Origin: Henriciella pelagia
GTDB taxonomy: Bacteria > Pseudomonadota > Alphaproteobacteria > Caulobacterales > Hyphomonadaceae
Assembly: GCF_002088945.1 (NCBI RefSeq)
Contig: NZ_NCSU01000011.1
Span: 186,001-250,000 of the forward strand
Reading direction: 5' to 3'
DNA: 64,000 nt
Shown here piece by piece: positions 1-64,000 of the stretch. Under the pieces are notes generated by a model, which was not told where the DNA came from, did not search any database, and saw only the letters and a list, made by a program, of their open reading frames with translations. The first letter of the stretch is position 1; the number at the start of each line of letters is the position of its first letter. The position numbers and the translations under genes are program-made.

Positions 1-426
1 GGAATGCATCTTGGCATTCCCTCCATTGCGCTAAGCCAGGCGCTGGGCTTTCGCGAACGCCTCTCACTGCCCTGGGAAACGTCAAAGGCCTGGGGCGCCA
101 GGGTTATTCGGCCGCTCATTGAAAAGGGCTGGCCGGATGATGTGGTGATGAATGTCAATTTCCCCGACCGCGAACCCGAAGATGTCGCGGGTGTCGAAGT
201 AACGCGGCAAGGTTTCAGGGACGAATCCATCATCACCACCGAACGCCGCGAAGACCTGCGCGGGAATGATTATTTCTGGATCGGTTTCCGCAGCAAGCTG
301 TCCCGCCCCGAAGAAGGCACGGACCTGCGGGCGATCTATGAGGGCCGGATTTCGGTGACGCCGCTGCACGTCGATCTGACCCATAACCGGTATCTCGAAT
401 CACTGAAGGCGTCATGGCAGACCTGA
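1..426 (+). CDS. surE: 5'/3'-nucleotidase SurE, C-terminal part (5' end outside window)
   Basis: Cut by the window start: the frame is open from base 1 and only about 141 C-terminal residues are visible. The visible part begins GMHLGIPSIALSQ, which matches the SurE segment in which residues after the catalytic core pack an IPSIA-S strand, and continues with the C-terminal VNVNFP-type strand (VVMNVNFPD). SurE is a metal-dependent phosphatase of nucleoside monophosphates linked to stress survival. The 3' end overlaps the start of pcm by 13 bases, the classic surE-pcm arrangement, which supports both calls. The active-site aspartates lie upstream of the window and cannot be checked. Confidence 0.9.
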   Translation, partial: GMHLGIPSIALSQALGFRERLSLPWETSKAWGARVIRPLIEKGWPDDVVMNVNFPDREPEDVAGVEVTRQGFRDESIITTERREDLRGNDYFWIGFRSKLSRPEEGTDLRAIYEGRISVTPLHVDLTHNRYLESLKASWQT

Positions 427-1067
427 TCGCTGACCCTTTCCGGGCCGCGCGGCTCATTCTGCTGCTCAGGCGGCAGGGCATCCGAGACGATGCGGTGCTG
501 GCCGCCATGGAAACCATAGACCGGGCCGTGTTTGTCGATCCCAAGCTGGAAGAGCTGGCTTATGAGGACACCGCGCTCCCCATCCCTTGCGGGCAGGTGA
601 TTCCCAAGCCCGTGGTGGTTGCGCAGTTGCTCGGCGCGTTGCAGGCCTCACCAGGCAAGGAAGACCGGATTCTGATAGTGGGGGCGGGCGCGGGATACAT
701 GACCGCGCTTCTCGCCCTCATTGGCCGGCACGTCTGGGCGGTGGAGCGGTATCAGCATCTGGTGGTAGCGGCGCGGGCGCGAATGCTCGAACTGAAGGTC
801 GACAATGTCACGTTCCGACATGGGGATGGCCTTGAAGGCTGGCCGGAGCACAGCCCTTTCGAGCGCATCCTGCTGACGGGCGCGGTATCCGGTGTGCCGG
901 AGAAGCTCGTGCAGCAGATTGCGCGTGGTGGCACCCTCGTGACCCCGTTTAACCGGTCCGGTCAGGACCAGGTGATTCGCCGAATCGCTGCCAATGGTGA
1001 CACGCAGGATTTCCCGATCCTCGAACCATTATCGGTTCTGAGGTCGGGCGTATCCGCTGCTCTGTAG
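414..1067 (+). CDS. pcm: Protein-L-isoaspartate O-methyltransferase
   Basis: A 217-residue protein, the usual length of the family, which methylates isoaspartyl residues in damaged proteins using S-adenosylmethionine. The SAM-binding motif I is visible as ILIVGAGAGYMTALLA around residues 86-101, where the common form is V-E-I-G-T/S-G-S-G-Y. The preceding segment DTALPIPCGQVIPKPVVVAQ fits the substrate-binding motif PLPIGHGQTISQP, but in a diverged form (CGQVIPKP). It overlaps surE by 13 bases, so the two are probably translated from one transcript. The divergence means a repair role is likely but activity is not assured. Confidence 0.88.
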   Translation: MADLIADPFRAARLILLLRRQGIRDDAVLAAMETIDRAVFVDPKLEELAYEDTALPIPCGQVIPKPVVVAQLLGALQASPGKEDRILIVGAGAGYMTALLALIGRHVWAVERYQHLVVAARARMLELKVDNVTFRHGDGLEGWPEHSPFERILLTGAVSGVPEKLVQQIARGGTLVTPFNRSGQDQVIRRIAANGDTQDFPILEPLSVLRSGVSAAL

Positions 1068-1079
1068 AGGCCCTTGGCC

Positions 1080-1472
1080 TTATTCGAGATCGCTCGCGGC
1101 GCATTCGCCGTCTGCTGCGACACTGGCGCCCGCCGAAGCGGCGACACAGGCATTCGAATAGGTCTGCCCATCACATCCACAAACAGGCGCATATTCCTGC
1201 GTGCAGATTTCAGGGACGGGCTCGCACGTGCCGGTGCCGTCCATGACTTCGAGGCATTGGCCATCCGGGAATTTGCAGTAGAGGCCGGCGGGGCATTCGA
1301 TCGCTGCAATACCACCGCAAGTGGCACCTTGAGCGTCAGGCGCCGGTTCTGGCTGGCTTACCGGTTCTTCGACCGGTTTCGGCGTTTCAGGTACGGTTTC
1401 ATTGGTGTCCGTCTCCGAAGGTTGGCACGCCGCCAAAATTCCGAATGTAAGTGCAATCGCCAGAAGTCTCAT
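1080..1472 (-). CDS. Lipoprotein with Kazal-type protease inhibitor domain
   Basis: A 130-residue secreted protein. The start at 1472 is chosen because it opens directly into a lipoprotein signal peptide: MRLL, a hydrophobic stretch and the lipobox LAAC; a longer frame to 1541 would bury this. After the lipid-anchored Cys comes a Pro/Glu/Thr-rich linker of about 35 residues, then two small cysteine-rich modules. The first is CGGIAAIECPAGLYC. The second ends in a Kazal-like block with CTQEYAPVCGCDGQTYSNAC. Kazal domains inhibit serine proteases; in bacteria this cysteine pattern is a recurring exported type whose targets are unknown. It is convergent with pcm, 12 bases away. Confidence 0.85.
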   Translation of the reverse strand: MRLLAIALTFGILAACQPSETDTNETVPETPKPVEEPVSQPEPAPDAQGATCGGIAAIECPAGLYCKFPDGQCLEVMDGTGTCEPVPEICTQEYAPVCGCDGQTYSNACVAASAGASVAADGECAASDLE

Positions 1473-1523
1473 ATTCGCCCCGCTGAGAGTTCGTTGTTCA
1501 CTGATTGGGCCATGTAAGTGGCG

Positions 1524-1566
1524 GGCTGGCAAGCTCTGCATTTAAAATTCGGCTTGCCAGCCTTTT
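1524..1566 (+). terminator. Strong stem-loop with T-run (plus-strand polarity)
   Basis: GGCTGGCAAGC at 1524-1534 is perfectly complementary to GCTTGCCAGCC at 1552-1562, with a 17-base loop and TTTT directly after. The T-run gives plus-strand terminator polarity, yet both flanking genes (SDR at 1572 and the Kazal lipoprotein at 1472) are on the minus strand. Read on the minus strand the stem is not followed by a U-run. It may block antisense transcription from pcm or simply be an RNA 3' end structure for the SDR gene. Confidence 0.5.
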
Positions 1567-1571
1567 AATGC

Positions 1572-2489
1572 CTAGCTTTTAGCCGCCTCGGAAAGCAGGC
1601 GGAAGATGTTCTGGCCGTGGGCGGACCCCATTTCAAAGTGAGTCTGGACAGACTTGTCGGTGATCTGGTCCCACTTCGCCGCCACAGCCTCTGCTGTGAG
1701 AGCGTCGCCCTGACCAACGAACGCGCCATTGGTTTCGACGATTTCTGCCATGGAAAAGGCTCCGGCACCTGCGGAAAGCACCATGCCCGTCGGTGCGTCT
1801 TCCTTTACGAGGTTCATCACACCGGGTGTCACATATTCAGGCTTCAGCTGGGCGAGAACTTCCGGCGGCATGAGCCCTTCGGTCATGCGCGTAGCGGCAA
1901 CGGGGCAGACGGCATTGATCTTGATGTTGTTCTTTGCGCCTTCAATCTTGAGCGTGTTCATCATGCCGACGAGGCCGAGTTTCGCAGCGCCATAATTAGC
2001 CTGGCCAAAATTGCCGTAGAGGCCGGTTGAGGAGGTTGTCACGACAATGCGGCCGTAATTTTGCTCCTTCATGATGTCCCAGGCTGCCTTGATCGGCTTG
2101 AAGCTGCCCATCAGGTGAACATCCATAACCAGCTCGATGTCCTGCAAAGTCATCTTCGAGAAAGACTTGTCACGCAGGATGCCCGCATTGGCGATGATAA
2201 TGTCGATGCGGCCCCATTTGGCCATCGTGTCGTCGATCATCTTCTGGACACCGGCCGTGTCGGAGACAGAAGAGCCATTGGCAAAAGCTTCGCCGCCCAG
2301 CGCTTCGATTTCCTTCACCACATCATTTGCCGCTTCCGAGCTGCCGCCTGATCCGTCCATGGCCGCGCCAAGGTCATTGACGACGACCTTTGCGCCGCGC
2401 CGGGCCAGCTCCAGAGCGTGACACCGTCCGAGGCCGCCGCCTGCACCGGTGACAATGGCGACTTTTCCATCAAAGCGAATATCGGTCAT
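1572..2489 (-). CDS. SDR-family oxidoreductase, peroxisomal 17-beta-HSD4-like
   Basis: A 305-residue short-chain dehydrogenase. The cofactor site is TGAGGGLGRCHA near the N-terminus (TGxxxGxG), followed by the NAG motif (IANAGIL). The catalytic triad is visible as S in TTSSTG plus Y-x3-K in YGAAK. The segment VVVNDLG and the roughly 300-residue length resemble the hydroxyacyl-CoA dehydrogenase domain of multifunctional enzyme type 2, so a fatty acyl or steroid-like CoA substrate is plausible but not shown. The start at 2489 is chosen because GGGAG lies 6 bases upstream of ATG; a longer frame to 2552 lacks a ribosome site. It is divergent from the VOC gene. Confidence 0.88.
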   Translation of the reverse strand: MTDIRFDGKVAIVTGAGGGLGRCHALELARRGAKVVVNDLGAAMDGSGGSSEAANDVVKEIEALGGEAFANGSSVSDTAGVQKMIDDTMAKWGRIDIIIANAGILRDKSFSKMTLQDIELVMDVHLMGSFKPIKAAWDIMKEQNYGRIVVTTSSTGLYGNFGQANYGAAKLGLVGMMNTLKIEGAKNNIKINAVCPVAATRMTEGLMPPEVLAQLKPEYVTPGVMNLVKEDAPTGMVLSAGAGAFSMAEIVETNGAFVGQGDALTAEAVAAKWDQITDKSVQTHFEMGSAHGQNIFRLLSEAAKS

Positions 2490-2638
2490 GAAGTTCTCCC
2501 GAACTGTATGGTTTGATTGAGTTGGCGAGCCTTCCAGCACCCGTTCACGCAAACGTCAAGCATTGGCGCAAGGTCAGCGCTTGTGCGCCGCCTCTCCGCA
2601 TGTTGCATAACAGGGCACCAATCAGGAGGAGATGCACA

Positions 2639-3007
2639 ATGTTGGCATATGTGACGCTAGGTTCGAACGATGTGGAAAAAGCAAAGGCCTTCTACGATGC
2701 GCTGATGCCGGAGCTCGGCGCGAAGCGCTTTTTCGACAATGGCAGGTTGTACTTCTACGGCACCGGGGCCGGACAACCGATGCTTGCCATTGGCGGGCCG
2801 TATGATGAGAAGACAGCGACAGTGGGGAATGGTGTCATGCCAGCCCTGGCCGCCCCTGACACCGAAACCGTCGACAGGGTCTACAAGAAGGCACTCGAAC
2901 TCGGTGCGCAGGACGAAGGCGAGCCCGGCAACCGCATGCCCACCTTCTACGGCGCCTACTTCCGCGATCCGGACGGCAACAAGATCTGCGTCTGCAAGCT
3001 GGGCTGA
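2639..3007 (+). CDS. VOC/glyoxalase-fold protein
   Basis: A 122-residue protein of the vicinal-oxygen-chelate fold, the length of single-subunit glyoxalase/bleomycin-resistance-like proteins. The beta-alpha-beta-beta-beta signature is visible: YVTLGSNDVEKAKAFYDAL at the start and YFRDPDGNKICVCKL at the end. The start is set by a near-ideal AGGAGGAG just before ATG at 2639; earlier in-frame codons give no plausible N-terminus. The usual first metal ligand (His) is absent at the opening strand (YVTLGS), so lactoylglutathione lyase activity should not be assumed. It is monocistronic, followed by a terminator. Confidence 0.85.
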   Translation: MLAYVTLGSNDVEKAKAFYDALMPELGAKRFFDNGRLYFYGTGAGQPMLAIGGPYDEKTATVGNGVMPALAAPDTETVDRVYKKALELGAQDEGEPGNRMPTFYGAYFRDPDGNKICVCKLG

Positions 3008-3023
3008 CCGCTCGGCCCAAGCA

Positions 3024-3054
3024 AAAGGCCGCAGCGAACGCTGCGGCCTTTTTT
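3024..3054 (+). terminator. Rho-independent terminator, probably bidirectional
   Basis: AAGGCCGCAGCG pairs with CGCTGCGGCCTT across a tiny AA loop, followed by a run of T. Read on the minus strand it also ends in TTTT, so it can serve both the VOC gene and the convergent small gene at 3071-3337. Confidence 0.88.
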
Positions 3055-3070
3055 CCTGCTGCCACCTGCC

Positions 3071-3337
3071 TCAGGCTGCTTCGATCTGCTTGAGGTCGCC
3101 ATTGTGGATGACGCGCTTGATATAGCCATCGATATAACGAAGCAGGGGCTTGCCATCGGTTTCTGCCTGTCTTGACGACCACTCATGGTGACGCTGGCGC
3201 AGCGTGTTCAGTTTCGCCAGCTTGATGTCCATCGCCTCTGATGACATCGCGACACCATCGACCTGATCGGTTGATACAGGACGTGGCTCGGCACGAACAC
3301 TTTGATCCCTGAGTGGCGTGAATGTCTTCTTTTTCAT
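3071..3337 (-). CDS. Small hypothetical protein (88 aa)
   Basis: I do not recognise the family. The gene is likely real because AAAGGAGCG stands 6-7 bases before the ATG and a terminator follows directly downstream. The product begins MKKKTFTPLRDQ, has a low-complexity N-terminal third, then an amphipathic helical stretch (LAKLNTLRQRHHEW) and a basic C-terminal part (YIDGYIKRVIHNGDLKQIEAA). There is no signal peptide or membrane segment. It is predicted to be cytoplasmic and helical; no function is inferred. Confidence 0.6.
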   Translation of the reverse strand: MKKKTFTPLRDQSVRAEPRPVSTDQVDGVAMSSEAMDIKLAKLNTLRQRHHEWSSRQAETDGKPLLRYIDGYIKRVIHNGDLKQIEAA

Positions 3338-3489
3338 GTCTCGCTCCTTTCGGGTTGTTCAATCACACCAAACCAACGGTTCGCTTCCTCCGTTGTTCCT
3401 GTGATCACCACAGGCAATGAAGTTCGGGGGTAGAGCAATAAGAGATCGCAGGCTAAGGCTGATTGATCCGTGAGTTGAGGGAGTCGGGC

Positions 3490-4770
3490 ATGGAATGGGG
3501 CTGGGACAATGCGCGCGCGCTGATTGGTATCGTGCTGATCTATGGCATTTGCCTGCTCGTTTCCGAGCGCCGTGGATCCTTTCCCTGGAAGATCGTTGTC
3601 GGCGCAACACTCATGCAGTTTGCATTTGCGCTCATCCTGTTCTGGGTAACGCCGATCCGCAGCATCCTCCTTCAGGCCAATGTCGTCGTTGACGGGCTTC
3701 AGGAGGCAACGCGAGCCGGTACGAATTTCGTGTTCGGCTATGTGGGAGATAATGTCGCCGCGAGCCAGGTCATGGACGGATCGCCGCCGCCACTCTTCTT
3801 CTTCCAGATTTTGCCCATCGTCATCGTTGTGGCAGCCCTGTCCGCCATTCTCTGGCACTGGCGGATCCTTCGCTGGATCACTAATGGTTTTGCCTATGTC
3901 TTCCAGCGCCTAATGGGACTTGGCGGCGCGACATCCCTTGCTGTCTCCGCCAATGTTTTCATGGGTATGACCGAAGCGCCGGTCCTGATCAGGCCCTATA
4001 TCAAAGGCATGACACGGTCAGAGCTGCTGATCATGATGACGGCCGGCTTTGCCACCATCGCAGGTTCGGTCCTGGTGGTGTACGGCTCTTTCCTCGAAGG
4101 CAAGATGGTCAATCCGCTACCACAATTGCTGGCAGCCTCGCTCATAGCAGCGCCTGCCGCTGTCGCGGTGGCGCTTGTCATGATCCCTGAAATGACACCC
4201 GGCACAGAGCGCATGCAGGAACCGGACTTCGCCTATTCCTCCACGATGGATGCGTTCTCGACCGGCGCGACCGATGGTCTGAAGATTGTTTTCAACATTG
4301 CCACCATGCTGATCGCCGCGCTCGCTCTGCTCTGGCTGATAAATGCGGGACTCGGCGCTTTGCCCGATGTGGACGGTGCGCCGCTTTCGATTGAGCGGGT
4401 ACTCGGCTGGGTCTTCGCGCCACTCATGTACATGATCGGCGTTCCAATCGGAGAAGCGGCTCAGTCAGGCTCTCTCATGGGCGTGAAAACTGTGCTTACA
4501 GAGTTCGTCGCTTTCATCCAGCTTGCGGAAGTGCCCGCTGACGCAATGGATCCGCGCACCCGCATGATCACGGCGCACGCCATTTGCGGCTTTGCGAACT
4601 TCGGCTCGATGGGCATCCTGATCGGCGGTCTCTCCATCATTGAGCCGGCGCGCCGCGACGACTTCCTTTCGCTGGCCTGGCGGACCCTGCTGGCGGGCAC
4701 GCTGGCAACCTGCCTGTCCGGCGCAATTGTTGGGGCGCTGCCTTACTCGCTCTTTGCTGGGGCGGGGTGA
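3490..4770 (+). CDS. Concentrative nucleoside transporter (NupC/CNT family)
   Basis: A 426-residue inner-membrane protein with multiple hydrophobic helices, matching the CNT family that imports nucleosides with protons or sodium. Family landmarks are visible: FMGMTEAPVLIRPYI (the G-x-x-E-x-P motif) and MIGVPIGEAAQSGSLMG, followed by ICGFANFGSMGI in the second half, the paired binding helices of CNT proteins. The ATG at 3490 is preferred to a TTG at 3463 because GAGGGAG sits just upstream. A TonB-dependent receptor starts 85 bases downstream on the same strand, suggesting joint outer- and inner-membrane uptake. Confidence 0.92.
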   Translation: MEWGWDNARALIGIVLIYGICLLVSERRGSFPWKIVVGATLMQFAFALILFWVTPIRSILLQANVVVDGLQEATRAGTNFVFGYVGDNVAASQVMDGSPPPLFFFQILPIVIVVAALSAILWHWRILRWITNGFAYVFQRLMGLGGATSLAVSANVFMGMTEAPVLIRPYIKGMTRSELLIMMTAGFATIAGSVLVVYGSFLEGKMVNPLPQLLAASLIAAPAAVAVALVMIPEMTPGTERMQEPDFAYSSTMDAFSTGATDGLKIVFNIATMLIAALALLWLINAGLGALPDVDGAPLSIERVLGWVFAPLMYMIGVPIGEAAQSGSLMGVKTVLTEFVAFIQLAEVPADAMDPRTRMITAHAICGFANFGSMGILIGGLSIIEPARRDDFLSLAWRTLLAGTLATCLSGAIVGALPYSLFAGAG

Positions 4771-4855
4771 CGCAGCATCAGCACTCGTCAAAGTGATGCC
4801 GCCGCGCTAGATGGCAGGTAAAGAGAGTAAACTCCACCGACCATCGAGGGAAGAA

Positions 4856-6916
4856 ATGATGCCGCTTCGCCGCCTGCTCGCGACAACCGCCAGCCTTGCT
4901 ATTCTGACATCTGTTGCGGGCATCGCTAGCGCTCAGGACAGCGAAGTTATTGTCGCCGACGCTCGTCTTCCTGTTGTCGAAATCTATGGCGACCGGTCGG
5001 CGACGCAACCCGGCAGTGTGTCCAGCGTCGGCGCTGAGACGATCAGCGACATCAATGCTGACCATCCCGCCGAAATCCTGAACGAGCTTCCCGGCGTCAA
5101 CATCCAGATGAATTCCGGACAGGAACACCTCATCGCGCTTCGTTCACCAGTGCTCACAGGCGGGGCCGGGCAGGGCAGCTTCCTGATCCTCGAAAATGGC
5201 GTGCCGACCCTTGCGCCAGCCTTCGGCAACGTCAACAGCCTGTTTGAAATTCATCATGAAGCCGCCGATGCCATCGAGATCGTTCGCGGACCAGGATCGG
5301 CCAAATACGGGTCAAATGCCGTTCATGGGCTGATCAACGTCATTCTCGACGAACCGGCACCCGGTGATTTCTTCGACGCCCGTCTGACGGGTTCGACGCT
5401 CAATCGGTATCGGGCCGACCTCACAGGCAATCTCTCTAACACTGCGAAAGTGTCACTGTCCTTGCAGGATGATGCGGGCTGGCGCGACTTCACGGGTGTC
5501 GAACAACAGAAGTTCTCAGCGAATTACGGGTTCGATCTGGCCGGCTGGAACGGCCTTGCCTGGCTGAGCGCATCCAATCTCAATCAGGAAACTGCCGGTT
5601 TCCTTGAAGGGTACAAGTCCTATCGGGACGACGATACCGCCACCACCAACCCGAATCCGGAAGCCTACAGGGATGCGCAATGGGCGATGGGGGCTGTCCG
5701 GCTCTCGCGAGAAGTTGGATATGGCGAACTCACACTGACGCCCTTCTATCGCTGGCAGGAGATGGAGTTTGCGCAGCATTTCCTGCCCAATGGCGGTTTT
5801 GAGGAAAATGGCCATGACGGCTTTGGTCTCATGTCGAAATATGAAATTGGGCAAGGCGACCCTGTCATCTGGCGCATTGGCGCTGATGTCGACATTTCAT
5901 CCGGCTGGCTGAAGGAAACACAGCCAGACCCGTTCGGTTTCTTTCCGGGCGATACGCGTTTTCCCACGGGCGTTCACTATGACTACACGGTCGATACGAC
6001 CATGTTAGCCCTGTGGGGCGAGGCCGAATGGAAAGTCAGCGATGGCCTGATCATCCTGGCTGGCCTGCGCGGTGAGACGCATGATTACGACTACACCACA
6101 GACGTTCCTGCCGGCACCTATGGCCGCTTTCTTGTCCCGGACGACCGTGAAGACAGTTTCGACCTTCTGACGCCAAAGCTCGGCGCGATCTGGACGCCAT
6201 CCGGAAGCACTGTCAGCTATTACGCCAATTATGCGCGCGGTGAACGCGCGCCTCAGGCGTCAGATCTTTACCGGCTTCAGTCTCAGCAGGGCGTGGCTGA
6301 GGCCGGCGTCGAGACAATGGACAGTATTGAAATCGGTGCGCGAGGTTTGGTATTCGGCGGCGCATTGGCGTTTGATGTCGCTGCCTATTATGCCGAGAAA
6401 GATAACTTCTTCTTCCGCGATTCCGATGGGCTGAACGTGACGGACGGCTCGACGCGCCATCAGGGCATCGAAGGACAGGCCAACTGGGTTCTCAGCGATC
6501 AGTTCACGGTTTCGGCCACGGTCAGCTTCGCCGAGCACACCTATACGTTCGACCGCATCGTCGGAAACGGGTCGGAAATAATCCGGTCTGGCAATGAGGT
6601 TGATACCGCACCCGACTGGCTTGGCGACCTCACCCTTCGCTGGACGCCGACCGAGCGGTTCGAAGCGAGCGTGTCAGCAGAATATGTCGGAGAATATTTC
6701 ACTGACCCGGCCAATCAGCAGACTTATTCTGGTCATACGCTCACCAATCTGCGTGTGGCGTATGACTTTTCCGAAGATCTCCAAGGTTTTGTGATCGTGC
6801 GCAATCTGTTTGATCTCAATTATGCCGACCGTGCTGACTATGCCTTCGGAAACAATCGCTACTTTCCGGGTGAACCTTTAAACGCCACCTTTGGGATACG
6901 AAAGCGCTTCAATTAG
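4856..6916 (+). CDS. TonB-dependent outer-membrane receptor
   Basis: A 686-residue receptor with a signal peptide ending ASAQ at about residue 27. The start at 4856 is supported by GAGGGAAG. The plug domain follows (residues about 40-170: HPAEILNELPGVNIQ, then VRGPGSAKYGSNAVHGLINV), and then a long beta-barrel of alternating aromatic strands ending in GIRKRFN. This is the architecture of proteins that draw in ligands with TonB energy. The ligand cannot be read from sequence. Because it follows a nucleoside transporter, a nucleoside or nucleic-acid breakdown product is the simplest guess. A TonB box is not obvious. Confidence 0.9.
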   Translation: MMPLRRLLATTASLAILTSVAGIASAQDSEVIVADARLPVVEIYGDRSATQPGSVSSVGAETISDINADHPAEILNELPGVNIQMNSGQEHLIALRSPVLTGGAGQGSFLILENGVPTLAPAFGNVNSLFEIHHEAADAIEIVRGPGSAKYGSNAVHGLINVILDEPAPGDFFDARLTGSTLNRYRADLTGNLSNTAKVSLSLQDDAGWRDFTGVEQQKFSANYGFDLAGWNGLAWLSASNLNQETAGFLEGYKSYRDDDTATTNPNPEAYRDAQWAMGAVRLSREVGYGELTLTPFYRWQEMEFAQHFLPNGGFEENGHDGFGLMSKYEIGQGDPVIWRIGADVDISSGWLKETQPDPFGFFPGDTRFPTGVHYDYTVDTTMLALWGEAEWKVSDGLIILAGLRGETHDYDYTTDVPAGTYGRFLVPDDREDSFDLLTPKLGAIWTPSGSTVSYYANYARGERAPQASDLYRLQSQQGVAEAGVETMDSIEIGARGLVFGGALAFDVAAYYAEKDNFFFRDSDGLNVTDGSTRHQGIEGQANWVLSDQFTVSATVSFAEHTYTFDRIVGNGSEIIRSGNEVDTAPDWLGDLTLRWTPTERFEASVSAEYVGEYFTDPANQQTYSGHTLTNLRVAYDFSEDLQGFVIVRNLFDLNYADRADYAFGNNRYFPGEPLNATFGIRKRFN

Positions 6917-6981
6917 CGCTACGTCAGGTTTCGACATCGACGCTGATGAAGGTTACGCCTTGCCCATAACAGGAGGAAATC

Positions 6982-7590
6982 ATGAAGCTTTATCACAGCC
7001 CGAAAGCGCCAAATCCGGAGCGCGTCACGCAATTCCTGAAAGCGAAGGGCAAGCTGGATGCGGTCGAGATCGAGGAAGTCTCGATCATGAAGCAGGAACA
7101 CAAGACCAAGGAGTACCGAAAGGTTTCTCCATTCGCGCAAGTGCCCGCGCTTATCCTCGATGATGGAACGCAGCTGACCGAGAGCCGGGCGATCTGTACC
7201 TATTTTGAAGGTATCTTTCCGGAACGAAACCTGATGGGCGAAGACCCGAAAGAAAAGGCGCTGATTGAAATGTGGGACCGTCGCGTCGAACTCATGCTCT
7301 TCATCCAGTTCGCAACCTGGTTCCGCAATGCCCACCCGGCCATGGCGCCGCTCGAAGTGCCACAGCTACCGGAGGTCGGTGCGAAGGCGGAGAAGAATGC
7401 CCGCGCTATGGCAAAGCGCATTGATGCCCATCTCGCCGACAATGATTTTCTTGCCGCCGGTCGCTTCTCGATTGCCGACATCACGCTGAACTGCTTCTGC
7501 GGGTTTGCCGGTGTCATGCAGTGGAAACCGCATGAGGAGTTCGCCAATATCGGTAAGTGGCGCGCGCGCGCGAAAGACAAGATCGGCTAG
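6982..7590 (+). CDS. Glutathione S-transferase family protein
   Basis: A 202-residue protein with the GST layout: a thioredoxin-like N-terminal domain (MKLYHSPKAPNPERVTQFL, then VPALILDDGTQLTESRAI, which carries the cis-Pro and the glutathione-gamma-glutamyl SNAIL-like ES motif) and a helical C-terminal domain with FSIADITLNC. CAGGAGG lies ideally before the ATG. It is convergent with trmFO, three bases apart, with no terminator between. Substrate unknown; detoxification or a glutathione-dependent lyase/isomerase role are both possible. gshA and gor elsewhere in the window show that the cell makes and recycles glutathione. Confidence 0.9.
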   Translation: MKLYHSPKAPNPERVTQFLKAKGKLDAVEIEEVSIMKQEHKTKEYRKVSPFAQVPALILDDGTQLTESRAICTYFEGIFPERNLMGEDPKEKALIEMWDRRVELMLFIQFATWFRNAHPAMAPLEVPQLPEVGAKAEKNARAMAKRIDAHLADNDFLAAGRFSIADITLNCFCGFAGVMQWKPHEEFANIGKWRARAKDKIG

Positions 7591-7593
7591 CGT

Positions 7594-9006
7594 CTATTCT
7601 GCGACGACGCTCTCTGCCTGCGCAGCCAGCCATTCATCGATATCGTGGAGCGCCCGCGCCGCCTGTACGCCCTTTTTGGCGCGGCCCTTGGCCTTGCCTC
7701 GAATGCGTTTGCCTTCCTCATCCTTTGTCGGGACGGTGCCCGGTTCCGGATCGGGAAAGAGGCCGAAATTGATGTTCATCGGCTGGAAGCTCTGCTTGCC
7801 TTCAAGGTGGCCGCCCGTGATGTGGCCGATGAGGGCACCGAGCGCTGTCGTCGGCGGGGGCGGGGCAAGCTGACGGCCAAGGCGTTCGGCCGCAGCAAAT
7901 CGTCCGGCCAGGAGGCCCATGGCGGCGCTCTCGACATAGCCTTCAACGCCTGTGACCTGACCGGCAAAGCGAAGCCGCGGCATGGACTTCATGCGCAGCT
8001 GCTCATCAAGCAGTTTTGGAGAGTTCAGGAAGGTGTTGCGATGAATGCCGCCGAGCCGCGCAAACTGTGCATTCTCAAGACCGGGGATCATTCGAAAGAT
8101 TTCGCTTTGCGCGCCGTATTTCAGTTTGGTCTGGAAGCCGACCATGTTCCATAGTGTGCCGAGCGCATTGTCCTGGCGCAGCTGTACGACAGCGTGCGCT
8201 TTCACGTCGGGATTGTGCGGGTTGGTGAGACCCACCGGCTTCATAGGGCCAAAACGAAGCGTTTCACGGCCCCGCTCTGCCATAACTTCGATGGGCAGGC
8301 ATCCTTCGAAATACGGCGTGTCTTTCTCCCAGTCGCGAAACTCGGTCTTCTCACCAGCGATCAGCGCGTCAATGAAGGCGTTGTACTGGTCTTCATCCAT
8401 GGCGCAATTGATGTAGGCCGCTGTGTCGCCGCCCGGACCGGGCTTGTCATAGCGGCTCTGGCGCCAGGCTTTGCTCATATCGATCGAGTCGAAATAGACG
8501 ATTGGCGCGATGGCATCAAAGAAAGCGAGATCGTCTTCGCCAGTGTGGGCGCGAATGGCTTCCGCAAGCTTCACCGACGTCAGCGGCCCGGTCGCCACGA
8601 TGACACTGTCCCAGTCTTCGGGCGGGATATCGTCGATAGCTTCGCGTACGATGGTCACGTTCGGGTGCGCTTCGAGCGCCGCGGTGACGTCTTCGGAAAA
8701 CCCTTCGCGATCAACCGCGAGGGCGCTGCCTGCGGGGACCTGATGCTCGCCGCCCTTGGTGATGATCAGCCCGTTCGCGCGCCGCATCTCCTCATGCAGG
8801 ACGCCGACCGCATTCGAGGTGTGATCATCGGACCGGAACGAGTTCGAGCAGACGAGCTCGGCCAGCTTGTCAGTCTGGTGGGCTTCAGTGCCGCGCACGC
8901 CGCGCATTTCGTGTATGATGACGGGAACGCCCATATTGGCGGCCTGCCAGGCAGCTTCGGAGCCGGCCATTCCGCCGCCGATGATGTGGATAGGTTTGAT
9001 GCTCAT
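7594..9006 (-). CDS. trmFO: Methylenetetrahydrofolate-tRNA-(uracil-5-)-methyltransferase TrmFO
   Basis: A 470-residue flavoprotein that makes m5U54 in the T-loop of tRNA using methylenetetrahydrofolate, the route common in alphaproteobacteria and Gram-positives. The FAD-binding [12 protein letters not shown] lies at the N-terminus. Characteristic TrmFO blocks follow: [37 protein letters not shown] and the C-terminal NINFGLFP. The ATG at 9006 places the FAD motif at residue 9; a TTG further upstream (9042) would add an unlikely leader. It is divergent from the PLP decarboxylase gene and convergent with the GST gene. Confidence 0.95.
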
Positions 9007-9113
9007 GAGCGGCGATGTGCGCCCGTGTGCCTCCGCGGTCAAGGCAGTGGTTCAGATCGGCTGTCTCGCAGGCGCAGTCTGGACCGCCAGGCCGGCGCTG
9101 CTAAGAGGTCGCC

Positions 9114-10589
9114 ATGCAGGACTATCATGACGCCACGCACCGATCCCCAGTGACCCTCGATCCAGAAAACTGGGACGAATTTCGAGACCGCGCCCACGCC
9201 ATGGTCGACAAGGCGGTGGACAAGATGATGGCGGCGCAGGAAGAACGTGTTTGGTCGCCGCTGCCGGAGAGGCTGAAGACGGCGTTGCAGCACGATCTTG
9301 CGAATGCCGGGTCAGGGGCCTCTGTCACTGATGAGGCGATCGAATCGCTGCTACCCCACGGTGTTGGCAATACGCATCCACGCTTTTTCGGATGGGTGCA
9401 TGGGGCCGGCACGCCGGCCAATCTTGTCGCCGACATCGCAGCAGCGTCCATGAATGCAAATGCCGGCGGGCGCGATCACGCCGCGATTCATGTCGAGCGG
9501 CAACTTTCAAATTGGGTGCGCGAGATTTTCCGTTTTCCGCAATCGTCCAGTGGACTTGTCGTCTCCGGCACCTCAATGGCAACGCTGATCGCCCTGAAGA
9601 CAGCGCGAGATGCTGGACTCGGGTTCGAAAATCGTGTGCGCGGCGTGGATGAGCGCAAGCTTGTCGGATACACCTCCGCAGAGGCACATGCCTGCAATGC
9701 GCGGGCTTTTGACATTATCGGATTGGGTTCGGGCGCGCTGCGCCGCGTGCCGTGCGATGCGGACTTCCGAATGGATATTGCTGCCCTGAAATCGATGATC
9801 GAGAGCGACCGATCCGAAGGCTTTGAGCCGTCCATCGTCATCGGCACAGCCGGAACAGTGAATACGGGGGCCATCGACCCACTTGCCGACCTGGCTGATC
9901 TCTGTACGCAGCAGGACCTTTGGTTCCATGTGGACGGTGCATTTGGCGCTGCGGGCATCCTGAGTGAACGTCTTGCGCCACGGCTCGCAGGAATAGAACG
10001 TGCCGACTCGCTCGCCTTCGACTTCCACAAATGGCTACAGGTCAACTACGATGCTGGCTTCGTGCTCATCCGCAATGCAGACCTCCACCGGCAGGCTTTC
10101 TCTGACCGGCCCGACTATCTCTCGGGCGTCGAGCGTGGGCTGGCGGCTGCGAATCCCTGGCCGGTCGAATTCGGTCCCGAGCTGTCTCGCGGATTTCGCG
10201 CTCTGAAAGTGTGGGCGCATCTGATGGAGTTTGGCAAAGAGCGGCTGGGCGCTCTGATCACCTATAATTGCGAGCAGGTCGATTATCTTGCGAACCGGAT
10301 CGACCAGCACGTCAGCCTGGAACGCCTGGCGCCCACTGAAACCAGCATCTGTTGTTTTCGCTACAGGCGAGATGGCCTTTCGGACGACGATCTCGACTCG
10401 CTCAATCAGGAGATCGTTATACGCCTGCAGGAAGAGGGAATTGCGGCCCCCTCCTGGACGATGATCAAGGGCAGGCTTGTGATCAGGGTCAATATCACCA
10501 ACCATCGGACGCGATTCAGCGATATCGACCGGCTTCTGGACGCGATCGAAGAGATCGCTCCGGAGGCCGCAGCGGCGCTCGACATGTAA
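9114..10589 (+). CDS. Group II pyridoxal-phosphate-dependent decarboxylase
   Basis: A 491-residue enzyme of the aromatic-L-amino-acid/glutamate decarboxylase group. Visible markers are NTHPRFFGWVHGAGTP (substrate/PLP region near residue 90), SGTSMATLIAL (phosphate binding) and HVDGAFG, whose aspartate contacts the pyridine ring. DFHKWLQV carries the lysine that forms the Schiff base. Bacterial members decarboxylate Trp, Phe/Tyr, Asp or related acids; the sequence does not say which. A moderate ribosome site (AGAGG) precedes the ATG. It is divergent from trmFO. Confidence 0.88.
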   Translation: MQDYHDATHRSPVTLDPENWDEFRDRAHAMVDKAVDKMMAAQEERVWSPLPERLKTALQHDLANAGSGASVTDEAIESLLPHGVGNTHPRFFGWVHGAGTPANLVADIAAASMNANAGGRDHAAIHVERQLSNWVREIFRFPQSSSGLVVSGTSMATLIALKTARDAGLGFENRVRGVDERKLVGYTSAEAHACNARAFDIIGLGSGALRRVPCDADFRMDIAALKSMIESDRSEGFEPSIVIGTAGTVNTGAIDPLADLADLCTQQDLWFHVDGAFGAAGILSERLAPRLAGIERADSLAFDFHKWLQVNYDAGFVLIRNADLHRQAFSDRPDYLSGVERGLAAANPWPVEFGPELSRGFRALKVWAHLMEFGKERLGALITYNCEQVDYLANRIDQHVSLERLAPTETSICCFRYRRDGLSDDDLDSLNQEIVIRLQEEGIAAPSWTMIKGRLVIRVNITNHRTRFSDIDRLLDAIEEIAPEAAAALDM

Positions 10590-10641
10590 ATTGCGTATCT
10601 TGGGCGTTGTCGCTGGGCGGGGCAGGGGCTAACTGCATGGC

Positions 10642-11991
10642 ATGACTTCATCTTCCAAAGCGCCGCCGGGCGACATTCTTCAGAAACTGATCGACACTTC
10701 ACTCAAGGCCGGCGCTAGCGCTGCCGATTGTAGCCTCGGCTTCTCGGAGGGTGTCAGTGTCGATGTACGCGATGGAAAGCTGGAGACTGTCGAGCGTTCG
10801 GAGTCCCGCAGCGTTTCCCTGCGCGTGCTCTTTGGACAGAAGCAGGCGCACGTTTCCGGTTCTGATCTTTCCGAGAGTGCATTGACGGCAATGGCTGAAC
10901 GGTGCGTCGCGATGGCGAAAGCCGTTCCTGAGGACCAGTTCGCCGGCCTTGCGCCTGAGGCGCTGCTTGCAAAGGACCCGCCATTGCTCGATCTTTCGGG
11001 CGATGGTGAAATTCCTCTGGAAAAGCTGGAACAGGATGCCATCGAAGCCGAGGCCGCAGCTCTGGCCGTTTCCGGCGTGAAGACAGTTGCAGGCTGCGGC
11101 AATGGCTGGAGCCGGTCGGAGCGCTGGGTTGCCGCAAGCAACGGGTTCAGCTCATACCTCGCAGGCGGTTCGACTGGACTGGGCCTTGCCGCGGTTGCTG
11201 AGCGCGACGGGGCGATGGAGCGGGACTATGACAGCTGGAGCGTTCGCAGGATGGCGGACCGCCCATCGCCTGAGGAGATTGGCCGCACGGCCGGTGAGCG
11301 AGCAGTGGCCCGCCTCGGACCCCGAAAGGTGAAGACCCAGAAAGCGGCTGTCATATATGACAAGCGGGTCTCGGCGAGCCTGATAAGCGCATTTCTTAGT
11401 GCCATATCAGGGCCGTCCGTGGCGCGCGGTGTCAGCTTCCTGAAAGACAGGCTGGGACAGCCGGTTTTTGCAAAGGGAGTCAATCTGATCGACGATCCAT
11501 TCCTTGAGAAGGCGCTCGGCTGTCGCAGTCATGATGGTGAGGGTCTCCCGGTTGAGAGAACCCACATTGTTGAGGATGGCGTACTGACGCGCTGGCTTCT
11601 CAACACTTCCTCTGCCAAACAGCTGGGCATGGCGCCGAACGGATTTGCAAGCGGTGGCTTCGGCAATCCGCCCGGGGTTGGCACGTCCAACATGCATATT
11701 GAGCCTGGAACGCAATCGCCAGAAGAGATGATGGCAGCGACGCGAATGGGCCTGCTCGTGACGGACATGTTTGGTCCGTCCATCAATCCGAATACGGGCG
11801 ACTATTCGGTGGGTGTGGCCGGCTTCTGGTATGAAGATGGCGCGATCCAGCACCCGGTTTCCGAGGTCACGATTGCCGGCGACCTGCCCTCCATGTTCGC
11901 CCGGCTTGTTCCCGCCTCGGACCTGGAGTTCCGTGGGCGGAATAATGCGCCAAGCCTTCTCATCGAGGACATGTCGATTGCAGGAAACTGA
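10642..11991 (+). CDS. pmbA: TldD/PmbA-family protein PmbA
   Basis: A 449-residue member of the TldD/PmbA family, the subunit (PmbA/TldE) that lacks the HExxxH zinc site. Landmarks are VRDGKLETVERSESRSV near the N-terminus, then DPFLEKALGCRSHDGEGLP and SAKQLGMAPNGFA in the C-terminal half. The active partner TldD is encoded in this window at 22728-24131 on the opposite strand. TldD/PmbA form a heterodimeric protease that trims unfolded peptides, including microcin B17 precursor and CcdA in E. coli. Its stop overlaps the next gene by 14 bases, so they are probably co-translated. Confidence 0.93.
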   Translation: MTSSSKAPPGDILQKLIDTSLKAGASAADCSLGFSEGVSVDVRDGKLETVERSESRSVSLRVLFGQKQAHVSGSDLSESALTAMAERCVAMAKAVPEDQFAGLAPEALLAKDPPLLDLSGDGEIPLEKLEQDAIEAEAAALAVSGVKTVAGCGNGWSRSERWVAASNGFSSYLAGGSTGLGLAAVAERDGAMERDYDSWSVRRMADRPSPEEIGRTAGERAVARLGPRKVKTQKAAVIYDKRVSASLISAFLSAISGPSVARGVSFLKDRLGQPVFAKGVNLIDDPFLEKALGCRSHDGEGLPVERTHIVEDGVLTRWLLNTSSAKQLGMAPNGFASGGFGNPPGVGTSNMHIEPGTQSPEEMMAATRMGLLVTDMFGPSINPNTGDYSVGVAGFWYEDGAIQHPVSEVTIAGDLPSMFARLVPASDLEFRGRNNAPSLLIEDMSIAGN

Positions 11992-13096
11992 GGCCGGACT
12001 TTCAGACGATACGCGGCTTCTGAAGGATGTCGCAATCGAGGCTGGAAGCCTGGTGCTCGCCTATTTCGAGAAAGGGCAGACGCCGACTTGGGAAAAGTAT
12101 CCGGGCCACCCGGTTACCGAAGCCGACATTGCGGCCAACACTCTGATCCGGAAGCGATTGATGGAGGCGCGGCCGGACTATGGCTGGCTGTCGGAAGAAA
12201 CGGCGCTCTCCAAGGCAACTCAACTTGAACAGACCGTCTGGTGCGTTGATCCCATCGACGGAACCAGGGCGTTCATGAGCGGCCAGCCCTATTGGTGCAT
12301 CGGTCTTTCGCTCGTCAAGCGCGGGCAGGCCGTCGCGGGCGTCGTGCATGCACCGCTTCTCGGCGAAACCTATGTCGCCGAATGGGGAAGAGGCGCCTAT
12401 CTCAACGGCGAGCCGATCTCGACCAGTGACCGCAGCGAGGAAGACGGCTGCAAGATGATTGCGGCCCAATCGATGCTGACGCATCCGGCGTGGCGTGTGC
12501 CTTGGCCGAAGATGGAGCTGGCCAATCCGAAGCCCAATGCAACGCTTCTGCGTATGTGCTGGGTCGCGACCGGCAAATGGGACGCAACGCTCGCGCTATG
12601 GCGAAAGTCGGATTGGGATCTCGCGGCCGGGAGCATTATCGTCGAAGAGGCGGGTGGACTGGCAACAACGCATCTGGGAGAACCATTCCTGTTCAATCGC
12701 AGCGAACCTGCACAAAGGAGTTTGATCGCGGCTGGAAAGGCCCTGCATCCTCTGTTAGTGGAGCGCGTCAAAGGCGTGAGATTGCCCGATCCAAATTGGA
12801 CCGTGCGACCTTATGAAAAGACTGAAACAACGGAGCAAAGACCCATGGCAGACATGCCGGAAGCCAAGCAGCTTCTTCATCTGGTGATTGGCGGCGAGCT
12901 GAAAGATGTCAGCGGCGTCGAGTTTGAAGATCTATCAAAGATCGATTTCGTGGGCGCATTCCCGAGCTACAAGGCCGCCTACGATGCCTGGAAGTCTGCT
13001 GCGCAAAGCACGGTCGACAATGCCGAGATGAGATACTTCATCCTGCACGCACACCGCCTGCTAGACCCGGAAACGGGGTCGCATCATCACGTCTAA
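11978..13096 (+). CDS. CysQ/inositol-monophosphatase-family phosphatase fused to DUF4170
   Basis: A 372-residue frame. Residues about 5-265 form an inositol-monophosphatase-family enzyme: the metal-binding WLSEE, DPIDGTRAF and, near the end, WDLAAGSIIVEEAGG are all present. Enzymes with this set, in this position, are often annotated 3'(2'),5'-bisphosphate nucleotidase. A short linker is followed by a C-terminal DUF4170 module (residues about 290-372). In relatives DUF4170 is usually a separate gene; here no stop separates them. The start is a TTG at 11978 with GAGGA about 8 bases upstream, because no ATG lies between the pmbA overlap and the conserved N-terminus. The ABC exporter follows directly. 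Confidence 0.82.
   Translation: MQETEAGLSDDTRLLKDVAIEAGSLVLAYFEKGQTPTWEKYPGHPVTEADIAANTLIRKRLMEARPDYGWLSEETALSKATQLEQTVWCVDPIDGTRAFMSGQPYWCIGLSLVKRGQAVAGVVHAPLLGETYVAEWGRGAYLNGEPISTSDRSEEDGCKMIAAQSMLTHPAWRVPWPKMELANPKPNATLLRMCWVATGKWDATLALWRKSDWDLAAGSIIVEEAGGLATTHLGEPFLFNRSEPAQRSLIAAGKALHPLLVERVKGVRLPDPNWTVRPYEKTETTEQRPMADMPEAKQLLHLVIGGELKDVSGVEFEDLSKIDFVGAFPSYKAAYDAWKSAAQSTVDNAEMRYFILHAHRLLDPETGSHHHV
12845..13096 (+). CDS. DUF4170 protein, possible internal start within the fusion
   Basis: The 83-residue segment starting MADMPEAKQLLHLVIGGEL has the size and shape of stand-alone alphaproteobacterial DUF4170 proteins and ends LLDPETGSHHHV. An ATG at 12845 is preceded by GGAG about 9 bases upstream, so it may also be translated independently. 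As the frame is open from the upstream phosphatase, both a fused and a separate product are possible. Function unknown. Confidence 0.5.
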   Translation: MADMPEAKQLLHLVIGGELKDVSGVEFEDLSKIDFVGAFPSYKAAYDAWKSAAQSTVDNAEMRYFILHAHRLLDPETGSHHHV

Positions 13097-14861
13097 GGCG
13101 GAAAATGCGCACCGACCGCGTGCGCGCAGCCTGTACCGGCTGATCCGTGAACGCTTCAGTTCGCACTGGGGCTGGTTTGCGCTGGGCACAGCGTGCGCCG
13201 CGCTGACCTCTATTGCGGCGGCGTCGTATGGCTATCTTCTCAAGCTGGTTGTTGAAGGTCTGGAGCGGCTGGCCGACCCGGCGAACACGACTGTTCCATC
13301 GGGGCTGTGGTGGCTTATCGGTATTATCGGTATCGCCGCAGCGCTGCGGTCATTGTCGCTCTACGGCATGACCCTGGCGAACAATACCGGCGTGCAGCGG
13401 GCCATCGTCGACATTCAGGCCGACCAGTTCGATTCCCTGACCGATGGTGATTTTGCGCGCCTGTCCAGCGACCGCTCAGGTGGGTTCGTGTCGAGGTTCA
13501 TCAATGATGTGAATGCGCTCCGGGAAGCAGGCCTCCGGCTCGCCAACAATCTCACCAAAGGCGTCCTGACGGTGATTGGCGTGCTGATCACAATGCTGAT
13601 CATGGACTGGAAGCTGACGCTTGTCCTGCTTGTCATCTATCCTCTGGCTTTTGGCCCCGTCATCGCGCTTGGAAACCGGGTGCGAAAGCGTTCGAAACAA
13701 GCGCAGAAGCAGATCGGTGAAGTTGCCTCTCTCCTGTCCGAGAGCTTTCAGTCCTCGCGTGTCGTAAAGGCGTATGGCCTGGAGGACTATCAAAAGGCGC
13801 GGGCCAAGAGGGGCTTTGTTGAGCGCTCGCGGCTCTTCCTGAAAGTCCTGACCGACAAGGCGGCGGTGGACCCGATCCTCGAGATTACCGGAGGGCTGGC
13901 ATTGGTCGGCATTCTCGGGCTGACGGCTTGGCGTATCGCAGAGGGCGATACCTCGCTCGGCAATTTTGTCGGCGTGATCGGTGCCGTGGCGGTGGCGGCC
14001 CCGGAGCTGCGTGCGCTCGGCACGCTCAACGCTGTGGCACAGGAGGGCGGCGCCGCAGCGGACCGCGTCTTCGAGATCCTGGATGCCGAGCCAAGCATTT
14101 CCGACCGCACCGATGCCGTGGACCTGTCGGGCGCGCGTGGCGGCGTCGAATTCCGTGATGTGCACTTTGTCTATCCTGACGGATCGCCGGCATTGAGCGG
14201 TCTCAGCTTTTCGGCAAATCCCGGAGAGACCGTTGCGCTGGTTGGCCCATCGGGCGCAGGAAAATCGACTGTTTTCAATCTTTTGTTACGGCTTTATGAT
14301 CCACTTTTTGGGTCGGTGGCGATTGATGGAAACGACATTCGAACCTTCACCGGCGGTAGCTTGCGCAAGGCGTCGGCGCTGGTCGCGCAGGAAGCTTTGC
14401 TGTTCGATGATACAATAGCGGCCAACATTGCTCTCGGCAGGATCGGCGCGACGCGGGACGAAATTGAGGCCGCCGCAAAGGCTGCAAACGCGCATGACTT
14501 CATCCTGACACTGCCAGGAGGCTACGACTCACCCGTCGGTGAGATGGGGCGTAACCTGTCGGGCGGACAGCGCCAACGCGTCGCGCTCGCCCGGGCGATC
14601 CTTCGTGATGCGCCCATCCTCCTGCTCGACGAGGCAACCTCGGCGCTAGACGCAGAAAGCGAAGCCAAGGTGCAGGTTGCGCTCAATGAATATGCCAGGG
14701 AGCGCACGACGCTTATCATCGCGCACCGACTGTCCACGGTTCGTGCGGCAGATCGCATTCTCGTGATGGATGATGGCAAGCTGGTCGAGGAAGGTACCCA
14801 TGACGAGCTCATGCAGGCCGGCGGTGCCTATCGAAAACTTGTCGAGCTACAGCTGAGCTGA
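13086..14861 (+). CDS. MsbA-like ABC exporter (start codon uncertain)
   Basis: A half-size ABC exporter of about 590 residues: five to six membrane helices, then an ATPase domain with Walker A GPSGAGKST, signature LSGGQRQRVALARA, Walker B ILLLDEATSAL and the H-loop IIAHRLSTV. Conserved N-terminal coding (SLYRLIRERFSSHWGWFALG) begins near 13128, but no ATG, GTG or TTG opens this frame before TTG 13353, which would delete the first helix. Options are an ATC near 13086, CTG 13131, or ATG 13105, which is out of frame and stops after 12 codons. Position after pmbA-CysQ-DUF4170 suggests lipid A-core flipping. Confidence 0.82.
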   Translation: MTSKAENAHRPRARSLYRLIRERFSSHWGWFALGTACAALTSIAAASYGYLLKLVVEGLERLADPANTTVPSGLWWLIGIIGIAAALRSLSLYGMTLANNTGVQRAIVDIQADQFDSLTDGDFARLSSDRSGGFVSRFINDVNALREAGLRLANNLTKGVLTVIGVLITMLIMDWKLTLVLLVIYPLAFGPVIALGNRVRKRSKQAQKQIGEVASLLSESFQSSRVVKAYGLEDYQKARAKRGFVERSRLFLKVLTDKAAVDPILEITGGLALVGILGLTAWRIAEGDTSLGNFVGVIGAVAVAAPELRALGTLNAVAQEGGAAADRVFEILDAEPSISDRTDAVDLSGARGGVEFRDVHFVYPDGSPALSGLSFSANPGETVALVGPSGAGKSTVFNLLLRLYDPLFGSVAIDGNDIRTFTGGSLRKASALVAQEALLFDDTIAANIALGRIGATRDEIEAAAKAANAHDFILTLPGGYDSPVGEMGRNLSGGQRQRVALARAILRDAPILLLDEATSALDAESEAKVQVALNEYARERTTLIIAHRLSTVRAADRILVMDDGKLVEEGTHDELMQAGGAYRKLVELQLS

Positions 14862-14932
14862 CCGCCCACAGTGCCGTCAGAATGCTAATCGACAGTCCAC
14901 CAGGGGTTCCACGTCGTATCAGTATGCAGAAT

Positions 14933-15601
14933 TCACCCGTAACCGCGTTGCTGGGGCAGCTGGGCAGCGCTTGCCCGAATAAATTTCGCCAGTTTCTCGG
15001 CGCTTTCAGCACCTTGGACGGCGACGCGGCGCATGGCGATGTAAGTCGGCACGCCGCCAATCCCCATTTGCCTGAAGAGCTCTTCTTCCTTGCGGGTTTC
15101 ATCCACGTCGGCATCGGATGCGAGAAGCTTTTCGACGATGTCGCGTTCCAGGCCAATCTCCTCACCGATATCGGCGAGGACATCCTCGTTTCCGATGTCG
15201 CGCGCATGTTCGAAGTAGGCTGAGAACAGCGCTTCCTTTGCCTCGGCACCTTTGCCTTGCCCCTGTGCCCAGCGCACGAGGCGGTGGGCATTGAAGCTGT
15301 TGGGGCGGTGCTTCAGGTCATTGAAGCGATAGGGGATGCCTTCGGACTCGCCATATTCGATGAGCGCCTGGCGCATGCTGGCCCAGCGGCTATCTTCCGT
15401 CTCGGGACCGAATTTCTTCGCCATGTAGTCGCGATAATTGACGCCCCCTTCCGGAATGGTCGGGTCGAGTTCGAATGGGCGGAACAGAAGTTCGACTTCA
15501 ATCTCCGGCACCAGATCGATCGCCTCGCGAATCCGGCGAAGGCCCAGCCAGCACCACGGACAGACAAGGTCGGACACCATCTCGATCGTCAGCTTGCTCA
15601 T
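14933..15601 (-). CDS. DsbA-family oxidoreductase, FrnE-like
   Basis: A 222-residue thioredoxin-fold protein with the active-site motif CPWCWLG near the N-terminus and the helical insertion typical of DsbA/FrnE. The cis-Pro loop is visible as GIGGVPTYIA (V-P). There is no signal peptide, so it acts in the cytoplasm, like FrnE and 2-hydroxychromene-2-carboxylate isomerase relatives that use glutathione or disulfide chemistry. A GGAAGGAAA ribosome site precedes the ATG at 15601. It lies downstream of ubiA on the same strand with a 91-base gap. Confidence 0.88.
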   Translation of the reverse strand: MSKLTIEMVSDLVCPWCWLGLRRIREAIDLVPEIEVELLFRPFELDPTIPEGGVNYRDYMAKKFGPETEDSRWASMRQALIEYGESEGIPYRFNDLKHRPNSFNAHRLVRWAQGQGKGAEAKEALFSAYFEHARDIGNEDVLADIGEEIGLERDIVEKLLASDADVDETRKEEELFRQMGIGGVPTYIAMRRVAVQGAESAEKLAKFIRASAAQLPQQRGYG

Positions 15602-15692
15602 GATGTGGTTTCCTTCCCGATTTTTTTGCTTTCATTCAAGGTGGGGGCGCCCGCATCCGATGCAACCGCGCATCTTTCCGCTGTCGGCACCC

Positions 15693-16673
15693 CTACAGGA
15701 TGGCTGCGACCGTAAAGCCGACCAGCAGGATGAGCGCTGCAAACGCATTGGACTTGAAGGCGCGAAGGGCTGCGCCCTTGTCCTTGCCCACCATATTGAT
15801 CTGCCACGCCGCATGAACAAGGAAACCAATGACGGCGAGCGCACCGAGACGGGGGGCACCAGCCGCCGCTGCTGCGGCCGCGAAGAAGGCCGCTGCGCCA
15901 AGGAAAAAGCAGAACGCCCAAGTCAGAACGCGCTCTCCAAAGAGCCGCGCTGTCGACATCACGCCGATGAGTGCGTCGTCTTCCTCGTCCTGGATCGCGT
16001 AGATTGTGTCGTAGGCAATCGTCCAGCAGACGAAGCCGAAATAGAGAAGGATCGTGCCGAATGAGACATGGGTCGCCGTAGCGGCTGCGACCAGCGCGCC
16101 CCAGTTTATCGTGAAGCCGAGCCATGCCTGCGGCCACCAGGTGACCCGTTTCATGAACGGGTAGGACGCAATCAGCGGCAGGGCAAGAACGGCTACGATC
16201 TTGGCGTCGAAGGGCAGGCACAGCCAGGCAAGGAAGGCGATCAGGACCTGCACACCGAGGAAGACATATGCGTTTGTCACGCTCACATCACCGGCAGGGA
16301 GCGGGCGATTTGCGGTCCGTTCGACCTGCGCGTCAAACTTACGGTCGGTGATGTCATTCCAGGTGCAGGCGGCGCCCCGCATGGTGACAGCGCCGATGAC
16401 GAACAGCACATCCCACCAGATATCAATCCAGAAAAAGCCTGTCGCGATTCGCGTATAGGACAACGCGATCAGCGTTGGGAGCAGGACGAGCCAGGTGCCG
16501 ATGGGGCGGTCGAGTCGAGCCAGCGCCGCGTAAGGGCGGAACTGGTCAGGTAGAGAGGTCAGCCAGGCCGGTAGCGCGCTGTCGGCAGGTGCCCGCGGCG
16601 AGCGTTCAGCCTGTTCGCTGAACTCGGCCTCAATCGGGTCCTGATCCTCTTCAGTGTTGGTTGAATCGTTCAT
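15693..16673 (-). CDS. ubiA: 4-hydroxybenzoate polyprenyltransferase
   Basis: A 326-residue membrane protein that attaches the polyprenyl tail to 4-hydroxybenzoate in ubiquinone synthesis. The first Asp-rich motif is NDITDRKFDAQVERTANRPL (N-D-x-x-D-x-x-x-D), and the second is DTIYAIQDEEDD. About 45 acidic, Ser/Pro-rich residues precede the first helix, longer than in typical UbiA; an alternative downstream start cannot be excluded. It starts 26 bases after the aldehyde dehydrogenase stop and is probably co-transcribed with it. Confidence 0.93.
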   Translation of the reverse strand: MNDSTNTEEDQDPIEAEFSEQAERSPRAPADSALPAWLTSLPDQFRPYAALARLDRPIGTWLVLLPTLIALSYTRIATGFFWIDIWWDVLFVIGAVTMRGAACTWNDITDRKFDAQVERTANRPLPAGDVSVTNAYVFLGVQVLIAFLAWLCLPFDAKIVAVLALPLIASYPFMKRVTWWPQAWLGFTINWGALVAAATATHVSFGTILLYFGFVCWTIAYDTIYAIQDEEDDALIGVMSTARLFGERVLTWAFCFFLGAAAFFAAAAAAAGAPRLGALAVIGFLVHAAWQINMVGKDKGAALRAFKSNAFAALILLVGFTVAAIL

Positions 16674-16699
16674 GCCGCCCCTATAGCGAATTTTGAGGG

Positions 16700-18064
16700 T
16701 TAGGCGATAGAGACAGTCTTTCGGTTGATGAAGGACAGAATGCCGTCACGTGCCAGTTCGCGCCCGTAACCGGATGATTTCACGCCGCCAAAGGGCAGGC
16801 GCGGGTCACTGGCGACTTTGGAGTTCACAAAGGTCGAGCCGGCATCAAGGTCCCGGATTGCTGTCTCGACCTCCGACTTCTCGTTGGTGAAGATCGCAGA
16901 CCCGAGGCCAAACTCGCTGTCATTCGCGCGCCCGATGGCCTCTGCAAGGCTCGACACTTTCCACAGCGAGGCAACAGGGCCAAACATCTCATCCCGGCTT
17001 GCCGGGGCCGTATCAGGTGCGTTCTCGAGGATCTGGGGCGCGAACCAGTAGCCCTTCTGGGGAAGTTCCATTTTTGGGATGAGCGGCTTGGCACCCGCCG
17101 TGATTGATATCTCAACCTGCACGGCGAGGTCATCGCGGATCGACTTCATGGCGAGCGGGCCGATCTGCGTTTCTTCTCGCATGGGATCGCCGATCCTGAG
17201 CGCTTTCATCTTGTCCACAAACTGATCGCGAAAGGTGTCGTACACCTCGGCATGAATGAAGAAGCGCTTTGCGGCGATGCAGGACTGGCCATTGTTCTGC
17301 GTCCGACCGTCGACCGCGGTTGCGACAGCTGCCTCCAGGTCGGCGGAGGGCATGACGATGAAGGCGTCGGTGCCGCCGAGCTCCAGCAGGGTCGGTTTGA
17401 TCTCATCGCCAGCGATTGACGCAACAGCACTGCCAGCTGGGCCTGAGCCTGTCAGCGATGCCGCGCGGACGCGTCGATCACGGATCACATTTTCCACCTT
17501 GTCAGAGCCGATAAGCAGCGTCTGGAAGCAGCCGGCTGGAAAGCCCGCCTCGCTGAAGACGTCTTCAATGTTCAGCGCACTTCGCCAGACATTCGATGCG
17601 TGTTTCAGCAACCCCACATTTCCAGCCATCAGTGCGGGTGCTGCAAACCTGAACACCTGCCAGAACGGGAAATTCCACGGCATGATGGCGAGGACCGGCC
17701 CGATTGGAAGATTACGCACATAGGATGCACTCGCATCGGTCTCGATTCTTTCGTCTTCAAGATAGCGCGCACCATTGTCTGCGTAGTGGCGGCAAACCCA
17801 TGCGCATTTTTCAGTTTCGGCGACGGCCTGCTTCAGTGGCTTGCCCATCTCGAGGGTCATCCGTCGGGCGAAATCGTCCTTGCGCGCATCGAGGACGTCT
17901 GCTGCTGCGTGCAGCAGCTTGGCCCGCTCGTCAAAGCTGGTCAGCCGCCAAGACTGGAAACGCTCCGCGGCATTTGCAAGCGCCTGATCCACGTCCAGCT
18001 CCGAATGAGGCTCAAATTCCTCGATCAGCTCTTCTGTGGCCGGGTTTACTGAACGCACTGTCAT
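16700..18064 (-). CDS. NAD(P)-dependent aldehyde dehydrogenase, succinate-semialdehyde type
   Basis: A 454-residue ALDH-superfamily enzyme. The catalytic pair is visible: Glu in TLLELGGTDAF and Cys in NNGQSCIAAKRF. The cofactor region reads SLTGSGPAGSAV, and the C-terminal motif EMFGPVASLW is present. The short N-terminus and the QSCIAAKR form are typical of the AldA/GabD1-like branch, often annotated succinate-semialdehyde dehydrogenase; the true aldehyde is unproven. It is divergent from rsmE with under 50 bases between starts, so the two promoters must overlap. Confidence 0.9.
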   Translation of the reverse strand: MTVRSVNPATEELIEEFEPHSELDVDQALANAAERFQSWRLTSFDERAKLLHAAADVLDARKDDFARRMTLEMGKPLKQAVAETEKCAWVCRHYADNGARYLEDERIETDASASYVRNLPIGPVLAIMPWNFPFWQVFRFAAPALMAGNVGLLKHASNVWRSALNIEDVFSEAGFPAGCFQTLLIGSDKVENVIRDRRVRAASLTGSGPAGSAVASIAGDEIKPTLLELGGTDAFIVMPSADLEAAVATAVDGRTQNNGQSCIAAKRFFIHAEVYDTFRDQFVDKMKALRIGDPMREETQIGPLAMKSIRDDLAVQVEISITAGAKPLIPKMELPQKGYWFAPQILENAPDTAPASRDEMFGPVASLWKVSSLAEAIGRANDSEFGLGSAIFTNEKSEVETAIRDLDAGSTFVNSKVASDPRLPFGGVKSSGYGRELARDGILSFINRKTVSIA

Positions 18065-18112
18065 GATCTTCTGTCTCTTCGGTGGCTTAACTCTTACAGG
18101 TGTGAAGCTTAT

Positions 18113-18883
18113 ATGGGGCCCATGAGTTCCATTCCCCGCCTATTCGTGAGCCTGCCCTTGTCAGCGGGCAACCACATCCAGCTTGATGACAGCCAGGGAA
18201 AGTACCTGACCCGTGTCATGCGGCTTAATGATGGAGCAATCGTTCGTCTCTTCAACGGCAAGGACGGCGAATGGCAGGCTCGTCTTGAGCTGGGGAGTGG
18301 CAAGAAGGTCTTTGTCGTCCCTGACGAACAGACACGCCAACAGGTGGCCGCGCCAGACCTCACTCTTCTGTTCGCGCCCCTGAAAAAAACCCGGACCGAT
18401 TTCGTCGTGGAGAAAGCCTGCGAACTGGGGGTGCAACATATTCAGCCTGTCATGACTGAGCGCACACAATCCAGCCGAGTGCGATCGGACCGGCTTCAAT
18501 CGGTCGTGATCGAGGCGGCCGAACAGACAGAACGCATGGACGTGCCGGTCGTGGCCGATGATGTGCCACTGCTCAAGGCGCTCGACGCCTGGGACCCGTC
18601 GCGACCGCTGTATTACTGCGACGAGGCAGGTGAGGCCCATCCGATGGCGCAGACCCTGGCCGAGACAGAGTATGGCCCAGCAGGCATCCTGATCGGACCG
18701 GAGGGCGGCTTTTCCGAGCAGGAAAGAGCGAAAATACGCAGTCTGCCATTTGTCGTCCCGGTCACGCTGGGGCCACGTATCCTGCGAGCTGAGACAGCTG
18801 CCGTCGCTGCGCTCACACTCTGGCAATCAATGGTTGGCGACTGGAGAGAACGTCCCTATCTGCCTGACACGCGGATCGCTTAG
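18113..18883 (+). CDS. rsmE: 16S rRNA (uracil(1498)-N(3))-methyltransferase
   Basis: A 256-residue SPOUT methyltransferase that makes m3U1498 in 16S rRNA. The knotted SAM-binding region is clear: GILIGPEGGFSEQE, then LGPRILRAETAAVAAL. An N-terminal PUA-like domain precedes it (residues about 8-75, with YLTRVMRL). Two in-frame ATGs (18113 and 18122) are both possible, neither with a strong ribosome site. gshA follows 15 bases downstream, an arrangement common in alphaproteobacteria. Confidence 0.94.
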   Translation: MGPMSSIPRLFVSLPLSAGNHIQLDDSQGKYLTRVMRLNDGAIVRLFNGKDGEWQARLELGSGKKVFVVPDEQTRQQVAAPDLTLLFAPLKKTRTDFVVEKACELGVQHIQPVMTERTQSSRVRSDRLQSVVIEAAEQTERMDVPVVADDVPLLKALDAWDPSRPLYYCDEAGEAHPMAQTLAETEYGPAGILIGPEGGFSEQERAKIRSLPFVVPVTLGPRILRAETAAVAALTLWQSMVGDWRERPYLPDTRIA

Positions 18884-18898
18884 GGGCGGAGAATAGAT

Positions 18899-20278
18899 AT
18901 GACGACTCCAACGTCAGACATTGATGAGAGCGCACCGCGCATTCAGTCAAAATCGGAAATGGTCGAGTGGTTCGAACAGGGCAGCACGCCGAAAGCGGAC
19001 TGGAAGATCGGCACGGAACACGAAAAGTTCGGCTTCATTCGCAAGGGCCTGAAGCCGCTGCCTTATGATGGTGACATTTCGGTGAAGGCGATGCTTGAAG
19101 GCTTGCGTGACCGGTTTGGCTGGGAGCCAATCGAAGAGGGCGGCCATCTCATCGGGCTGAAGAAAGACGGCGCCAGTGTCAGTCTCGAGCCCGGTGGCCA
19201 GTTTGAACTCTCTGGCGCACCGCTGGAGCACATCCACCAGACCTGTAATGAGGTTGGCGATCATTTGCGCGAAGTTCGTGAAATCGCCGATCCGCTGGGC
19301 ATTGGCTTTCTCGGTATGGGGTCGTCTCCTCTCTGGAGTATGGACGAAACCCCTATGATGCCGAAAGGCCGCTACAAGATCATGCGGGACTATATGCAGA
19401 AGGTCGGGCGGCTCGGCCGGGAGATGATGTTCCGCACATGCACCGTGCAGGCAAATTTCGACTATTCGTCCGAAGCTGACATGGTGAAGAAGCTGCGCGT
19501 GTCGCTTGCACTGCAGCCGCTGGGGACGGCACTGTTTGCCAATTCGCCCTTCACAGAGGGCCGGACCAACGGTTTCCAGTCATACCGTTCTCACATCTGG
19601 ACCGACACGGACCCGGATCGCTCGGGCATGCTGCCTTTCATGTTCGAGGATGGCGCGGGCTTTGAACGCTATGTCGACTATGCGCTTGATGTGCCGATGT
19701 ATTTTGTTCGCCGCGGCGGGAAGTATCTCAATGCGAGTGGGCTCAGCTTTCGGGATTTCCTGAAGGGTGAATTGTCGATTCTTCCGGGCGAGAAGCCTGC
19801 GATGGACGATTTTGTTGATCACCTGTCGACACTTTTTCCGGAAGTGAGACTGAAGCGCTTTCTGGAGATGCGCGGCTCGGACTCCGGCCCGTGGAGCCGC
19901 CTTTGTGCTTTTTCGGCCCTCTGGACTGGCATTCTGTATGACCAGTCCTCGCTCGATGCCGCGTGGGATCTCGTCAAGGACTGGACCGCTGCCGAGCGTG
20001 AAGCCATGCGCCAGTCAGTTCGTACGCTTGGCCTTCGGACGCCCGTTCCTGGACGCCGGACGATGCAGGATCTTGCGGTCGACGCTCTGGCGATCAGCCG
20101 CTCCGGCCTCAAGGCGCGGGCCAAGCCGAATACGGCGGGCGACAATGAGACTGGTTTCCTCGCCGAACTGGACGAAATCGCTGAAAGCGGGCTGACGCCA
20201 TCAGACCGCCTGCTGCAGCTCTATCATGGCGAATGGGGCGGGCGGGTAGAACCGGTCTTCGAAACGCTCGCCTATTAG
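18899..20278 (+). CDS. gshA: Glutamate-cysteine ligase, GCS2/plant type
   Basis: A 459-residue enzyme that catalyses the first step of glutathione synthesis. It belongs to the GCS2-type family found in alphaproteobacteria and plants: KIGTEHEKFGF carries the conserved metal/ATP-binding acidic residues, and LEPGGQFELSGAPLE, ANFDYSS and FANSPFTEGR are classic signatures. GGGCGGAG precedes the ATG. rsmE lies just upstream and is probably in the same transcript. The disulfide reductase gor lies at 53958, so synthesis and recycling genes are about 35 kb apart. Confidence 0.94.
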   Translation: MTTPTSDIDESAPRIQSKSEMVEWFEQGSTPKADWKIGTEHEKFGFIRKGLKPLPYDGDISVKAMLEGLRDRFGWEPIEEGGHLIGLKKDGASVSLEPGGQFELSGAPLEHIHQTCNEVGDHLREVREIADPLGIGFLGMGSSPLWSMDETPMMPKGRYKIMRDYMQKVGRLGREMMFRTCTVQANFDYSSEADMVKKLRVSLALQPLGTALFANSPFTEGRTNGFQSYRSHIWTDTDPDRSGMLPFMFEDGAGFERYVDYALDVPMYFVRRGGKYLNASGLSFRDFLKGELSILPGEKPAMDDFVDHLSTLFPEVRLKRFLEMRGSDSGPWSRLCAFSALWTGILYDQSSLDAAWDLVKDWTAAEREAMRQSVRTLGLRTPVPGRRTMQDLAVDALAISRSGLKARAKPNTAGDNETGFLAELDEIAESGLTPSDRLLQLYHGEWGGRVEPVFETLAY

Positions 20279-20405
20279 CGGGTATTTGCGCCCTCAACCG
20301 GGAAAATGGCACAAAGTTGCTTGAGCAACGCGAAATCGCGTGTTGAAAGTATGGCCGTTCGGGATTCGGCGTGACGCGCAGGTCCGTTTCAGGGAAGGGC
20401 ATTTC

Positions 20406-22235
20406 ATGGGCATTGCACTCTTTGCGATTCTGGTGGCGCTGCCGCCGATCGTCTTCACGATGTGGCAGCTTCGCAAGCATCCAAAAGGGCTTTACATCCT
20501 GTTCTTTGCAGAGATGTGGGAGCGGTTCTCCTATTACGGGATGCGCGCCCTGCTCATCTTCTACCTGACCTGGCACTTCCTGTTCGAGAGCAGTTTCTCG
20601 CTGACGCTTTACGGCGCCTATGTTGCGCTCGTCTATCTCGGGCCTCTTCTCGGCGGCTGGCTTGCGGACAAGTATATCGGCTTTCGCAAGGCCGTGACGT
20701 TTGGTGCGATCCTGCTCGTGGCGGGGCACGGGCTGATGGGCCTTCATGGCCCCGCGGCCACCGAAACGCTGACAGTTGACGGGACCGTTTACGAGCTGGA
20801 GAGGCCGGAATACAGTGAGGCGCGCGAACGCTTCATCGTGATCGACGATCAGGAGATCGCTATCGATTCCTTCGTGCAGCCGGAGGAAGGGTCCACGACA
20901 CGCGAGGTCACCTTTACCCAGAATGGCGAAGAAACGGTGCTCATTGGCACGTTGGAAGAAGACCGCAATCCGTTCTTCGCGACCATTCTTTTTGCCGCGC
21001 TGGCCCTCATCGTTGCGGGTGTCGGATTTCTGAAACCCAATATTTCGACCTGTGTCGGTGCCCTCTATGACACCGGCGACCGGCGCCGCGATTCCGGCTT
21101 CACCCTGTATTACATGGGAATCAATCTCGGTTCCTTCCTCTCGGGTATTTTCTGCGCGCTGGCAGCGGCCCAGTTTGGCTGGTGGGCAGGCTTTGGCCTC
21201 GCCGCTGTTGGCATGCTGGCAGGCCTGATCGTCTTTGTGTGGGGGCAAGGCTGGCTTGAAGGCCGCGCAGATCCACCTGCCGGCGTCGACCTGAAGACCC
21301 CCGTCTTCGCAGGCCTCAACCGCGAATGGCTGGTCTATGCGGCCGGCCTTGGGTTTGCGCTCGCAGCGTTCTTCCTGCTGCAGATCGCGAGCATCATGAC
21401 GCTGGCCATGCATGGCGTGTTCGCCATCGTGACGCTCGGCATCATCATCTACATGCTCACCAAGCTGGAGGACGACACCCGGAACGCCATGATCGGCCTC
21501 CTGATCCTGACGGTTTCTTCAGTACTGTTCTGGGCGCTATTTGACCAAGGGCCAACCTCGCTCAACCTGTTTGCTGCCGCGCATGTGGACAATCAGGTCA
21601 TGGGCTCGCCATTCCCGGCGCCGGTACTTCAATCCGCAAACCCGCTCTACATCATGTACTTCGCTCCCCTGATTGCCGTCCTTTGGACGTGGCTAGGCAA
21701 TCGCGGAATGGAACCCAACAGCTTCATCAAGTTTGGCCTTGCCATGGTGCAGATCGGCGCGGGCTTCTTCGTGCTGAACCTTGGCATCCAGACCGCGGTA
21801 CCGGACGCGGATGGCATGTTGCGGATTTCGGTCCTCTTCATCATGCTGATGTATCTGCTGCACACGACGGGCGAGATCTTCCTGTCACCCGTTGGCCTCT
21901 CGGCGGTGACCAAACTCTCCGCCAAGCAGATTGTCGGCTTCATGATGGGCTACTGGTTCCTGGCTTCGTCCTATGCGAATGTCATCGCTGCGGCAGTCGC
22001 CCAGCAGACGCAGGTGCCAGAAGGCGCGCCGCCCGAGGAGAGCCTTGCAGCCTATAATGCGGTGTATCTGCAACTCGGCAGTGCAGCCGTAGCGCTGGGG
22101 ATCGTGCTGTTGGTTGCGAGCCCCTGGCTACGTAAGCTCACGCGTCATGCTGAGGGAATCAACGGCAATGGCATCAAAGAGAAGCGGGCGGAGGTCGATG
22201 CGGCCGGCGCGACCCTGGAGCGAAATCTCGACTAG
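20406..22235 (+). CDS. Proton-dependent oligopeptide transporter (POT family) with large loop insertion
   Basis: A 609-residue inner-membrane peptide/proton symporter. The POT motif ExxERFxYYG is visible as EMWERFSYYGMRALL around residue 38. An unusual hydrophilic insertion of roughly 80 residues follows the early helices (from TETLTVDGTVYELE to IGTLEEDRNPFF); common bacterial POTs are nearer 450-520 residues. The start at 20406 is chosen because GGGAAGGG precedes the ATG and the sequence then enters the first helix; a GTG at 20340 would add a non-membrane leader. The stop overlaps that of the convergent rhodanese gene by four bases. Confidence 0.9.
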   Translation: MGIALFAILVALPPIVFTMWQLRKHPKGLYILFFAEMWERFSYYGMRALLIFYLTWHFLFESSFSLTLYGAYVALVYLGPLLGGWLADKYIGFRKAVTFGAILLVAGHGLMGLHGPAATETLTVDGTVYELERPEYSEARERFIVIDDQEIAIDSFVQPEEGSTTREVTFTQNGEETVLIGTLEEDRNPFFATILFAALALIVAGVGFLKPNISTCVGALYDTGDRRRDSGFTLYYMGINLGSFLSGIFCALAAAQFGWWAGFGLAAVGMLAGLIVFVWGQGWLEGRADPPAGVDLKTPVFAGLNREWLVYAAGLGFALAAFFLLQIASIMTLAMHGVFAIVTLGIIIYMLTKLEDDTRNAMIGLLILTVSSVLFWALFDQGPTSLNLFAAAHVDNQVMGSPFPAPVLQSANPLYIMYFAPLIAVLWTWLGNRGMEPNSFIKFGLAMVQIGAGFFVLNLGIQTAVPDADGMLRISVLFIMLMYLLHTTGEIFLSPVGLSAVTKLSAKQIVGFMMGYWFLASSYANVIAAAVAQQTQVPEGAPPEESLAAYNAVYLQLGSAAVALGIVLLVASPWLRKLTRHAEGINGNGIKEKRAEVDAAGATLERNLD

Positions 22236-22660
22236 GGGTAAGGCCGTACTGGCAGGTCGGCGTCGATCCAGCCTTCCGTGCCGGCCACGCCGCCCGCAAC
22301 GCTTGTGACGTTTTCAAACCCGGCAGCAAGGAGAACATCGCGCGCTTGTGCCGACCGGTTCCCTGTCCTGCAAATAAGCGCGATGCGCTTGGACTTGTCG
22401 CCGCGAGCAATCTTCTCGATGCGGGCGACGAACGCGTCGTCATCCAGAGAGATGGTGTGAGCCGTTACGGGAACCCCCGTCTGCGCCCATTCTTCCGGTG
22501 TGCGTACATCGATCAGAAGTCCGTCAGCCTTGCGCACCATCAGGTCGGCGCGCGGAACGGGCATTTCAGCGGGCAGTCCTTGCGCCACTGCACCTGCCGA
22601 CAGGCATAGTGTGCCTGCAGTTATCAGGATGGCGCGCGCGGTCAGTCGGAAACGCTTCAT
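22232..22660 (-). CDS. Exported rhodanese-like protein
   Basis: A 142-residue single-domain sulfurtransferase-type protein. It starts with a signal peptide (MKRFRLTARAILITAG..., ending near AVAQG), so it is periplasmic. The rhodanese fold is marked by LLIDVRTPEEW and the active-site loop CRTGNRSAQA (Cys about residue 98). Such proteins shuttle sulfane sulfur or act as thiol switches; the substrate is unknown. The ribosome site is weak and an ATG seven codons upstream (22678) is an alternative. It lies 67 bases downstream of tldD on the same strand. Confidence 0.88.
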   Translation of the reverse strand: MKRFRLTARAILITAGTLCLSAGAVAQGLPAEMPVPRADLMVRKADGLLIDVRTPEEWAQTGVPVTAHTISLDDDAFVARIEKIARGDKSKRIALICRTGNRSAQARDVLLAAGFENVTSVAGGVAGTEGWIDADLPVRPYP

Positions 22661-22727
22661 GCGTTCATGATACCACATTCGTCGACGCTCACCATGTTGT
22701 CGTTCCAGCTGGCAGCAGGTGCGCGAC

Positions 22728-24131
22728 CTAACCGGCACCACCGACGGTCAGCGAATCGACCTTCAGCGTCGGTTGCCCAACACCGACTGGCACGGATTGT
22801 CCGGCCTTGCCGCAGGTCCCCACGCCATCATCCATCGCGAAATCGTCACCAATCATCGAGACCTTGTTCAGCGCTGTGGGGCCGTGTCCGATCAGGGTCG
22901 CGTTTTTTACGGGGGCAATCACCTTGCCATTCTCGACTAGATAAGCCTCGGTACACTGGAACACGAAATTGCCGGATGTAATGTCGACCTGACCGCCGCC
23001 AAAATCGACCGCCCAGATGCCACGTTTGATGGAACTGACGATCTCTTCCGGATCGTCCTTGCCACCGAGCATCACGGTGTTGGTCATGCGCGGCATGACG
23101 GTTGCGTCATAGGATTCGCGGCGGCCATTGCCGGTGGGCGTCATTCCCATCAGGCGGGCATTCTGGCGATCCTGCATGTAGCCTTTCAGGATACCGTCCT
23201 CGATGAGGACCGTTTTCTGTGTCGGCGTCCCTTCGTCATCGAAGGACAGGGAGCCTCGACGCGCCTCAATCGTGCCATCGTCAATGACTGTCACGCCCCT
23301 GGCGGCAACCTGTTCACCAATCCTGCCGGCATAGACGCTGGTCTGCTTGCGATTGAAATCGCCTTCAAGACCATGTCCCACCGCTTCATGAAGCAGGACG
23401 GCTGGCCAGCCCGGGCCGAGAACGACTTCCATTTCACCGGCGGGGGCAGGGATTGATTCGAGATTGATCTCCGCTTTGCGAAGCGCGCGCTCGGCAAGTG
23501 CCTTCCAGCGTTCCGGCCTGATCCATTCGGCATACTCGGCGCGGCCACCGGCGCCGGCAGATGCCGATTCGCGACGGCCATCCTTTTCTAGTGTTACCGA
23601 TATGTTGAGGCGCACCAGCGGGCGTACATCGTGAAACGCATCGCCGGCCGGGCGCAGCACGTCAATTTCTTCGTGAATGCCCGCCAGCGAAACCGAGACC
23701 TGTACCACTTTCGGGTCTTTCGCCCGCACCCAGGCGTCTATTTCCGCGAGCAGGTCCGTCTTGACCGTGAAACCGGGGGCTTCGGTGGGATCAATCGGCG
23801 CATAAAGCCTGCGGTTTACCGGTTGCGGCCCAATATCGAGATTGCCTTTGTAGCCACGCTTTGCGGCTGACGCAGTCGAAGCAGCGCGGCGGATGGCATC
23901 AATGGTCAGTTCGCCGGAATGGGCGTTGCCGCTGGTCTCACCGGCGATCACGCGCAGGCCAAAGCCCTGGCTGGTATCAAATGCTGCCGACTTCAGGCGA
24001 CCGTCATCGAAGAGAAAGCTCTCCGAGCGCGATTGTTGAACATAGATGTCGCCATCATCGGCGCCATCGCAGGCTTCCGCCAGCAAGGCCGTCGCCTCGT
24101 TGCGGTCAAAGGGAAGTTCAGTGTGATCCAT
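22728..24131 (-). CDS. tldD: Metalloprotease TldD
   Basis: A 467-residue TldD with the zinc-binding HEAVGHGLEGD (HExxxH) around residue 240 and the family N-terminus with YVQQSRSESFLFDDGRLK. The third zinc ligand region is near FQCTEAYLVENG. TldD pairs with PmbA, which is encoded at 10642-11991 on the plus strand. The complex degrades unfolded peptides. The nearest upstream gene on this strand encodes the exported TPR protein, with a large imperfect hairpin in the 62-base gap. Confidence 0.94.
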   Translation of the reverse strand: MDHTELPFDRNEATALLAEACDGADDGDIYVQQSRSESFLFDDGRLKSAAFDTSQGFGLRVIAGETSGNAHSGELTIDAIRRAASTASAAKRGYKGNLDIGPQPVNRRLYAPIDPTEAPGFTVKTDLLAEIDAWVRAKDPKVVQVSVSLAGIHEEIDVLRPAGDAFHDVRPLVRLNISVTLEKDGRRESASAGAGGRAEYAEWIRPERWKALAERALRKAEINLESIPAPAGEMEVVLGPGWPAVLLHEAVGHGLEGDFNRKQTSVYAGRIGEQVAARGVTVIDDGTIEARRGSLSFDDEGTPTQKTVLIEDGILKGYMQDRQNARLMGMTPTGNGRRESYDATVMPRMTNTVMLGGKDDPEEIVSSIKRGIWAVDFGGGQVDITSGNFVFQCTEAYLVENGKVIAPVKNATLIGHGPTALNKVSMIGDDFAMDDGVGTCGKAGQSVPVGVGQPTLKVDSLTVGGAG

Positions 24132-24140
24132 CCCGTTAGA

Positions 24141-24174
24141 ATGAGCACTCTGCAGGGCCCCTGCAAGCGCTCAT
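24141..24174. repeat. Hairpin between TPR gene and tldD
   Basis: TGCAGGG and CCCTGCA at 24151-24165 pair around a single base, extended outward by ATGAGC (24141) and GCTCAT (24169) with small internal loops. It fills the gap between the stop of the TPR gene (24194) and the tldD start (24131). No U-run follows on the minus strand, so it may be a processing or attenuation structure rather than a terminator. Confidence 0.45.
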
Positions 24175-24193
24175 CCGAAAGAATCACCGCGGA

Positions 24194-24748
24194 TTACTGC
24201 TTAACGCTGAACCGGCTCAGCTGACGCTCGGCAAGTTCCCATCCAGGCTTGAGCTCAAGCGCCTTCTGGAAGTCGTAATAGGCGCCGCTGACATCGCCGG
24301 TGTTTTCGCGGGCAATTGCCCGGTTGTAGTAAGCGGCGAAGATGTCCACCGAATCAAGTTCAATGGCACGGTTAAGCGGCGGCAATGCTGCCTCGAAATC
24401 CTTGCGATAGATATGAGCGGCACCTTCATTCAGATAGGCGGCTCCCAGTTCGGGCTTGAGATCGACCGCGCGAGAATAGTCGCTCAACGCGCCGTCAAAC
24501 TCTCCTTCGCGCATACGGATCACGCCGCGATTTACATAGGTCGCCGCGCGATTGTCGCGGCTCATGGTTTCCTCGCGCAAGGCACGCGAACAGGTTTCTT
24601 CCGCAAGGCGGAAAACATAGTTTCCGCTCTTGGCTTCATCGAAGCATTCCTTGGCCAATCCACCGCCAACCACGAAGACCTGGGCTGATGCGGTTGCCGC
24701 AAACAAGATGGCTGCGACTGCCATGCTGCCAAGCCGATATGTCGACAT
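24194..24748 (-). CDS. Exported TPR-repeat protein
   Basis: A 184-residue protein with a signal peptide (cleavage near ATASAQ) and about four tetratricopeptide repeats: the pattern AYLNEGAAHIYRKDFEAALP, then AAYYNRAIARENTGDVSGAY, is clear. The start at 24748 is fixed by TTGGAGGTAT just before ATG. TPR proteins of this size usually act as periplasmic scaffolds; no partner is obvious. It is divergent from ctaC with about 118 bases between starts, and tldD follows on the same strand. Confidence 0.87.
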   Translation of the reverse strand: MSTYRLGSMAVAAILFAATASAQVFVVGGGLAKECFDEAKSGNYVFRLAEETCSRALREETMSRDNRAATYVNRGVIRMREGEFDGALSDYSRAVDLKPELGAAYLNEGAAHIYRKDFEAALPPLNRAIELDSVDIFAAYYNRAIARENTGDVSGAYYDFQKALELKPGWELAERQLSRFSVKQ

Positions 24749-24866
24749 TGATACCTCCAATTTTGTTGTAGGTTGCAATATACTCCTTTTCGCCAATGAA
24801 GCGAACGGGCTGCGACATATTTGATATGACTGACGGCTTGGGTGGACGGGCGTTTAGAGTGTAGTT

Positions 24867-25856
24867 ATGGCAGGGCTCAAAGTTTTACCAAGGAGTCGGG
24901 CTGTGCGTTTTCTGATCGCTCTTCTTTCGATTTTGCCATTTGGCGCGACAGCGCTGGCTGCTCAACCAGAACCTGGCGCGATTAATTTCCAGCCAGCTGC
25001 GACACGGATCGCTGAGCGTATTCACAATTTCCATTTCGGCGTGCTGGTCATTATCACCATTATCACGTTGTTCGTGCTGGCGCTGCTGATCTGGGTTTGC
25101 CTGCGCTACAACAAGCGGGCCAATCCGGTGGCGCACAAGTTCAGCCACAATACGGTTGTCGAGATTGTCTGGACCGTCGTGCCCGTGATCATTCTGGTTG
25201 TCATTGCCGGTCCTTCCTTCTCGAACCTTTTCTATCAGGAAAACGAGCCGGACCTTGAGGCGATCGCGGCAGTGGAAGATGCCAATCCGAACCTCTATCC
25301 GGAAGCGGCCAGTGAAGGCTGGATCACTGTGAAGGCACAGGGAAACCAGTGGAACTGGACCTATTCCTTCCCGGATGAGCTTGATAGCGGCGGATACCCT
25401 GTCGAATTCGTGTCCAACCCGCTTCAGCGCGGCCTCAGCTCAGACCGCGGCACCGAAGCCAATGGGCCTCGCAACCTTGCAACCGACTATCCGCTCGTGC
25501 TGCCTGTCAACCGTTATATCCGTTATCAGACCGCTGCGTCGGACGTGATCCACTCCTGGACCGTTCCCGCGTTTGGCGTGAAGACTGATGCTGTGCCGGG
25601 CCGCCTCAACGAAGGCTGGTTCCTCGTGGAGGAGACGGGAACCTATTACGGCCAGTGCTCGGAACTCTGCGGCAAGGATCACGCATTCATGCCGATCGAG
25701 GTTCGCGTCGTCGAGGCCGACCAGTACGAGGCCTGGATCGAGAGTCTCAAAGCCGGCGAGGATTTTGATGCCGCGTTCGACGCCATCCGCCCCGCCATCA
25801 CTGCTTCAATTGAAGAGCCGACGGACGCAGCCCTGCGCCTCGCCCAGGCCCAATAG
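24867..25856 (+). CDS. ctaC: Cytochrome c oxidase subunit II
   Basis: A 329-residue subunit II with a signal peptide and two membrane helices (about residues 50-75 and 90-115), then the periplasmic CuA domain. The CuA ligands are visible: DVIHSW, then YGQCSELCGKDHAFM (C-x3-C-x3-H-x2-M). QWNWTYSFPD is the aromatic electron-entry patch. About 35 residues extend past the CuA domain and are rich in Ala/Glu. It is the first gene of an eight-gene same-strand set running to thrC. Confidence 0.96.
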   Translation: MAGLKVLPRSRAVRFLIALLSILPFGATALAAQPEPGAINFQPAATRIAERIHNFHFGVLVIITIITLFVLALLIWVCLRYNKRANPVAHKFSHNTVVEIVWTVVPVIILVVIAGPSFSNLFYQENEPDLEAIAAVEDANPNLYPEAASEGWITVKAQGNQWNWTYSFPDELDSGGYPVEFVSNPLQRGLSSDRGTEANGPRNLATDYPLVLPVNRYIRYQTAASDVIHSWTVPAFGVKTDAVPGRLNEGWFLVEETGTYYGQCSELCGKDHAFMPIEVRVVEADQYEAWIESLKAGEDFDAAFDAIRPAITASIEEPTDAALRLAQAQ

Positions 25857-27557
<1,701 letters not shown>

Positions 27558-27587
27558 GGTCCGCGCTACGAATCGTATTTCGGGGGC

Positions 27588-27618
27588 GGCCCTCACGTTG
27601 AGCACGTGACGGGCCGTT
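27588..27618 (+). terminator. Hairpin between ctaD and ctaB, weak terminator or attenuator
   Basis: GGCCCTCACGT (27588-27598) pairs with ACGTGACGGGCC (27604-27615) with one bulged base and a TGAGC loop, followed by GTTT. The T-run is short. It could lower expression of the assembly genes relative to ctaC-ctaD, or stabilise the ctaD message end. Confidence 0.45.
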
Positions 27619-27637
27619 TCCACTCCAAAACCTGGAA

Positions 27638-28609
27638 ATGGACATGGCACATTCAGAGACAGCAGACATGATTCAGCACACCCGGCGCCATGCGACGGCG
27701 GCTGACTATGTGCAGCTCATGAAGCCACGCATCATGATGCTGGTCGTGTTCACGGCTGTTGCCGGTCTTGTAGCCGCGCAAAGCGTTTCGGGCGCCTCCA
27801 TGAACCCGATTATGGCCGTCATCGCGACGCTAGCTGTGGCACTCGGGTCGGGCGCCGCCGGGGCCATCAACATGTGGTATGACGCCGACATCGACGCGGT
27901 CATGACCCGCACGTCGACCCGGCCCATTCCATCTGGCGCTGTTCCTCGCGAAGAGGCGCTGGCCATGGGCCTGATCATGTCAGGCGTTTCTGTCCTGATG
28001 ATGTGGCTGGCTTCAAACGCACTGGCTGCGCTGCTGCTCGCAGGCTCAATCGCCTATTATGGCTGGTTCTACACCATGCTGCTGAAGCGCCGGACGCCTC
28101 AGAACATCGTCATCGGCGGTGGGGCAGGGGCGTTTCCGCCTGTCATTGGCTGGGCTGCTGTCACCGGGAGCGCACCACTTGATGCATGGATCCTGTTTGC
28201 CATCATCTTCATGTGGACGCCGCCGCATTTCTGGGCGCTGTCGCTTCTGGCACACAAGGAATATGCGAAGGCGAATGTCCCCATGCTGCCTGTCGCTCGC
28301 GGCGCAAAGGCGACCCGTAACCAGATCATGATTTATTCCGTTCTGCTTGCGCCTCTTGGCCTGGTCCCGGTTGTCACCGGGCTTGGCGGAATGCTCTATG
28401 GCGTGACCGCTGCCCTGTTCGGCGCCGCATTCCTTCTTCTCGCCTTCAAGGTTTGGCGCAGCGAGGCGGGCGATGGCGATGCTCCAGCAGCGGATCTGAA
28501 GAAGGCGAAAGGGCTGTTTGCCTTCTCCATTCTCTATCTTTTCGTCCTGTTCGCGATGCTCATCGTTGAACATGGATTTGCTGCCTATTTACCGGTGACA
28601 CTGGTCTGA
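27638..28609 (+). CDS. ctaB: Protoheme IX farnesyltransferase
   Basis: A 323-residue UbiA-superfamily membrane enzyme that turns heme b into heme o, the first step to heme a. The first Asp-rich motif reads NMWYDADIDAVMTRTSTRPI (D-x3-D with the T-R-x-R-P tail); TPPHFWALSLL and the second motif region follow. Two ATGs (27638, 27644) are close together. Its stop overlaps the next start by one base (TGATG). Heme A synthase, the following step, is not in the window. Confidence 0.95.
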   Translation: MDMAHSETADMIQHTRRHATAADYVQLMKPRIMMLVVFTAVAGLVAAQSVSGASMNPIMAVIATLAVALGSGAAGAINMWYDADIDAVMTRTSTRPIPSGAVPREEALAMGLIMSGVSVLMMWLASNALAALLLAGSIAYYGWFYTMLLKRRTPQNIVIGGGAGAFPPVIGWAAVTGSAPLDAWILFAIIFMWTPPHFWALSLLAHKEYAKANVPMLPVARGAKATRNQIMIYSVLLAPLGLVPVVTGLGGMLYGVTAALFGAAFLLLAFKVWRSEAGDGDAPAADLKKAKGLFAFSILYLFVLFAMLIVEHGFAAYLPVTLV

Positions 28610-28884
28610 TGAACGAAACGGGTGATCATCCTTCCGCGAATGCAGGGCAGGCCGAAGAACGGGCGCGCCTCGCCGCTCAGAAGAAGCGCAATATGTGGCT
28701 CGCGCTCGCCTTGTTTGCCTTCGTGGTCATTGTCGGCGTCACCACAGTCATACGGCTCGGCGACGCGGACCTCAGCAAGGATGGCGGTGTTTACTGGCGC
28801 AACGATCCGCAACCGCGCGAGCAGGCACCGATGCCCGAGCTGCCATCCGACAATGATGCAGACAGCGAGGAGGGGCCGGTTTGA
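28609..28884 (+). CDS. Small single-helix membrane protein of the cox operon
   Basis: A 91-residue protein with a polar N-terminus, one transmembrane helix (MWLALALFAFVVIVGVTTVI, about residues 29-48) and a short acidic, Pro-rich tail. Small single-helix proteins between ctaB and ctaG are common in alphaproteobacterial oxidase operons and are sometimes annotated CoxF-like assembly or subunit proteins. The family cannot be assigned confidently. It overlaps ctaB by one base and ctaG by four, so translation is coupled. Confidence 0.75.
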   Translation: MNETGDHPSANAGQAEERARLAAQKKRNMWLALALFAFVVIVGVTTVIRLGDADLSKDGGVYWRNDPQPREQAPMPELPSDNDADSEEGPV

Positions 28885-29429
28885 ACAATCGCATGATTGC
28901 TGTCGGCCTCGGCGTTGTCGTCCTCGCGATGCTTGGGCTCGCCTTCGCCTCGAAGCCGCTCTACGATACTTTCTGCCGCGTGACTGGTTTTGGCGGCACC
29001 ACCCAGATCGCCGAGGAAGCGCCAGCGGCAATCATTGACCGTGCGCTCACGGTGAGATTCGACGCGAATGTCATGAACGCGCCAGTTCTTTTTCGCCCAT
29101 TGCAGACGTCAATGCAGATCAATCTCGGTGAGCATGGGCTCGCATTCTACGAGGTCACGAACACGTCGGACCACGACGTCAGCCTGATGGCCTCCTACAA
29201 TGTGACCCCCCACAAGGCCGGATTGTATTTCAGCAAGCTGGAATGCTTCTGCTTTGAAGAGCGTATCATTCAGGCCGGAGAGACGAAAAAGCTTCCGATC
29301 GTCTACTTTATCGATCCGGCGCTTGATGAAGAGCGCAACATGCAGGATGTGCGCACCATCACGCTCTCCTATACGTTTTATGAGACTGACAGTTTTGAGG
29401 GTGCGGCGAATTCAGCCGCGCTCAATTGA
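28881..29429 (+). CDS. ctaG: Cytochrome c oxidase assembly protein CtaG (Cox11)
   Basis: A 182-residue copper chaperone for CuB: one N-terminal helix, then a periplasmic immunoglobulin-like domain. The copper-binding motif C-F-C-F is visible in KLECFCFEERI, and YDTFCRVTGFGG carries the conserved juxtamembrane Cys. The start is a TTG at 28881 because GAGGAGG lies 7 bases upstream and the codon overlaps the preceding stop (TTGA); the ATG at 28893 lacks a ribosome site at the right distance. Confidence 0.94.
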   Translation: MNNRMIAVGLGVVVLAMLGLAFASKPLYDTFCRVTGFGGTTQIAEEAPAAIIDRALTVRFDANVMNAPVLFRPLQTSMQINLGEHGLAFYEVTNTSDHDVSLMASYNVTPHKAGLYFSKLECFCFEERIIQAGETKKLPIVYFIDPALDEERNMQDVRTITLSYTFYETDSFEGAANSAALN

Positions 29430-29496
29430 ACTGTTGCGACACTTGTGCGGCGCAGGCTAAAAGCGCCAGAAATGAAGACTCGAGGGGTTATGGCCA

Positions 29497-30372
29497 ATGG
29501 CTCATGATGAAGTGAAACACGATTATCACCTGGTGAATCCATCGCCATGGCCCTTGCTTGGCTCGATGGCCATGGTTGTGCTGGCGATCGGCGCAGTCAC
29601 TTACATGAAAGGCCTCTTCGGCATGCCGGAAGGCACCTGGTGGCTGCTCGCAGTCGGCTTCGCTGCAGTCATCTACGTGATGTTCGGCTGGTGGCGCGAA
29701 GTCATCAAGGAAAGCCGCGGCGGCGACCACACACCTGTTGTCCAGATTGGCCTTCGCTATGGCATGATCCTCTTCATCGCATCCGAGATCATGTTCTTCG
29801 TGGCGTGGTTCTGGAGCTTCTTTGAATTCTCAATTTTCCACGGCGCGCGCGTTGGCGGCACATTCGATGCGACCAACCCGCTTTACGCCGACGCGCTTCA
29901 GGCTGTTGGGGGACAATGGCCGCCTGCGGGTGTGGAAGTCTTTGATCCCTTCCACCTGCCGCTGATGAACACGCTGATCCTGCTTCTCTCCGGCACCACG
30001 GTAACGGCAGCGCACCACGCATTGCAGCATGACAATCGCAAATCGGCGATCTCCATGCTGGCCATCACGATCATCCTGGGTATCTGCTTTACCGGCCTCC
30101 AGGTCCTCGAATACCAGCATGCAGGCTTCAGCTATGACGGCACGATCTATGGTTCGGCCTTCTTCATGGCGACGGGCTTCCACGGCGCACACGTTGTCAT
30201 CGGTACCATCTTCCTGACAGTCTGCCTGATCCGTCTGATGACGGGGGGCATGAGTGCCAAGAAGCATCTGGGCTTCGAGTTTGCGGCCTGGTACTGGCAC
30301 TTTGTGGACGTGGTGTGGTTGTTCCTCTTCGCCTTTGTGTACGTCATTCCATATCTGGTGCTCGGACACTGA
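29497..30372 (+). CDS. ctaE: Cytochrome c oxidase subunit III
   Basis: A 291-residue seven-helix subunit III. It opens HDYHLVNPSPWPLLGSM, a typical N-terminus; GFHGAHVVIGTIFL and WYWHFVDVVWLFLF are the conserved helix V-VII signatures. It supports proton uptake and stability of the oxidase core. It follows ctaG after about 67 bases that contain no gene, and is followed by the DUF983 gene. Confidence 0.96.
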   Translation: MAHDEVKHDYHLVNPSPWPLLGSMAMVVLAIGAVTYMKGLFGMPEGTWWLLAVGFAAVIYVMFGWWREVIKESRGGDHTPVVQIGLRYGMILFIASEIMFFVAWFWSFFEFSIFHGARVGGTFDATNPLYADALQAVGGQWPPAGVEVFDPFHLPLMNTLILLLSGTTVTAAHHALQHDNRKSAISMLAITIILGICFTGLQVLEYQHAGFSYDGTIYGSAFFMATGFHGAHVVIGTIFLTVCLIRLMTGGMSAKKHLGFEFAAWYWHFVDVVWLFLFAFVYVIPYLVLGH

Positions 30373-30379
30373 TCTTGTC

Positions 30380-30772
30380 GTGACCCGTTCTATTTCTCCA
30401 ATTTTAGCGGGGCTCGGTTGCCGATGCCCCGCATGTGGAGAAGGGCCAGTCTTCAAATCCTATCTTGGTCTGGCGCCGGCATGCACCGCATGCGGCGCTG
30501 ACTTCTCCAATGCTGATGCAGGCGACGGACCCGCCTTTTTCGTGATGTTCCTGTTGGGCATTATCATCATGCCGCCAGTTTTACTTGTGCAGGCACTGTT
30601 CTCGCCGCCGGTATGGGTCCATGCGCTGATCTGGACGCCGGTCATTACATGCGTCGCTATTTTGTTGCTGCGTCCATTCAAGTCTCTGATGTTTGCCTTG
30701 CAGTGGACAAACAATGCGGAGGAAGCGCAGTGGGGTGGCCCCACCCAGACCGGCAGCCGATCCGAGCCATGA
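30380..30772 (+). CDS. DUF983 zinc-ribbon membrane protein
   Basis: A 130-residue protein with two CxxC knuckles at the N-terminus (CRCPACGEG, then CTACGADF) and two membrane helices. DUF983 genes sit beside ctaE in many alphaproteobacteria, so a role in oxidase biogenesis or regulation is plausible, though unproven. The start is a GTG at 30380, immediately after ctaE; a longer frame from 30254 lies inside ctaE and has no family character. Its stop overlaps the SURF1 start (ATGA). Confidence 0.85.
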   Translation: MTRSISPILAGLGCRCPACGEGPVFKSYLGLAPACTACGADFSNADAGDGPAFFVMFLLGIIIMPPVLLVQALFSPPVWVHALIWTPVITCVAILLLRPFKSLMFALQWTNNAEEAQWGGPTQTGSRSEP

Positions 30773-31464
30773 CGTTCAGACCCATGCCTCTGCTTACGGT
30801 GCTGACCCTGATCAGCCTCGCTATCCTCGTCTGGCTCGGCAACTGGCAATACGGCCGCTATGTCGAGAAGAAGTCCAGTCCGCCCGAACAAGTAACGGAA
30901 AGCTTTGCCACTGTCCTCGTCCGCGTGGACCGCGATAATCCCGGCATGGCTCAACAGTTAAATGGGATTGTCGATGGAGAGGCCGTCTGGCGCCGCTATG
31001 TACCGGCGCGTGTCGAGGGCGTAGACGGTCTTGTCCTGGCGCTGGTTGATGCCACTTCAGGCGTGGCTCCGGTTCCGCTCGCGATTTCAGATGTCGAGGA
31101 TTTCCAGCGTCGCTCCAATGTTTTCGTCCGAGCAGCCAAGACTGGTGGGATTGCGAGTTCGAATCAGCCGGAAAAAGACATCTGGTATCGCTTTGATGGG
31201 CCTTCCATGTTGCGACAGCTTGGCTATGAGCAGGCAGAGGTCAACGTGATCGAACCGGATCAGATTACGCTGAGGCTGGCCGAAGACTTGTCGAGAAGCC
31301 GCGTCACGACAAATCCGTACGCAACCGCCGAAGTCAGGGATCCGCTGCCGCCGGAGCGGCATTTTGGCTATGCGCTGACATGGTGGGGGATGGCCATTGC
31401 ACTGCTAGGTGTGTATTTCGCGTTCCATCACGCTCAGAAGCGGCTGCGCTTCAAGGGGAATTAG
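30769..31464 (+). CDS. SURF1-family oxidase assembly protein
   Basis: A 231-residue protein with a helix at each end. The first holds VWLGNWQYGRY (family motif L-G-x-W-Q-x-x-R), and the C-terminal part reads HFGYALTWWGMAIALLGVYF (H-x-x-Y-A-x-T-W). SURF1 helps insert heme a into subunit I. The start at 30769 overlaps the DUF983 stop by four bases; an open frame upstream to 30613 lies within DUF983. thrC begins on the next base after its stop. Confidence 0.92.
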   Translation: MTFRPMPLLTVLTLISLAILVWLGNWQYGRYVEKKSSPPEQVTESFATVLVRVDRDNPGMAQQLNGIVDGEAVWRRYVPARVEGVDGLVLALVDATSGVAPVPLAISDVEDFQRRSNVFVRAAKTGGIASSNQPEKDIWYRFDGPSMLRQLGYEQAEVNVIEPDQITLRLAEDLSRSRVTTNPYATAEVRDPLPPERHFGYALTWWGMAIALLGVYFAFHHAQKRLRFKGN

Positions 31465-32847
31465 ATGAAGTTCATTTCGACTCGAGGCGAGGCTTCGGCC
31501 GTCGGCTTTGTGGATGCTTGCCTTGCTGGCCTTGCACCGGATGGCGGGCTGTACGTGCCCGAAGAATGGCCATCGATTGCGCCTGCCACCACAGAAGAAA
31601 GCTATGTGGATGTCGCGACGCGCGTCATCGCTGCCTTTGCGGACGGCGAGCTCTCTCTCGAAGTTATTCGCGGCATCTGTGCGCGGGCCTATGAAAGGTT
31701 CTCTCACCAGTCCGTCGCGCCGCTTGTTCAGACCGGTCCGAATGCATTCATGATGGAACTTCATCATGGACCAACACTGGCGTTCAAGGACGTCGCCATG
31801 CAGATGATTGCGCAACTGTTCGATCATGTCCTTGCTGAACGTGGTGAGCGAATGAGCGTCACCTGCGCGACTTCCGGCGATACGGGCGGCGCGGCCGCTG
31901 CGGCCTTTTCCGGTGCCGGGCATGTCGATCTTTTCATCCTTCATCCCTTCGAACGCATTTCTCCGGTGCAACGCCTTTTCATGACGACGACGGGCGCGCC
32001 GAATGTTCACAATCTGGCGCTCACCGATGATTTCGATGCCTGTCAGGCCATCGTGAAGGCGCTGTTTGCTGACCGGGATTATGTGCGTCAGACCAGCTTG
32101 TCTGGCGTCAATTCAATCAACTGGGCCCGCATTGCCGCCCAATCGGTCTATTATGCCACGGCGCAGGCCGCGCTGGGCTCGGATCGACCGCTAAGGTTTG
32201 TTGTGCCGAGCGGTAATATGGGGGACGCGCTGGCCGGATATGTTGCCGCCCGGTGTGGAATGCTGTCCGGCTTTGAAGGCGTTTGCGCGGTGAATGAGAA
32301 CGACACGCTCAATGTCCTCTTCGAGCAAGGGCGGATGCGCCGTGAGCAGGCTGTTGCGACGCCGAGTCCGGCTATGGATATTTCAGTGCCGAGCAATTTC
32401 GAGCGTATCGCATTTGAAGTTTCTGGCCGTGACGCGAGCCTTATTCGTCAGGTTTACAACCAGTTCGCGCAAACAGGCGACGTGGATCTGCCAAGTCAGA
32501 TCAAGGGCCCCCTTCGCTGTAGCGGTTTGTCATCCCAGTCGATTTCGAATGATACAACCATGACGGAAATGGCAACGGTGCTGGGTGAAACCGGCTGGCT
32601 GATCTGCCCGCATACCGCTGTCGGAACTGCCGTCGCGCGAAGCCTGCCGCCATCAGAATCAACGACGGTTGTCCTGTCGACCGCGCACGCGGCCAAATTC
32701 CCGGAGACCGTGGAGCAGGCGACCGGTCGAGACGCCCCCTTTCCGGATCGCGTCAAGGCGCTTGCTGGCCGTACCGAAGTGTTCGAGAAAATGGCCGCCG
32801 ATCCGGGTGCTGTTCGAGAGTATATTCTTACACATCAGAGAACATGA
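31465..32847 (+). CDS. thrC: Threonine synthase
   Basis: A 460-residue PLP enzyme converting O-phosphohomoserine to threonine. It starts MKFISTRG-x-A, the family N-terminus (Y/F-x-S-T-R-G), with PDGGLYVP. The PLP lysine lies in HHGPTLAFKDVAMQ. CATSGDTGGAAAAAF forms the phosphate loop and VVPSGNMGDALAGYVA is a further cofactor contact. It abuts the SURF1 gene with no gap, so it is probably read from the oxidase transcript. Confidence 0.95.
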   Translation: MKFISTRGEASAVGFVDACLAGLAPDGGLYVPEEWPSIAPATTEESYVDVATRVIAAFADGELSLEVIRGICARAYERFSHQSVAPLVQTGPNAFMMELHHGPTLAFKDVAMQMIAQLFDHVLAERGERMSVTCATSGDTGGAAAAAFSGAGHVDLFILHPFERISPVQRLFMTTTGAPNVHNLALTDDFDACQAIVKALFADRDYVRQTSLSGVNSINWARIAAQSVYYATAQAALGSDRPLRFVVPSGNMGDALAGYVAARCGMLSGFEGVCAVNENDTLNVLFEQGRMRREQAVATPSPAMDISVPSNFERIAFEVSGRDASLIRQVYNQFAQTGDVDLPSQIKGPLRCSGLSSQSISNDTTMTEMATVLGETGWLICPHTAVGTAVARSLPPSESTTVVLSTAHAAKFPETVEQATGRDAPFPDRVKALAGRTEVFEKMAADPGAVREYILTHQRT

Positions 32848-32889
32848 AGACTCTCGCCAGTCGCGCCGTAAATCGCTAGGATTCGGCAG

Positions 32890-33924
32890 ATGGGCAATCA
32901 ATCGGACACGAGAGTCGGACGCTGGAGCTGGGATGCTGGCGCCCGGCGTCTTGAGATCGAGCCGCTTGCGCACTCCTCACTTGATGATCTCGGCGGGAGC
33001 TGGACCCTCGATTCGATAGGCGTCCTGCTGGATGGATTGAGCCGCAGCCGACTGGAAAGGGCGCTTGATCCATCGCGGCGCCATGATCCGCGTTTTGCCT
33101 GCGTTCTCGGACTTTCTAATGGTGGAGCGATCCGGCTTGTCGGCGAATTCGGAGCGCACGGTTCCGCAGGCGGAGACCTGATCCAGGAGATTGAGCCCGG
33201 ATTGACGGCATCAGGGACTCCCGGACCGGGGCTGCAGGCTGTCTTCCAGCCAATTATTTCACTGTCGACCGGTGATATTGCTGGCTTTGAAGCGCTTGCC
33301 CGATGGGATGGAGAGGCGCCGCAGCATCATGTGGGGCACACGGGCATTGGTGATGCCGCGCTTGCTCCGAACATGCTGATCCGGGCGAGTGAAGCGCTCT
33401 CGCTGTGGCGCAAGGATGGCTTCGGCGAAAACCTGTTTGTCAATGTAAACCTGACCGGGCGTGATCTTGCGCGTGATGATCTGGCGGGTCTTGTTGATGC
33501 GCTGGTGACGGGACATGGATTCTCACCCGGACAGCTGCGGATCGAGATTACTGAACAGGCGGCCTTGCGGGACGCGGCTGAGGCCGTGCGTGTTGCCGCT
33601 GCGCTTAAGCAGGCGGGCGCTGGCGTCATCCTTGATGATTTCGGCTCTGGCCATTCTTCATTCTCATGGCTGGCCGCTCTGCCGGCGGACGGATTGAAGA
33701 TCGATCCGGAGCTGACGCGGCAGATTGGCAATCCCAAGGTCGACACGATTCTTGAGACCGTCACTCTGCTTGCATCCAGGCTGGGTATGAACGCTACTGC
33801 GGAGGGGGTCGAGGATCTTGGCCAGATCAGTAGGCTCAAGGCCATCGGCTTCGATTTTGCGCAGGGATTTGCGTTTTCGCGGCCGATCAGTTCGGATGCG
33901 GCGCTCTCGCTTCTGGCGGGTTAA
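32890..33924 (+). CDS. EAL-domain c-di-GMP phosphodiesterase with PAS-like N-terminus
   Basis: A 344-residue protein. Residues about 115-344 form an EAL domain with an apparently complete active site: FEALARW (133-139), FVNVNLT, IEITE, ILDDFGSG, LKID and TAEGVED, plus AQGFAFSRPI. It is therefore likely to hydrolyse cyclic di-GMP. The N-terminal 110 residues (RWSWDAGARRLEI..., then FACVLGLSNGGAIRLVGEF) look PAS-like by eye, a possible sensor. There is no signal peptide or membrane helix. It is convergent with algH, one base apart. Confidence 0.88.
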   Translation: MGNQSDTRVGRWSWDAGARRLEIEPLAHSSLDDLGGSWTLDSIGVLLDGLSRSRLERALDPSRRHDPRFACVLGLSNGGAIRLVGEFGAHGSAGGDLIQEIEPGLTASGTPGPGLQAVFQPIISLSTGDIAGFEALARWDGEAPQHHVGHTGIGDAALAPNMLIRASEALSLWRKDGFGENLFVNVNLTGRDLARDDLAGLVDALVTGHGFSPGQLRIEITEQAALRDAAEAVRVAAALKQAGAGVILDDFGSGHSSFSWLAALPADGLKIDPELTRQIGNPKVDTILETVTLLASRLGMNATAEGVEDLGQISRLKAIGFDFAQGFAFSRPISSDAALSLLAG

Positions 33925-33925
33925 T

Positions 33926-34486
33926 TCAGGCGTTTCCGCCGCCGGAGTGAAGGCGGGCCGCGTCGATGCCGAGCAGGTCCAGTGCATGTGCCCACTTCAG
34001 TGAATGCTGGTCACCATAAACAATGTCTGGCGCAGCATTTCCGATAATCCACGAATTTTCTGCGATCTCGTTTTCCAACTGCCCCGCGCCCCAGCCAGAA
34101 TAGCCAAGTGCCATCACTGAATCGCGGGGAGCATCTTCCGATGCAATCGCTTCGAGAATGTCCCGGGTTGCAGTGAGGCAGACATCAGGGCTGACATCCA
34201 TGGTGGCGCCGTCGCAGTGGAAATCGCCCGAATGGACAACAAAGCCCCTGTCCGTGCCGACAGGGCCGCCATTGAGGACGGCACGCTCAGGAACACGAAT
34301 TTCCTGGTCGATGTCGAGTTGAGAGAGCAATTGTGGAAGGGTCAGGTCATCAATAGGCTTATTCACCACGATCCCCATCGCATAGTCAGGCTGATGGGCG
34401 CAGATGAGGACGAGCGAGCGGGCAAACCGGGGGTCTCCAATGCCCGGCATGGCAATCAAGAGCTTTCCAGTCAGATCCTCTGTCAT
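33926..34486 (-). CDS. YqgE/AlgH-family protein (UPF0301)
   Basis: A 186-residue protein matching the DUF179 family. Landmarks are LTGKLLIAMPGIGDPRFARS at the start, AMGIVVNKP, VLNGGPVGTDRGFVVHS and ALGYSGWGAGQLENEI. The biochemical role of this widespread family is still unclear (AlgH was linked to alginate regulation in Pseudomonas). It is convergent with the EAL gene and divergent from the peroxiredoxin gene (117 bases between starts). Confidence 0.92.
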   Translation of the reverse strand: MTEDLTGKLLIAMPGIGDPRFARSLVLICAHQPDYAMGIVVNKPIDDLTLPQLLSQLDIDQEIRVPERAVLNGGPVGTDRGFVVHSGDFHCDGATMDVSPDVCLTATRDILEAIASEDAPRDSVMALGYSGWGAGQLENEIAENSWIIGNAAPDIVYGDQHSLKWAHALDLLGIDAARLHSGGGNA

Positions 34487-34603
34487 AGACGAACGACACC
34501 TTTCTTACTGAGCAGGCTGACGCACCTCCGGATTATTGGCAAGCCTCGATTGATCGCAACCACTACAATGCCTAAGTAGCGAGCAGGAAATCAGGAGAAA
34601 ATC

Positions 34604-35086
34604 ATGACAATCAAAGTTGGCGACAAAATCCCGGAAGCCGTTCTCATGGAAATGACTGAAAATGGGCCGGAGCCGCGCAAGACAGCCGATATTTTCGGGG
34701 GCAAGACCGTCGCTCTCTTTGCCGTTCCGGGCGCGTTCACGCCAACCTGTTCGGCCAAGCACCTGCCAGGATTTGTCGAGAAATCCGAAGCGTTGCACGG
34801 CAAGGGCGTGGATGACATCGTCTGCACATCGGTCAACGACGTGTTCGTCATGAATGCCTGGGGCGAGTCAGCAAAAGCTGGTGGCAAGGTTCGCATGATG
34901 GCAGACGGAAATGCCAATTTTGCCAAGGCACTGGGGCTCGAGATGGACGCTAGCGGCTTTGGCATGGGAGAGCGCTCGAAACGCTATTCCATGTTGGTCA
35001 AGGATGGCGTTGTTGAACAGCTCAATGTCGAGGATGGCGGCGAGTTCAAAGTCTCCAGTGCGGATTATCTGCTCGGCCAGATTTGA
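34604..35086 (+). CDS. Peroxiredoxin, Prx5/hybrid type
   Basis: A 160-residue thiol peroxidase. The peroxidatic Cys is in VPGAFTPTCSAKHLPGF (Cys about 49), with the P-x3-T-x-x-C motif and the PGAFTPTC form typical of the atypical two-Cys Prx5 group. A second Cys at about 74 (DDIVCTSVND) is conserved in many bacterial members. Such enzymes reduce peroxides, often using glutathione and glutaredoxin; gshA and gor in the window fit this. CAGGAG precedes the ATG. A terminator follows. Confidence 0.93.
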   Translation: MTIKVGDKIPEAVLMEMTENGPEPRKTADIFGGKTVALFAVPGAFTPTCSAKHLPGFVEKSEALHGKGVDDIVCTSVNDVFVMNAWGESAKAGGKVRMMADGNANFAKALGLEMDASGFGMGERSKRYSMLVKDGVVEQLNVEDGGEFKVSSADYLLGQI

Positions 35087-35116
35087 GTCCCGCTTTTTCG
35101 CAAAGCAGTTTATGGG

Positions 35117-35149
35117 CGGCGTGTACCAGATCGGTGCACGCCGTTTTTT
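35117..35149 (+). terminator. Rho-independent terminator after peroxiredoxin
   Basis: CGGCGTGTACC (35117-35127) pairs with GGTGCACGCCG (35133-35143), one G-U pair, five-base loop, followed by TTTTTT. It isolates the peroxiredoxin gene from the SPFH operon starting at 35220. Confidence 0.88.
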
Positions 35150-35219
35150 GTGGGCGGTTTTTATTGAAAAACGGCAAACTCGTACCGATCTAATCCATAG
35201 GTAGCAGGAGGGAAACACT

Positions 35220-36176
35220 ATGGAGCCATCATTTGTCGTTGCGATTATCCTCGCAGTTGCTGGACTTGTCCTGCTGACGTCTGCGGTGAAGGTTGTCCCG
35301 CAGGGCTACAATTTTACTGTCGAGAATTTTGGCCGTTATACCAAGACATTGAGCCCGGGGCTTCATTTTATCGTTCCATTCTATCAGCGCGTCGGGCGCA
35401 AGATGAACATGATGGAGAGCGTGCTCGATATCCCCACCCAGGAAGTCATTACCAAGGACAATGCGATGGTGTCCTGTGACGCGGTGGTTTTCATCCAGGT
35501 CATTGACCCCGTTTCGGCGGCCTATGAAGTCAATAACCTCCAGAATGCCATCCAGAACCTGTCCCTCACAAATATCCGGACGGTGGTCGGCTCAATGGAC
35601 CTCGACGAGGTGCTGTCGAATCGCGACGAGATCAATGCGCGCCTCTTGAGTGTTGTCGATGCCGCGACGAATCCGTGGGGCGTGAAAGTCACGCGGATCG
35701 AGATCGCAGACCTCACGCCGCCCGCAGACATTACAGAAGCCATGGCGCGTCAGATGAAGGCGGAACGTCTGAAGCGGGCCGAGATCCTCACGGCAGAAGG
35801 CGACAAGCAGTCGGCCATCCTGAAAGCCGAAGGATTGAAGCAATCCCAAATTCTCGAAGCTGAAGGGCGCAAGGAAGCCGCCTTTCGGGACGCTGAAGCG
35901 CGTGAACGCGAGGCGGAGGCTGAGGCGAAAGCAACTGCCATGGTTTCGGAAGCCATCGCGAAAGGCGACGTCAACGCAATCAATTACTTCCTTGGCCAGC
36001 AATACGTTACGGCGTTCGAAAAACTGGCAACGGCTCACAATCAGAAGACCGTCATCATTCCGGCTGAGTTCAGCTCCATCCTCGGGACGATTGAAGGCAT
36101 TCGCGGCCTGGCTGACAATGCTGCGGCGACGCGTTCAGGCGGGGCTGTTCCACCGACGAGGCGGCGGGAGGACTAG
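35220..36176 (+). CDS. SPFH/Band 7 membrane scaffold (QmcA-like)
   Basis: A 318-residue protein with an N-terminal helix (VVAIILAVAGLVLLTSAV), an SPFH domain (residues about 25-185: VVPQGYNFTVENFGRYTKTL, LDIPTQEVITKDN, NLQNAIQNL) and a long Ala/Glu/Lys-rich coiled coil built on repeated ILKAEG/ILEAEG units. It resembles QmcA/stomatin-type proteins, which oligomerise into membrane microdomains. The NfeD partner lies two bases downstream, the usual pairing. Confidence 0.93.
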   Translation: MEPSFVVAIILAVAGLVLLTSAVKVVPQGYNFTVENFGRYTKTLSPGLHFIVPFYQRVGRKMNMMESVLDIPTQEVITKDNAMVSCDAVVFIQVIDPVSAAYEVNNLQNAIQNLSLTNIRTVVGSMDLDEVLSNRDEINARLLSVVDAATNPWGVKVTRIEIADLTPPADITEAMARQMKAERLKRAEILTAEGDKQSAILKAEGLKQSQILEAEGRKEAAFRDAEAREREAEAEAKATAMVSEAIAKGDVNAINYFLGQQYVTAFEKLATAHNQKTVIIPAEFSSILGTIEGIRGLADNAAATRSGGAVPPTRRRED

Positions 36177-36178
36177 TC

Positions 36179-36652
36179 ATGGAAGGTTTCAATGAGTTGA
36201 TCTGGCCGCTGACGGCCTGGCACTGGGTTGCGATTGGCCTGATCCTGCTCAGTATTGAGATGGCGGTCGGCACGTTTGATTTGCTCTGGATTGCAATAGC
36301 GGCGGGCATTACGGCCATCTTCGCCGCCATTGCGCCCGCTGGCCTTAGCGACTGGCAAGGGCAGCTGATCTTCTTTGCGATTGCCGCGACGGGCCTGCTC
36401 ATCCTGGGTCGCACTGTTTTCGCAGGCATGCGGAAACTTGCCGGAGAACACCCCACGCTGAACAAGCGGATGGACCGCACGGTGGGGCAGCGCGGCGTTG
36501 TCATGGACGATTTCTCCGGAGGATCGGGCCGGGTAAAACTGGGCGATACCGAATGGTCCGCCGAGACGGTGGACGAGTCGAACCCGGCAGCAGGAACCAG
36601 CGTGATTGTCGAGGATACAGCCGGGAATGTCCTGCGGATAAAACCGGTCTGA
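36179..36652 (+). CDS. NfeD-family membrane protein
   Basis: A 157-residue protein: two to three helices (residues about 15-85, LILLSIEMAVGTFDLLWIAIA) followed by an OB-fold domain (MDRTVGQRGVVMDDFSGGSGRVKLGDTEW). It is a short NfeD without the ClpP-like protease domain, the form that accompanies SPFH proteins. It starts two bases after the SPFH stop, so the pair is an operon. An 11-base repeat array follows immediately. Confidence 0.92.
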   Translation: MEGFNELIWPLTAWHWVAIGLILLSIEMAVGTFDLLWIAIAAGITAIFAAIAPAGLSDWQGQLIFFAIAATGLLILGRTVFAGMRKLAGEHPTLNKRMDRTVGQRGVVMDDFSGGSGRVKLGDTEWSAETVDESNPAAGTSVIVEDTAGNVLRIKPV

Positions 36653-36654
36653 GG

Positions 36655-36709
36655 ACCGTCCAGATACCGTCCAAAAACAGTCCAGAAACAGTCCAGAAAC
36701 CGTCTATCA
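36655..36709. repeat. Five-copy 11-bp direct repeat between nfeD and xseA
   Basis: Units are ACCGTCCAGAT, ACCGTCCAAAA, ACAGTCCAGAA, ACAGTCCAGAA and a diverged ACCGTCTATCA. The spacing of 11 bases is close to one helical turn, so each unit faces the same side of the DNA. The array fills the whole gap between the convergent nfeD and xseA genes and its last unit includes the xseA stop codon. Confidence 0.8.
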
Positions 36710-38140
36710 GAAGAGCGAGCCCTGAGGTGGCTTCTCGGCGTCGGGTTTGGGTTTGGACTTCGGCTTCTCGGATTTCGGCGGTGACTTTGGCGCCGCCGCT
36801 TTCTTGCTGCCCGTCACGACTGCTTGCAGCGACCCTTTCGACAAGGTGATGCCGAGTTGCGCGTCATTGCTGACGCTGTCGGCCGCCTTCAGCACCTTGC
36901 CTGATGCGTCCTTCACGATAGCGAAGCCGCGATCAAGAGTCGCCTGATAGGAGAGTGTTTCGAGCAGTTTCGCTTCAGAGGAGAGCGCTGTGCGATTGCC
37001 TTCAATGATCCGCGAGAGGGCAGGGCGTGCGCGGACAGCCACGTCGATGAGCTTCTGCCGGTTGCGCCTGGTCTCCGCCTTCAGCGGCTCTGGCCGCAGC
37101 CGGGCACCCGCGCGCGTCAAGTGTATCTGTTTCGTCTTGATGGCGCTGGACAGGCCAGTGCGAAGGCCGGTCTCCAGATAGTCGACTGTCTGGCGCTTCT
37201 GGGCGATCAGTGTTGCGAGCCTCGGCAGGCGCGAAGCGCGAAGCCGGTCGCGATCATGCCGGACACGGCGAGCAAGGGCGCGCTTCAGGCTTTGCTCGCG
37301 GTCCTCGATAGCGATGAGAAGGTCCGAGTGGACCGGAACGGCGATCTCTGCGGCGCCGGTGGGCGTCGGCGCGCGCGCATCGGATACGTAATCGATGAGT
37401 GTAGTGTCTGTCTCATGACCGACGGCGGAGATGAGCGGGATCTCGCTTTCGAAAACCGCGCGCACGACGTTTTCCTCATTGAAGGGCCAGAGGTCCTCGA
37501 TCGAGCCACCGCCGCGTCCGACGATCAGTACGTCGGGCCGGCCATCACCGGTCATGGAATTGAAGCCGCGAATACCAGCTTCGATCTGGGCAGCGGCATT
37601 GTCGCCCTGCACCAGGGCCGGCCAGAGAATCACGCGGACGGGGAAGCGCTCGCGTATGCGGTGCAGGATGTCGCGGATGACCGCGCCAGTCGGGCTTGTG
37701 ACGACGCCAACCGTTCGCGGCAGGTAGGGGAGCGGTTTCTTGTGGCGCTCATCGAAGAGGCCCTCAGCGGCAAACTTCTTCTTGCGTTCTTCCAGCAGCG
37801 CCATCAGCGCGCCGGCGCCGGCCGGGCGCATGAAGTCCGCGATCATCTGATAATTCGAGCGCCCGGCATATATGGAGAGCCGACCCTCCGCGACCACTTC
37901 GAGGCCTTCTTCCGGCTTGAAAGGCAGGCGCTGGACCGATCCCTTCCACATCACTGTGTTGAGGACGGCCTTGTCGTCCTTGATGTCGGCATACATGTGG
38001 CCGGACCGGGCAATGGTCACGCGGCCGAGTTCGCCGCGCACGCGCACATGGTCGAAATTCGTTTCTATGGTCCGCTTAAGATTCGCAGCGAGTTCCGAGA
38101 CAGAAAGCTCGGCAACGTTGGACGGCGCTTCTTCAGACAT
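36707..38140 (-). CDS. xseA: Exodeoxyribonuclease VII large subunit
   Basis: A 477-residue subunit with the N-terminal OB-fold (FDHVRVRGELGRVTIARSGH, YADIKDD, MWKGSVQRL) and the catalytic region (PRTVGVVTSPTGAVIRDILH, DVLIVGRGGGSIEDLWPFNE, SAVGHETDTTLIDYVSD). It degrades single-stranded DNA together with XseB, which is not in the window. The C-terminus is a Lys/Pro/Ser-rich tail (about 40 residues). It starts four bases downstream of a small gene with which it probably shares a transcript. Confidence 0.95.
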   Translation of the reverse strand: MSEEAPSNVAELSVSELAANLKRTIETNFDHVRVRGELGRVTIARSGHMYADIKDDKAVLNTVMWKGSVQRLPFKPEEGLEVVAEGRLSIYAGRSNYQMIADFMRPAGAGALMALLEERKKKFAAEGLFDERHKKPLPYLPRTVGVVTSPTGAVIRDILHRIRERFPVRVILWPALVQGDNAAAQIEAGIRGFNSMTGDGRPDVLIVGRGGGSIEDLWPFNEENVVRAVFESEIPLISAVGHETDTTLIDYVSDARAPTPTGAAEIAVPVHSDLLIAIEDREQSLKRALARRVRHDRDRLRASRLPRLATLIAQKRQTVDYLETGLRTGLSSAIKTKQIHLTRAGARLRPEPLKAETRRNRQKLIDVAVRARPALSRIIEGNRTALSSEAKLLETLSYQATLDRGFAIVKDASGKVLKAADSVSNDAQLGITLSKGSLQAVVTGSKKAAAPKSPPKSEKPKSKPKPDAEKPPQGSLF

Positions 38141-38144
38141 AAGC

Positions 38145-38597
38145 CTAGCTTGCGCCCGCGTCCGGATCGCGCGGCGTCTGTGAAGCGGCGACGGCTGTGC
38201 GGGCCTTCAGTTCACCGGAAATGCGCGTCATCATGAATGTGCCGGTCCAGTCCGATGGGTCATCGAAGAACCATACGCCGCTGATGAGGCAACAATCGGC
38301 ATCCACGTCACCATGATAGCGCAGCATGAAGGGCTCGCCGCTTTCATCGTCGATGGCGATCTTGGTGAAGTGCACATCCAGACCCTGACGATAGCCGGTG
38401 ATGCGGGCTTCGTATTCGGCGAAGTCGCGATCTTCTGTAAGGTTCTCCTCAAGGATGGAGCCAGTCACCTTGCCGGTCTCTTCCTTGATCCAGGCCGTGA
38501 ACATGACAGCATCGTCTGTGAGGTCGTAGGCGTAGAAGCCTGTCCACAGACCGCTCAGATCTTTGGTCCGACGGCGTTTGGGGGAACTGTTTGCCAT
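38145..38597 (-). CDS. Hypothetical protein upstream of xseA
   Basis: A 150-residue protein of no recognised family. It opens with a basic stretch (SSPKRRRTKDLSG), then alternating strands with many aromatic and acidic residues (GLWTGFYAYDL, FTAWIKEETGKVTGSILEE, EYEARITGYRQGLDVHFTKI), suggesting a small beta-barrel. There is no signal peptide. The start at 38597 is preferred because AAGG lies about eight bases upstream and the fold starts directly. xseA begins four bases after its stop, so the two are coupled. Confidence 0.7.
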   Translation of the reverse strand: MANSSPKRRRTKDLSGLWTGFYAYDLTDDAVMFTAWIKEETGKVTGSILEENLTEDRDFAEYEARITGYRQGLDVHFTKIAIDDESGEPFMLRYHGDVDADCCLISGVWFFDDPSDWTGTFMMTRISGELKARTAVAASQTPRDPDAGAS

Positions 38598-38753
38598 AGG
38601 GGTACCTTGCCCTGCGTTCGATGGCATCATCAAGGCCATTTCTGCGCTTGACAGTGAGTTCAGCTCCGAATTCCTGTGAAAGCCCAATGATGACAGGGTA
38701 AAGCGCAGATTGGGGCTTGATCAAACGAGGTCGGGCGTTCATCTCCCTCATCC

Positions 38754-40043
38754 ATGAAAATACTCCTCCTTGGTTCTGGTGGCCGCGAGCACTCGCTGGC
38801 CTGGAAAATCGCCCAGTCTCCGCTCGTCGATGAAGTTTTTTCCGCGCCGGGAAATCCCGGCATGGACAAGATCGGCCCATGTTTCGACCTTGACCCGACA
38901 GACCTGAAGGCGGTCCAGGAACTCGCCCTGCAGATCGTGCCAGACCTGATCGTTATCGGGCCGGAAGCCCCTCTGGCGGCCGGTGTGAGCGATGCGCTGC
39001 GTGCGCGCGGCTTTGACGTGTTTGGGCCAAGCCAGAAAGCGGCGCAGCTGGAAAGCTCCAAGGGCTTTGCCAAGGACCTGATGAAGAAATATGGCGTGCC
39101 GACAGCCGGTTATGGCCGCTTCACGGATCTCACCGAAGCGCTGGAATACCTGGAAGGGATGACCGCGCCCTATGTGATCAAGGCTGACGGGCTTGCCGCT
39201 GGCAAGGGCGTTGTGATCGCACAGACACTGGAAGAGGCGGAGAACACGGTCGAGGAATTCATGGCGGGCCGCTTCGGCGATGCGTCGGCGGAGATCGTCA
39301 TTGAAGAGTTCATGGAAGGCGAAGAGGCTTCCGTGTTTGTGATGACGGATGGCGAAGGCGCCATCTACCTTCCGGTGGCGCAGGACCACAAGCGGGTCGG
39401 TGATGGCGACACGGGACCGAATACAGGCGGCATGGGGGCGTACGCCCCGGCACCGGTTGTGGATGCTCGTACGCTTGAACTGGTCCAGACAATGATCGTC
39501 GAGCCGATGCTGTCCGGCATGGCCGATGACGACATGCCATATCAGGGTGTTCTCTATGTCGGGATCATGGTGACGCCGTCCGGCCCGAAAGTGGTCGAGT
39601 TCAATGCGCGGTTCGGTGATCCGGAATGCCAAGTCCTGATGGCAGGGCTGCCCGGAGATATTGTACCGGCGCTTCTGGTCTGTGCGACGGGCGGGCTTGT
39701 CAGCAGCCATGCGGCTCTGTGTGAGATGATGGGCCTGTCGGAATTCAGGCCAAGCGCCACGGTGGTCATGGCCGCGAACGGGTATCCGGGCGCCGTGAAG
39801 AAGGGCTCCGTCATCGCCGGTGTCGACAATGCGGATGCGATCGACAGCGTTACAGTGTTCCATGCCGGCACGGACATGAATGAGAAAGGCGAGCTGATTG
39901 CAGCCGGTGGGCGCGTCCTCGGCGTGACGGCGACGGGCGACGATCTCAGGCAGGCGGTCGATCGCGCCTATCATGGAGTGGCCGCGATTGATTGGCCGGA
40001 AGGCTTCTATCGCAGGGACATCGCCCACCGGGCGCTTAAATAA
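38754..40043 (+). CDS. purD: Phosphoribosylamine-glycine ligase
   Basis: A 429-residue ATP-grasp enzyme of purine synthesis joining glycine to phosphoribosylamine. Landmarks are MKILLLGSGGREHSLAWKI, GPSQKAAQLESSKGFAKDLM, YVIKADGLAAGKGV (ATP binding), GPNTGGMGAYAPAP and EFNARFGDPECQVL, which carries the metal-binding acid residues. It is divergent from the minus-strand pair ending in xseA. A small DUF2383 gene follows after 81 bases. Confidence 0.96.
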   Translation: MKILLLGSGGREHSLAWKIAQSPLVDEVFSAPGNPGMDKIGPCFDLDPTDLKAVQELALQIVPDLIVIGPEAPLAAGVSDALRARGFDVFGPSQKAAQLESSKGFAKDLMKKYGVPTAGYGRFTDLTEALEYLEGMTAPYVIKADGLAAGKGVVIAQTLEEAENTVEEFMAGRFGDASAEIVIEEFMEGEEASVFVMTDGEGAIYLPVAQDHKRVGDGDTGPNTGGMGAYAPAPVVDARTLELVQTMIVEPMLSGMADDDMPYQGVLYVGIMVTPSGPKVVEFNARFGDPECQVLMAGLPGDIVPALLVCATGGLVSSHAALCEMMGLSEFRPSATVVMAANGYPGAVKKGSVIAGVDNADAIDSVTVFHAGTDMNEKGELIAAGGRVLGVTATGDDLRQAVDRAYHGVAAIDWPEGFYRRDIAHRALK

Positions 40044-40124
40044 ATGTAATCTGTACAGGTTGCAGGCAACCGGCGGGCGGCAAGGTCGTTTCTGTTCCAT
40101 CACCTGATATGATGGAGAAACCTC

Positions 40125-40568
40125 ATGACCAATCACAATGTTGATGCCCTGAATGATGTTACGAAGACCCTGATCGATAGCCAGAAAGGCTATGAAAAGG
40201 TGTGCGAAATGTCCGATGACAGCCATGCTCTGCGCAACAAGTTTCAGACGCTTGCCGCTGAACGAGCCGATTTGATCCAGAGCTTTCAGACCCAGGTGCG
40301 CACTTATGGCGCCGAACCGGCCACATCAGGCGGGGTCGGCGGATCGCTGCACCGCGCCTGGGCCGACTTTACGTCGTTGTTCCAGGATGACGAAAAGGCG
40401 GCATTGGAAGCGGTGGAGGATGGCGAGGAATACCTGGCCAAACAAGTGGCGTCGAAACTTGATAGCAAGGATATCGACCTGCCGACACGCGAACTGCTTG
40501 AGCGCGCCCAGGCGTCTGCCCTACATGGGGAGCGATTTGCCGACATGACCGAAAAGGCAAGGTTCTAA
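40125..40568 (+). CDS. DUF2383/PA2169-family four-helix-bundle protein
   Basis: A 147-residue, mostly helical protein (NDVTKTLIDSQKGYEKVCEM, HALRNKFQTLAAERADLI, then a Gly-rich hinge and LHRAWADFTSLFQDDEKAAL). This pattern fits the ferritin-like DUF2383 group, often stress-induced. No clear di-iron ligand set is visible, so a ferritin activity is not claimed. GGAG precedes the ATG at a good distance and a terminator follows, making it a single-gene unit. Confidence 0.85.
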   Translation: MTNHNVDALNDVTKTLIDSQKGYEKVCEMSDDSHALRNKFQTLAAERADLIQSFQTQVRTYGAEPATSGGVGGSLHRAWADFTSLFQDDEKAALEAVEDGEEYLAKQVASKLDSKDIDLPTRELLERAQASALHGERFADMTEKARF

Positions 40569-40591
40569 AGCCCCGCATGATAAGATGAGAG

Positions 40592-40624
40592 CGACCGTCT
40601 CCCCGGAGGCGGTCGTTTCTTTTA
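40592..40624 (+). terminator. Rho-independent terminator after DUF2383 gene
   Basis: CGACCGTCTCC pairs with GGAGGCGGTCG (one G-U pair, two-base loop), followed by TTTCTTTT. Confidence 0.85.
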
Positions 40625-40758
40625 CCCAAGCAAACACATTGCTGGCCGAAGGCGGGATAGCAGGCTATCTCGATGTGGCGATTTGACCCTGCGATAAGCT
40701 TGTAGCCGCACCTGCAAGCGCTAGGGTACGCTTCAACAGATATCGCAGGGAGCAGAAC

Positions 40759-41847
40759 ATGGCAGAGGCCGAAAACGCGCAGGAAATGTTCACTGGTACG
40801 AAGGAAGTCGCCGAGAGCCACAGATTCGATGAAAGCAGACTGGCCGAGTGGATGGAGGCCAATGTCGAAGGCTATCAGGGACCGCTGACTGTCAAGCAGT
40901 TCAAGGGCGGACAGTCCAACCCGACCTACAAGCTTTTCACGCCAGACAAGGTCTATGTGATGCGTCGCAAGCCGCCCGGCAAGCTCCTGCCATCGGCGCA
41001 TGCAGTGGACCGGGAATTCCGCGTGATCAATGCGCTCTACCCAACGGGCTTCCCGGTCGCGCGTCCTTATGGTCTGTGTGCGGATGAAGGCGTCATAGGC
41101 ACCATGTTCTATGTGATGGATTGTGTCGACGGACGCATTCTCTGGGATGGCACGCTGCCGGACTATGAGCCAGCGATGCGTCGCCAGATCTATGAGGCCA
41201 AGGTCAAGACGTTTGCGGACCTGCACAATACGGACTGGAAGGCTGCAGGGCTGGAAGGATTCGGTAAGGAGGGCGATTATGTCGCCCGTCAGATCCATCG
41301 CTGGACAAAGCAGTACAAGGCGTCCGAAACCGAGCATATCGAGGATATGGAGAAGCTGATCGAATGGCTCCCGGAGAACATTCCTCCGGGCGATACGACG
41401 ACGATCGTTCACGGCGATTACCGGCTGGACAATATGGTCCTGCACCCGACCGAGCCGAAAGTCATCGCGGTGCTGGACTGGGAGCTTTCAACGCTTGGTG
41501 ATCCGCTTGCGGACTTTTCCTATCACCTCATGAACTGGGTGATGCCGAGCGGTGACGAGACGCGCGGGTCGCTCTCGTCAATTCCGGACCTGAAGGCGCA
41601 TGGAATCCCCACCATGCAGGAGTATGTCGATATGTATTGTGAGCACACTGGCCGCGATGGTCTGCCGCAGCTCGACTATTATTTTGCCTACAACGCCTTC
41701 CGGCTGGCCGGCATCCTGCAGGGCATAGTCGGCCGGGTTCGCGATGGAACGGCATCAAACGCCAACGCTGCCAAGAATGCTGACCGTGTGCGCCCGCTCG
41801 CGGCGTTTGCAGCGGAACGTGCACGCATGGCCGGGATGAAGGATTAG
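40759..41847 (+). CDS. APH-family phosphotransferase (ACAD10/11-like)
   Basis: A 362-residue kinase-fold protein. The nucleotide region FKGGQSNPTYKLF, the catalytic loop HGDYRLDNMVLHP and the metal motif AVLDWELSTLGDPLADFSY are all present. This form, with STLGDPLAD, matches the domain fused to acyl-CoA dehydrogenase in ACAD10/11, which phosphorylates hydroxyacyl-CoA. In bacteria it is often near fatty-acid genes. The next gene starts four bases downstream. Antibiotic resistance is unlikely despite the family name. Confidence 0.88.
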   Translation: MAEAENAQEMFTGTKEVAESHRFDESRLAEWMEANVEGYQGPLTVKQFKGGQSNPTYKLFTPDKVYVMRRKPPGKLLPSAHAVDREFRVINALYPTGFPVARPYGLCADEGVIGTMFYVMDCVDGRILWDGTLPDYEPAMRRQIYEAKVKTFADLHNTDWKAAGLEGFGKEGDYVARQIHRWTKQYKASETEHIEDMEKLIEWLPENIPPGDTTTIVHGDYRLDNMVLHPTEPKVIAVLDWELSTLGDPLADFSYHLMNWVMPSGDETRGSLSSIPDLKAHGIPTMQEYVDMYCEHTGRDGLPQLDYYFAYNAFRLAGILQGIVGRVRDGTASNANAAKNADRVRPLAAFAAERARMAGMKD

Positions 41848-41851
41848 CATC

Positions 41852-42757
41852 ATGTCGAAGATCATCGAGGGGCCACTCCGCAAGCCGGCTCAGATGCTGG
41901 CCGACCAGTCCTATGACGGCCACAAGTCGCTGCATGATGACAGTGAAGCCGAAAAGCTCGGTATCAAGGCTGGACCTATTGAGGGGCCGACGCATTTCAG
42001 CCAGTTTTCGCCCTATTTGGTTGACCTGTTCGGAAAAGACTGGTTCGAACGCGGATGCTTTTCAGCGCACTTCCAGAACATGGTTGTCGAGGGCGAGGCG
42101 GTTCGCGTGTTCGTGGAGCCAAAGTCCGAAACCTCGGCCTACTGTCGGGCCGAGAAAGAAGACGGCACGCCAGTCCTCGAGGCCAGCGCAACACTCGGTC
42201 CGGACCATGGCCAGACGCTGTTGGAAGCGCGCCAGGCGAAGCTGCGCCCAGCGGGCGAGCTGGTCATCCTGGCCGACATGGAAGTCGGGATGAAAGGGCC
42301 GGACAATGAGATCGTCCGCATGGACCCCGATCAGCATATGGGCAATCTCTACCCCTTCTCCCTGAACGACAAGCTCCGCAAGATCACCGAGCCGATGGAC
42401 TGGTACTCGGACGCGGCTGCCTCGCCATGGGGCCGGGCGATCATCCCGACAGAGATGGTATCCGTTATCGGAAACTATACGGGCGGCATGATCAAATGGC
42501 CAATCAAGCGCCCGTCAATCGGCCTGTTCGCCGATCTTGAAATCCGCATGGTCAGTGGTCCGCTCTTCGTGGGGGAGACCTATCGGCTTAAGCGCGAAGT
42601 CGTCGCGCTGTCCCAGAGCCGCCGCGTGGAAAACTACTGGGTGCTGACAAGCTTTTTCGATGAGAGTGGCAATGAGCTGAAAGCGCAGATGCTGCTCAAT
42701 CACGGGATCATGAAGGCAAGCTATCCAGATTACCCGAAGGAGCTGCTGCCCAGCTAG
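41852..42757 (+). CDS. Hypothetical protein, possible hotdog-fold (MaoC-like)
   Basis: A 301-residue protein not firmly recognised. The sequence looks like two related halves with the strand-helix pattern of double-hotdog proteins: IEGPTHFSQFSPYLVDLFG with SAHFQNMVVEGEAVRVFVEP in the first, and FADLEIRMVSGPLFVGETYRLKREVVAL in the second. That is reminiscent of acyl-CoA hydratases or dehydratases, but the catalytic Asp/His pair was not identified. It follows the ACAD10-like kinase by four bases, suggesting a shared role in acyl-CoA metabolism. Confidence 0.65.
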   Translation: MSKIIEGPLRKPAQMLADQSYDGHKSLHDDSEAEKLGIKAGPIEGPTHFSQFSPYLVDLFGKDWFERGCFSAHFQNMVVEGEAVRVFVEPKSETSAYCRAEKEDGTPVLEASATLGPDHGQTLLEARQAKLRPAGELVILADMEVGMKGPDNEIVRMDPDQHMGNLYPFSLNDKLRKITEPMDWYSDAAASPWGRAIIPTEMVSVIGNYTGGMIKWPIKRPSIGLFADLEIRMVSGPLFVGETYRLKREVVALSQSRRVENYWVLTSFFDESGNELKAQMLLNHGIMKASYPDYPKELLPS

Positions 42758-43624
42758 CTAGTCTGATGCGGTGCAGACAGCGTCGTCATAGTCGCGTTCG
42801 AAAATGTAGGTCTGGTCTGCAATCGGGACAGTAACGCTTTTGTACACCTTGTTTGCCGGGTCGTCCCAGGTCTGGGCGAAGGCTTCCATGCGGGTGATCC
42901 GGTCGCCAAGAAAGGTCCTGAGGTGGGCGGCGTCGATCATGCCCCAATAGGCATTCGGGTCGACGCGGCAATCATGGTCGAGGGCATCGGATAGGATGCG
43001 GTCACTGATGGTCCGGATGTAATCGACGTCTACATCCTGTCCTTTCAGGTGCTCGACCATGTGGTCCTGACCGGATTTATGCAACGTGTACGGAAAATTG
43101 TAGCCGAGGCCCGCGACCAGCTTGTCGCGGCTCGATGCCTTGGCGCCAGTCTGTAGCCAACCAAACCACTGGTCAAAGCCCATCATAACAATGCCGTGCA
43201 CGGATAGATGTGCGCTATGATGGATTGTGAGATCGTCAGCACCGGGAACCAGAACCATTGCGCAAGCCGACATGCACTGCCCGGCGATAATGATGGGCTC
43301 GTTACGCTGGTCGAGAATGCGGCTCATCATGCGCGCTGTAGCGACGTTTCCGCCAGGGCTCGTAATGATGATGCGGCTGGCCGGCGCCATGTCGGCGAGC
43401 TGCAGGAACTGTCCCGGAAAGATGGCGGCGTTGTAGCAGATTGTCTGCGTGTCCGGCAGGACGGACACTCCTCCGGCGGCGAGACAGGCCTCGACTTCGG
43501 CATCGAGGCTGGCGGATGGTGCGTCGAACGCGATCTCCTGCGCGTCGGCACTCAGAAACGTCGCCTCCATGAGAGCATAAACCAGGGCGGCGCTTGCCAG
43601 TCTGGAGCGAAATCTGTTGAACAT
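42758..43624 (-). CDS. Exported protein with ClpP/crotonase-like SPGG motif (COG3904-like)
   Basis: A 288-residue protein with an N-terminal signal sequence (MFNRFRSRLASAALVYALME, cleavage near SADAQ). Residues 85-125 read IIITSPGGNVATARMM and then IIAGQCMSACAMVLVPG; the G-G loop and the Cys-x-Ser-Ala-Cys segment mirror the oxyanion and nucleophile positions of ClpP-fold proteins. This resembles the COG3904-type periplasmic group of unknown function. The start at 43624 is set by AAGG seven bases upstream. It abuts the preceding plus-strand gene and is divergent from the OmpA gene. Confidence 0.8.
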   Translation of the reverse strand: MFNRFRSRLASAALVYALMEATFLSADAQEIAFDAPSASLDAEVEACLAAGGVSVLPDTQTICYNAAIFPGQFLQLADMAPASRIIITSPGGNVATARMMSRILDQRNEPIIIAGQCMSACAMVLVPGADDLTIHHSAHLSVHGIVMMGFDQWFGWLQTGAKASSRDKLVAGLGYNFPYTLHKSGQDHMVEHLKGQDVDVDYIRTISDRILSDALDHDCRVDPNAYWGMIDAAHLRTFLGDRITRMEAFAQTWDDPANKVYKSVTVPIADQTYIFERDYDDAVCTASD

Positions 43625-43720
43625 CGCTGGACCTTCAGTGAAAATTGCACAGTTCCTGCATCGAAGCTTAGACTGGGTAAGGATACGGTAAAGAGAAGAT
43701 TGGGCGGGCGGAGACAGACC

Positions 43721-44578
43721 ATGCGGCATCAGGCGACAATTCATAAGTGTGCAGCAGCGCTGATCGTGTCGGCAATGCTCGGCGCGTGCGGATCGAACAC
43801 GGCTGCACCCGAGACCAACATGGTCTCGACGAGCGCCTGTGTCGAGATTCCGGATGGCTATTATCTGTTTACTGATGGTCAATTCACGCCAACCAGCGAA
43901 GACATGGCAATCGACCTTCCGGCGCCGGTCAGCCAGATTGAGGTCGCATGGGTGGACGATGTTACCGATCATGTGAACGAGATGGGCTATGACTGGCTCG
44001 CGGTTCGCGTCGCAGGACGAGTGGCGACGCTTGTAGGCACAGCGCCGGATGAAGACACGAAGGAGGCGGCTTATTCGGCCGGCCGGAATGCGGTGCTGTC
44101 CAGCCCTGCCGGCGCGCAGAATATCGATCTCGTTGTCGACGGCATTTCAGTGCAGGGCGGAGACTCAGGCGTGGGCGCTGCCCTTGCGGGCCTGAATGAC
44201 CGACCAACGCCGGAAGCGTGCCAGGCCACTTTGACGGCTGTGATGGACGGCCGCAATGTAGAGTTTGAAAGTGGGAATTCCAGCATTTCCGAGAATAGCA
44301 CCCGCCTTCTGGATGCCGTGACGGGGGCTGCGCTGATCTGTTCGGCCTACACAATCGAGATTGGCGGGCATACGGATGCGCGCGGCGCAGATTCCTTCAA
44401 TTTGCGCCTGTCGCAAGAGCGCGCGGATGCGGTCAAGCAGTATCTGGTCGACCACGGGGTCGCAGAATCAAAGCTGACCGCAGTGGGATATGGTGAAAGC
44501 CGGCCGCTCGATTATGCGCAGACGACTGAAGCCTATGCCCGCAACCGGCGTACGGAATTCACGGTGCACGGCTATTGA
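43721..44578 (+). CDS. OmpA-family lipoprotein with BON-like domain
   Basis: A 285-residue lipoprotein. The signal peptide ends at the lipobox MLGACGS. The middle part (YDWLAVRVAGRVATLVGTAPDEDTKE...) looks like a BON domain, a membrane- or ligand-binding module. The C-terminal OmpA domain is clear: IEIGGHTDARGADSFNLRLSQERADAVKQYL, whose Asp and Arg bind diaminopimelate in peptidoglycan, then VGYGESRP and NRRTEF. It probably tethers the outer membrane to the wall. Its stop overlaps the convergent pseudouridine synthase gene by seven bases. Confidence 0.9.
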   Translation: MRHQATIHKCAAALIVSAMLGACGSNTAAPETNMVSTSACVEIPDGYYLFTDGQFTPTSEDMAIDLPAPVSQIEVAWVDDVTDHVNEMGYDWLAVRVAGRVATLVGTAPDEDTKEAAYSAGRNAVLSSPAGAQNIDLVVDGISVQGGDSGVGAALAGLNDRPTPEACQATLTAVMDGRNVEFESGNSSISENSTRLLDAVTGAALICSAYTIEIGGHTDARGADSFNLRLSQERADAVKQYLVDHGVAESKLTAVGYGESRPLDYAQTTEAYARNRRTEFTVHGY

Positions 44579-45471
44579 TGATGGCGCGGTTTGGAGGGCG
44601 TGCGGCGCTGTCCGGCCCTCTGGCCGCCGCGTGCGCGCTTCTGGCTGGGTCTGCCAGTCGGTTTCCGTGCGGGCAGATAGGACCCGAGCAATTCGTTGAG
44701 CTGTGAGGGGAGGACTTCCTCGACCCCGCCCGGCGGGAGGTCGCCCAACTCGAATGGGCCATAATGGGTGCGGATCAGGCGGTTCACTTCCAGTCCCACT
44801 GCTTCAAGGGCGCGTCGGACTTCACGTTTCTTGCCCTCGGTAAGCGTAACGCGGATCCAGTTATTGGTGCCGGTTTCCCGTTCCAGTTCTGCAATGATGG
44901 GTGCGTAAGTGACCCTGTCGACCGTGATGCCGTCCGCCAACTCTTTCAGTTTCTCAGGCGTGACCTTGCCATGGGCGCGGGCCCGGTAGCTGCGCTGGAA
45001 CTCGTTTCGCGGCAGTTCGAGCGTGCGAGCGAGTTCACCATCATTGGTGAGGAGGAGCAGGCCTTCAGTGGTCAAGTCGAGACGACCGACTGTCATCACG
45101 CGCGGCAGGTGTTTGGGCAGTTCGTCAAAAATAGTCCGGCGACCCGCAGGGTCGATGGTCGTGGTGATCAGTCCGGACGGCTTGTGATAGCGCCAGAGCC
45201 GTGTGGCCTCAGGCTGTTTCACCTTTTTGCCGCGGACCTGGATGGTTTCGTTCCCCGTCACCTTGAAGGCGGGAGATGTGAGTTTCTTGCCATTGACCGT
45301 GACAAGGCCCTTTTCGATCAACGCTTCGCTTTCGCGGCGTGAGGCGATGCCGGCGCGTGCGAGCCATTTGGCGATGCGCTCACCTTCGCTCCAGTCATCA
45401 GGTGCGGTGTGTTTCGATTTGGGCGAACTGGTCCGTCTTGCGGGCCGGGGCGTCTCACGACGATCCGTCAT
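44572..45471 (-). CDS. 23S rRNA pseudouridine synthase, RluB/RsuA family
   Basis: A 299-residue enzyme with an N-terminal S4 domain (RIAKWLARAGIASRRESEALIE) and the catalytic Asp in the RsuA-family motif VGRLDLTTEGLLLLTND. The KKREVRRALEAVGL segment is also characteristic. A basic extension of about 50 residues ends the protein. The best match is RluB, which modifies U2605 of 23S rRNA, but RluE/RluF cannot be fully excluded. It lies 22 bases after the DUF4345-like gene. Confidence 0.9.
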   Translation of the reverse strand: MTDRRETPRPARRTSSPKSKHTAPDDWSEGERIAKWLARAGIASRRESEALIEKGLVTVNGKKLTSPAFKVTGNETIQVRGKKVKQPEATRLWRYHKPSGLITTTIDPAGRRTIFDELPKHLPRVMTVGRLDLTTEGLLLLTNDGELARTLELPRNEFQRSYRARAHGKVTPEKLKELADGITVDRVTYAPIIAELERETGTNNWIRVTLTEGKKREVRRALEAVGLEVNRLIRTHYGPFELGDLPPGGVEEVLPSQLNELLGSYLPARKPTGRPSQKRARGGQRAGQRRTPSKPRHHQ

Positions 45472-45493
45472 TTCTGGCTGTCCTTTAAGGGCG

Positions 45494-45898
45494 TCAGCCT
45501 ATGTGAAGGACGGGGCAGGCGATTGCAAGGGCAAGAGCGAGTTCGAGCGGGATCCAGACCGGGATCATCCCGGCGGCGCGGTTCTCTTTCGTGTCGAGCA
45601 GCAATGACAGGGACCGTCCCAGCCCCGCGCCGAACCAGCCGGCGGCGACCGGCATGATTGCAAACAGGGAATAGAACCCGCCAACCTTGAGCAGGATCAC
45701 CAGCGCGGTCATGTGCACCATGAACAGCAGGCCGCCATATGTGGCGCGGAATTCGGAATAGCCGCCGGGCCTCGCCGGGTCCGGATCGGGGACGAGGCGG
45801 ACCACGCCCTGCGCCCATCCGGGGGCAAAGAGTGCGCCGAGGCCCATCAGGGCACCTGCGCCAAGGGCAAGGGCGGCAATGATTGTGAGAACGCTCAT
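45494..45898 (-). CDS. DUF4345-like small membrane protein
   Basis: A 134-residue protein with four predicted helices (LTIIAALALGAGALMGLGALF at the start, then LLFMVHMTALVILL, MPVAAGWFGAGLG and ELALALAIACPVL). The spacing and the conserved polar patch GGYSEFRATYGGL match DUF4345-type proteins, whose function is unknown. It sits between the lipid A genes and the pseudouridine synthase on the same strand. Confidence 0.75.
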   Translation of the reverse strand: MSVLTIIAALALGAGALMGLGALFAPGWAQGVVRLVPDPDPARPGGYSEFRATYGGLLFMVHMTALVILLKVGGFYSLFAIMPVAAGWFGAGLGRSLSLLLDTKENRAAGMIPVWIPLELALALAIACPVLHIG

Positions 45899-45969
45899 CT
45901 GGTCTCCTTCCGGGTGCGGCCTGACTTTTAGTGTAGATCGAGGCGCGTCACCGGCGAGTTAAGAGCGGA

Positions 45970-46923
45970 TCAGACGCCGGCGGCCTTCCAGGCGGATTTT
46001 GGCCAGCGCCGATGCTGCCAGAACCATTGCTCTGGGTTAGCGCGGACCTCAGCCTCTATGAATTCTGTAATCTTGAAGACGCAGTCCTTGACCGCTTCGT
46101 CGCCTTCAAGACCCGGTTCAGGCCGGATCGGCTCATGAATGGTTACACGAAACCGGGCCGGGCCCGTGCGTAGCGTCGAGACCGGAATGATGGGGACATC
46201 ATATTTGAGCGCGAGCCGGGCCGGGCCGGGTGCCGTCATGGCATCGTGCCCAAAGAAAGGGGCGGCGAGGCCCTTGTTGAACTTCTGATCGTTCATGAGC
46301 GCCACAGAGCGACCCGCCGAGAGCGCCCGCATCAGCTCACGCGTGCCGAGGCCCTTGGGTGTCAGAACGCCAATCCCGTATTCGTGGCGCACCTTGTTGA
46401 TGCGCCGGTCAATGTGCGGATTGTTCAGCGCGCGATAGGTCACCAGGCAGTCGACCGGGCGGCGGCAGATGACGGCGGCCATGACTTCCCAATTCGCGAA
46501 ATGGCCGGAGATGAAGACCGCGCCATTGTCGCTGTTCTCGACGGCGTCGAGGCGCTCTGGGTACACGGTTTCTACCCGGTTGCCTTCATAGGGATGGATC
46601 TTTGGCAGGTGAGGGAGTTCGCCCGCCGTGCGGCCGACGCTCTCCCAGCTGGCTTTCGCGACGCGATCAACTTCGGCTTCATCCCAGTCCGGAAAAGCCA
46701 TGCGCAAATTGCGTTTCACGGTCTTGCTCTGGCTGAGCAGCGGCGCGATACGCTTGACGATCCAGCCAGCAGTATTGGATGCGCGGTCTGGCCCGAGCAG
46801 TTTCATCGGCCACCAGTAGACCAGGTCCCAGGCGATCGCTTCCAGCCGCCAGGCGACGCGCTGGCCGAAAGTGGAGCGCTCATCGATGTCCGTCGGGCGG
46901 ATATATTGTTCGGTATCGCTCAT
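45970..46923 (-). CDS. Lipid A lauroyl/myristoyl acyltransferase (LpxL/HtrB family)
   Basis: A 317-residue acyltransferase. The HX4E catalytic motif is visible as SGHFANWEV, and LMNDQKFNKGLAAPFFGH and PIIPVSTLRTGPARFRVTI are typical of LpxL/LpxM enzymes that add secondary acyl chains to lipid A. The start overlaps the lpxK stop by four bases (ATGA), so it belongs to the same message as lpxK and waaA. Which acyl chain it transfers cannot be read. Confidence 0.92.
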   Translation of the reverse strand: MSDTEQYIRPTDIDERSTFGQRVAWRLEAIAWDLVYWWPMKLLGPDRASNTAGWIVKRIAPLLSQSKTVKRNLRMAFPDWDEAEVDRVAKASWESVGRTAGELPHLPKIHPYEGNRVETVYPERLDAVENSDNGAVFISGHFANWEVMAAVICRRPVDCLVTYRALNNPHIDRRINKVRHEYGIGVLTPKGLGTRELMRALSAGRSVALMNDQKFNKGLAAPFFGHDAMTAPGPARLALKYDVPIIPVSTLRTGPARFRVTIHEPIRPEPGLEGDEAVKDCVFKITEFIEAEVRANPEQWFWQHRRWPKSAWKAAGV

Positions 46924-47930
46924 TTGGCCTGTCTTGCCCGTTGGACCAGTGGTTCCAGCAGATGGTCCAACACGTCGTCATTTTCAAATTCTGCCCTCAC
47001 CGGGAACGCTAGAATGCCTGTGCGTTGAGAAGCGCGCAGGCGAACAAAATCCTTCTCGGTGGTAATGAGCGTCGCTTCGCGCTTTTCTGCCAGCGCTTTG
47101 AGGTAAGTGATGTCGCTGTCGGTGTAGACGTGATGGTCCGGGAAGGGCACGGTTTCGGCGATGCTGGCGCCGCATTGCTCAAGTGTGCTGAAGAACTTTT
47201 CAGGGCGTCCTATGCCGGCAAAGGCGACATAAGTTCTGGGCAGGTTGGCGGAGCGTGGCACGAGATGGCTCTGGATGATGGGGAGGGGGCAGGCGTCCAA
47301 CTCCTCGGGCATATCGCCGGATCCGGTCAGCACGATGGCATCGGCGCGTGACAGCCCGACGGCAACCGGTTCGCGCAGGGGGCCCTTGGGAATGACGTGG
47401 CCATTGCCGAAGACGGACTGGCGATCAACCACGATCAGCGAGAGGTCCTTGTGCAAGCCTGGGTTCTGGTGACCGTCATCCATGATGATGAGATCGACGC
47501 CGTCCTGTTCCATGGCTTGCCCGGCTAGCGCGCGGTCCGCACCGATCCAGGCTTCGCCGGAGCAGGAAAACATCAGGGCTTCGTCACCGACATCGCCGGC
47601 TGTGTGCACCGTGAAGTCGACCTTGAGAGGCCCCTTCGAAGAGCCGCCATAACCGCGTGACAGCGTTGCGATCCGGGCGCCCGGCAACTGCGCGGAAAGG
47701 CGGTCGCGGAGCGCGGCGGCGACGGGGGTCTTTCCGGTCCCGCCCACGCTGATGTTTCCGACACAAATGACAGGGATGGTGAGCGTGTGCGGGTCCGCCT
47801 GAGCGATCCGCCGCTTTGTCATGCCAGCATAGATCGCTGCCAGCGGCGTGAGGAGGATGCGCGTCAGCGACGCGGCCTCGCGCGATTTCGGGTCGACATC
47901 GCGGTCCCAGAAGCGAGGCGAACGCATCAT
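46920..47930 (-). CDS. lpxK: Tetraacyldisaccharide 4'-kinase
   Basis: A 336-residue membrane-associated kinase that phosphorylates the 4' position of the lipid A disaccharide. The P-loop is visible as VGNISVGGTGKTPVA, and LIIMDDGHQNPGLHKDLSLIV carries the conserved D-D-G-x-Q/H-N motif. The first residues MMRSPRFWD are a typical N-terminus. It overlaps waaA (upstream) and the acyltransferase (downstream) by four bases each. Confidence 0.95.
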   Translation of the reverse strand: MMRSPRFWDRDVDPKSREAASLTRILLTPLAAIYAGMTKRRIAQADPHTLTIPVICVGNISVGGTGKTPVAAALRDRLSAQLPGARIATLSRGYGGSSKGPLKVDFTVHTAGDVGDEALMFSCSGEAWIGADRALAGQAMEQDGVDLIIMDDGHQNPGLHKDLSLIVVDRQSVFGNGHVIPKGPLREPVAVGLSRADAIVLTGSGDMPEELDACPLPIIQSHLVPRSANLPRTYVAFAGIGRPEKFFSTLEQCGASIAETVPFPDHHVYTDSDITYLKALAEKREATLITTEKDFVRLRASQRTGILAFPVRAEFENDDVLDHLLEPLVQRARQAK

Positions 47931-49198
47931 GACTTTGCCGCCGGAAGAATGTTCAGTAGTGCCGCCACCGTCTCGTCCATTGGCTTGCGCGTGCGTTCAT
48001 TAAGGAAGGCGCGCATGTCGTCGGTCGGTTGGGCGGCCGGGAAGTTGTCTGCGAGATCCTGTGGAGCTTCGACGATGTCAAAGCCGCCCTTGCCGGAGAG
48101 TTCTGCGGCAATGTCCTGGAAGTTGAAGAGGTCCGGGCCGGTCAGCACGGGCGTACCAGTCTGCAGGATTTCAATGGGATTGTGGCCACCTATGCCGCCT
48201 GCGTGTCCGCCGCCGAGGTAGACGGTGTCGGCAAGCGCCGCGAACAGGCCCACTTCGCCGAGCGTATCGGCGAGCAGCACATCGACAGGGCCGGAGGGGG
48301 GCTTGCCGGTTGAGCGCTGATGATAGGTGAAGCCGCGCTGTTCGAGCAGCGCGATGATGTCAGGTGCGCGTTCAGGGTGCCTCGGCACAATCACGCAGAA
48401 GGGGCGTTCGGGCATTCGGTCCATAGCGTCGAGAACAAAGGCCTCTTCTTCGGAATGAGTCGAGATCGCCGCAAGGCACTGGCGCATGCCTTTGAATTGG
48501 GACTGGAGCCGTGCCAACGCGTCTGGGTCGAAGGTGGGGGCGGGCAGGGAGGATTTGAGGTTGCCAGGCTCGAGAACCGATTGCGCGCCGAGTGTGGCAA
48601 GGCCGGAGGCTGTTTTCGCATCAGCGGCAAGGATGACATCAAACTTGCCGAACAGTTCGCGAGCAAAGCCCGGCCATTTCTGCCAGCCGGCTATGCTGCG
48701 CTCGGTCATGCGGGCGTTGACCAAGGCTGTCGGTATGTTTGCCGTGTGTAATTCAGTCAGAAGGTTTGCCCATACTTCGCCTTCGGCAAAGACTGCCGCC
48801 GCTGGTTGCCAATGGGCGACGAAACGCCTTGCAATCGAGGGCGCATCGATTGGCGCGAACTGATGGATGGCGCGGTCCTTCAGGGCGGTGCTGTTTTCGA
48901 TGGATTTTGCGACCAACTGCGCCGAGGTGCGGGTCTGGCTCGTGCACAGGAAGCTGAACTCGGGCCGCTTTTCATGCAGGGCTTCGGCCAGGGCCAGCAA
49001 CAGGCGGGTCTCGCCGATACTGGCGCCGTGCATCCAGATCACCGGCCCGGGACCAGGCTTGGCGTCAAACTTCGCGAAGCGTTCTGCGGTACGTTCGCCG
49101 TCTTCCTTGCCCGTGCGCACGCGGTGCGAAATCAGCAACCCTAGAAACGGGTGCACGGCGCGTGTCGCAGTTCGGTAGAGAGTTCGGCCCAGACTCAT
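47927..49198 (-). CDS. waaA: 3-deoxy-D-manno-octulosonic acid transferase
   Basis: A 423-residue GT-B glycosyltransferase that adds Kdo to lipid A. Landmarks are WMHGASIGETRLLL near residue 55 (H-G-A-S-x-G-E), PQFAPIDAP-like region around 90-110 and VFAEGEVWANLL; VLLADTLGEVGLFAALADTVYLGG and HNPIEILQTGTPVLTGP bind the sugar nucleotide in the C-domain. The start lies 46 bases after the DUF374 stop. Confidence 0.95.
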   Translation of the reverse strand: MSLGRTLYRTATRAVHPFLGLLISHRVRTGKEDGERTAERFAKFDAKPGPGPVIWMHGASIGETRLLLALAEALHEKRPEFSFLCTSQTRTSAQLVAKSIENSTALKDRAIHQFAPIDAPSIARRFVAHWQPAAAVFAEGEVWANLLTELHTANIPTALVNARMTERSIAGWQKWPGFARELFGKFDVILAADAKTASGLATLGAQSVLEPGNLKSSLPAPTFDPDALARLQSQFKGMRQCLAAISTHSEEEAFVLDAMDRMPERPFCVIVPRHPERAPDIIALLEQRGFTYHQRSTGKPPSGPVDVLLADTLGEVGLFAALADTVYLGGGHAGGIGGHNPIEILQTGTPVLTGPDLFNFQDIAAELSGKGGFDIVEAPQDLADNFPAAQPTDDMRAFLNERTRKPMDETVAALLNILPAAKS

Positions 49199-49243
49199 GG
49201 CGTGTCTTCTAACGGGAAAATTCCTGTCCGTCGCCCGTAACGG

Positions 49244-49951
49244 TCAGTCTTTACGACCAATCAATTCCGCCGCGCGTGTATAGGCGGCCTCCATGGCGTA
49301 ACCGACCTGCTGGATGGAGGCTTCGCTTTCCTGCGACTTGTCGACGAAAATCGGGGCGCCGATGACCATCGCCCCTCGGGCGAACGGAACGGGTATCATG
49401 AAGCGATCCCAGGTGTTCAGCCGCTTTACGGGTGCGCAGTCGAGTGCGTATGGCACGATGGCCGCGCCCGTCCGCTGGGCCAGTACGATGGGGCCGGGCT
49501 GGACGGTCTCTGCAGGGCCGCGAGGTCCGTCCGGCGTGATGCACATTACGCTGCCTGCGCGAAGCCGTTTGCTGGCTTTGGCGAGCGCGGCCAGCCCGCC
49601 CTTGTCCTTTCGTTTGCGCTTGTGTGTGGACGAGCCGCGGACCGATTCCAGTCCAAGGTGCTCAATTGCCTTCGCGACCGCTTCACCATCTCGTGACAGC
49701 GATATCAACATGGCGGTGGGGTGGGCCTTTGAAGGGAGCTTGCGGGCGATCCTGCTCCAGATCGTTGGAAGCAACATGATCCGCGAATGCCAGGCTGCCA
49801 CGATCAGGCCATTATCGGCCTTCCAGGCTTCACGGAACCTGTCTTCGCCTTCCACCGTCCAGCGGATCGTGCGGGCGCACAGGACCATATAGGCCCAGAT
49901 CAGGCTGCCCAGCACGGACGAGACAATCGGATGGCGCAGGAGGGATTTCAT
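49244..49951 (-). CDS. DUF374 lysophospholipid acyltransferase-like protein
   Basis: A 235-residue protein with an N-terminal helix (VSSVLGSLIWAYMVLCARTI), then the DUF374 pattern: LIVAAWHSRIMLLP (catalytic His), LISLSRDGEAVAKAIEHLG, SVMCITPDGPRGPAETVQPG and IVPYALDCAP. DUF374 genes next to waaA are common in alphaproteobacteria. The ATG at 49951 has AAGGA at the right distance; a TTG at 49990 is a weaker alternative. It is the first gene of the lpx/waa set on the minus strand. Confidence 0.9.
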   Translation of the reverse strand: MKSLLRHPIVSSVLGSLIWAYMVLCARTIRWTVEGEDRFREAWKADNGLIVAAWHSRIMLLPTIWSRIARKLPSKAHPTAMLISLSRDGEAVAKAIEHLGLESVRGSSTHKRKRKDKGGLAALAKASKRLRAGSVMCITPDGPRGPAETVQPGPIVLAQRTGAAIVPYALDCAPVKRLNTWDRFMIPVPFARGAMVIGAPIFVDKSQESEASIQQVGYAMEAAYTRAAELIGRKD

Positions 49952-50249
49952 CGAAGCCGTCCTTTTAGGAGGCGTTGTCGCAATAGGCAAAGGCCAAAAA
50001 CAAGCCGCGCCCTGTTGAGCTGCGCTCAGGGCCTAGTGGCAGAACACCCTGACCGGGTTTTTCAAGACGGGAAAGGTTTCGAAGACGTAAGGGGCTACTT
50101 GCCGTATCCGCTGGACGAGATTGCGCCAATTGTGTGAGGCGGTGCCGAGGTGGACCGTGCATACTCGATACAGTTGATAGGTGACGAATAGCGAACCTGG
50201 GGAGCGCGCCTAGGCCTATTTGTGCAAAATATTGCAAGCCATCTGAAGG
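49952..50249. other. Intergenic region upstream of the DUF374-waaA-lpxK operon
   Basis: About 300 bases without a convincing gene. On the minus strand a hairpin GCCC-TGAGC-GCA-GCTCA-ACA-GGGC at about 50020-50034 is followed after a short interval by TTTTT (50002-50010), possibly ending transcription from the tRNA or an unrecognised RNA. The promoter for the lipid A operon should lie here, but no clear -35/-10 pair was identified. Confidence 0.4.
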
Positions 50250-50324
50250 TGGTGGGCGATACTGGGATCGAACCAGTGACCCCTGCCGTGTGAAGGCAGT
50301 GCTCTACCGCTGAGCTAATCGCCC
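50250..50324 (-). tRNA. tRNA-Val (anticodon CAC)
   Basis: Read on the minus strand: acceptor GGGCGAT, D-arm TAGCTCAGCGGTAGAGC, anticodon stem CTGCC/GGCAG with loop TTCACAC, T-arm CTGG-TTCGATC-CCAG, closing ATCGCCC, discriminator A and an encoded CCA. Loop positions 34-36 are CAC, so it decodes GUG (Val). Total 75 bases including CCA, with a small variable loop. Confidence 0.95.
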
Positions 50325-50745
50325 GATATCAGGAGGAGCGGTCATAGTGAGACAGGCTCAACACGTCAAACGAAGAATGCAGAGCGGCTGAGCAAGGGCC
50401 AATGTGTATCTTTAAGTGCAAAGCAGACATGCAAAGTAGCATGAGTTATTTTTCGAAAAGTTAGAGGTCAAATCTTTCGCGTCAAAGTGTCGCCCAATCA
50501 GGGGACGTGAGCTAAATGTTGCCACAATTTGATTATTGCATATGAAATCAACAGGCTGAAGGCGATCGACCGCAAGGCAGGCCTGAATGGCGCAAAATAC
50601 CGCGCAAAGATGAACAGATATTCAGAATGAACAGCTGTTCATAAAAGTCGCTAAATCAAATTTCATCGAGATTAGCCCTTGAGATTTGCCCAAAGAGCCG
50701 TCATCTAAGCGTCACGAACGGCGGAACGTTATTGAGTCTGTCGTT
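50325..50745. other. A+T-rich region without a gene
   Basis: About 420 bases between the tRNA and a small leader ORF. It is visibly richer in A and T than its surroundings, has no long frame on either strand, and contains repeated motifs: CATGC...GCATG around 50433-50448, ATGAACAG twice (50610, 50627), and a perfect 16-base palindrome at 50627-50642. It reads as regulatory DNA rather than decayed coding sequence. Confidence 0.5.
50627..50642. promoter_or_regulatory. Perfect 16-bp palindrome, possible operator
   Basis: ATGAACAGCTGTTCAT is its own reverse complement. Its half-site ATGAACAG also occurs 17 bases upstream at 50610-50617, giving a half-site in tandem with a full site. The arrangement suits a dimeric regulator. 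The regulator is unknown; the core GAACN4GTTC recalls the Gram-positive type LexA box, not the alphaproteobacterial one. Confidence 0.5.
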
Positions 50746-50826
50746 ATGAAAAAAAATAGCAAACAGAAGGGCAGGTTTGCTGGAGGTCCCCCTCCAAGCA
50801 CCCCTCATTTAGCCTGGAGAGATTGA
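50746..50826 (+). CDS. Possible 26-residue leader peptide
   Basis: A short frame starting ATG AAA AAA AAT at 50746 encodes 26 residues (MKKNSKQKGRFAG..., rich in Lys, Pro and Gly) and stops one base before the ATG of the next gene (TGA-A-ATG). The ribosome site of that next gene lies inside this frame, so translation could be coupled. No good ribosome site precedes 50746, which lowers confidence. Confidence 0.35.
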   Translation: MKKNSKQKGRFAGGPPPSTPHLAWRD

Positions 50827-50827
50827 A

Positions 50828-51076
50828 ATGAAAGACTGGTGTAACAATGAAGGTGCAAAACGCCTTCGCGAAAAGATCCGTGAGTACTGGGCAGAGCGTG
50901 GCTATGAAGTCGACGTCGACCTCGTAGATGCTGGCTTTGTGCCTGCGATGCGCAGCGCCCGTACCGACCTTCGCAGCAATATGGTGAACGGCATGCCGCG
51001 TCGCCGCGTTGCAAAGGCCCAGGAAGATGTTCGCACGTCGTATCGTCCAGCCGACGCCGCGACTGAAGCGGCCTAG
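50828..51076 (+). CDS. Conserved small hypothetical protein (82 aa)
   Basis: An 82-residue basic protein beginning MKDWCNNEGAKRLREKIREYW, then a strand VDVDLVDAGFVPAMRSARTDLR and a basic motif GMPRRRVAKA. I believe similar small proteins occur in other alphaproteobacteria, but no function is known to me. CTGGAGAG gives a good ribosome site. The stop overlaps that of the convergent gph by four bases. The long A+T-rich leader suggests regulated expression. Confidence 0.75.
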   Translation: MKDWCNNEGAKRLREKIREYWAERGYEVDVDLVDAGFVPAMRSARTDLRSNMVNGMPRRRVAKAQEDVRTSYRPADAATEAA

Positions 51077-51756
51077 GCTATGATCGCCCGGATCAGTCCG
51101 GGCAGTTCAGAGTAAGTCTCGCATATTCCTGAGACCTCTGACAGATCGGTCGGCGACGGCCCGTATCCAAACGGTACAAACACGAAAGGCAGTCCGGCAT
51201 TCCGGGCTGCCTTTTCATCTGTCTGGCTGTCACCAATCATGATGGCGCAGTTCGTTGTGCCGCCCGCGCGCAGGACCGCCTGGATAATGTGGTCGCCATC
51301 CGGCTTCTTGCTGGGGACGGCATCAGCGCCGACAATGCTCGCGAACCGGTGAGAAATGCCAAGACCTAGCAGAACGGCCTCCGACAGGGCTTGCGTCTTG
51401 TTCGTGCAGACGGCGCAGATGGCGCCAGCATCCGCGAGCTGGGCAAGGGCGGCATCGGCGCCGGGGTAAAGCTCGCTGAGATTGCAGATATTGCGCCGGT
51501 AATGATCGAGAAAATCGTCCCAGAGTGAGTCAACGGCCGCGTCCGCATTGTCCACTTTCTGATAGGCCAGCCCCTTCCGGATCATGGCCTTTGCGCCTTC
51601 GCCAATCATTCCGCTGATCAGCTCGAAAGGGACGGGTCTGAAACCGGCGCGCATCAGGCAGTGATTGAGCGCTGCGTGGAGGTCTGGCGCGCTGTCGACG
51701 AGTGTTCCATCAAGGTCGAAGACAATCGTCCAGCCCTGCAGGTCGCGTGTTTCCAT
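51073..51756 (-). CDS. gph: Phosphoglycolate phosphatase-like HAD hydrolase
   Basis: A 227-residue HAD phosphatase: motif I FDLDGTLVDSAPDLH, motif II CAVCTNKTQ, and motif IV MIGDSQTDEKAARNAGLP. The cap domain pattern (residues about 25-85) matches phosphoglycolate phosphatase, which removes 2-phosphoglycolate formed from DNA repair or oxygenase activity. Related sugar phosphatases cannot be excluded. The start at 51756 has GGAG at the right distance; earlier ATG/TTG codons (51780, 51783) do not. It is divergent from glmU. Confidence 0.88.
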   Translation of the reverse strand: METRDLQGWTIVFDLDGTLVDSAPDLHAALNHCLMRAGFRPVPFELISGMIGEGAKAMIRKGLAYQKVDNADAAVDSLWDDFLDHYRRNICNLSELYPGADAALAQLADAGAICAVCTNKTQALSEAVLLGLGISHRFASIVGADAVPSKKPDGDHIIQAVLRAGGTTNCAIMIGDSQTDEKAARNAGLPFVFVPFGYGPSPTDLSEVSGICETYSELPGLIRAIIA

Positions 51757-51833
51757 CAGTTTGCTCCAAATGGCTCGCATCAATTCGTCAGATGGTTTAG
51801 GCGAGAAGTCAAAGCAGAACGAGTTGGAAAGTC

Positions 51834-53189
51834 ATGTCGGAAAGAGCCGCAATCATTCTGGCCGCAGGACAGGGGACGCGGATGAAATCCTCCCTGCCGA
51901 AGGTGCTGCATCCGGTTGGCGGACAATCCATGATCGACTGGTCGATACAACTGGCGAGACGGGTCGGCTGCGAGAAGATCATTACGGTTGTGAGCCCTAA
52001 TTCTGATGCGCTCAAGTCGCATGTCACGGCGGCTCTCGGTGACAGTGCCATTGCCATTCAGGACCCTCCGCTGGGGACAGGGCATGCCGTGCGGGCTGCA
52101 GAGGCGGCACTGTCCGGGTTCACCGGCGATGTCATCGTCCTCTATGGCGATACGCCGCTCATTCCGTCGACGGCGGTTGAGGCGCTGTTCGGAGAACTTG
52201 AGCAGGGCACCGGCGTGGGCGTGCTCGGCTTTCATGCGCGCGAGCCCGGTGCCTATGGCCGCCTTGTGACAAATGGTAATGACGAGCTCGAAGCCATTGT
52301 CGAGGCCAAGGACGCCTCGCCCGAACAGCTAAAGATCGATATTTGCAATTCAGGCGTGATGGCTGTGCGGTCGGACCGGCTCTTCCGCCTGCTGTCCAGG
52401 GTCACCAATGACAACAAGAAGGGCGAGTATTATCTCACCGATATTGTCGGGCTGGCGCGGGACGAGGGCGCGACCTGCAAGGTTGTGACCTGCCAGGAAG
52501 CGGATGTGATGGGGGTGAATTCGCGGGTCGAGCTTGCCGTCGCCGAAGCCGCATTCCAGTCCCGCAGGCGCCAGGAACTGCTCGAATCAGGCGTCACCAT
52601 GACGGCGCCGGACACTGTCTTTCTCGCCCACGACACCATCATCGAGAATGATGTGGTCATCGAGCCGCATGTCGTGTTCGCGCCGGGGGTGCATGTCCGC
52701 AGTGGCGCGGTCATTCGCGCGTTCAGCCATCTTGAGGGAGCGATCGTGGACGAAGGCGCGCAGATTGGGCCGTATGCGCGGCTTCGGCCGGGTGCGAGGA
52801 TTGGAGAAGGTGCGCGGATCGGCAATTTCGTTGAAGTGAAGAAAACGCGCGTTGGCAAGGGCGCGAAGGCCAACCATCTTGCATATCTCGGCGATGGCGA
52901 GGTCGGCGCGAATGCCAATCTCGGCGCGGGAACCATTTTCTGCAATTATGATGGTTTCCTCAAATACACGACCAGGATCGGCGAAGGGGCGTTTGTCGGC
53001 TCCAACAGTGCGCTCGTTGCGCCGGTGTCGATCGGGAAGGGCGCCTATGTAGGGTCTGGCTCTGTGATCACCGAAGACGTGTCTGCGGATGCGTTGGCGA
53101 TAGGTCGTGGTCGGCAGGTGGAGAAGGCCGGATGGGCGGCGCATTTCCGCGTTGAAATGGCCGAGAAAAAGAAACAGACACAGACATAA
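51834..53189 (+). CDS. glmU: Bifunctional UDP-GlcNAc pyrophosphorylase / GlcN-1-P acetyltransferase
   Basis: A 451-residue enzyme making UDP-N-acetylglucosamine. The N-terminal uridyltransferase domain is marked by LAAGQGTRMKSSLPKVLHPV, VLYGDTPLI and EYYLTDIV. The C-terminal left-handed beta-helix (residues about 250-440) has many hexapeptide repeats, NFVEVKK and AHLAYLGD-like NHLAYLGDGEVG, and GAGTIFCNYDG. The product feeds peptidoglycan, lipid A and the sugar pathway at the window end. rpiA starts 12 bases downstream. Confidence 0.96.
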   Translation: MSERAAIILAAGQGTRMKSSLPKVLHPVGGQSMIDWSIQLARRVGCEKIITVVSPNSDALKSHVTAALGDSAIAIQDPPLGTGHAVRAAEAALSGFTGDVIVLYGDTPLIPSTAVEALFGELEQGTGVGVLGFHAREPGAYGRLVTNGNDELEAIVEAKDASPEQLKIDICNSGVMAVRSDRLFRLLSRVTNDNKKGEYYLTDIVGLARDEGATCKVVTCQEADVMGVNSRVELAVAEAAFQSRRRQELLESGVTMTAPDTVFLAHDTIIENDVVIEPHVVFAPGVHVRSGAVIRAFSHLEGAIVDEGAQIGPYARLRPGARIGEGARIGNFVEVKKTRVGKGAKANHLAYLGDGEVGANANLGAGTIFCNYDGFLKYTTRIGEGAFVGSNSALVAPVSIGKGAYVGSGSVITEDVSADALAIGRGRQVEKAGWAAHFRVEMAEKKKQTQT

Positions 53190-53201
53190 GGGTACCGGGC
53201 G

Positions 53202-53900
53202 ATGGCATTCGAGAAAGAAAAGGAAAATGCGGCCGCAGCAGCGATCGAGTTTGTCGAGGACGGCATGACGGTCGGACTGGGAACGGGCTCGACGGCGAAG
53301 TTCTTCGTCGAAATGCTGGCCGAAGAGATTGCTGACGGGCTGATGGTGAAAGGTGTTCCGACCAGTGAGGATACGCGCCGGCTCGCCGAGTCGCTCGGAG
53401 TTCCGCTTCTGCCTATCGAACACGTCGACCGGATCCACCTGACCGTGGACGGAGCCGATGAGGTGGATGGCGACGCGCAACTGATTAAAGGCGGCGGCGC
53501 GGCGCTTCTGCGGGAAAAGATTATCGCAAATGCCAGCGATCTGATGGTTGTGATTGCCGACCCGTCGAAAGTGGTGGACGTGCTCGGCGCTTTTCCGTTG
53601 CCCGTTGAAGTGACGCCATTCGGCTACACCATCACCGCCAAGAAAGTCTTCGACGCGCTGAAAGCGGCAGGTGTTATTCGTCCGAAGATTGACGTTCGTA
53701 CCGCTGGCGGCAGCAAGCCGCTCGTCACCGATGGTGGAAATTACATTCTTGATTGCCAGTGCGGGGTCATTCCCGATGCGCCGAAAGCAGCTGCGCTGCT
53801 ATCGAACGTCCCCGGCGTCGTAGAGCATGGATTGTTCATCGGAATGGCACGTACTGTCATTGTCGGAGACGAAGATGGCGCTTCGGTGATTGAACACTGA
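53202..53900 (+). CDS. rpiA: Ribose-5-phosphate isomerase A
   Basis: A 232-residue enzyme interconverting ribose 5-phosphate and ribulose 5-phosphate. Signatures are VGLGTGSTAKFFVEML, LTVDGADEVDGD and LIKGGGAALLREKI, the loops that hold the substrate and the catalytic Glu/Lys. It lies between glmU (12 bases upstream) and gor (57 bases downstream) on the same strand. Confidence 0.95.
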   Translation: MAFEKEKENAAAAAIEFVEDGMTVGLGTGSTAKFFVEMLAEEIADGLMVKGVPTSEDTRRLAESLGVPLLPIEHVDRIHLTVDGADEVDGDAQLIKGGGAALLREKIIANASDLMVVIADPSKVVDVLGAFPLPVEVTPFGYTITAKKVFDALKAAGVIRPKIDVRTAGGSKPLVTDGGNYILDCQCGVIPDAPKAAALLSNVPGVVEHGLFIGMARTVIVGDEDGASVIEH

Positions 53901-53957
53901 CCGTTACGGGCCATGTAAGGGCGCAACAACGACAACAGCACCCGAAGGACGCCCCGA

Positions 53958-55358
53958 ATGGCCGATACGCAATACGATTATGATCTCTTTGTCATTGGAG
54001 CCGGCTCGGGCGGGGTGCGCGCAGCCCGGATCGCTGCCCAGGCGGGTGCGAAAGTGGCGATTGCCGAGGAGTACCGTATTGGTGGCACATGCGTGATCCG
54101 CGGCTGCGTGCCGAAGAAATTCATGGTCTATGCGAGCGACTACGGCAAGAAGATCAATGAAGCGGCGCAGTATGGCTGGAAGGTCGAGGAGGCCGGCTTT
54201 GATTTTCCGAGATTCATGTCGAACATGCATGCTGAGGTCGACCGCCTTTCGGCCATCTATATGCGCAATCTCGCCAATGCTGGCGTAGAGGTTTTTGAAG
54301 AGCGTGCCGAATTGGATGGACCGAACAAGGTGTTGCTGAAAGAGACAGGCAAATCCTTCACCGTCGACAAGATCCTGATCGCGACGGGAGGAGAGCCGTG
54401 GCGACCATCGCCTGATGAGCTTCCGGGCGTTGAACACACAATTACCTCGAACGAGATCTTCCAGTTGAAGGCGCTGCCGAAGCGTATCGTGATTGCCGGC
54501 GGCGGTTATATCGCGTGCGAATTTGCGCATGTATTTGCCGGTCTCGGAGTCGAGACCTGTCTCGTCTATCGCGGGGACACTGTCCTCAACGGGTTTGACT
54601 ATGATGTTCGCACAGCCGTGCATGAGGGCCTCAAGGAGGCGGGCGTACGCGTCATCACCAATTGCATCTTCGACCGGATCGATGAGGTTGAAGGCGAAAT
54701 TTGCCCCTATAAGGTGGCGTTGAGCGATGAGACGGAAATCATGGCGGACGTGATCGTCATGGCAGTTGGCCGTCGTCCCTCAACCCGTGGCCTTGGATGT
54801 GACAAGGCGGGGGTCGAACTCGAGCAGAAGGGCGCCGTCATCGTCGATGATGCCTCGCGCACGAGTGTGCCGAACATCTTTGCGGTTGGCGATGTTACTG
54901 ACCGGATTGCGCTGACCCCGGTCGCCATCCGCGAAGGCCATGCCTTTTCTGACAGTCTGTTTGGGGACAATGAGTGGTCCTTTGACCATGACAATGTCGC
55001 CTCGGCCGTATTCGTCCAGCCGGAAGTTGGCACAGTGGGTATGACAGAGGCGCAGGCCCGCAAGGCATTCGGCGACGTGGACATCTACAAGACGCGTTTC
55101 AAGCCGATGAAGGGCGCACTTCTCGAAAAGACAGAGCGTGTCCTCATCAAGCTTGTCGTCAAGCAGGATGACCAGAAAGTGGTCGGCGTTCATATTGTCA
55201 GCCCGGATGCCGGCGAGATGATCCAGATGATCGGCGTTGCCGTGAAGATGGGGGCCACAAAGGCTGATTTTGATCGCACTTGCGCCGTCCATCCGACCAT
55301 CGCCGAGGAGATTGTGACGCTTCGCCAGAAATGGGTGCCGGAAGTCGAACCGGCCTAA
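53958..55358 (+). CDS. gor: Glutathione-disulfide reductase
   Basis: A 466-residue flavoprotein of the pyridine-nucleotide disulfide oxidoreductase family. FAD motif GAGSGGVRAARIAAQ, redox pair in GGTCVIRGCVPKK (C-x4-C), NADPH motif GGGYIACEFAHVFAGLG, and the C-terminal dimer motif with the catalytic His CAVHPTIAEEIVTL. The GSGGVRAAR form separates GR from dihydrolipoamide dehydrogenase and mycothione reductase. It maintains the glutathione made by gshA. Its stop overlaps the TIR-ParA stop by four bases. Confidence 0.94.
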   Translation: MADTQYDYDLFVIGAGSGGVRAARIAAQAGAKVAIAEEYRIGGTCVIRGCVPKKFMVYASDYGKKINEAAQYGWKVEEAGFDFPRFMSNMHAEVDRLSAIYMRNLANAGVEVFEERAELDGPNKVLLKETGKSFTVDKILIATGGEPWRPSPDELPGVEHTITSNEIFQLKALPKRIVIAGGGYIACEFAHVFAGLGVETCLVYRGDTVLNGFDYDVRTAVHEGLKEAGVRVITNCIFDRIDEVEGEICPYKVALSDETEIMADVIVMAVGRRPSTRGLGCDKAGVELEQKGAVIVDDASRTSVPNIFAVGDVTDRIALTPVAIREGHAFSDSLFGDNEWSFDHDNVASAVFVQPEVGTVGMTEAQARKAFGDVDIYKTRFKPMKGALLEKTERVLIKLVVKQDDQKVVGVHIVSPDAGEMIQMIGVAVKMGATKADFDRTCAVHPTIAEEIVTLRQKWVPEVEPA

Positions 55359-56665
55359 GGCGCAGCCACCAGATCATGGATCTCATTCGCTGAGGCCTTC
55401 AGGGCCTCGCGGACGGCTTTCAGGCCACCGCCGCGTCCCTTGTGGATGACCAGGCTTTTCCACGGCGCCTCATCCGGCTCTGGCGCGCGGACCGTGAGAT
55501 GTCCACTTTTTGGCACTGCATGTTGAAGCAGAGCTTCGGACAGCTTGAAGCCTGCCCGCTGGTCGTGCGCGCCATTGCGGGCATCGGCCTCGAAGGATGA
55601 CTGTTCGTTGCGGGCAACCCGGTTGAAGAGAACCGACAGGGCCGGGCGTACGTCCTCTGCAATCTGCTCGTTCAGGACCAGATTGAGCAGCTTTACGCCG
55701 CGCAGGGAATACATGTCCGGATGCATGGGCGCGATGACGCGGTCGCTGGCCTCAAGGGCGCATTTGGTGAGGAAGGTCGCATTGGGGTTGGTATCGAACA
55801 CGATGAGATCATAGGCGCTGCGCAGGTGGTCGATCATGCGCAGGAAATTATCGCGAATGGCCGCAAGCGCAGCGGCGTCCGTCGCGAAGGCGTATTTGGA
55901 TATTTCAAACTGGCCGGAAATCAGGTCCAGGACACCGCCCGGCGCGCCTTCCTCCATGAGCGGATGCGCAATCTCTTCAGGGGCGGGCGCCGGGAAAGGC
56001 TCGACAGAGAGGCTGCTCCACGTTTCGGCGGGAGAGGTAGCATCGCTCGCATGCAGGCGGCTTCTCTCGAACAGTGAAATGACGGACTTGTCGCTGATGG
56101 CGCTGCGGTCGGCCGCTTCCATGTCGAAGAAGGTCTGGGTGAGATTGTACTGGGGGTCGAGGTCGATCAGCAGAACGCGTCCGCCAAGCGTGGCCTGCCA
56201 GGCACCAAAGACCTGTGAGGATATGGTGGTCTTTCCGACGCCGCCTTTGAGGTTCATCACTGAAAGGACCGGGCATTTTCGGCGATATCGGCGGCGCACA
56301 TCACTGACCAGCTTTTCGAGACCGCCTTCGTCCATCAGGCCGGTCGTCAGACTGCTGGCGAGCTCTTTCTTGAAGACACCTGATAGGCGGGCATTGTCGG
56401 TACGAAACGGGAAGATGGTGGTGCCGCGAGCAATGGCGCGCTCGATCTGGCCTTGTGCTTCGCGTGAACGCACGCTGCTTGCTGATACGAGCACAATCAT
56501 GGCGAAGGCCTTGTCGATCGCCTCCGATATGGTGGCGCGACTTTCCTCGGTGTCCGCGCCAGGCGCGTCATACCAGACCGGCACGCCTGCCTGGCGCAGC
56601 GCTTCATGCACTTTCAGAAGGCTGTCGACATCTTTCAGACCGTGGACGATGAAGGCGTGCGACAT
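55355..56665 (-). CDS. TIR-domain/ParA-ATPase fusion protein
   Basis: A 436-residue protein. Residues about 3-105 form a TIR-like domain (HAFIVHGLKDVDSLLKVHEAL, VPVWYDAPG, AMIVLVSASSVRSREAQGQI). By eye the usual catalytic Glu position is Gln73, with Glu75 two residues on, so NADase activity is doubtful. Residues about 130-430 are a complete ParA/MinD-type ATPase: KGGVGKTT at 140-147, VLLIDLDPQYNLTQTF, and YDLIVFDTNPN. The ATG at 56665 (weak GGA seven bases upstream) is preferred to GTG 56722. No parB or parS-like partner is adjacent. It is convergent with gor and divergent from the DAHP synthase gene. Confidence 0.88.
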   Translation of the reverse strand: MSHAFIVHGLKDVDSLLKVHEALRQAGVPVWYDAPGADTEESRATISEAIDKAFAMIVLVSASSVRSREAQGQIERAIARGTTIFPFRTDNARLSGVFKKELASSLTTGLMDEGGLEKLVSDVRRRYRRKCPVLSVMNLKGGVGKTTISSQVFGAWQATLGGRVLLIDLDPQYNLTQTFFDMEAADRSAISDKSVISLFERSRLHASDATSPAETWSSLSVEPFPAPAPEEIAHPLMEEGAPGGVLDLISGQFEISKYAFATDAAALAAIRDNFLRMIDHLRSAYDLIVFDTNPNATFLTKCALEASDRVIAPMHPDMYSLRGVKLLNLVLNEQIAEDVRPALSVLFNRVARNEQSSFEADARNGAHDQRAGFKLSEALLQHAVPKSGHLTVRAPEPDEAPWKSLVIHKGRGGGLKAVREALKASANEIHDLVAAP

Positions 56666-56801
56666 GGGAGGTTCCGCTTTCTTTTGGCTCTCTGGGTACG
56701 GCAAAGGTGGTGATTCCGCCACACAAACTGCCCAAGAAATGTGGTAAAACTTGTGCGACAGCCGCCATTATGATTAAGACGCGCGCCTGAGGAGTAGAGA
56801 C

Positions 56802-58181
56802 ATGACCTGGACACCAAGCAGCTGGAGAGCAAAGCCTGCCAAACATATTCCGGAAGATTATCCGGATGTTGCGGCGCTTGCTGACGTGGAAACCCGCCTG
56901 AAAGCGTTTCCGCCGCTGGTGTTTGCTGGCGAGGTGCGCAAGCTCAAGCAACAATTGGCATCTGTTGCGGCGGGCGATGCCTTCCTGCTGCAGGGCGGCG
57001 ACTGCGCTGAGAGCTTCAAGGAATTCAGTGCCGACAATATTCGCGACACGCTGCGCGTGATGCTGCAGATGGCGGTGGTGCTGACATTCGCGGCGTCCAA
57101 ACCCGTCGTGAAGGTTGGACGCCTCGCGGGCCAGTTCGGGAAGCCGCGCTCGTCTCCGACCGAAACGATTGATGGTGTCACACTGCCATCCTATCGCGGT
57201 GACAATATCAATGGCATGGATTTCACTGAGGAAGCCCGGCTTCCAGACCCGGAGAGGCTGATCAAAAGCTATTCCCAGGCGGCCTCGACGCTGAACCTCG
57301 TTCGCGCCTTTTCGCAGGGTGGCTACGCTGACCTCGCCAACGTGCATCGCTGGATGCTCGGCTTTGTGGACCGCTCACCCCAGGGCGAGCGTTACGAGGC
57401 GCTGGCCGATCGCATTTCGGACGCGCTGTCCTTCATGAATGCATGTGGCGTGAACTCGAAGACGGTGCCGCAGATGGCGCAGGTCGATGTGTACACCTCG
57501 CATGAGGCGTTGCTGCTCGGCTTTGAAGAGGCCATGACGCGCGTCGATTCAACGTCTGGCGACTGGTATGACACCTCGGCGCACATGCTCTGGATCGGTC
57601 ATCGCACGCGCCAGGTCGACCATGCGCATGTCGAGTTCTGCAAGGGCATCCGCAACCCGCTTGGTATCAAGTGCGGACCCGGCATGGAGACAGACGAACT
57701 TGTGCGCCTCATCGAGACGCTCAATCCAAAGGACGAGGCTGGGCGGATCACTCTGATCGCCCGTTTCGGGTCTGAAGGTGTCAAGGAAGGGCTTCCGCCG
57801 CTCGTGCGGGCGGTCAAGAAGAGCGGGCGGAATGTCGTCTGGTCTTGCGATCCGATGCACGGCAACACGCTGAAGACCGATAGCGGCTTCAAGACACGTC
57901 CGGTTGACCGGATCCTGTCCGAAGTGCGTCAGTTCATCGAAATCGTGTCATCGGAAGGTTGTTATCCGGGCGGTGTCCATTTCGAGATGACCGGACAGGA
58001 TGTCACCGAATGTATTGGCGGAGCTCAGGCGATTTCCGAAGCGGACCTGTCGTCTCGATACCACACTCACTGCGATCCTCGTCTGAATGGCGAACAAGCG
58101 CTTGAGTTGGCCTTCCTGATCGCAGAGAAGCTCCAGCACATGAAAGCCGCCGTCAGCGCTGAGACGCGCGCCGCGAGCTAA
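56802..58181 (+). CDS. Class II 3-deoxy-7-phosphoheptulonate synthase
   Basis: A 459-residue plant/actinobacterial-type DAHP synthase, the first step of aromatic amino acid synthesis. Signatures are [15 protein letters not shown] at the start, [38 protein letters not shown] and [10 protein letters not shown]. It condenses phosphoenolpyruvate with erythrose 4-phosphate. GAGGAG precedes the ATG. The MATE transporter gene follows 14 bases downstream. Confidence 0.95.
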
Positions 58182-58195
58182 GAGGGAGACGAGCC

Positions 58196-59581
58196 ATGCG
58201 TCGCAGGCGGGTCTGGCCCGCCTGGGCGAGGCCATCCGACATTGCAGACCTATTGCGGCTGTCAGGGCCGATCGCTGTCTCGCGCGCCGCGATGATGCTG
58301 ATGGGCCTGACGGACGTGATCGTACTTGGCCAGAACGCGCCGGGAGAGTTGCCCTTTGTCCTGAACTCGTGGCTGCCAATTGGTGTATCTCTGGGCCTGA
58401 CCATGGGCCTGCTAATGGGCGTATCCGTCCTGACGGCAGAGCTGGCCGGTGTCGGCAACGCGCACAATAGCGGCCGCATTTTCAGGCGAGGGGTGAGGTT
58501 TTCGCTGTGGTTCGGAGCGGTCCTGACACTGCTCATCCTGCTGATTGCGGGGCCCATGTTCCGGATGTTCGGATTTGAAGCACATGTGGCAGAGGGCACT
58601 GCTTCCGTCACGCGCATTCTCGCCATCGGGCTGATCGGCCATATGCTGACGCATGTGGCCGGATCTTACCTTGAAGCCTTGCGGCGTCCCCTGATTGTCA
58701 CGGCAATCATGTATGCCGGCGTGATCATAAATCTTGTCATCGACCTCGCTGTTGTCGCCGGCTGGTGGGGCATGCCCAAGATGGGCGCGGACGGTGTTGC
58801 CATTGCGACGACGGGTACGCGCTGGGTGCTGGTCATCTTCTTTCTCGTGGCTGTCTGGAAGCTGACGCCGGCATTCAGGCCGTCGGCTGATGGCCCTCCA
58901 AGGGAGGCGAAGCGGCAGTTTTCAGTCGGCTATGGCACGGCCGTGTCAAACGTGGCCGAGTGGGGCGGGTTCAATTCGACCTTTATTATCGCAACGCTGA
59001 TCAGCACGGCTGTGAACACGATCTATGGCATGGCGGTGCATGTGATCGGCTTCTGCTTCATGGCGTTTCTCGGTCTTGGAACAGCGACCAGCGTGCGCGT
59101 GGCGGAGGCCTATGGCAGGAAGAATACCGATCAGGTGCGCGAAGCGTCGCGTCTGGGCGTCGTGGCGACGGTGATGATTGGTATTGCCCTCGGCGCGCTG
59201 GTCTGGATTTTCCAGGTGCCGCTCGCCTCGATCCTCATCAAATCGGATGCGGAGATTGCCGGCGTCGCCATCCATGAAGCGCTCGTTCCGATTATCGGGT
59301 TCACCTCGTTGGTGATCGTGTTTGACGGCTTGCAGAATGTCGCGTCCATGGCGATGCGGGCGCAGAATGTGATCTGGCCGCCGACTTTCATTCACCTCGG
59401 CTCGTATTTCGTCATTATGCTGCCACTGGCCTGGTATCTCGGTATGGTGCAGGACGGTGGAGCCATGGGCATGATGCAGGCTGTTCTGATTGCATCGCTC
59501 TTTGCAGGGCTGATGCAGACCATGCTGCTGGAAATGACAGCGGCGCGCCGGTTGAAACCGACGCGCCGCCAAGTGATCTAA
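58196..59581 (+). CDS. MATE-family efflux transporter
   Basis: A 461-residue membrane protein with about 12 helices in two related halves, as in the MATE drug/cation:H+ or Na+ antiporters. Visible features are LLRLSGPIAVSRAAMMLMGLTDVIVLG at the start, a repeat of it in the second half (VAEWGGFNSTFIIATL) and GLGTATSVRVAEAYG. GAGGGAG precedes the ATG and it is likely co-transcribed with the DAHP synthase. The cargo is unknown. It is convergent with the HU gene, 15 bases apart. Confidence 0.92.
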   Translation: MRRRRVWPAWARPSDIADLLRLSGPIAVSRAAMMLMGLTDVIVLGQNAPGELPFVLNSWLPIGVSLGLTMGLLMGVSVLTAELAGVGNAHNSGRIFRRGVRFSLWFGAVLTLLILLIAGPMFRMFGFEAHVAEGTASVTRILAIGLIGHMLTHVAGSYLEALRRPLIVTAIMYAGVIINLVIDLAVVAGWWGMPKMGADGVAIATTGTRWVLVIFFLVAVWKLTPAFRPSADGPPREAKRQFSVGYGTAVSNVAEWGGFNSTFIIATLISTAVNTIYGMAVHVIGFCFMAFLGLGTATSVRVAEAYGRKNTDQVREASRLGVVATVMIGIALGALVWIFQVPLASILIKSDAEIAGVAIHEALVPIIGFTSLVIVFDGLQNVASMAMRAQNVIWPPTFIHLGSYFVIMLPLAWYLGMVQDGGAMGMMQAVLIASLFAGLMQTMLLEMTAARRLKPTRRQVI

Positions 59582-59596
59582 GATTAGTCAGGAAGC

Positions 59597-59863
59597 TTAG
59601 ATGTCTTTCAGAGCCGAAGCTGGCTTGAAAGCGCCTGATGTCTTCTCAGGAATCTGGATCGTTTCGCCCGTTGCTGGGTTACGACCCTCGCGTGCGCCAC
59701 GGGTTTTTGCGTGGAACGTGCCGAAGCCGGCGATTGCCACCTGCTTCCGGCTCTTCACCGCACCTGAGATGGTGTCAAAAACTGCGTCTACCGCCTTGCC
59801 GGCGTCTGCTTGAGACATGCCAGCAGATTCTGCGACGGCTTTTGTAAGTTCACCCTTGTTCAT
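59597..59863 (-). CDS. HU-family DNA-binding protein
   Basis: An 88-residue histone-like protein. N-terminal helices (MNKGELTKAVAESAGMSQADAGKAV) and the DNA-contacting arm GFGTFHAKTRGAREGRNPATGE with its Pro at the tip, then IPEKTSGAFKPASALKDI. This is the HU pattern rather than IHF. AAAGGAGAG lies before the ATG. A single-gene unit bounded upstream by a stem-loop. Confidence 0.95.
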   Translation of the reverse strand: MNKGELTKAVAESAGMSQADAGKAVDAVFDTISGAVKSRKQVAIAGFGTFHAKTRGAREGRNPATGETIQIPEKTSGAFKPASALKDI

Positions 59864-59929
59864 TGGGCTCTCCTTTTAGCTTACGGCGATGTCTTGCCGC
59901 TTGTGTCTTCTACACGATTCGGAAGGGGT

Positions 59930-59964
59930 AAATAGCCCGAAAACCCAATAGCCACGGGCTATTT
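59930..59964 (-). terminator. Stem-loop between DUF429-like gene and HU gene
   Basis: AAATAGCCCG (59930-59939) and CGGGCTATTT (59955-59964) form a perfect ten-base stem with a 15-base loop; the right arm includes the stop codon of the upstream minus-strand gene. On the minus strand it ends CTATTT, a weak U-run, so termination is plausible but imperfect. Confidence 0.6.
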
Positions 59965-60870
59965 CAGCAGAATCCAGCCTTCTTCTGTGGTTATTTGCGC
60001 AATTTCCGTGCTTTCCAGCCCTGCGGGAGGACCAAATAGCGGGCCCAGTTTGCCAGCCTCGTCGAGACTGTAATAATGGTGGGCGAGTGCGCGAACCTGA
60101 GCCTGGTCGATCACTTCGCCTGCTTCCGGGCGAACCTCTACCAAGGATGGATAAATTTCCGCGAAGACGATATCGGTCCCATCAAGGGCCTCGCTGTCCA
60201 GCGGCTGAAGCCCGGTTTCGAATGGCCAGACCTTCGAATTCGGAAGCATTTCCGAGAGCGCGTTCACAGTCGGAATGCCCAAGAGCGACTGACTGCCGAC
60301 CGAACCCGCCCCATAGAGTTGCCAGACCGATTTCGGCTTTGCCTTGAAGGTCTTTCGAACATAGGCCTCAGCAATGCGGTATTCGGCGAGAGGTAATTCT
60401 GCAAAATCACCCTTCTTGCCGGAAAGCGTCGTAATCTGGTCGCGAGCCGGAGCACCCCAGAAAGGCTGAGGCCCTTTCGAGATTGCGTAATTGATCCCGG
60501 CGGCAATCGCGAACCGCCGATTGGAGTTGTCTTCCTTGTCCTTCAGCTTGGAAGAAAGGTGATTGAACATGCTTTTCCAGGCGGGCTCACCCGCCTTTTC
60601 CAGCCCGGCTGCCTTAGCGGTGCCGGCGGGATAGCCAAGGCTGAAGTCAAAACCGACAAGCACCTTGTCGCCGCGCGCCGTAAAACGCTCGGCGAGGCTG
60701 GCAATCATGTCGCGCGCCTTGAGACGAGTGGAGGGGTTGGCCGCCTGAAACTGGAATTTCAGTCGAGCATCCCGCGCGAGGGCGCCAATCCAGATCGAAT
60801 TGGCACCCTGCGCAGGTTTGCTGGCCGCGCTCCAGTCAACAATGATGTAGGCATCGAAAAGCCGTGCCAT
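59959..60870 (-). CDS. Hypothetical protein with DUF429/RNase H-like features
   Basis: A 303-residue cytoplasmic protein. Acidic strand motifs AYIIVDWSAASKPAQG near the start and KVLVGFDFSLGYPAGTAKA around residue 85 resemble DUF429-type RNase H-fold proteins; similar proteins in alphaproteobacteria have been annotated 'molybdopterin guanine dinucleotide synthesis' without proof that I know of. The conserved-looking WQLYGAGSVGSQSLLGIPTV and VWPFETG lie in the second half. The start at 60870 has GAGG six bases upstream. It lies 26 bases after the MDR gene on the same strand. Confidence 0.7.
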   Translation of the reverse strand: MARLFDAYIIVDWSAASKPAQGANSIWIGALARDARLKFQFQAANPSTRLKARDMIASLAERFTARGDKVLVGFDFSLGYPAGTAKAAGLEKAGEPAWKSMFNHLSSKLKDKEDNSNRRFAIAAGINYAISKGPQPFWGAPARDQITTLSGKKGDFAELPLAEYRIAEAYVRKTFKAKPKSVWQLYGAGSVGSQSLLGIPTVNALSEMLPNSKVWPFETGLQPLDSEALDGTDIVFAEIYPSLVEVRPEAGEVIDQAQVRALAHHYYSLDEAGKLGPLFGPPAGLESTEIAQITTEEGWILLK

Positions 60871-60896
60871 CCCCAACCTCAATCGTAATGTGCCGG

Positions 60897-61919
60897 CTAG
60901 CCCAGCTTGACGAGCATCTTGCCCTTGTTGCGACCCTGGAAGAGACCAAGGAAAGCTTCTGGAGCGGCTTCGATCCCCTCCATGACGGTTTCCTCGAATT
61001 TCATCTGGCCTGACTGGATCCAGCCTGCCATGTCTTGCAGGAATTGCGGCTGCATATCAGCATGGGTCGACACGATGAAGCCCCGAATCGACAGTTGCTT
61101 GCCAACCACCTGTATAATGTTTCGAGGCCCCGGCGTGGGTTCGGTCGCGTTATACTGGCTGATCATGCCGCATTCAGCAAAACGGGCCATGGGGCGAGCG
61201 CATTCGATGGCCGCTTCAAGGTGGTCGCCGCCGACATTGTCGAAGTAAACGTCAATCCCTTTTGGTGCTGCTGCTTTCAGCGCACCGAGGAGGGATTCGT
61301 AGGAATTATGCTGTTTGTAGTCGATGACAGCATCGGCGCCCAGTGACTTGACGAGATTGCATTTTTCCGTGCCGCCTGCCGATCCGATGACAGTGCACTT
61401 CTTGATCTTGGCGATCTGGACGACGGTGGAGCCGACAGCGCCTGCCGCGCCTGATACAAAGACCGTGTCGCCCTCCTTGAGCGCCGCGACGCGGAGAAGT
61501 CCGGCATAGGCGGTCAGTCCCGGCATCCCCGCGACGCCGAGAAGGGCGGAGTCGGGCAGCCCCGTTTGCGGAACCTTGTTCGCCATCATGGCATCTGGAG
61601 CCGCAGTCCACGCTTCGCGCCAGCCTGCCATGGACGTGACAAGGTCGCCGACGGCGTAGTCAGGGTGAGCAGAGGCGGTGACCTTGCCTACGGCGCCGCC
61701 TGTCAGCGTCTCTCCAATCTGGAACGGGGGCACGTAGCTTTCGCGGTCATACATGCGGCCTCGCATGTAAGGATCGACCGACATCCAGCTATTGCGAACC
61801 TGAATCTCGCCATCCTTCGGATCGGTTGCTTCGGCTTCGCTCATGGCGAAATCCGAAAGTTTCGGCATGCCGACCGGGCGCGCTGCGAGCGCCCATTGCT
61901 TTGATTTCTGTGTAGCCAT
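60897..61919 (-). CDS. NADP-dependent medium-chain oxidoreductase (CurA/leukotriene-B4-reductase type)
   Basis: A 340-residue zinc-free MDR enzyme. The nucleotide-binding loop is VSGAAGAVGSTVVQIAKIKK, followed by VIGSAGGTEKC; FDNVGGDHLEAAI and GMISQYN are family signatures of prostaglandin reductase / CurA-type ene reductases, which reduce alpha,beta-unsaturated ketones or aldehydes with NADPH. CAGGAGGAC gives a strong ribosome site. It is divergent from the Gfo/Idh gene. Confidence 0.9.
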   Translation of the reverse strand: MATQKSKQWALAARPVGMPKLSDFAMSEAEATDPKDGEIQVRNSWMSVDPYMRGRMYDRESYVPPFQIGETLTGGAVGKVTASAHPDYAVGDLVTSMAGWREAWTAAPDAMMANKVPQTGLPDSALLGVAGMPGLTAYAGLLRVAALKEGDTVFVSGAAGAVGSTVVQIAKIKKCTVIGSAGGTEKCNLVKSLGADAVIDYKQHNSYESLLGALKAAAPKGIDVYFDNVGGDHLEAAIECARPMARFAECGMISQYNATEPTPGPRNIIQVVGKQLSIRGFIVSTHADMQPQFLQDMAGWIQSGQMKFEETVMEGIEAAPEAFLGLFQGRNKGKMLVKLG

Positions 61920-62089
61920 TCAAGTGTCCTCCTGGTTTATCTATGGCCAGACACATGGGCTGCGGCGCGTATCCTGTGAAGGGTCCGGCGAAAGAATTCG
62001 CAAGACTCTTTGATCGGCTTGTATGTCCGGCAGGCTTGTTCTCGTGTGCAAACCGGTGCGAAGGGAAGCCCAGCAAGGTGGAGTATCCA

Positions 62090-63010
62090 ATGTCATCTCT
62101 GAAAGTGGGGCTGGTCGGCGCAGGCGTATTCGGCGGATATCATGCCGGCAAGGCAGCTGCATCGGGACGTGCCGTATTTGCAGGCGTGTTTGATCCCGAT
62201 ACGGATCGCGCGACAGTACTGGCGGATAAACACGGCGTGCCCGCCTTCAAGAGCGAGGAAGACCTGCACGGCGCAAGCGATGCTCTGGTTGTCGCGTGCC
62301 CGGCGACCTATCATGCGGATGTCGTGCGCAAGGCGCTTACGGCCGGTCTGCATGTGCTGGTTGAAAAGCCGCTTGCGCTTACCGGAGAGGCTGCGCTCGA
62401 ACTGGCCAGAATTGCCGACGACAAGTCGCTTGTGTTGCAGGTCGGCCATCAGGAGAGACTGGTTCTGGAGGCAATGGGATTCTTCGATATTGCCGAGGCG
62501 CCGCTCTCAATCGAGGCGGTGCGCGAGGGCCCGCCAGCACCGGATGGGCGGGCCGGGGACGTCTCGGTAATCTGGGACCTGATGACCCATGACCTTGATC
62601 TGGTCGCGCGCCTGATGGGAGGCGGTGCGACGGCGACGGGACGCGGGCAGATTCACCATACGGAACATATCGATCAGGCCGACGCGCGCCTGGTCTTCGA
62701 CGATGCGAGAACGGCAAGAGTTTCGGCGAGCCGTGCCGCTCCGGAGCGACGCCGGAACATGACGGTGACCTATCCGTCCGGCTCGATCCATGTGGATTTC
62801 CTGACCCGCAAGGTCGAAAATTCCACGCGCCATGTTATCGAGGCTGACATTTCGGGCAGTCTGCCGGACCCGCTTGGCGCGGCCGATGAAGCCTTCTTCG
62901 CCGCATGTCTTGGCGAGCGTGAAACCCCTATACCCGGACGTGAAGCTGCCGAAGCGGTGCGGCTTGCCGAACAAGTCGAACAGTCCGCCCTAGAGAAGAT
63001 TGGAGCCTGA
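62090..63010 (+). CDS. Gfo/Idh/MocA-family sugar (nucleotide) dehydrogenase
   Basis: A 306-residue NAD-dependent oxidoreductase. VGLVGAGVFGGYHAGKA is the Rossmann motif and HVLVEKPLAL carries the conserved E-K-P lysine. WDLMTHDLDLVARL holds the catalytic Asp/His pair. The start at 62090 follows AAGGTGGAG and directly begins the Rossmann fold; an open frame from 61943 adds a Cys-rich leader unlike the family. The aminotransferase gene follows three bases later, suggesting oxidation then transamination of a sugar nucleotide, as in WbpB-WbpE-like routes. Confidence 0.88.
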   Translation: MSSLKVGLVGAGVFGGYHAGKAAASGRAVFAGVFDPDTDRATVLADKHGVPAFKSEEDLHGASDALVVACPATYHADVVRKALTAGLHVLVEKPLALTGEAALELARIADDKSLVLQVGHQERLVLEAMGFFDIAEAPLSIEAVREGPPAPDGRAGDVSVIWDLMTHDLDLVARLMGGGATATGRGQIHHTEHIDQADARLVFDDARTARVSASRAAPERRRNMTVTYPSGSIHVDFLTRKVENSTRHVIEADISGSLPDPLGAADEAFFAACLGERETPIPGREAAEAVRLAEQVEQSALEKIGA

Positions 63011-63013
63011 ACC

Positions 63014-64000
63014 ATGGCCGCTGCCCTTAATGCACTTCCCGGCGATGCGCCGATCCAGTTCTTTGACCTCAAGGCCCAGCAGGCCTCGATCCGTCCGGCA
63101 CTCGAGCAGCGCTGGCTGACCATCCTCGATCATGGCCGGTATATCGGCGGACCGGAAGTCGATGAGTGCGAACAGAAACTGTGCGAGTTTACAGGGGCTG
63201 CGGACGCTGTTGCTGTGGGCTCCGGGACGCAGGCGCTGGTCATGCCGCTGATCGCGCTTGGTTACGGTCATGGCGACGCGGTGTTCATTCCTGGCTTCAC
63301 GTACAATGCGACGGCGAATGCTGTGTTGCTTGCCGGTGCGACCCCCGTCCTGGTCGATATCGATCCGAACACATTCAACATGGACGTTGAGGACCTGGAG
63401 CGGAAAATCCAGCGCGTGAAAGGCACGCGCAACCTTCGCGCGCGAGCTGTCATCCCTGTCGACCTTTATGGTCTCGCCGCTGACTACAAGGCCATTCAGG
63501 AGGTCGCTGATGCGCATGGGCTCGTCATTGTGGGCGACGGTGCGCAGGCCTTCGGTGCAAAGCAGGACGGCAAATGGCTCGGCACGCTCGCAGAGATTAC
63601 CGCGACCAGCTTCTACCCGACCAAGACGCTTGGCGGTTATGGCGACGGCGGCGCGATCCTGGTGCGTGACAAGGAGATGGGCGATTTGCTTCGCTCGATC
63701 CGCTGGCACGGGACGGGTGACAATCGCAAGGAATCGATCCGGGTCGGGATCAATGGCCGTTGCGACTCGATCCAGTGTGCGGTCGTGGCGGAAAAGCTCG
63801 GCATCTTCGAGGGTGAGCGCCAACGCCGTATCACGGCCGCGTCGATCTATAATCAGCGCCTCGAGGGCAAGGTGGAGGGCCAGACTGCCTCGCAGGCCGA
63901 TGAGCACGCATACGGGCTTTACACGGTGCGTGTACCAGACCGCGACGCGATTCGCGCGAAACTGCAGGACGCTGGCGTTCCGACCGCAATCTATTACGAC
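63014..64000 (+). CDS. DegT/DnrJ/EryC1/StrS-family aminotransferase (3' end outside window)
   Basis: The frame from ATG 63014 stays open to the window end (329 codons). PLP enzyme of the sugar aminotransferase family: GRYIGGPEVDECEQKL, AVGSGTQALVMPLIAL, IPGFTYNATANAVLLAG and VGDGAQAFGA. The Schiff-base lysine lies in TSFYPTKTLGGYGDGG. RWHGTGDNRKES and GINGRCDSIQCAVV match the WbpE-like group that aminates UDP-3-keto-N-acetylglucuronate derivatives for polysaccharide synthesis. It starts three bases after the Gfo/Idh stop and is clearly its partner. Confidence 0.92.
   Translation, partial: MAAALNALPGDAPIQFFDLKAQQASIRPALEQRWLTILDHGRYIGGPEVDECEQKLCEFTGAADAVAVGSGTQALVMPLIALGYGHGDAVFIPGFTYNATANAVLLAGATPVLVDIDPNTFNMDVEDLERKIQRVKGTRNLRARAVIPVDLYGLAADYKAIQEVADAHGLVIVGDGAQAFGAKQDGKWLGTLAEITATSFYPTKTLGGYGDGGAILVRDKEMGDLLRSIRWHGTGDNRKESIRVGINGRCDSIQCAVVAEKLGIFEGERQRRITAASIYNQRLEGKVEGQTASQADEHAYGLYTVRVPDRDAIRAKLQDAGVPTAIYYD

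What the first reader, a model, noticed from the sequence alone, without database searches (positions are those of the whole stretch)
55355..56665. TIR domain fused to a complete ParA-type ATPase
A TIR-like domain precedes an intact ParA/MinD-type ATPase (Walker A KGGVGKTT at residues 140-147) with no parB or parS companion. TIR domains in bacteria usually serve as NADases in immunity, or as signalling adaptors; ParA ATPases position cargo on nucleoid or membrane. A fusion suggests a spatially organised or DNA-bound TIR effector or scaffold. By eye, the usual catalytic Glu of the S-x-x-S-R-E-x-x-x-E motif is Gln (73), with Glu75 nearby, so the TIR domain may be non-enzymatic. The gene sits alone between housekeeping genes (gor, DAHP synthase), so it may be a core-genome signalling protein rather than a defence island gene.
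Basis: partly seen in the sequence, partly recalled or inferred. Interest (0 to 1): 0.72.

Follow-up and report, generated by a model that had tools for sequence, protein, structure and literature searches.

The report
TIR-ParA fusion, a probable pseudo-NADase
This marine-type bacterium carries a conserved gene that joins an immune-type TIR domain to a ParA-type positioning ATPase, and relatives suggest that the ATPase is kept while the TIR enzyme residue and a small partner gene were lost, as if an immune-like module had been turned to another use.

Summary

New findings. (1) The catalytic Glu position (73) is Gln, Asp or Leu in 87 of 90 sequences of the window's clade but Glu in 16 of 16 outside it; the KGGxGKT motif is intact in 45 of 45 loci. 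(2) In a second family of the order the fusion also lies beside a class II DAHP synthase gene (14 of 19 loci). A small basic-protein gene follows the fusion in 19 of 20 loci outside the window's clade and in 0 of 25 inside it. (3) Nine of ten genus members without the gene have an empty gor-DAHPS junction. (4) The TIR is under purifying selection.

Best reading: a nucleoid-type ParA ATPase with the TIR as docking or self-association module. ATPase cycle, cargo and DNA binding are inferred. Seven paper searches listed no TIR-ParA fusion.

The parts
55355..56665 (-). TIR-ParA fusion gene, 436 aa
56285..56665 (-). TIR domain, residues 1-127
56447..56449 (-). codon of Gln73, at the position of the TIR catalytic Glu
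55358..56278 (-). ParA-type ATPase domain, residues 130-436
56225..56248 (-). deviant Walker A, KGGVGKTT, residues 140-147
   Evidence: K140, K145, T146 in 106 of 106 sequences
56135..56164 (-). DLDPQYNLTQ, residues 168-177 (Walker A' by recalled ParA nomenclature)
   Evidence: D168, D170, Q172 in 106 of 106
55784..55804 (-). Walker B region, residues 288-294
   Evidence: D291 in 106 of 106
56666..56801 (.). 136 bp intergenic region between the divergent TIR-ParA and DAHP synthase genes
56802..58181 (+). neighbour: class II DAHP synthase, divergent; neighbour of the fusion in two families
   Evidence: TIGR01358 over cut-off
53958..55358 (+). neighbour: glutathione-disulfide reductase (gor), convergent, overlapping the TIR-ParA stop by 4 bp
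   Evidence: TIGR01424 over cut-off

Best explanation
A ParA/MinD-family ATPase of the nucleoid-binding ParA type whose N-terminal TIR domain works as a non-enzymatic docking or self-association module. Inferred cycle: ATP binding makes the ParA domains form a sandwich dimer that binds DNA non-specifically and brings two TIR domains together; the paired TIRs capture a client or another TIR; hydrolysis releases the dimer, so that the client is patterned over the nucleoid. In the ancestral form a small basic protein, encoded by an overlapping or abutting downstream gene, probably stimulates the ATPase as ParB or McdB does. In the window's clade that partner was lost and then, in most members, the catalytic Glu, and the ATPase with its TIR scaffold was kept. 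Shown by computation: both folds, ATPase motifs, absence of Glu, absence of the partner, purifying selection. Inferred: the direction and order of the losses, dimer cycle, DNA binding, client, partner function.
For: ATPase domain nearest in structure to ParA/Soj proteins, several known to bind DNA. Walker A Lys pair and the Asp residues in 106 of 106. KGG(V/I)GKT intact in 45 of 45 loci while residue 73 there is Q, D, E, H or A. Residue 73 non-Glu in 87 of 90 in the window's clade, Glu in 16 of 16 outside. dN/dS of the TIR about 0.04 to 0.14 in the four near pairs. Partner kept in 4 of 5 f174 loci without the Glu (L066, L068, L070, L082; not L069), so the partner goes with the ATPase rather than with NADase activity. 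Partners are basic, pI 9.6 to 10.5, in the 12 aligned ones.
Against: No DNA-binding residue was mapped; PMC7229837 (passages) says such residues are often poorly conserved. No client or partner is known in the window's genome. Three of 90 clade members have Glu (P0157, P0185, P0190), which is odd for a dead enzyme. Asp is the state in 39 of the 106 aligned and its effect on activity is unknown. At wider distance the TIR changes faster than the ATPase (dN/dS about 0.33-0.35 against 0.17-0.19, dS near saturation). The gene is absent from 39 of 105 family genomes, so it is dispensable.
Confidence: 0.5

Rival explanations
1. An NADase effector whose ParA domain is the switch: ATP-driven ParA assembly brings TIRs together and NAD+ is consumed on some trigger such as phage infection. 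The window copy would keep weak activity with another residue.
For: All 6 copies read that are not beside a DAHP synthase gene keep Glu (L058, L063, L064, L065, L067, L078), and so do 9 of 14 that are beside it in family f174. TIR assembly activates known TIR NADases (recalled). PADLOC models of TIR effectors match the TIR part of 4 of 5 relatives scanned (P0124, P0122, L064, L067; none for L077).
Against: Gln in the window and non-Glu in 87 of 90 clade members; no good PADLOC match for the window protein (best E 1.3e-4, over the TIR part); fixed housekeeping place; partner kept without the Glu in 4 of 5.
Confidence: 0.13
2. A local regulator, as FleN is for FleQ (recalled): the ParA domain binds a transcription factor or DNA and adjusts the divergent DAHP synthase gene.
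Against: In several f174 genomes another gene lies between, an MgtC/DUF4010 protein in L073 and L077; genomes without the fusion keep gor and DAHP synthase adjacent; conserved order in slow-changing regions needs no functional link.
Confidence: 0.1
3. A former plasmid or chromosome partition ParA that acquired a TIR and now drifts.
For: Partner missing in the whole clade (0 of 25 loci); absent from several lineages.
Against: Purifying selection on both domains, intact motifs in 106 of 106; with the relative P0124 as query no plasmid record covers 80% of it (0 of 235 records with a match).
Confidence: 0.07
4. A membrane-positioned MinD-like protein, the TIR marking poles or stalk.
Confidence: 0.08

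Closest known systems
ParA/Soj and pNOB8 ParA (partition ATPases)
   Different: N-terminal TIR domain; no ParB on the same contig; window copy has no adjacent partner
[not shown]
   Same: ParA ATPase; in family f174 followed by one small partner gene
   Different: TIR domain fused to the ATPase; cargo unknown; partners reach no Pfam cut-off in 8 of 8 scanned, no PADLOC match in 3 of 3 and no PHROGs match in 2 of 3 (the third E 0.008)
Bacterial TIR NADases (AbTir, BtTir, Thoeris ThsB, SPARTA TIR)
   Same: TIR fold (ThsB 15.2, SPARTA 15.9, AbTir 13.9)
   Different: Catalytic Glu position is Gln in the window and Q, D or L in most of the clade; fused to ParA
FleN/FlhG
   Same: MinD/ParA fold
   Different: No TIR; FleN controls flagellar genes (recalled), no such link seen here

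Membership tests
TIR domain | TIR fold and profile match | tested here: met
   [not shown]
TIR NADase | catalytic Glu | tested here: not met
   Gln73
TIR NADase | NAD+ cleavage | not testable with these tools
   needs an assay
ParA/MinD ATPase | deviant Walker A KGGxGKT with signature Lys, second Asp motif, Walker B Asp | tested here: met
   106 of 106
ParA/MinD ATPase | ParA fold | tested here: met
   [not shown]
ParABS partition system | cognate ParB next to ParA | tested here: not met
   the two ParB_N matches at E up to 0.001 lie on other contigs
ParABS partition system | parS sites | not tested
   no search made
ParA with small partner (McdAB-like) | small partner gene adjacent | tested here: not met
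   for the known partner profile: 0 of 25 loci of the window's clade, none at E up to 1 in the window's genome. Met in 19 of 20 relatives' loci
Nucleoid-binding ParA | non-specific DNA binding | not testable with these tools
   structural resemblance only
Known anti-phage defence system | match to a PADLOC model across its length | tested here: not met
   best E 1.3e-4, over residues 5-68 alone

The most novel reading that the evidence does not exclude
TIR-ParA with its partner is an undescribed class of ParA positioning system in which a TIR domain is the cargo or self-assembly module; in Hyphomonadaceae it has become a catalytically dead, partner-independent system, so an immune-type domain has been domesticated into cell organisation.
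Probability: 0.3. Interest if true: 0.78.

Novelty: new variant of a known kind. Interest (0 to 1): 0.58.

Why it matters
TIR domains are known mainly as NADases and immune adaptors, and ParA ATPases as movers of DNA and organelles. A conserved fusion with a natural series (Glu plus partner, partner without Glu, Glu without partner, neither) would let one ask what a TIR does once it stops being an enzyme, and whether nucleoid patterning can control TIR assembly. The steps can be tested in harmless marine bacteria.

Tried and rejected
Partner homologues in the large protein set: none (the L063 partner as query, 51 candidates, none at E up to 0.001). Partner elsewhere: in 12 genomes with the window-clade gene, no match at E up to 1 except two weak ones in G029, E 0.25 and 0.99.

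TIR-ParA outside the order: in 397 genomes of the phylum the matches that begin in the first residues and run through the ATPase came only from the window's genome and three others of its family (E up to 1e-15; at most four candidates a genome were scored). Of the hits elsewhere 26 loci were read as ORFs, 21 gave a printed hit, none with both domains. With P0124 as query, plasmids (235 records) and phages (4) gave no place covering 80% of it. Other phyla were not searched by genome.

The whole-model fold search shows ParA-type structures in the rows displayed, so the TIR part was folded alone.

Trees: holding the DAHP-synthase-linked copies of both families together without the unlinked L078 was rejected (p-AU 0.002); with L078 they are one side of a branch at 92/86, not firm. 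A first tree with longer branches, and a TIR-less ParA among them, gave 54/87. The root is unknown.

Papers: seven searches answered; none of the listed titles or abstract starts describes a TIR-ParA fusion. PMC7159879 (passages) has TIR and inactive MinD/ParA-like domains in conflict systems; the passages shown do not describe this fusion.

Corrections made on checking: SARM1 Z; the 122 aa gene is not called unrelated; the partner distance; DAHP synthase linkage now 25 of 25; neighbours now named.

Full report

Spread. Of 105 genomes of the family, 66 have the gene at E below 1e-40: 64 full length and two fragments, G016 and G022. By genus: g1 19 of 29, g2 2 of 3, g4 41 of 42, g6 1 of 1, g7 1 of 7, g9 2 of 3, g3 0 of 3, g5 0 of 1, g8 0 of 1, g10 0 of 15. 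In 385 genomes of the class only the window's and one other family member matched at 1e-20. In the order search 63 of 249 matched at 1e-10, nearly all in family f1 and a family f174, 25 of the matching genomes being f174; not every f174 genome has a match (G488). One f174 genome is recorded as alpha proteobacterium U9-1i by its protein P0124.

Locus. In the window's clade the gene is divergent from a class II DAHP synthase gene in 25 of 25 loci read. gor is the convergent neighbour in many but not all. In f174, 14 of 19 loci, from 16 genomes, also have the DAHP synthase gene (11, three more), in L073 and L077 with an MgtC/DUF4010 gene between. The other five f174 loci and L058 have none on the stretch read. 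Of ten window-genus genomes without the gene, nine have gor and DAHP synthase adjacent, with about 105-155 bp between the matches, an empty site; G012 (L121, L148) has other genes there. On a DAHP synthase tree of 85 rows the presence pattern needs at least 8 changes. That tree holds 21 of the 30 loci without the gene; nine (L132-L136, L138-L141) were left out beforehand, some genomes stand in twice, and the junction of L123 lies beyond its contig end. That the changes are losses is my reading.

Partner. A six-frame search of 20 TIR-ParA loci outside the window's clade (19 in f174, and L058 in family f1, genus g3) finds the partner directly downstream, at most about 35 bp between profile matches, in 19. 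Twelve of these 19 built the profile, so seven are independent. The twelve are 130-142 aa long with pI 9.6 to 10.5. L069 has only a 79 aa ORF at that place. None of 25 loci of the window's clade, G082 included, has it, nor do 12 genomes that carry the window-clade gene. Partners reach no Pfam cut-off in 8 of 8 scanned and match no PADLOC family in 3 of 3. Their N-termini (leucines followed by basic residues) recall ATPase-stimulating ends of ParB-type proteins; that is a recalled likeness, not a test.

Catalytic Glu. The 106 sequences were picked for diversity from 187 that two capped searches returned (best 120 of 1641 and of 1779). Residue 73 is Q 46, D 39, E 19, L 2. On a tree built without that column Glu is present in 16 of 16 outside the main clade and absent in 87 of 90 inside, with at least 4 changes. 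In the 45 loci Glu is in 1 of 25 of the window's clade (G082, basal), in 9 of 14 DAHP-synthase-linked f174 copies, and in 6 of 6 unlinked copies. Five linked f174 copies lack it (D, D, H, A, D); four of the five keep the partner. So the TIR residue varies at this locus while the KGGxGKT motif does not. This argues that the ATPase, not NADase activity, is what is selected. Linked copies are related, so these counts are not independent events.

Order of events. G082 is basal in the clade, has Glu and lacks the partner, so the partner was probably lost before the Glu. The nearest outgroup, P0134 and P0135, has Glu; its neighbourhood was not seen.

Selection. Between the window and its nearest relative (L021) dN/dS is about 0.04 for the TIR and 0.03 for the ATPase. 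For L005, L006 and L007 the TIR gives 0.10-0.14; gor gives about 0.10 in L005 and L007. At wider distance (L016, L012) the TIR gives about 0.33-0.35 and the ATPase 0.17-0.19, with dS near saturation. The TIR is therefore constrained, but less than the ATPase.

Orthology. The tree puts both families' linked copies on one side of a branch only together with the unlinked L078 (92/86); without it the grouping is rejected, p-AU 0.002. One ancestral locus is the simplest reading, but two arrivals beside the same gene are not excluded. A TIR-less ParA (283 aa) with a 122 aa downstream gene sits between gor and DAHP synthase in G032 and G033, and a similar pair lies between them with further genes in G077; the 122 aa protein is not clearly related to the partner (best profile E 0.0013 in a small set). 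L075 has both kinds of ParA. So this junction has hosted ParA genes more than once.

Verdict. Real and conserved, and not in the listings of seven searches of an open-licence paper library. The mechanism is inferred from fold and comparison. I file it as a ParA-family ATPase with a TIR domain that fails the NADase Glu test.

Noticed in passing
L142 3478-4694, L143 5529-6745, L147 2192-3414, L075 6463-7932: A TIR-less ParA (283-328 aa ORFs) with an overlapping or adjacent 122-151 aa gene lies between gor and DAHP synthase in other lineages: a second ParA-plus-small-gene pair at the same junction.
   Followed up: partly
L063 6448-7047: A 199 aa ORF follows the TIR-ParA partner in the U9-1i genome; not identified.
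   Followed up: no
L067 2500-2799: A separate TIR-like stretch on the minus strand lies about 1.7 kb from a TIR-ParA gene.
   Followed up: no
G032:C1:1239936-1240292: A second partner-like match (E 4.5e-6) about 6 kb from the partner gene of L058, perhaps another copy.
   Followed up: no
P0140: A TIR-ParA relative filed under a eukaryote protein set groups inside the Hyphomonadaceae clade; probably bacterial contamination.
   Followed up: no
L137: The DAHP synthase copy of G086 has an internal TGA.
   Followed up: no
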